From: Acidobacteriota bacterium
GTDB lineage: Bacteria > Acidobacteriota > Vicinamibacteria > Vicinamibacterales > CAVVIG01
Reading direction: 5' to 3'
DNA: 13,062 nucleotides
NCBI GenBank assembly: GCA_003222555.1
Contig: QHWL01000016.1
Location: 1,751 to 14,812 of the forward strand
Shown: piece after piece, positions 1 through 13,062 of the stretch
How the letters are laid out: each line of letters opens with the position of its first letter
How positions within the stretch are numbered: the stretch's first letter is position 1
Notes under the pieces: model-generated
What the model was told of the DNA's origin: nothing
The model's input: the letters and a program-made list of their open reading frames with translations, nothing else
Databases searched by the model: none
Translations under genes and position numbers: made by a program

Positions 1-141
1 CCCACCTGCGGGCGTGAACGTCGCCCAGCGTAGGTTGGCCCCAGCCCGATCGCGACGTTCTGCTGTACTCCAGCAGGTTCTTACCGTCGCATCGCGCCCT
101 TCCGGGTTTCTACGCGAGTAAACAGTCGCGAAAGGTGTCGT
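1..141 (+). promoter_or_regulatory. Upstream region of the barrel/cytochrome pair
   Basis: No gene is visible here. A short perfect hairpin lies at 60-76 (CTGCTG, five-base loop, CAGCAG). It is followed by GTTCTT rather than a real T-run, so it is at best a weak terminator for a gene outside the window. A good ribosome binding site, AAAGGTG at 131-137, sits four bases before the ATG at 142 and supports that start. I cannot point to a convincing -35/-10 pair. Confidence 0.4.
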
Positions 142-972
142 ATGCCGTCGTTCAGGATTTGCGTCCTCGCGCTGCTCTTCAGCTGTTCGGCGGCCGATCG
201 TGCGGCTGGCCAGGAGCGAGCGTATTTCGTCACCTACGATCATTATCTGGAGGAACCAGGCAATCTCGAAGTCGCCATTGCGACCACAACTGGTAGACCG
301 AAGAACGGCCATTCGGTATACACCGCGCCGTGGGTCGAGCTCGAGTACGGGTTCACCGGGTGGTGGACGGCCGAGTTGTACCTCGAGGGCGTCACCACTC
401 GAGGCGAGGGCAACGGCTTTACTGGATGGCGCTTTGAAAGCCGGTTCCGGCCACTCAAAGGGGAGCACGGCCTCAACCCCGTGCTCTATGTCGAATACGA
501 GAACATCAGCGAAGCCAGTCGCATTCAAAAGGAAATCGTCGGAGCGGGTCCCCTTCCAGCCGGACCGATCGCCGAGCTGCAGGCCGAGCGTGCCCACGAA
601 CTGGAAGGCAAACTGATTTTGTCGAGTGTGGTTGGACCCTGGAACGTCGCCGAGAATTTCATCGTGGAGCGGAACCTGTCGGCCAGCGAAGGCGTCGAGT
701 TCGGGTACAGCGTCGGCATGTCGCGCGCCGTCGGCACTCTCGCGAGCGGGACGTCGTGTCACTTCTGCGCTGAAAACTTCGTGATTGGCGCGGAAGCGTA
801 CGGCGGCCTCGGCTCTACCGAAGGTATCGCCGGCGGCGAACAGCGCCACTACCTGGCGCCGGTTCTCCGCTGGCACGTGACCGCACGCACGACCCTCAAA
901 GGTTCTGCGGCGTTCGGCCTCACCGAGAACAGCGACCGTTATCTCCTCCGTTTTGGATTTGCGTATCGGTGA
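142..972 (+). CDS. Exported protein, probable outer-membrane beta-barrel, function unknown
   Basis: This 276-residue protein has a hydrophobic N-terminal signal peptide (about residues 4-24, likely cleavage after AAG-Q). LFSC at 12-15 could instead be read as a poor lipobox. The rest is short amphipathic stretches with alternating hydrophobic residues and many Trp, Tyr, Phe and Gly (for example 63-82, 94-103 and 113-121). It ends in an aromatic-rich strand, LLRFGFAYR, as transmembrane barrels do. A CxxC pair (C206, C209) lies in a loop-like segment, with no His after it, so it is not a heme site. The ATG is preceded by a good Shine-Dalgarno sequence. The cytochrome c gene starts on its stop codon, so the two are surely co-transcribed, and a joint role in envelope electron transfer is possible. 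I do not recognise a named family. The barrel call is inference from composition and the C-terminus. Confidence 0.72.
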   Translation: MPSFRICVLALLFSCSAADRAAGQERAYFVTYDHYLEEPGNLEVAIATTTGRPKNGHSVYTAPWVELEYGFTGWWTAELYLEGVTTRGEGNGFTGWRFESRFRPLKGEHGLNPVLYVEYENISEASRIQKEIVGAGPLPAGPIAELQAERAHELEGKLILSSVVGPWNVAENFIVERNLSASEGVEFGYSVGMSRAVGTLASGTSCHFCAENFVIGAEAYGGLGSTEGIAGGEQRHYLAPVLRWHVTARTTLKGSAAFGLTENSDRYLLRFGFAYR

Positions 973-1382
973 TGCGCCGCCGCCTGGCATGCGGTTCTGG
1001 CCTCATGTTGATGCTCAATGTGGCGATAACCGCGCAAACTGTTCAGATTCGCCAGCGAGATCCTGGCTGGAGCGCGCCGCCGGGTGCCACGTCGAAAGCC
1101 AACCCGCTCGCCGATCGACCGGAAGCCGCCGCCGGAGGTCGAAAACTATTTCTTCAACGGTGCAGTGTGTGTCACGGTGAAGACGGCCGGGGTGCCGGGC
1201 GGGCGCCCGATCTAACAGCTCCCGACGTGCAGGTCCAAAGCGACGGCGCGTTGTACTGGAAAATCACCGGTGGAAACACCCGCGGCGGCATGCCCACCTT
1301 CAGCTTTCTTCCGGAACTGCAACGATGGCAGCTCGTGATGCACCTGCGCATGCTCGCGCCCGATAGCGGGTCGTCGCGATAA
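972..1382 (+). CDS. Small periplasmic mono-heme cytochrome c
   Basis: The product is about 136 residues. A signal peptide (about residues 1-21) is followed by a single class I cytochrome c domain. The heme attachment site is CSVCH (C64, C67, H68), and the likely distal ligand is Met107 in GGMPTF. The spacing and the GEDGRG context resemble the cbb3/CccA-like cytochrome c domains (cytochrome_CBB3 type). It should carry electrons in the periplasm. I chose the ATG at 972, which shares one base with the upstream stop codon; a GTG at 969 is in the same frame and would give a 4-base overlap. There is no separate ribosome site, so translation is probably coupled to the upstream gene. It converges on the formate dehydrogenase operon, with only 30 bases between the stop codons, so it is not part of that operon, although it could accept electrons from the same chain. 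Confidence 0.85.
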   Translation: MRRRLACGSGLMLMLNVAITAQTVQIRQRDPGWSAPPGATSKANPLADRPEAAAGGRKLFLQRCSVCHGEDGRGAGRAPDLTAPDVQVQSDGALYWKITGGNTRGGMPTFSFLPELQRWQLVMHLRMLAPDSGSSR

Positions 1383-1412
1383 AGAGGGCATGTCGCGAAA
1401 ACGGTACGAACA

Positions 1413-2183
1413 TCAGCCCGGCATCGACGGCGTCCCGCCTTCGGCGCTTCGGCCGGCTTGACGCCGGACGGCGGCTTCGTAATCGTCCTGCGGTTGGCGG
1501 CCGGTGGCATGCAAATACCACGCGGGATGGTGGGTCCATGCCCAGCGCTTCTCGACAGTGCCGCGCGTCATCGAGTGGAACGTGCCCGGCTGCGCGGCCG
1601 TGCCTTCGTAGATATGGACGATGAAGCCGACGAGCATCACGAGCGCCGCGAGATCGTGGAACACGTACCCGATGGCAGCCGTTGTCCGGCCGAAGGCCCT
1701 TGGAAACCACATCGGGACTCCCGAAATGAAGAAGATGACGGAGCTCCCGACGATCGCCCAGAAGTACAACTTCTGCCCGGCATTGAAGAAATCGACGTAT
1801 TCCGGCTCGAGTTTGTCCGTGTTGGCGACGTACTCCTTCAGTCGGCGCATCCATCGGGTGTCGTCTGGCGTCCATGACATCGGCTGGAGCCAGTTCAGAA
1901 GCTGCAGCGCGAAGAACGCGACGAACCCCAGACTGAACCAGGGATGCAGCAGCCGTGTCATCGGCCCGCCGCCGAAGAGCGGCGTCAGCACGCGATACAG
2001 CCACGGCGTGTAGATCGCCAAGCCGGAGAGGAGCGCGAGGATGAAGAACGCCGCGACGCTCCAATGCAGAACCCGCGAGTACACGGGATGGCGCAGCAGC
2101 TCGTTCTCGCGAACGAACGTGCGTCCGTGTGCCCCGAACCGCGCGCGTGCACCATCATCGAATCGTTCGACTGCCGTACTCAT
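1413..2183 (-). CDS. fdnI: Formate dehydrogenase gamma subunit, membrane cytochrome b556
   Basis: This 256-residue membrane anchor takes electrons from the beta subunit and passes them through two b hemes to quinone. Four membrane helices are visible at about 41-59, 82-100, 138-158 and 172-192. The histidines expected as heme ligands are present: His40 (or His32) near helix 1, His80 before helix 2, and His176 and His190 in helix 4 (HDLAALVMLVGFIVHIYEGT). This is the FdnI/FdoI arrangement. It is longer than E. coli FdnI (217 residues) because of a charged N-terminal lead of about 25 residues and a polar tail after WYLHATGR. The frame stays open upstream to 2312, but that part overlaps fdnH and looks like shadow sequence. 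The ATG at 2183 has AGAGGTG at 2189-2195 and overlaps the fdnH stop by four bases (ATGA), so translation is coupled. Confidence 0.94.
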   Translation of the reverse strand: MSTAVERFDDGARARFGAHGRTFVRENELLRHPVYSRVLHWSVAAFFILALLSGLAIYTPWLYRVLTPLFGGGPMTRLLHPWFSLGFVAFFALQLLNWLQPMSWTPDDTRWMRRLKEYVANTDKLEPEYVDFFNAGQKLYFWAIVGSSVIFFISGVPMWFPRAFGRTTAAIGYVFHDLAALVMLVGFIVHIYEGTAAQPGTFHSMTRGTVEKRWAWTHHPAWYLHATGRQPQDDYEAAVRRQAGRSAEGGTPSMPG

Positions 2184-3070
2184 CGCGGCACCTCTTGTCC
2201 CGGCGGCTGCGGCTGCGGTTCTTTCGGCCCCTGGCTGATGTAGTGGAAGAACGCCACAGGCGCTGCGAACAGGCTCAGCAGCAGCGCGATCGGCTTGGCG
2301 ACGCGCTTCCATGCGGTGTAGGTGACCGGAATCTGCGGGTTCGCCGGCAGGCCGCCGTACAGCTCCGGCTTCGTGATGTCGTGCAGCACGTAAATCACGT
2401 GGGTGCCGCCGACCGACGGCGGATCGTACACGCCGGCGTGCACAAATCCTGAATGCTCGCGGAGCTGGCGTGCGCGCGCTTCAGCCAGGCCGCGCATATC
2501 GGCCTTCGTGCCGAACTTCAGGCAGCCCGTCGGACACGCTTTGATGCACGCCGGTTCGAGCCCTTGTCCAACGCGGTCCGAGCACAACGTGCACTTGTAG
2601 ACCTTCTTCGTCGTGCTGTTGAACTTTGGAATATCGAACGGACACCCGGACACGCAGTACTGGCAGCCGATGCAGTTCTCCTGCTGGAAATCGACGATGC
2701 CGTTCGTGTACTGCACGATGGCGCCGTCGGCCGGACACGCGCGCAGGCACCCGGGATCTTCGCAGTGCATGCACTGGTCTTTGCGCATCAGCCACTGCAG
2801 CGTGCCGTCCTCACGCTGATGCTCATTGAACTTGATGAGATTCCAGTAGTTCCACGCAGTCGATGGCATGGTCTGGTACGTGTTGTCGAACGTCGTCTGC
2901 TGGAACGGCATGTCGTTCCACTCGACGCACGCAACCTCGCACGCCTTGCAGCCGATGCAGGTAGTGACGTCGATGTATTTGCAGATCTCTTCCGCACGCT
3001 GAACACCGGCACCGGGAACGGTGCCCGAATGGCCGGAAATCGCCTTGACCTGAAGTGTGCCCGTTGGCAT
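2180..3070 (-). CDS. fdnH: Formate dehydrogenase beta subunit, four [4Fe-4S] protein
   Basis: This 296-residue electron-transfer subunit of the FdnH/FdoH family has sixteen cysteines in four ferredoxin-like clusters: C38/41/44/48 (CIGCKACEVAC), C100/103/108/112 (CMHCEDPGCLRAC), C133/136/139/143 (CIGCQYCVSGC) and C160/163/175/179 (CTLC...ACIKAC). All are intact. A single membrane helix at about 260-279 anchors the C-terminus and leaves a proline-rich tail. There is no signal peptide, as usual for this family, because the subunit is exported by riding on the Tat-borne alpha subunit. The start is two bases after the alpha stop codon (TAG), with a GAGAAGG ribosome site inside the end of the alpha gene. 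It overlaps fdnI by four bases. Confidence 0.96.
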   Translation of the reverse strand: MPTGTLQVKAISGHSGTVPGAGVQRAEEICKYIDVTTCIGCKACEVACVEWNDMPFQQTTFDNTYQTMPSTAWNYWNLIKFNEHQREDGTLQWLMRKDQCMHCEDPGCLRACPADGAIVQYTNGIVDFQQENCIGCQYCVSGCPFDIPKFNSTTKKVYKCTLCSDRVGQGLEPACIKACPTGCLKFGTKADMRGLAEARARQLREHSGFVHAGVYDPPSVGGTHVIYVLHDITKPELYGGLPANPQIPVTYTAWKRVAKPIALLLSLFAAPVAFFHYISQGPKEPQPQPPGQEVPR

Positions 3071-3072
3071 GA

Positions 3073-6000
3073 CTATGCCTTCTCGATCTTTACGAGGAAC
3101 CCTTTGAATTCCGGCGTGTACGCGTTGGGGTCGATCGCGGTTGGCGATAGGAGATTCGCGGAGGTGAGCTCGGTCCGGCCGGCGTCTTCCGCGATCCCGC
3201 GATAGCCCCAGTGGATCGGAATACCGATCTGATAAGTTTTCCTGCCGTCGATCTGCATCGGCTTGATGCGGCGGGTCACCATCGCTTTCGCGATGTACGA
3301 GCCTCGTGCGCTCGAGACCTTCACGCGCTCACCGCCTTTGACGCCCATCTCGTCGGCGAGCTCCACCGGCACCTCCACGAACGGCTCCGGCACCAGCTCC
3401 ACATTCATCGGGTTGTTCTTGGTCCAGTAGTGATAGTGCTCGGTGAGTCGATACGTCGTGCAGACGACGTTGAAGCCTTGGCTCGGCGTCCCGTACTTGT
3501 CGAGCGGCGTCTTGAAGGTCTGCACGACGGGGTTGATCGACTGCGCCGGATGCAGCGGATTCGCAATCGGGCTTTCGATCGGTTCGTAGTACTCCGGGAA
3601 CGGACCGTCCTGAAACGCCGCGAGCGGGCCAAAGAGGCGACCGATGCCTTCCGGATTCATGATGAATGGACCCATATGATCCTTCGGCGGCGAATCAACC
3701 TTGAAATCCGGAACGTCGTTGCCCACCCACCTCCCGGACTCGTTCCACCAGACTTGACGCCGTTCGGGATCCCACGGCTTGCCGGACGGATCGCACGACG
3801 CGCGGTTGTACATCACGCGCCGGTTGGCCGGCCACGACCACGCCCAGTTCGGATAGATGCCGAGGCCCGAGGGATCTTCGGTGCCGCGGCGCTGGGTCAT
3901 CGCACCCGCTTCGGTCCACGACCCGGAATAGAGCCAATTGCCGCAGAGCGTTGTGCCATCGTCTTTCAGCGCCGCAAAGCCTGGCAATTGCTGTCCGGAC
4001 CTGATCGTCTGACCGGTTGGATCGGCGATGTCGGCCAGCGCCCGCCCGTTAATCTCCTTGGCGAGCTCCACGAACGACCGGTGCAGTGGATCGGTGTAGT
4101 TCCACGCGAGATTGACAATCGGATCGGGGAACTTCCCGCCTTCCTTTTGATACAACTCGCGGATCTTCAGGAAGATCAGCGACAGGATTTCCTGATCGAG
4201 CTTGGCGTCGCCAGGCGGGGTGATCGCGATATTCTTCCACTGCAGCCAGCGCGCGGAGTTGACAAAGGTCCCGTCCTTTTCCGCAAAGCCGGCGCACGGC
4301 AGCCGGTACACCGTCGTCTGAATCTTCTTCATCTCGTCGGGCGTGGTACCCGGCGCTCTCCAGAACTCGCTCGTCTCGTCCGGATAGATCTCGCCGACGA
4401 CGAGCCAGTCGGCTTTCTTCAGAGCCTCGATGTTCTTCTTGGAGTTGGGCCCGACTTGCACGCCGTTCATGCCGAAGGCGAACATCCCCCGGACGTGGCC
4501 GTTGTACATGTCGTCCCAAATCTCGACCCACGAGTACTTGCGATCGATCTTCGGGAGATAGTGGAACGCCCAGTCGTTCTCCTTCCTGGCCGCTTCGCCG
4601 TAAAGCGCCTTGAGAAACGACACCGCGAACTTCGGCGTGTTCGACCAGTAGTTGTAAGAGTCCCATTCGGCCGGTTTCGACGCGGTCGGGGTCGTCCGCT
4701 TGAGGTAGGTCGCGAAATCGACGTCGTCGGGCGCCGGCATCTTCAAATACCCCGGCAGAATGTCGAACACGCCGGCCATGTCTGTGGCGCCCTGGATGTT
4801 CGAGTGGCCGCGCAGCGCGTTGACGCCGCCGCCCGCTCGACCGACGTTGCCGAGCAGGAGCTGCAGCATTGCCGCGGTGCGAATGATCTGCGTGCCGAAG
4901 CTGTGCTGCGTCCAGCCAACGGCGTAAATGATCGTCGCGACCTTTTTCATGTCGCCGTCCTTGCGGACGGACGTGAAGAGGTCGGCCGCCTTGAGGAACT
5001 GATCCCGCGCAATTCCGGTGATCCGCTCGACCATCTCCGGCGTGTAGCGCGAGTAATGTTGCTTCAGGAGCTGGAAGACCGAACGCGAGTGCGCTAGCGT
5101 CACATCATAGGCAACGTTGGGCGGCAACGCCGCCGGCGCATTCCCACGTCCACTCGAACCGGCCGCTTCGTAGTTCCAGGTGGACTTGTCGTACTCGTGT
5201 GTCGACGGATCGAATCCGGAGTACAGCCCATCCTCCGGAAGTTTGAATCCTTCCTTGATGATGAATGCCGCATTCGTGTAATTGACCAGATAGTCGCGGG
5301 CGATGCGATTGTTCTGAATCGCGTAGTTGATGAGGCCGCCGAGAAACGCGATGTCGGCGCCAGCGCGGATCTGCAGGAATAGATCGGCATTGGCGGCCGT
5401 CCGGGTGAACCGGGGGTCGACGACGATGATCTTGGCGTTACGATGGAGCTTGGCTTCAATCGGCCACTTGAACCCGCACGGGTGGTTCTCGGCCGGGTTG
5501 CCACCCATGATCAACATCAGATCGGTGTTCTTGATGTCGATCCAGCCGTTGGTCATCGCGCCGCGTCCGAACGTGGGCCCCAAACTGGAGACCGTTGGCC
5601 CGTGTCAAACCCGGGCCTGGTTTTCCAGGTTGACCACCCCCAGACTGCGCATCGTCTTGACGACGAGATAATTGAGCTCGTTCGTGTCGGTGCAGCCACC
5701 CGTCCACGCGATGCCCTCGCAGCGGTTCACCGTCCGCCCGCGCACATCTTTTTCGATAAACGTCGCGTCGCGCGTCTTTTTGACAGCGCGCCCGATCTCG
5801 TCGACGGCGGTGTCCCAATCGATGTCCTCCCAACGATCGGAACCCGGCCGCCGGACCTGCGGTTTCAGCAGACGCCGGTCGTTCAGAATGTCCTGCTGCA
5901 GCGATGCGCCTTTGGGGCATAGCGTGCCGCGGTTGATGGGGTGATCCGGGTCTCCCTCGACGTGCACGACTTGCGCGACCGCGTTCTTCGATCGGTCGCC

Positions 6001-6186
6001 CAGCGTGTGAATGATGACGCCGCAGCTGACCGAGCAGTACGGACACGTGCTGCGCGTCTCACTCGTTCGAGAGATCTTGAGGGTCTTGGCTTGCGCCAGA
6101 ACCGGCGCGACGTCGAAGCCAAAAGCGGAGAGAGCTGCGCCGCCGACAATCGAACTCTGAAGGAACACTCGTCGGGAGATCGCCAT
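3073..6186 (-). CDS. fdnG: Selenocysteine-containing respiratory formate dehydrogenase alpha subunit, Tat-exported
   Basis: This is the catalytic subunit of an FdnG/FdoG-type formate dehydrogenase (formate to CO2 at a molybdenum or tungsten bis-MGD centre), about 1037 residues including selenocysteine. Translation must read through the TGA at 5605-5607 as Sec194. The residues before it (ENQARV) and after it (HGPTVSSL...PTFGRGAMTN) match the E. coli enzyme around its Sec196. The N-terminus has a twin-arginine signal, SRRVFLQ at 4-10, with a hydrophobic stretch ending near AQA (31-33), so the enzyme faces the periplasm. One [4Fe-4S] cluster is formed by C48, C51, C55 and C90. The C-terminal part is the molybdopterin dinucleotide-binding fold. 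The ATG at 6186 is chosen because GGAGGTG (6191-6197) stands just before it and the Tat motif begins at once; the longer frame starts with TTG. Without recoding, the gene would look like two pieces, 5605-6186 and 3073-5583. No frameshift is needed. Confidence 0.96.
5575..5607 (-). promoter_or_regulatory. bSECIS element directing selenocysteine insertion at UGA
   Basis: Counting the U of UGA as base 1 (position 5607), the downstream mRNA can form a hairpin. G15-G16 pair with C31-C32, U17 is bulged out, C18-U19-C20-C21 pair with G27-G30 (one U-G pair), and the loop is A22 G23 U24 U25 U26. The bulged U17 and the loop G23-U24 fall at the same positions that SelB needs in the E. coli fdhF element. 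The fold was worked out by hand from the sequence; it was not computed. It explains how this UGA is told apart from a stop. Confidence 0.88.
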
Positions 6187-6190
6187 CGGG

Positions 6191-6197
6191 CACCTCC
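6191..6197 (-). promoter_or_regulatory. Strong ribosome binding site deciding the fdnG start
   Basis: GGAGGTG lies four bases before the ATG at 6186. It falls inside the longer open frame that would begin at a TTG (6207), so it argues for the shorter product, whose Tat motif begins at residue 4. The 45-base gap between the amidohydrolase stop codon (6232) and this ATG otherwise holds no visible terminator. That is compatible with read-through from the upstream genes. Confidence 0.75.
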
Positions 6198-6231
6198 GGT
6201 GCGACAATCAGAAATGCACGCGACATACCGC

Positions 6232-7596
6232 TCAGGTCGGGTCGCGACTGAGGAGCGTGCCATACGGCGACGTCAACGTCAACCCGTCTCCACGTGAGTA
6301 AACGTTTCTGCCGCGAAGATACGTTCGTTCGACTACGCCGCGAAGCCGCCGGCCGAGGTACGGCGTCTGCTGATCACGCTGTGGGAGCGAAAGGCGCTCG
6401 ACCGTGAATTCCGCGTCCGGATCGAGCACGACCAGATCGGCGTCATATCCGACATCGATTCGTCCTTTACGACTGAGTCCGGCAAGCTGAGACGGCGCCA
6501 GACACATCCAGTTGGCGAGTTGATCGAGTGTGTAGCCGCGCGCACGTGCGCCGGTCCACGTCACGGGCAGGCTGAGCTGGAGCGACGGAAGCCCGCACCT
6601 TCCGTCCCGCGGCTCGGCCGCATGATCGGACACGACCATCTGGATGAGGCCGTTGGCAAGCGCGGCCCATAAGAATTCGCGGTTCGCGCGTTCGCGAATA
6701 GGCGGCGCGCACGTGAGGGACGTCGTGCCATCGGCGATCTCATCGGCGACGAAGTACAAATAGTGCGGACACGTTTCAGCCGTGATTGGCAGACGCGCCG
6801 TCCGGGCGTGAAACAGTGGCGTCAGTGCGTCGGAAGACGACAGATGAACGGCGTGCGTACGAGTGTGATGCTCACGGCAGAATTGGATGAGCCGGGCGAT
6901 GGCTTCGTTTTCCGCTTCTTTCGGACGGCCGGTGAGATACGTCGCGTACCGGCGCGAGGCTCGTGAGAGCCCGGGGATTCGATCGACCCATCGGCGCTCC
7001 AAGCGTTGACGCGCCCGAGCGTTCTCGATCGGCTGGGCCAGTTCGGCGTGCGCGAGGAGAGTGGCGCCGAGCTTCGCGAGCGCCGGCATCACGATCCGCA
7101 AATCGTCTTCCGAGACCGGTGGAAAGTCATCGCCCGCGCACGGAAGCAGAACACATTTGAACCCGAGCACGCCCGCCTCGAAGAGCGGCGCAAGGTCGCG
7201 CGCGTTACCCGGCACCACGCCTCCCCAGAAACCTACATCGACATAACAGGTACCTCCGGCGGCTCGACGCTTCGCCTCGAGCGCCGCCACCATTGTGGTT
7301 GCTGGCCCCGGAAACGGCATTTCCACGAGTGTCGTGATGCCGCCGGCGGCAGCCGCGCGAGTCGCGCTCTCGAACCCCGAGTCGCCGCGACCTGAACCAT
7401 GGGCATGCACGTGCGTGTCGACGACGCCGGGCATGATCACAGCCCCTGCTGCGTCATCGAGTGGGCAGCCGGGTGGCACGTCGTCGAAATCGAGAACGCC
7501 GATCACCCGCTCGTTGCGGATGTGGATGGCGGCGGGGCGTGTCCCGCGAGGGGTGACGACGCGGCGGCTGCGAACGACAAGCGAAGGAAGGAACAC
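6232..7596 (-). CDS. Allantoinase-like cyclic amidohydrolase (dihydroorotase/hydantoinase superfamily)
   Basis: This 454-residue protein has the usual length for allantoinase/dihydropyrimidinase enzymes, which open cyclic amide rings with a two-metal site. The metal ligands are all visible: H62 and H64 in DTHVHAH, the lysine to be carboxylated K147 in GFKC, H183 in LLAHAE, H251 in AVHLSS and D324 in VSDHA. Other signatures are CPHYLYF (276-282), CAPPIRER (296-303), GLPSLQLSLPV and the C-terminal KGRIDVGYDADLVVLD. By eye the closest known member is allantoinase (AllB), through EMPFPGP, GFKC, the CPHY and PPIR segments and PYLGRRLRGVVERTYLRG, but hydantoinase or another cyclic-amide substrate cannot be excluded. 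The start is a GTG one base after the fdhE stop codon, with no clear ribosome site, so coupling to fdhE is likely. Its place inside a formate dehydrogenase operon is unusual. No other purine or ureide gene is in view. Confidence 0.88.
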   Translation of the reverse strand: MFLPSLVVRSRRVVTPRGTRPAAIHIRNERVIGVLDFDDVPPGCPLDDAAGAVIMPGVVDTHVHAHGSGRGDSGFESATRAAAAGGITTLVEMPFPGPATTMVAALEAKRRAAGGTCYVDVGFWGGVVPGNARDLAPLFEAGVLGFKCVLLPCAGDDFPPVSEDDLRIVMPALAKLGATLLAHAELAQPIENARARQRLERRWVDRIPGLSRASRRYATYLTGRPKEAENEAIARLIQFCREHHTRTHAVHLSSSDALTPLFHARTARLPITAETCPHYLYFVADEIADGTTSLTCAPPIRERANREFLWAALANGLIQMVVSDHAAEPRDGRCGLPSLQLSLPVTWTGARARGYTLDQLANWMCLAPSQLAGLSRKGRIDVGYDADLVVLDPDAEFTVERLSLPQRDQQTPYLGRRLRGVVERTYLRGRNVYSRGDGLTLTSPYGTLLSRDPT

Positions 7597-7597
7597 G

Positions 7598-8392
7598 TCA
7601 GAGGCCGACGAGATTCAGCTCAATCTTCTCGTATCCGTGCTCGCGTGCCCACAGATCGAGTGGCGCTCCAGCGACTTCGTCCACGAGCGGCACGGCCAGA
7701 CCAAGTCGTCCGAGGTCGACACTCTTCAGATAGCGATGACAGCTGTGGCATGCGTCGAGGCGCAGGTGCTCGAATGCCGGCGATTGGAAGTACCCGAGCC
7801 TTCGTTCGTCCTCTTCGCCGCAGTGCGGACACAGGACGCGCCGGAAGGACCATTGCGTGAGGCACATTGCGCACAGCAGCAGGCGACTGCTGCCTTCGGC
7901 CGATGCTGCGCCGGCCGTCTCGAGAATCGACAACTGCGGAGCCCCTGCACAGCGCGGACAGCGGTTCGCCGCCTGCGCCGGGGCGCGATCGCTTGGTGTG
8001 ACGCCCGCGTCGACCAGCCACTGAGCGTAGGGTTGTAGAATCGCTTTGGGAAAGAACTGGCGATCGGAGGGAGCGGACCAGTACGTCAGCAATTGATTCG
8101 AGATCGCCGAGTTGGTCATTTCGAGGAGCGTCCGAGCTTCGCCGACAAGCCGGTCCGGTCCGTGGTGGGCGACCTCATGCAGCAGAGCGGAGCCACGCTC
8201 CATCACCAGCGGTAGATCCCGCTCGAGGCTCCCAGACGGTGGCCGACGGTGGAACGTGTCGTACACATCTTTCTGACTGCGGAGCAACCGACCATAAAAT
8301 GTCAGCAGCGGAGCCGACGGACCGCCCGTGGCGGCCAGTTGTTCGGCTCGGAGAATCCGCCGGTCCCACGAATCGCGCACGCGGGCCATCAT
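7598..8392 (-). CDS. fdhE: FdhE-type formate dehydrogenase maturation protein
   Basis: This 264-residue protein (E. coli FdhE is about 309) has the family's rubredoxin-like C-terminal half with four CxxC pairs: C145/148 (CPRC), C174/177 (CAMC), C188/191 (CPHC) and C215/218 (CHSCHRYLKSVD). These bind iron in E. coli FdhE, which acts in the cytoplasm on respiratory Tat-dependent formate dehydrogenases before export. The gene is followed directly by the amidohydrolase and then by the fdnGHI genes, as expected for an accessory factor. The frame stays open to a TTG at 8464, but that part overlaps a relic of another gene and reads as unrelated residues. I therefore chose ATG 8392; 8389 is an adjacent ATG. 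No clear Shine-Dalgarno sequence precedes either, so the mRNA may be leaderless or nearly so. The N-terminal part is shorter and more diverged than in E. coli. Confidence 0.9.
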   Translation of the reverse strand: MMARVRDSWDRRILRAEQLAATGGPSAPLLTFYGRLLRSQKDVYDTFHRRPPSGSLERDLPLVMERGSALLHEVAHHGPDRLVGEARTLLEMTNSAISNQLLTYWSAPSDRQFFPKAILQPYAQWLVDAGVTPSDRAPAQAANRCPRCAGAPQLSILETAGAASAEGSSRLLLCAMCLTQWSFRRVLCPHCGEEDERRLGYFQSPAFEHLRLDACHSCHRYLKSVDLGRLGLAVPLVDEVAGAPLDLWAREHGYEKIELNLVGL

Positions 8393-8411
8393 AGACCAGT
8401 AAGAAGCCAAG

Positions 8412-8467
8412 ATCGTTGCGGTGATAGCCGTCCTTGATGCGGCACTCGGCACCGAGCGCCTCAAATG
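8412..8467 (-). pseudogene. Relic fragment of a PaaK-like ligase gene
   Basis: This stretch matches 9900-9955, inside the ligase gene, at 53 of 56 bases in the same orientation. Read on the minus strand it encodes FEALGAECRIKDGYHRND, against FGALGAECRIQDGYHRND in the intact ligase (residues 251-268). Two differences change an amino acid and one is silent. Beyond 8411 the DNA diverges, but the frame still reads LGFLL opposite FSFFF, a conservative match. That suggests the remnant comes from a second, diverged ligase gene rather than from a simple copy. The frame differs from that of fdhE and there is no room for a full gene. It fills nearly all of the divergent gap between fdhE and tatC, so promoters for both must lie in or beside it. 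Confidence 0.8.
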
Positions 8468-8474
8468 GTAGGGC

Positions 8475-9308
8475 GTGTTAGTCTTTCAAGACCAGATGAC
8501 TTTGGTGCCCTTTTCAAGCAGGCGCTCGAAAGCGTCGGATTCGCCCTCCTCTTTCGACGGGCTGTTGGGGAACGTCTCTGTACTCGAACGTCTCGACGAA
8601 CTCCGGCGGCGGCTTGTCCATTCGGCCCTTGCGGTCTGCGTGGGCGTCCTCGCCGGATTCGCGTTCATCAATCAGGTTGTCACCTTCATTCTCGGTCCCA
8701 CTCGACGGGCGCTGCCGGGCGGTACCCGGCTGATCTACACGCAACCGGGCGAGGCGTTCGGGCTCTACATCAAGATTGCGCTGATCGTCGGCGTAGTCGT
8801 CGCAATGCCCTACATCATGTATCAGCTGTGGCAGCTCGTCGCGCCGCTAGTGCCGGTGACGGCGCGGCGATTCACAATCCCGTTCGTGCTGTTCACGACG
8901 CTGGGCTTCATCGCGGGGGCCGCGTTCACACATTTCTTGGCGTTTCCCTACCTGATGGTGTTCTTCGCCAGCTTCCATACGCCAGATCTGCTGTTCATGC
9001 CGAGGCTGGAAGACGTGTTCGACCTTTACGCGAACATGCTCCTCGCCATGGGGGCCGTGTTCCAAATGCCGACGGTCGTATTTTTTCTCGCGAAGACCGG
9101 GCTGGTCACGGCGGGACTTCTCTGGCGGAGCTTCCGCTACGCGTTCCTGCTGATCTTCATTGTTTCTGCTGTGATTACGCCGACCGGCGACATGGTCACG
9201 CAGACGATCTTTGCCGCCCCGATGGTGGGCTTATACGTCCTGAGCATTCTGATTGCGTGGGTGTTTGGCAAGGCTCGGCTGACGCCGAGCGATGAGTCGA
9301 GAGAATAA
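8475..9308 (+). CDS. tatC: Sec-independent (twin-arginine) translocase subunit TatC
   Basis: This 277-residue protein is the receptor and core channel subunit that recognises twin-arginine signals in the inner membrane. The family signature RLDELRRRL is at 39-47. The conserved periplasmic-loop motif PGEAF is at 91-95 (E93 corresponds to E. coli Glu103). MPYIMYQLWQLVAP (111-124) and VITPTGD (233-239) are also typical. Six hydrophobic segments fit the six-helix fold (about 50-74, 99-121, 137-165, 186-206, 222-236 and 246-265). The start is uncertain: GTG 8475 gives a 38-residue polar lead before the signature, longer than usual, while ATG 8496 or a later TTG would be nearer the family length. 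An AGGG lies just before the GTG. No tatA or tatB is adjacent. It diverges from fdhE and the Tat-dependent formate dehydrogenase operon, whose alpha subunit is an obvious client. Confidence 0.94.
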   Translation: MLVFQDQMTLVPFSSRRSKASDSPSSFDGLLGNVSVLERLDELRRRLVHSALAVCVGVLAGFAFINQVVTFILGPTRRALPGGTRLIYTQPGEAFGLYIKIALIVGVVVAMPYIMYQLWQLVAPLVPVTARRFTIPFVLFTTLGFIAGAAFTHFLAFPYLMVFFASFHTPDLLFMPRLEDVFDLYANMLLAMGAVFQMPTVVFFLAKTGLVTAGLLWRSFRYAFLLIFIVSAVITPTGDMVTQTIFAAPMVGLYVLSILIAWVFGKARLTPSDESRE

Positions 9309-9328
9309 CCGCCAGGATAGGTCGTGAG

Positions 9329-9342
9329 GCTCCGCCTGGAGC
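9329..9342. terminator. Short hairpin between convergent tatC and ligase genes
   Basis: GCTCC, the loop GCCT and GGAGC form a five-pair hairpin inside the 45-base gap between the two convergent stop codons. There is no T-run after it on either strand in the right position (five A's follow on the plus strand), so a role as an intrinsic terminator is only possible. Confidence 0.3.
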
Positions 9343-9353
9343 GTGTCAAAAAT

Positions 9354-10703
9354 CTACATGGGTAGCACCGATGGGTCGCTGCGCATCTGCCTCTGGTCGA
9401 CGACGCGGCGGAGCTTTCTGCCGTGTCCGCGCAAGCTGCCGGTGGGATGGACTATGACGCGCAGCTCGTACAAATGCATCTCACGGTTTCGCCAGAAGTC
9501 GCCGAAACGCTCGCGCAGGCTGGTCAGGATGCGGGTCTCGACAGCGCGCTGTCCCGAATGGCTCTCCATCTCAACGTGAAGGACGATGACATCGCGCGTG
9601 CCATCGTGCCCGACCACGGCCTGCCAATCGCTGCCGATGCACGTTGTACCACGCAGCACCTCGTCGAAGACCCACGGGCCAACGTTGCCCATGCCGCACA
9701 CCACCATTTCGTCGCACCGGCCGCGAATCTTTGCGAGGCGGCCCGTTGAGATGCCGCACTGACACTGGCCGTCCACCAATCGCGTGAGATCGCTCGATCG
9801 ATAGCGGATGAGCGGCATGACACGGTACGACAGCGTGGTGTAGACGACCTCGCCGTACCCGTCGGCATCCGCGACCGGCACCTCGAAGAAGAAGGAGAAA
9901 TCGTTGCGGTGATAGCCGTCCTGGATGCGGCACTCGGCGCCGAGCGCCCCAAATGATTCGGTCTGCCCGTAATTGAGATAGAGCGGCGCCCCCCAAGTCT
10001 CCTCGACCGCCAGCCGGGCGGACTCGGAGATGTTTTCGCCGCCCGCGAACAGGAATTTCAGCGGCCACGAGCCTCGGACCTGCGCTATCTCCGACAGTCG
10101 CACGACCCACGACGGCTCTCCAAAGATGACGGTCGGACGGTACTGTTTCGCGCGATCGTAGAACTCGCCCGCGTCGATCTTCCCGGCCTCGACGTGAAAG
10201 CAGCCGAGCAGGTCGAGCGCCGACCGCACCACATAGGGTGACACCCAGAACGAGCAATCGAAGGCGCTGACAACGCGATCGTCGGGACGCAAGCCGAGCA
10301 GATGCAGCCAGATCGCGCTCAGGCGTCCCATGTCGGCGATTTCACGACGGGAGAAGAACACGCGCTTGGGCACCGGAGACGTCGTGCCGGTTGTCTCGAA
10401 CGCCGTATCCGCGCGGCGCACGAGGAACTGGTCGGGGCCGTGCGATCGGAGATCCTCGCCAGTCGTGTAGAAATCGCCAAGCTGCGAAGGATGATCGATG
10501 CGGCGCACGTCGATGCCGCGGCGGCGAAACTGTTCGCGGTAGAACGTCGATCGCTCCGCCGCGATCCGCAGCGTGCGCCTGAAGCGCGCCAGACGCATCG
10601 CCTCCAATGCCGACGGAGGAATGAACCCGAGCAATTCGATCGCGCGCTGGGGGCTCGTGCGGAGGGCCAGGAGCTCGGCGAGTTCGACAAGCGAGGTCAG
10701 CAT
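9354..10703 (-). CDS. PaaK-like adenylate-forming ligase (phenylacetate-CoA ligase/F390 synthetase family)
   Basis: This 449-residue enzyme should activate a carboxylic acid as an acyl-adenylate and hand it to a thiol or amine acceptor. Core motifs are in order: the P-loop ETTGTTSPVPK (103-113), FAGGENISESAR (219-230), the A5 motif YGQTES (245-250), YRSSDL (301-306) with CQC (314-316) just after it, GRCDEMV (328-334), and a C-terminal catalytic-lysine region GHGRKLRR with K430. The length fits the PaaK family (about 430-450). The substrate is unknown: the P-loop and acid-pocket residues do not tell me phenylacetate from others, and no paa genes are nearby. It is the last gene of the run with the phosphatase and aminotransferase and starts 12 bases after the aminotransferase stop codon. 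LuxE-like acyl-protein synthetases are related and cannot be excluded. Confidence 0.85.
   Translation of the reverse strand: MLTSLVELAELLALRTSPQRAIELLGFIPPSALEAMRLARFRRTLRIAAERSTFYREQFRRRGIDVRRIDHPSQLGDFYTTGEDLRSHGPDQFLVRRADTAFETTGTTSPVPKRVFFSRREIADMGRLSAIWLHLLGLRPDDRVVSAFDCSFWVSPYVVRSALDLLGCFHVEAGKIDAGEFYDRAKQYRPTVIFGEPSWVVRLSEIAQVRGSWPLKFLFAGGENISESARLAVEETWGAPLYLNYGQTESFGALGAECRIQDGYHRNDFSFFFEVPVADADGYGEVVYTTLSYRVMPLIRYRSSDLTRLVDGQCQCGISTGRLAKIRGRCDEMVVCGMGNVGPWVFDEVLRGTTCIGSDWQAVVGHDGTRDVIVLHVEMESHSGQRAVETRILTSLRERFGDFWRNREMHLYELRVIVHPTGSLRGHGRKLRRVVDQRQMRSDPSVLPM
9900..9955 (-). repeat. Intact partner of the duplicated 56-bp segment
   Basis: This part of the ligase gene (residues 251-268, just after the A5 motif) is 53/56 identical to 8412-8467, in direct orientation and 1488 bases away. 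The two copies bracket tatC and the 3' third of the ligase gene. Similarity drops sharply on the plus-strand right side after CAAATG and fades on the left. Confidence 0.85.
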
Positions 10704-10715
10704 CTTAGAACCCGC

Positions 10716-12101
10716 TCACACCCGCTCCGGCGCGCATCGTCGAATGAGTTGCTCCAGCAGCTCGACCCCGAGATCGATCTCGTCTTCGGTGATCTCGAAA
10801 CATGGCGCGAGCGTGAACACGTTCTTGTAGTACCCGCCTACATCGAGGATCAATCCCATGCGCTTGCCGCGGGCGATCAGGTCACCCTTCAGGCCTTCCA
10901 CAAAAATTCTGTCCGTCAGCGCGCGATCGGGCTCAAAGCCATCCCCTCCGCAGATCTCGATGCGAAGCGCCATCCCCATGCCATCGGTGTGGCCGATCAC
11001 CTTTGGATAGCGACGCTGCAAGTCCTTGATCTGCGAAAGGAAATATGCCCCCTTTCGGTTCGTGGTGTCCTCGTAGTCGTGTTCGGCCATCATGCGGACA
11101 GCCTCGAGCGCCACCGCCGTGCCAAGGGTGTTCGACGAGAACGTCGAATGCGTCGATCCAGGCGGGAACACCTCGGGCGAGATCAGATCCTCGCGCGCCC
11201 ACACGCCGCTGAGCGGATTGAGCCCGTTGGTCAAAGCCTTCCCGAACACGATGATGTCCGGCGCGACGCCGAAATTTTCGATGGCCCAGAACTTCCCGGC
11301 CCGGTAGAACCCCATCTGGATCTCATCGTCGACCATGAGGATGTGGCGCTCGTCGAGGATCTTCCTGAGACCGGCGAAGTAGCCGGGAGGCGGAATCACG
11401 TAGCCGCCGGTACCCTGAATCGGCTCGATATAGAAAGCGGAGAACTCGGATTCGCCCGTTTTCCCGTCCCAGAACGAGTTGTACTCGGAGTCGAAATTCT
11501 GCTCGAACTGCTTCAGGCAGTACAGCCCGCAGTCGTCGAACTTCTTGTCGTACGGGCACCGGAAACAGTAGGGGAACGGCACGAAGTGCGCCCGATCGGA
11601 AAAATGCCCGTAGCGGCGGCGATACCGGTAGCTCGATGTGATGGCGCTCGCGGCCAGGGTCCGGCCGTGATATCCGCCCATGAACGCGAACACCAGGTTC
11701 TTGCCGGTCGCGTTCCGCACGAGTTTGAGCGAGTCCTCGATCGCCTGCGAGCCGCCGACGTTGAAATGCACGCGGCCGTCGATGCCGAACCGGGACGCGT
11801 TCAGCCGGCCAATCGCCGCAGCGAGTTCGATCTTGTCCGCATGAAGGTACTGACAAGCGAGCTGCGGCAGCGTATTCAGTTGCCGCGTGAGCGCCGCGTT
11901 CAGGCGGCGGTTGCCGTACCCGAAGCTCGCCGCCGAGTACCACATCTGCAAATCGAGATACGGCGTGCCCTCCCGGTCGTACAGATAACTGCCCTCCGAG
12001 CGCTCGAAACACTTCGGCGGATCCAGGTAATGGACCGTGTCGCCCCACGAACAGTGCTTGCGTTCCAGCTCGAGAAGTTCGGCCTCGGTCTTGTTGCTCA
12101 T
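10716..12101 (-). CDS. Class III PLP-dependent aminotransferase
   Basis: This 461-residue protein is a class III (omega-type) aminotransferase. The PLP-binding lysine is K288 in FGKALTNG, the aspartate pairing with the pyridine nitrogen is D259 in MVDDEIQMG, and the phosphate cup includes GGSQAIE (116-122) and STHSTFSSN (316-324). YHGRT (144-148) and EPIQGTGGYV (226-235) are also diagnostic. It is closest by eye to the 4-aminobutyrate, putrescine or ornithine aminotransferase branch that carries a cysteine-rich insert, here C179, C182, C191 and C195 (CFRCPY...CGLYC). The amino donor or acceptor cannot be read from sequence. The ATG at 12101 overlaps the phosphatase stop by four bases (ATGA), with a weak AAGG upstream, so expression is coupled. 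Together with the phosphatase and ligase it suggests a pathway that makes an amino compound and then activates or ligates an acid. Confidence 0.92.
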   Translation of the reverse strand: MSNKTEAELLELERKHCSWGDTVHYLDPPKCFERSEGSYLYDREGTPYLDLQMWYSAASFGYGNRRLNAALTRQLNTLPQLACQYLHADKIELAAAIGRLNASRFGIDGRVHFNVGGSQAIEDSLKLVRNATGKNLVFAFMGGYHGRTLAASAITSSYRYRRRYGHFSDRAHFVPFPYCFRCPYDKKFDDCGLYCLKQFEQNFDSEYNSFWDGKTGESEFSAFYIEPIQGTGGYVIPPPGYFAGLRKILDERHILMVDDEIQMGFYRAGKFWAIENFGVAPDIIVFGKALTNGLNPLSGVWAREDLISPEVFPPGSTHSTFSSNTLGTAVALEAVRMMAEHDYEDTTNRKGAYFLSQIKDLQRRYPKVIGHTDGMGMALRIEICGGDGFEPDRALTDRIFVEGLKGDLIARGKRMGLILDVGGYYKNVFTLAPCFEITEDEIDLGVELLEQLIRRCAPERV

Positions 12102-12820
12102 ACTGGTGGGAATACCTTACCGCAGAGCGACGGCGGCCGCCCCAGGCCAGCTCCCAGCAATCGGTCGATACCCTCGGCAACCGCCGCGAGCGTGCGATAG
12201 GGCGTGTACGCGATTGACGCCTTGTCGCAGGCCGCCGCCAACTTGTCCTTGGCGAACACGATGTTCGCAGAGTTCGCCGCCCACCGATCGGACATCCCGT
12301 CTCCGACAAACACGGTGACGGCGCCGACTCCTTTCAGGCAATCCATCGCCCTGGGCTTGCAGGTCGCGCAACCGTGCGCGCACGGCTCGGGCGGGTGCGG
12401 GAAGCTCGCCAGCCACCGCCTGCCGTTCGGGCGCAGGCTGCTCGACACGATGTGCGAGTTGGTCAGGCGCGTGAGAACATTCACGTCCCTTCGCCCCAGA
12501 ATTCGCTCAATGCAGTAATCAAAGCCGTCGCTGACGATATGGACTGGCACACCAAGCGCCTCACAGGTATCGAGCAACCCGGCCAGGCCCGGATCGACGC
12601 TGATGTCATCCAGCAAGCGGTCGACCTGCTCCCTGGTCGCGCTCACAAGCGCCATCTGGGCAGCCAGACACTCCCGCGATCCGATCCGTCCGGACAACCA
12701 CGCCTCCTCGACCTGCAGCCACGCCGAATCGGCGAACGCCTCGAGAATGGCATCGGTCGCATCACGAAGCGTGATGGTCCCGTCGAAGTCGAGAAAGACG
12801 ACCGCATCTGGTCCAAGCAT
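12098..12820 (-). CDS. HAD-superfamily phosphatase, MtnX/phosphoserine-phosphatase-like
   Basis: This 240-residue enzyme is close in size to B. subtilis MtnX (235). HAD motif I is DFDGT with the nucleophile D11 and acid D13, motif II is S97 in IVSDG, motif III is probably K155, and motif IV is GDGMSD (173-178) with D174 and D178. The MtnX-type cysteine stretch is kept: FPHPPEPCAHGCATCKP, C147, C151 and C154 beside K155. MtnX removes phosphate from a methionine-salvage intermediate, but no other mtn gene is here, and the tie to an aminotransferase and a ligase argues for another phosphate ester. The frame stays open upstream to 12913, but that lead is Arg-rich shadow sequence overlapping the previous gene. 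ATG 12820 puts motif I ten residues in, as in relatives. It starts 14 bases after the stop codon of the previous gene and overlaps the next gene by four bases. Confidence 0.87.
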   Translation of the reverse strand: MLGPDAVVFLDFDGTITLRDATDAILEAFADSAWLQVEEAWLSGRIGSRECLAAQMALVSATREQVDRLLDDISVDPGLAGLLDTCEALGVPVHIVSDGFDYCIERILGRRDVNVLTRLTNSHIVSSSLRPNGRRWLASFPHPPEPCAHGCATCKPRAMDCLKGVGAVTVFVGDGMSDRWAANSANIVFAKDKLAAACDKASIAYTPYRTLAAVAEGIDRLLGAGLGRPPSLCGKVFPPV

Positions 12821-12834
12821 GAACCCGAGTCCAA

Positions 12835-13062
12835 CTAGGACGTGACCGGCACACGCGTCCAGCTGCCTATCTGGTCGACGACGTCGGCGGTCACGGCGGC
12901 TTCGCCGCGCCATACCGCCTTCATGAGCGCGGTGCGCGGAGCACGGAGCGGCCGGATGCCGTCCAGGTCCGGTCTGATGTAGATGAGTGAATCGTCAACC
13001 GGCGGAGGGGCGGGAGCAGAAAACCGACAATCGGATACGATGACGTGTGTAGCGCCCAACAG
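12835..13062 (-). CDS. C-terminal end of an unidentified protein, cut by the window edge
   Basis: About 75 C-terminal residues are visible, ending at TAG (12835-12837); the frame remains open to the last base of the window. It reads as a real gene rather than a shadow: it begins with a strand-like LLGATHVIVSDCRF, then a Pro-rich stretch, then a predicted helix (RTALMKAVWRGEAAVTADVV), and it sits 14 bases ahead of the phosphatase start with no terminator between. The 5' end is missing, so no start can be given; a TTG near 13059 is only an open codon in frame. I do not recognise the family. Its position makes it the presumed first visible gene of the phosphatase-aminotransferase-ligase run. Confidence 0.6.
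   Translation of the reverse strand: MLGATHVIVSDCRFSAPAPPPVDDSLIYIRPDLDGIRPLRAPRTALMKAVWRGEAAVTADVVDQIGSWTRVPVTS

Follow-up and report, generated by a model that had tools for sequence, protein, structure and literature searches.

The window, by which we mean the whole stretch of 13,062 nucleotides that was analysed, carries an operon with the gene order fdnG-fdnH-fdnI, encoding the alpha, beta and gamma subunits of a formate dehydrogenase-N (Table 1). The profiles for the beta and the gamma subunit both matched above their cut-offs; the open reading frame of fdnI extends to position 2312, with a likely ATG start codon at 2183. A mechanical ORF finder reported fdnG as two open reading frames, 5605-6207 and 3073-5583, which belong to one frame and are separated by a TGA, just as the first-pass annotation had expected automated callers to split the gene. 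For the downstream part (3076-5583) the match to TIGR01553 reached 1,076 bits (cut-off 814.2), and the N-terminal part alone scored 234.7 bits. With the TGA read as selenocysteine (Sec) the gene starts at the ATG at 6186 and encodes 1,037 residues, about 840 of its codons lying in the open frame downstream of the TGA. The translated context of the codon is ENQARV-U-HGPTVSSLGPTFGRG, also written ENQARV-U-HGPT.

Table 1. Genes and sequence features of the formate dehydrogenase locus, with positions in the window.
Feature	Position	Strand	Basis
fdnG, formate dehydrogenase-N alpha subunit	3073-6186	minus	TIGR01553 on both parts
SRRVFL, presumed twin-arginine motif in the FdnG signal peptide	6160-6177	minus	translation
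in-frame TGA, very probably the Sec codon, residue 194 counted from the ATG at 6186	5605-5607	minus	translation; aligned with Sec of E. coli FdnG
SECIS element, Rfam SECIS_3 (RF01989)	5552-5610	minus	63.8 bits, cut-off 63, E 3e-13
upper hairpin, nt 15-32 (U of UGA = 1)	5576-5593	minus	sequence
fdnH, iron-sulphur beta subunit	2180-3070	minus	TIGR01582, 350.5 bits, cut-off 334.7
fdnI, cytochrome b gamma subunit	1413-2183	minus	TIGR01583, 141.4 bits, cut-off 115.85
allantoinase-like gene between fdnG and the fdhE-like gene	6232-7596	minus	TIGR03178, 425.7 bits, cut-off 357.85
fdhE-like gene, formate dehydrogenase accessory protein	7598-8464	minus	TIGR01562, 61.9 bits, below the cut-off of 187.65
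tatC, twin-arginine translocase subunit	8475-9308	plus	TIGR00945, 159.1 bits, cut-off 132.7

The fdhE-like gene additionally matched the Pfam family FdhE_C with 31 bits, above the cut-off of 27. The conservation of the gene neighbourhood was assessed in 93 fdnG loci (L019-L111, the locus of the window included), where a match to fdnH was present near fdnG in all 93 and a match to fdhE in 72, although some matches may have escaped the counts owing to short flanks. Allantoinase was matched close to fdnG in five of these loci, namely L019, L020, L100, L101 and L099, the last being the window itself; the other four belong to close relatives, and L020 and L101 carry an identical FdnG. The allantoinase-like gene is given no role in the mechanism discussed below. 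At the margins of the window, genes for an AMP-ligase-like protein, a class III aminotransferase-like protein and an HAD-IB phosphatase (MtnX-like) follow each other on the minus strand at 9354-12913, most of their best matches being below the curated cut-offs. On the plus strand at 142-1382, an ORF of 276 amino acids without a Pfam match and a gene for a small c-type cytochrome (PF13442, above cut-off) are arranged convergently with fdnI.

The closest known system is FdnGHI of E. coli, whose formate dehydrogenase-N is a textbook example of an enzyme containing Sec. BLASTP aligned the two alpha subunits over their full length with 508 identical residues at 1,044 aligned positions (49%), and the TGA fell exactly on the Sec codon of E. 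coli FdnG, followed in both proteins by His; the position known from FdnG/FdoG enzymes, to which the TGA had been assigned from the letters of the DNA alone, was thus recovered by alignment. The E. coli operon has the same gene order, and it differs from the window with regard to the allantoinase-like gene between fdnG and the fdhE-like gene. The best PDB sequence for FdnG was 1kqf_A, the E. coli enzyme, with 1,083 bits. The Sec-containing formate dehydrogenase alpha subunits in the PDB entries 8cm4, 6sdr and 9qm0 were also matched nearly over the full length, but with lower scores (880-885 bits), and the operon of the window is set apart from them by its gene for a cytochrome b gamma subunit, which soluble formate dehydrogenases lack. 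The in-frame UGA is very probably read as selenocysteine, as it is in E. coli, and fdnG of the window is a further member of an already known kind of selenoprotein gene, a sound but ordinary example of it. In annotation it should remain one selenoprotein gene and not be divided into two fragments.

A TGA within a coding frame may also be a nonsense mutation in a pseudogene or a miscalled Cys codon. Such an explanation would find some footing in the state of the genome, which is a draft of 784 contigs with a completeness of 82% and in which the assembled selA gene shows a frame change; it is opposed by the open frame of about 840 codons, by wobble bases that are held fixed after the TGA and by the orthologues. 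The same TGA was present in 80 of 80 orthologous GTDB loci (the best 80 of 337). Likewise, in a set of 60 genomes, comprising the genome of the window and 59 relatives, it was found in all 20 relative genomes in which the site is covered by a match with 44% identity or more; G013 has a C-terminal FdnG fragment only. A Cys form at the Sec site was not seen among the best 80 of the 337 GTDB loci or in the 20 genomes. Since the relatives share the TGA, the sequencing error that the first-pass annotation had named as a possible refutation is very unlikely, and a pseudogene or miscall, which we consider extremely improbable, is refuted by the relatives unless the error is common to them all. The distribution of FdnG itself is patchy, a close match being missing from the second genome of the genus (G001, 79% complete). 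Weaker FdnG-like matches of 31-37% identity with an in-frame TGA were observed at G048:C23, G040:C27, G055:C11, G045:C4, G057:C9, G049:C69 and G039:C40, the last of which also contains a TAG; these are probably other Sec-containing molybdopterin oxidoreductases. For comparison, three selenoprotein families with four selenoproteins were counted for Acidobacteria in the available part of a survey from 2006 (PMC1794560).

The search of the genome for selA, selB, selC and selD that had been proposed as a check on the Sec codon returned all four genes. The tRNA-Sec gene (selC) was detected with 60.4 bits and was also called by ARAGORN as tRNA-SeC with the anticodon tca. The selB gene is present in two pieces, one at the end of contig C613 that corresponds to profile positions 1-255 (290.5 bits) and a C-terminal one on contig C501 (38.2 bits). 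SelA scored 506.9 bits, with a frame change near the C-terminal end in the assembly, and SelD scored 353.7 bits, with one in-frame TGA. At the selA locus (L014 1338-2748, contig C462) an ORF of 419 amino acids is found, and the family match is completed in a different frame. The TGA of selD at L016 1532-1534 (contig C679) stands in the context MVACAG-TGA-ASK, as translated by eye. No Rfam SECIS element was matched at E up to 1 in this selD locus, so that the case for Sec at its TGA comes from the family alignment; by that alignment, the genome probably encodes SelD as a further selenoprotein. The accessible text of the 2006 paper (PMC1794560) names the SelD and FdhA families as those in which most Sec-to-Cys conversions took place.

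Among the 60 genomes, tRNA-Sec was found with at least 55 bits, a threshold of our own choice (the cut-off of the family is 47), in 46 genomes with or without FdnG and in 15 of the 20 genomes with a TGA-containing fdnG. Its presence regardless of FdnG made it of little use as a partner test for the latter. Three of the five TGA-fdnG genomes without tRNA-Sec at this threshold have SelB above cut-off. The remaining two, G032 (94% complete) and G047 (74% complete), have neither tRNA-Sec with at least 55 bits nor SelB above cut-off, an observation that counts slightly against the simple picture and is perhaps due to incomplete genomes.

The UGA could alternatively stand for a different residue, for example Trp, through reassignment or readthrough, with no selenocysteine involved. 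Nothing beyond the in-frame TGA itself speaks for such a reading, to which we assign hardly any probability, and it is at odds with the Sec residue at the aligned position of E. coli formate dehydrogenase-N, with the SECIS match directly after the TGA, with the Sec machinery in the genome and with the ORF list, which shows no in-frame TGA in the remaining genes of the window. Very probably, and close to certainly, the UGA of fdnG is a Sec codon, the gene encoding the catalytic subunit of FdnGHI, a respiratory formate dehydrogenase-N bound to the membrane, and Sec would be inserted with the aid of a SECIS element and SelB. By analogy with E. coli, SelB loaded with Sec-tRNA would bind the SECIS hairpin just 3' of the UGA and deliver selenocysteine there, Sec-194 would serve as a ligand to the bis-MGD metal, FdnG would be exported by the Tat system, and electrons from formate would pass via FdnH and FdnI to quinone.

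The covariance model search that had been suggested for the region after the TGA identified SECIS_3, the Rfam model for fdnG/fdoG, and no other Rfam family matched the window at E up to 1. All positions of the model (1-59 of 59) are covered, but the score is barely above the cut-off and several pairs of the lower stem are non-standard. Folding stability was considered as further support for the hairpin and rejected, the hairpin being no more stable than shuffled sequences (z 0.12 for 41 nt and -0.66 for 33 nt).

Codon usage in the orthologues was more informative. For this and for the comparisons of hairpin positions, 99 loci were used, consisting of 98 of the loci L019-L118 (L115 and L118, fragments without the motif, were dropped) and E. 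coli fdnG (L129). Tests on synonymous sites were restricted to 84 genes by leaving out the partial genes L112 and L117, the distant L116 and 12 loci with other bases at nt 21 and nt 30, E. coli among them; the 84 genes are not independent, and two pairs of rows have identical proteins. Synonymous entropy averaged 1.19 bits over 656 scored columns, and the lowest value among 647 ten-codon intervals, 0.336 bits, was obtained for codons -1 to +8 relative to the UGA. The next separate stretch of low entropy comprises codons +20 to +34 (0.43); low entropy is thus not confined to the Sec region, although it reaches its minimum there. Ser +7 is encoded by AGT in all 83 genes with Ser at this position, compared with 236 of 3,853 Ser codons elsewhere in the same genes, and further codons are invariant or nearly so (+4 ACG in 84/84, +5 GTC in 84/84, +8 TTG in 83/84). 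This constancy is not demanded by the protein and therefore points to an RNA element; the pattern of codons indicates that selection acts at the RNA level around the UGA.

According to the available text of a review from 2021 (PMC8659212), U17, located in a bulge, and G23 of the bacterial SECIS bind SelB, and mutation of either abolishes reading of the UGA. The first-pass annotation had described the hairpin of the window with exactly these features, a bulged U17 and G23-U24 in the loop. The nucleotides are in place (U17 at 5591, G23 at 5585, U24 at 5584) and do not vary among the 99 loci, one of which is that of E. coli; since U17 and G23 are second codon positions, U24 as a wobble base is the only one of the three that provides independent evidence. 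The bulge stood up less well, since it belongs to one of two folds of nearly equal energy. The upper hairpin of the window has -7.1 kcal/mol with U17 bulged (C18-G30, C21-G27) and -7.4 kcal/mol with U17 paired to G30. E. coli fdnG shares the SECIS directly after the UGA with U17, G23 and U24 but differs in that the bulged form is clearly better (-6.0 vs +2.7 kcal/mol, nt 14-33), and U17 was unpaired in the minimum-energy fold of nt 14-33 in three of the 99 loci, namely E. coli, L051 and L107.

The two folds are distinguished by nt 21 (5587), the wobble base of Ser +6, and nt 30 (5578), the wobble base of Gly +9. Among the 84 orthologues the combination C/G, as in the window, was found 36 times, A/A 48 times and a mixed state never, and at both sites two of the four codons are used. 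For the commonest A/A form the bulged register was calculated at +3.8 kcal/mol, compared with -10.0 kcal/mol for a full stem with U17-A30 and A21-U26, and the energy of this full stem ranged from -9.6 to -10.0 kcal/mol across the A/A forms. Judged from these energies, a U17 bulge is unlikely in 48 of the 84 orthologues. In the bulged register, pair 18-30 occurs as C-G and G-C and pair 19-29 as U-G, G-C and C-G, variation which supports the helix of that register in loci outside the A/A class. The bSECIS model given in the accessible part of a 2026 review (PMC13188914) has a small loop with G within the first two positions. Loops of this form are present in the A/A register (A-G-U-U) and, when U17 is bulged, in the window (G-U-U). 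With U17 paired, the loop in the window would be C-A-G-U-U-U, which departs from the model, and this speaks for the bulge in the class to which the window belongs.

Within a distance of 15 codons, nt 21 and nt 30 were the most tightly linked of 3,351 pairs of synonymous sites, with a normalised mutual information of 1.0 and 0.439 for the next pair. Linkage of this kind may also result from common descent or from exchange of short DNA segments, without any choice of register. The tree offers this explanation some room: at least six switches of the joint state were placed on a quick maximum-likelihood tree, with only four of them on well-supported branches, and the joint change of nt 21 and nt 30 in four of four supported independent pairs gives p 0.125 in a sign test, too few pairs for significance, the 84 genes moreover not being independent. 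Descent or exchange is less easily reconciled with the rank of this pair among all pairs, with the complete stem that each joint state forms in its own register and with the use of two of the four codons at each site; we regard it as somewhat doubtful while leaving it considerable weight. On the simplest reading of the sequences, selection would maintain one or the other of two good hairpins, both of them acceptable to SelB in these bacteria. Our tentative proposal, to which we would give a little less than an even chance, is that the fdnG SECIS of Acidobacteriota exists in two interchangeable registers, one with a bulged U17 (C21/G30) and one with an unbroken stem including U17-A30 (A21/A30), between which several paired synonymous switches have occurred, and that SelB would need only G23-U24 in the loop, perhaps also the identity of U17, and no bulge.

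A register-switching or bulge-free bacterial SECIS was not found in the portions of the open-access literature on SelB and SECIS that were available. A SECIS with two registers would be new, the gene itself being known in kind, and if about half of the orthologues of one phylum pair U17, the rule of the bulged U17 would be narrower than stated. The C-terminal domain of SelB was alike across both SECIS classes in six genomes and in the fragment from the genome of the window, that of G426 being more divergent (G011, with SelB in two pieces, was left out of this comparison); the similarity of this last domain does not point to an altered reader. When the phylum was searched with a pattern for the VSSLG-type element, hits were obtained in five of 396 genomes of the phylum, including the one of the window, too few for a broad survey of mixed states. 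In the four extra loci contributed by the phylum search, nt 21 and nt 30 were in matched states only, three of them A/A and one C/G.
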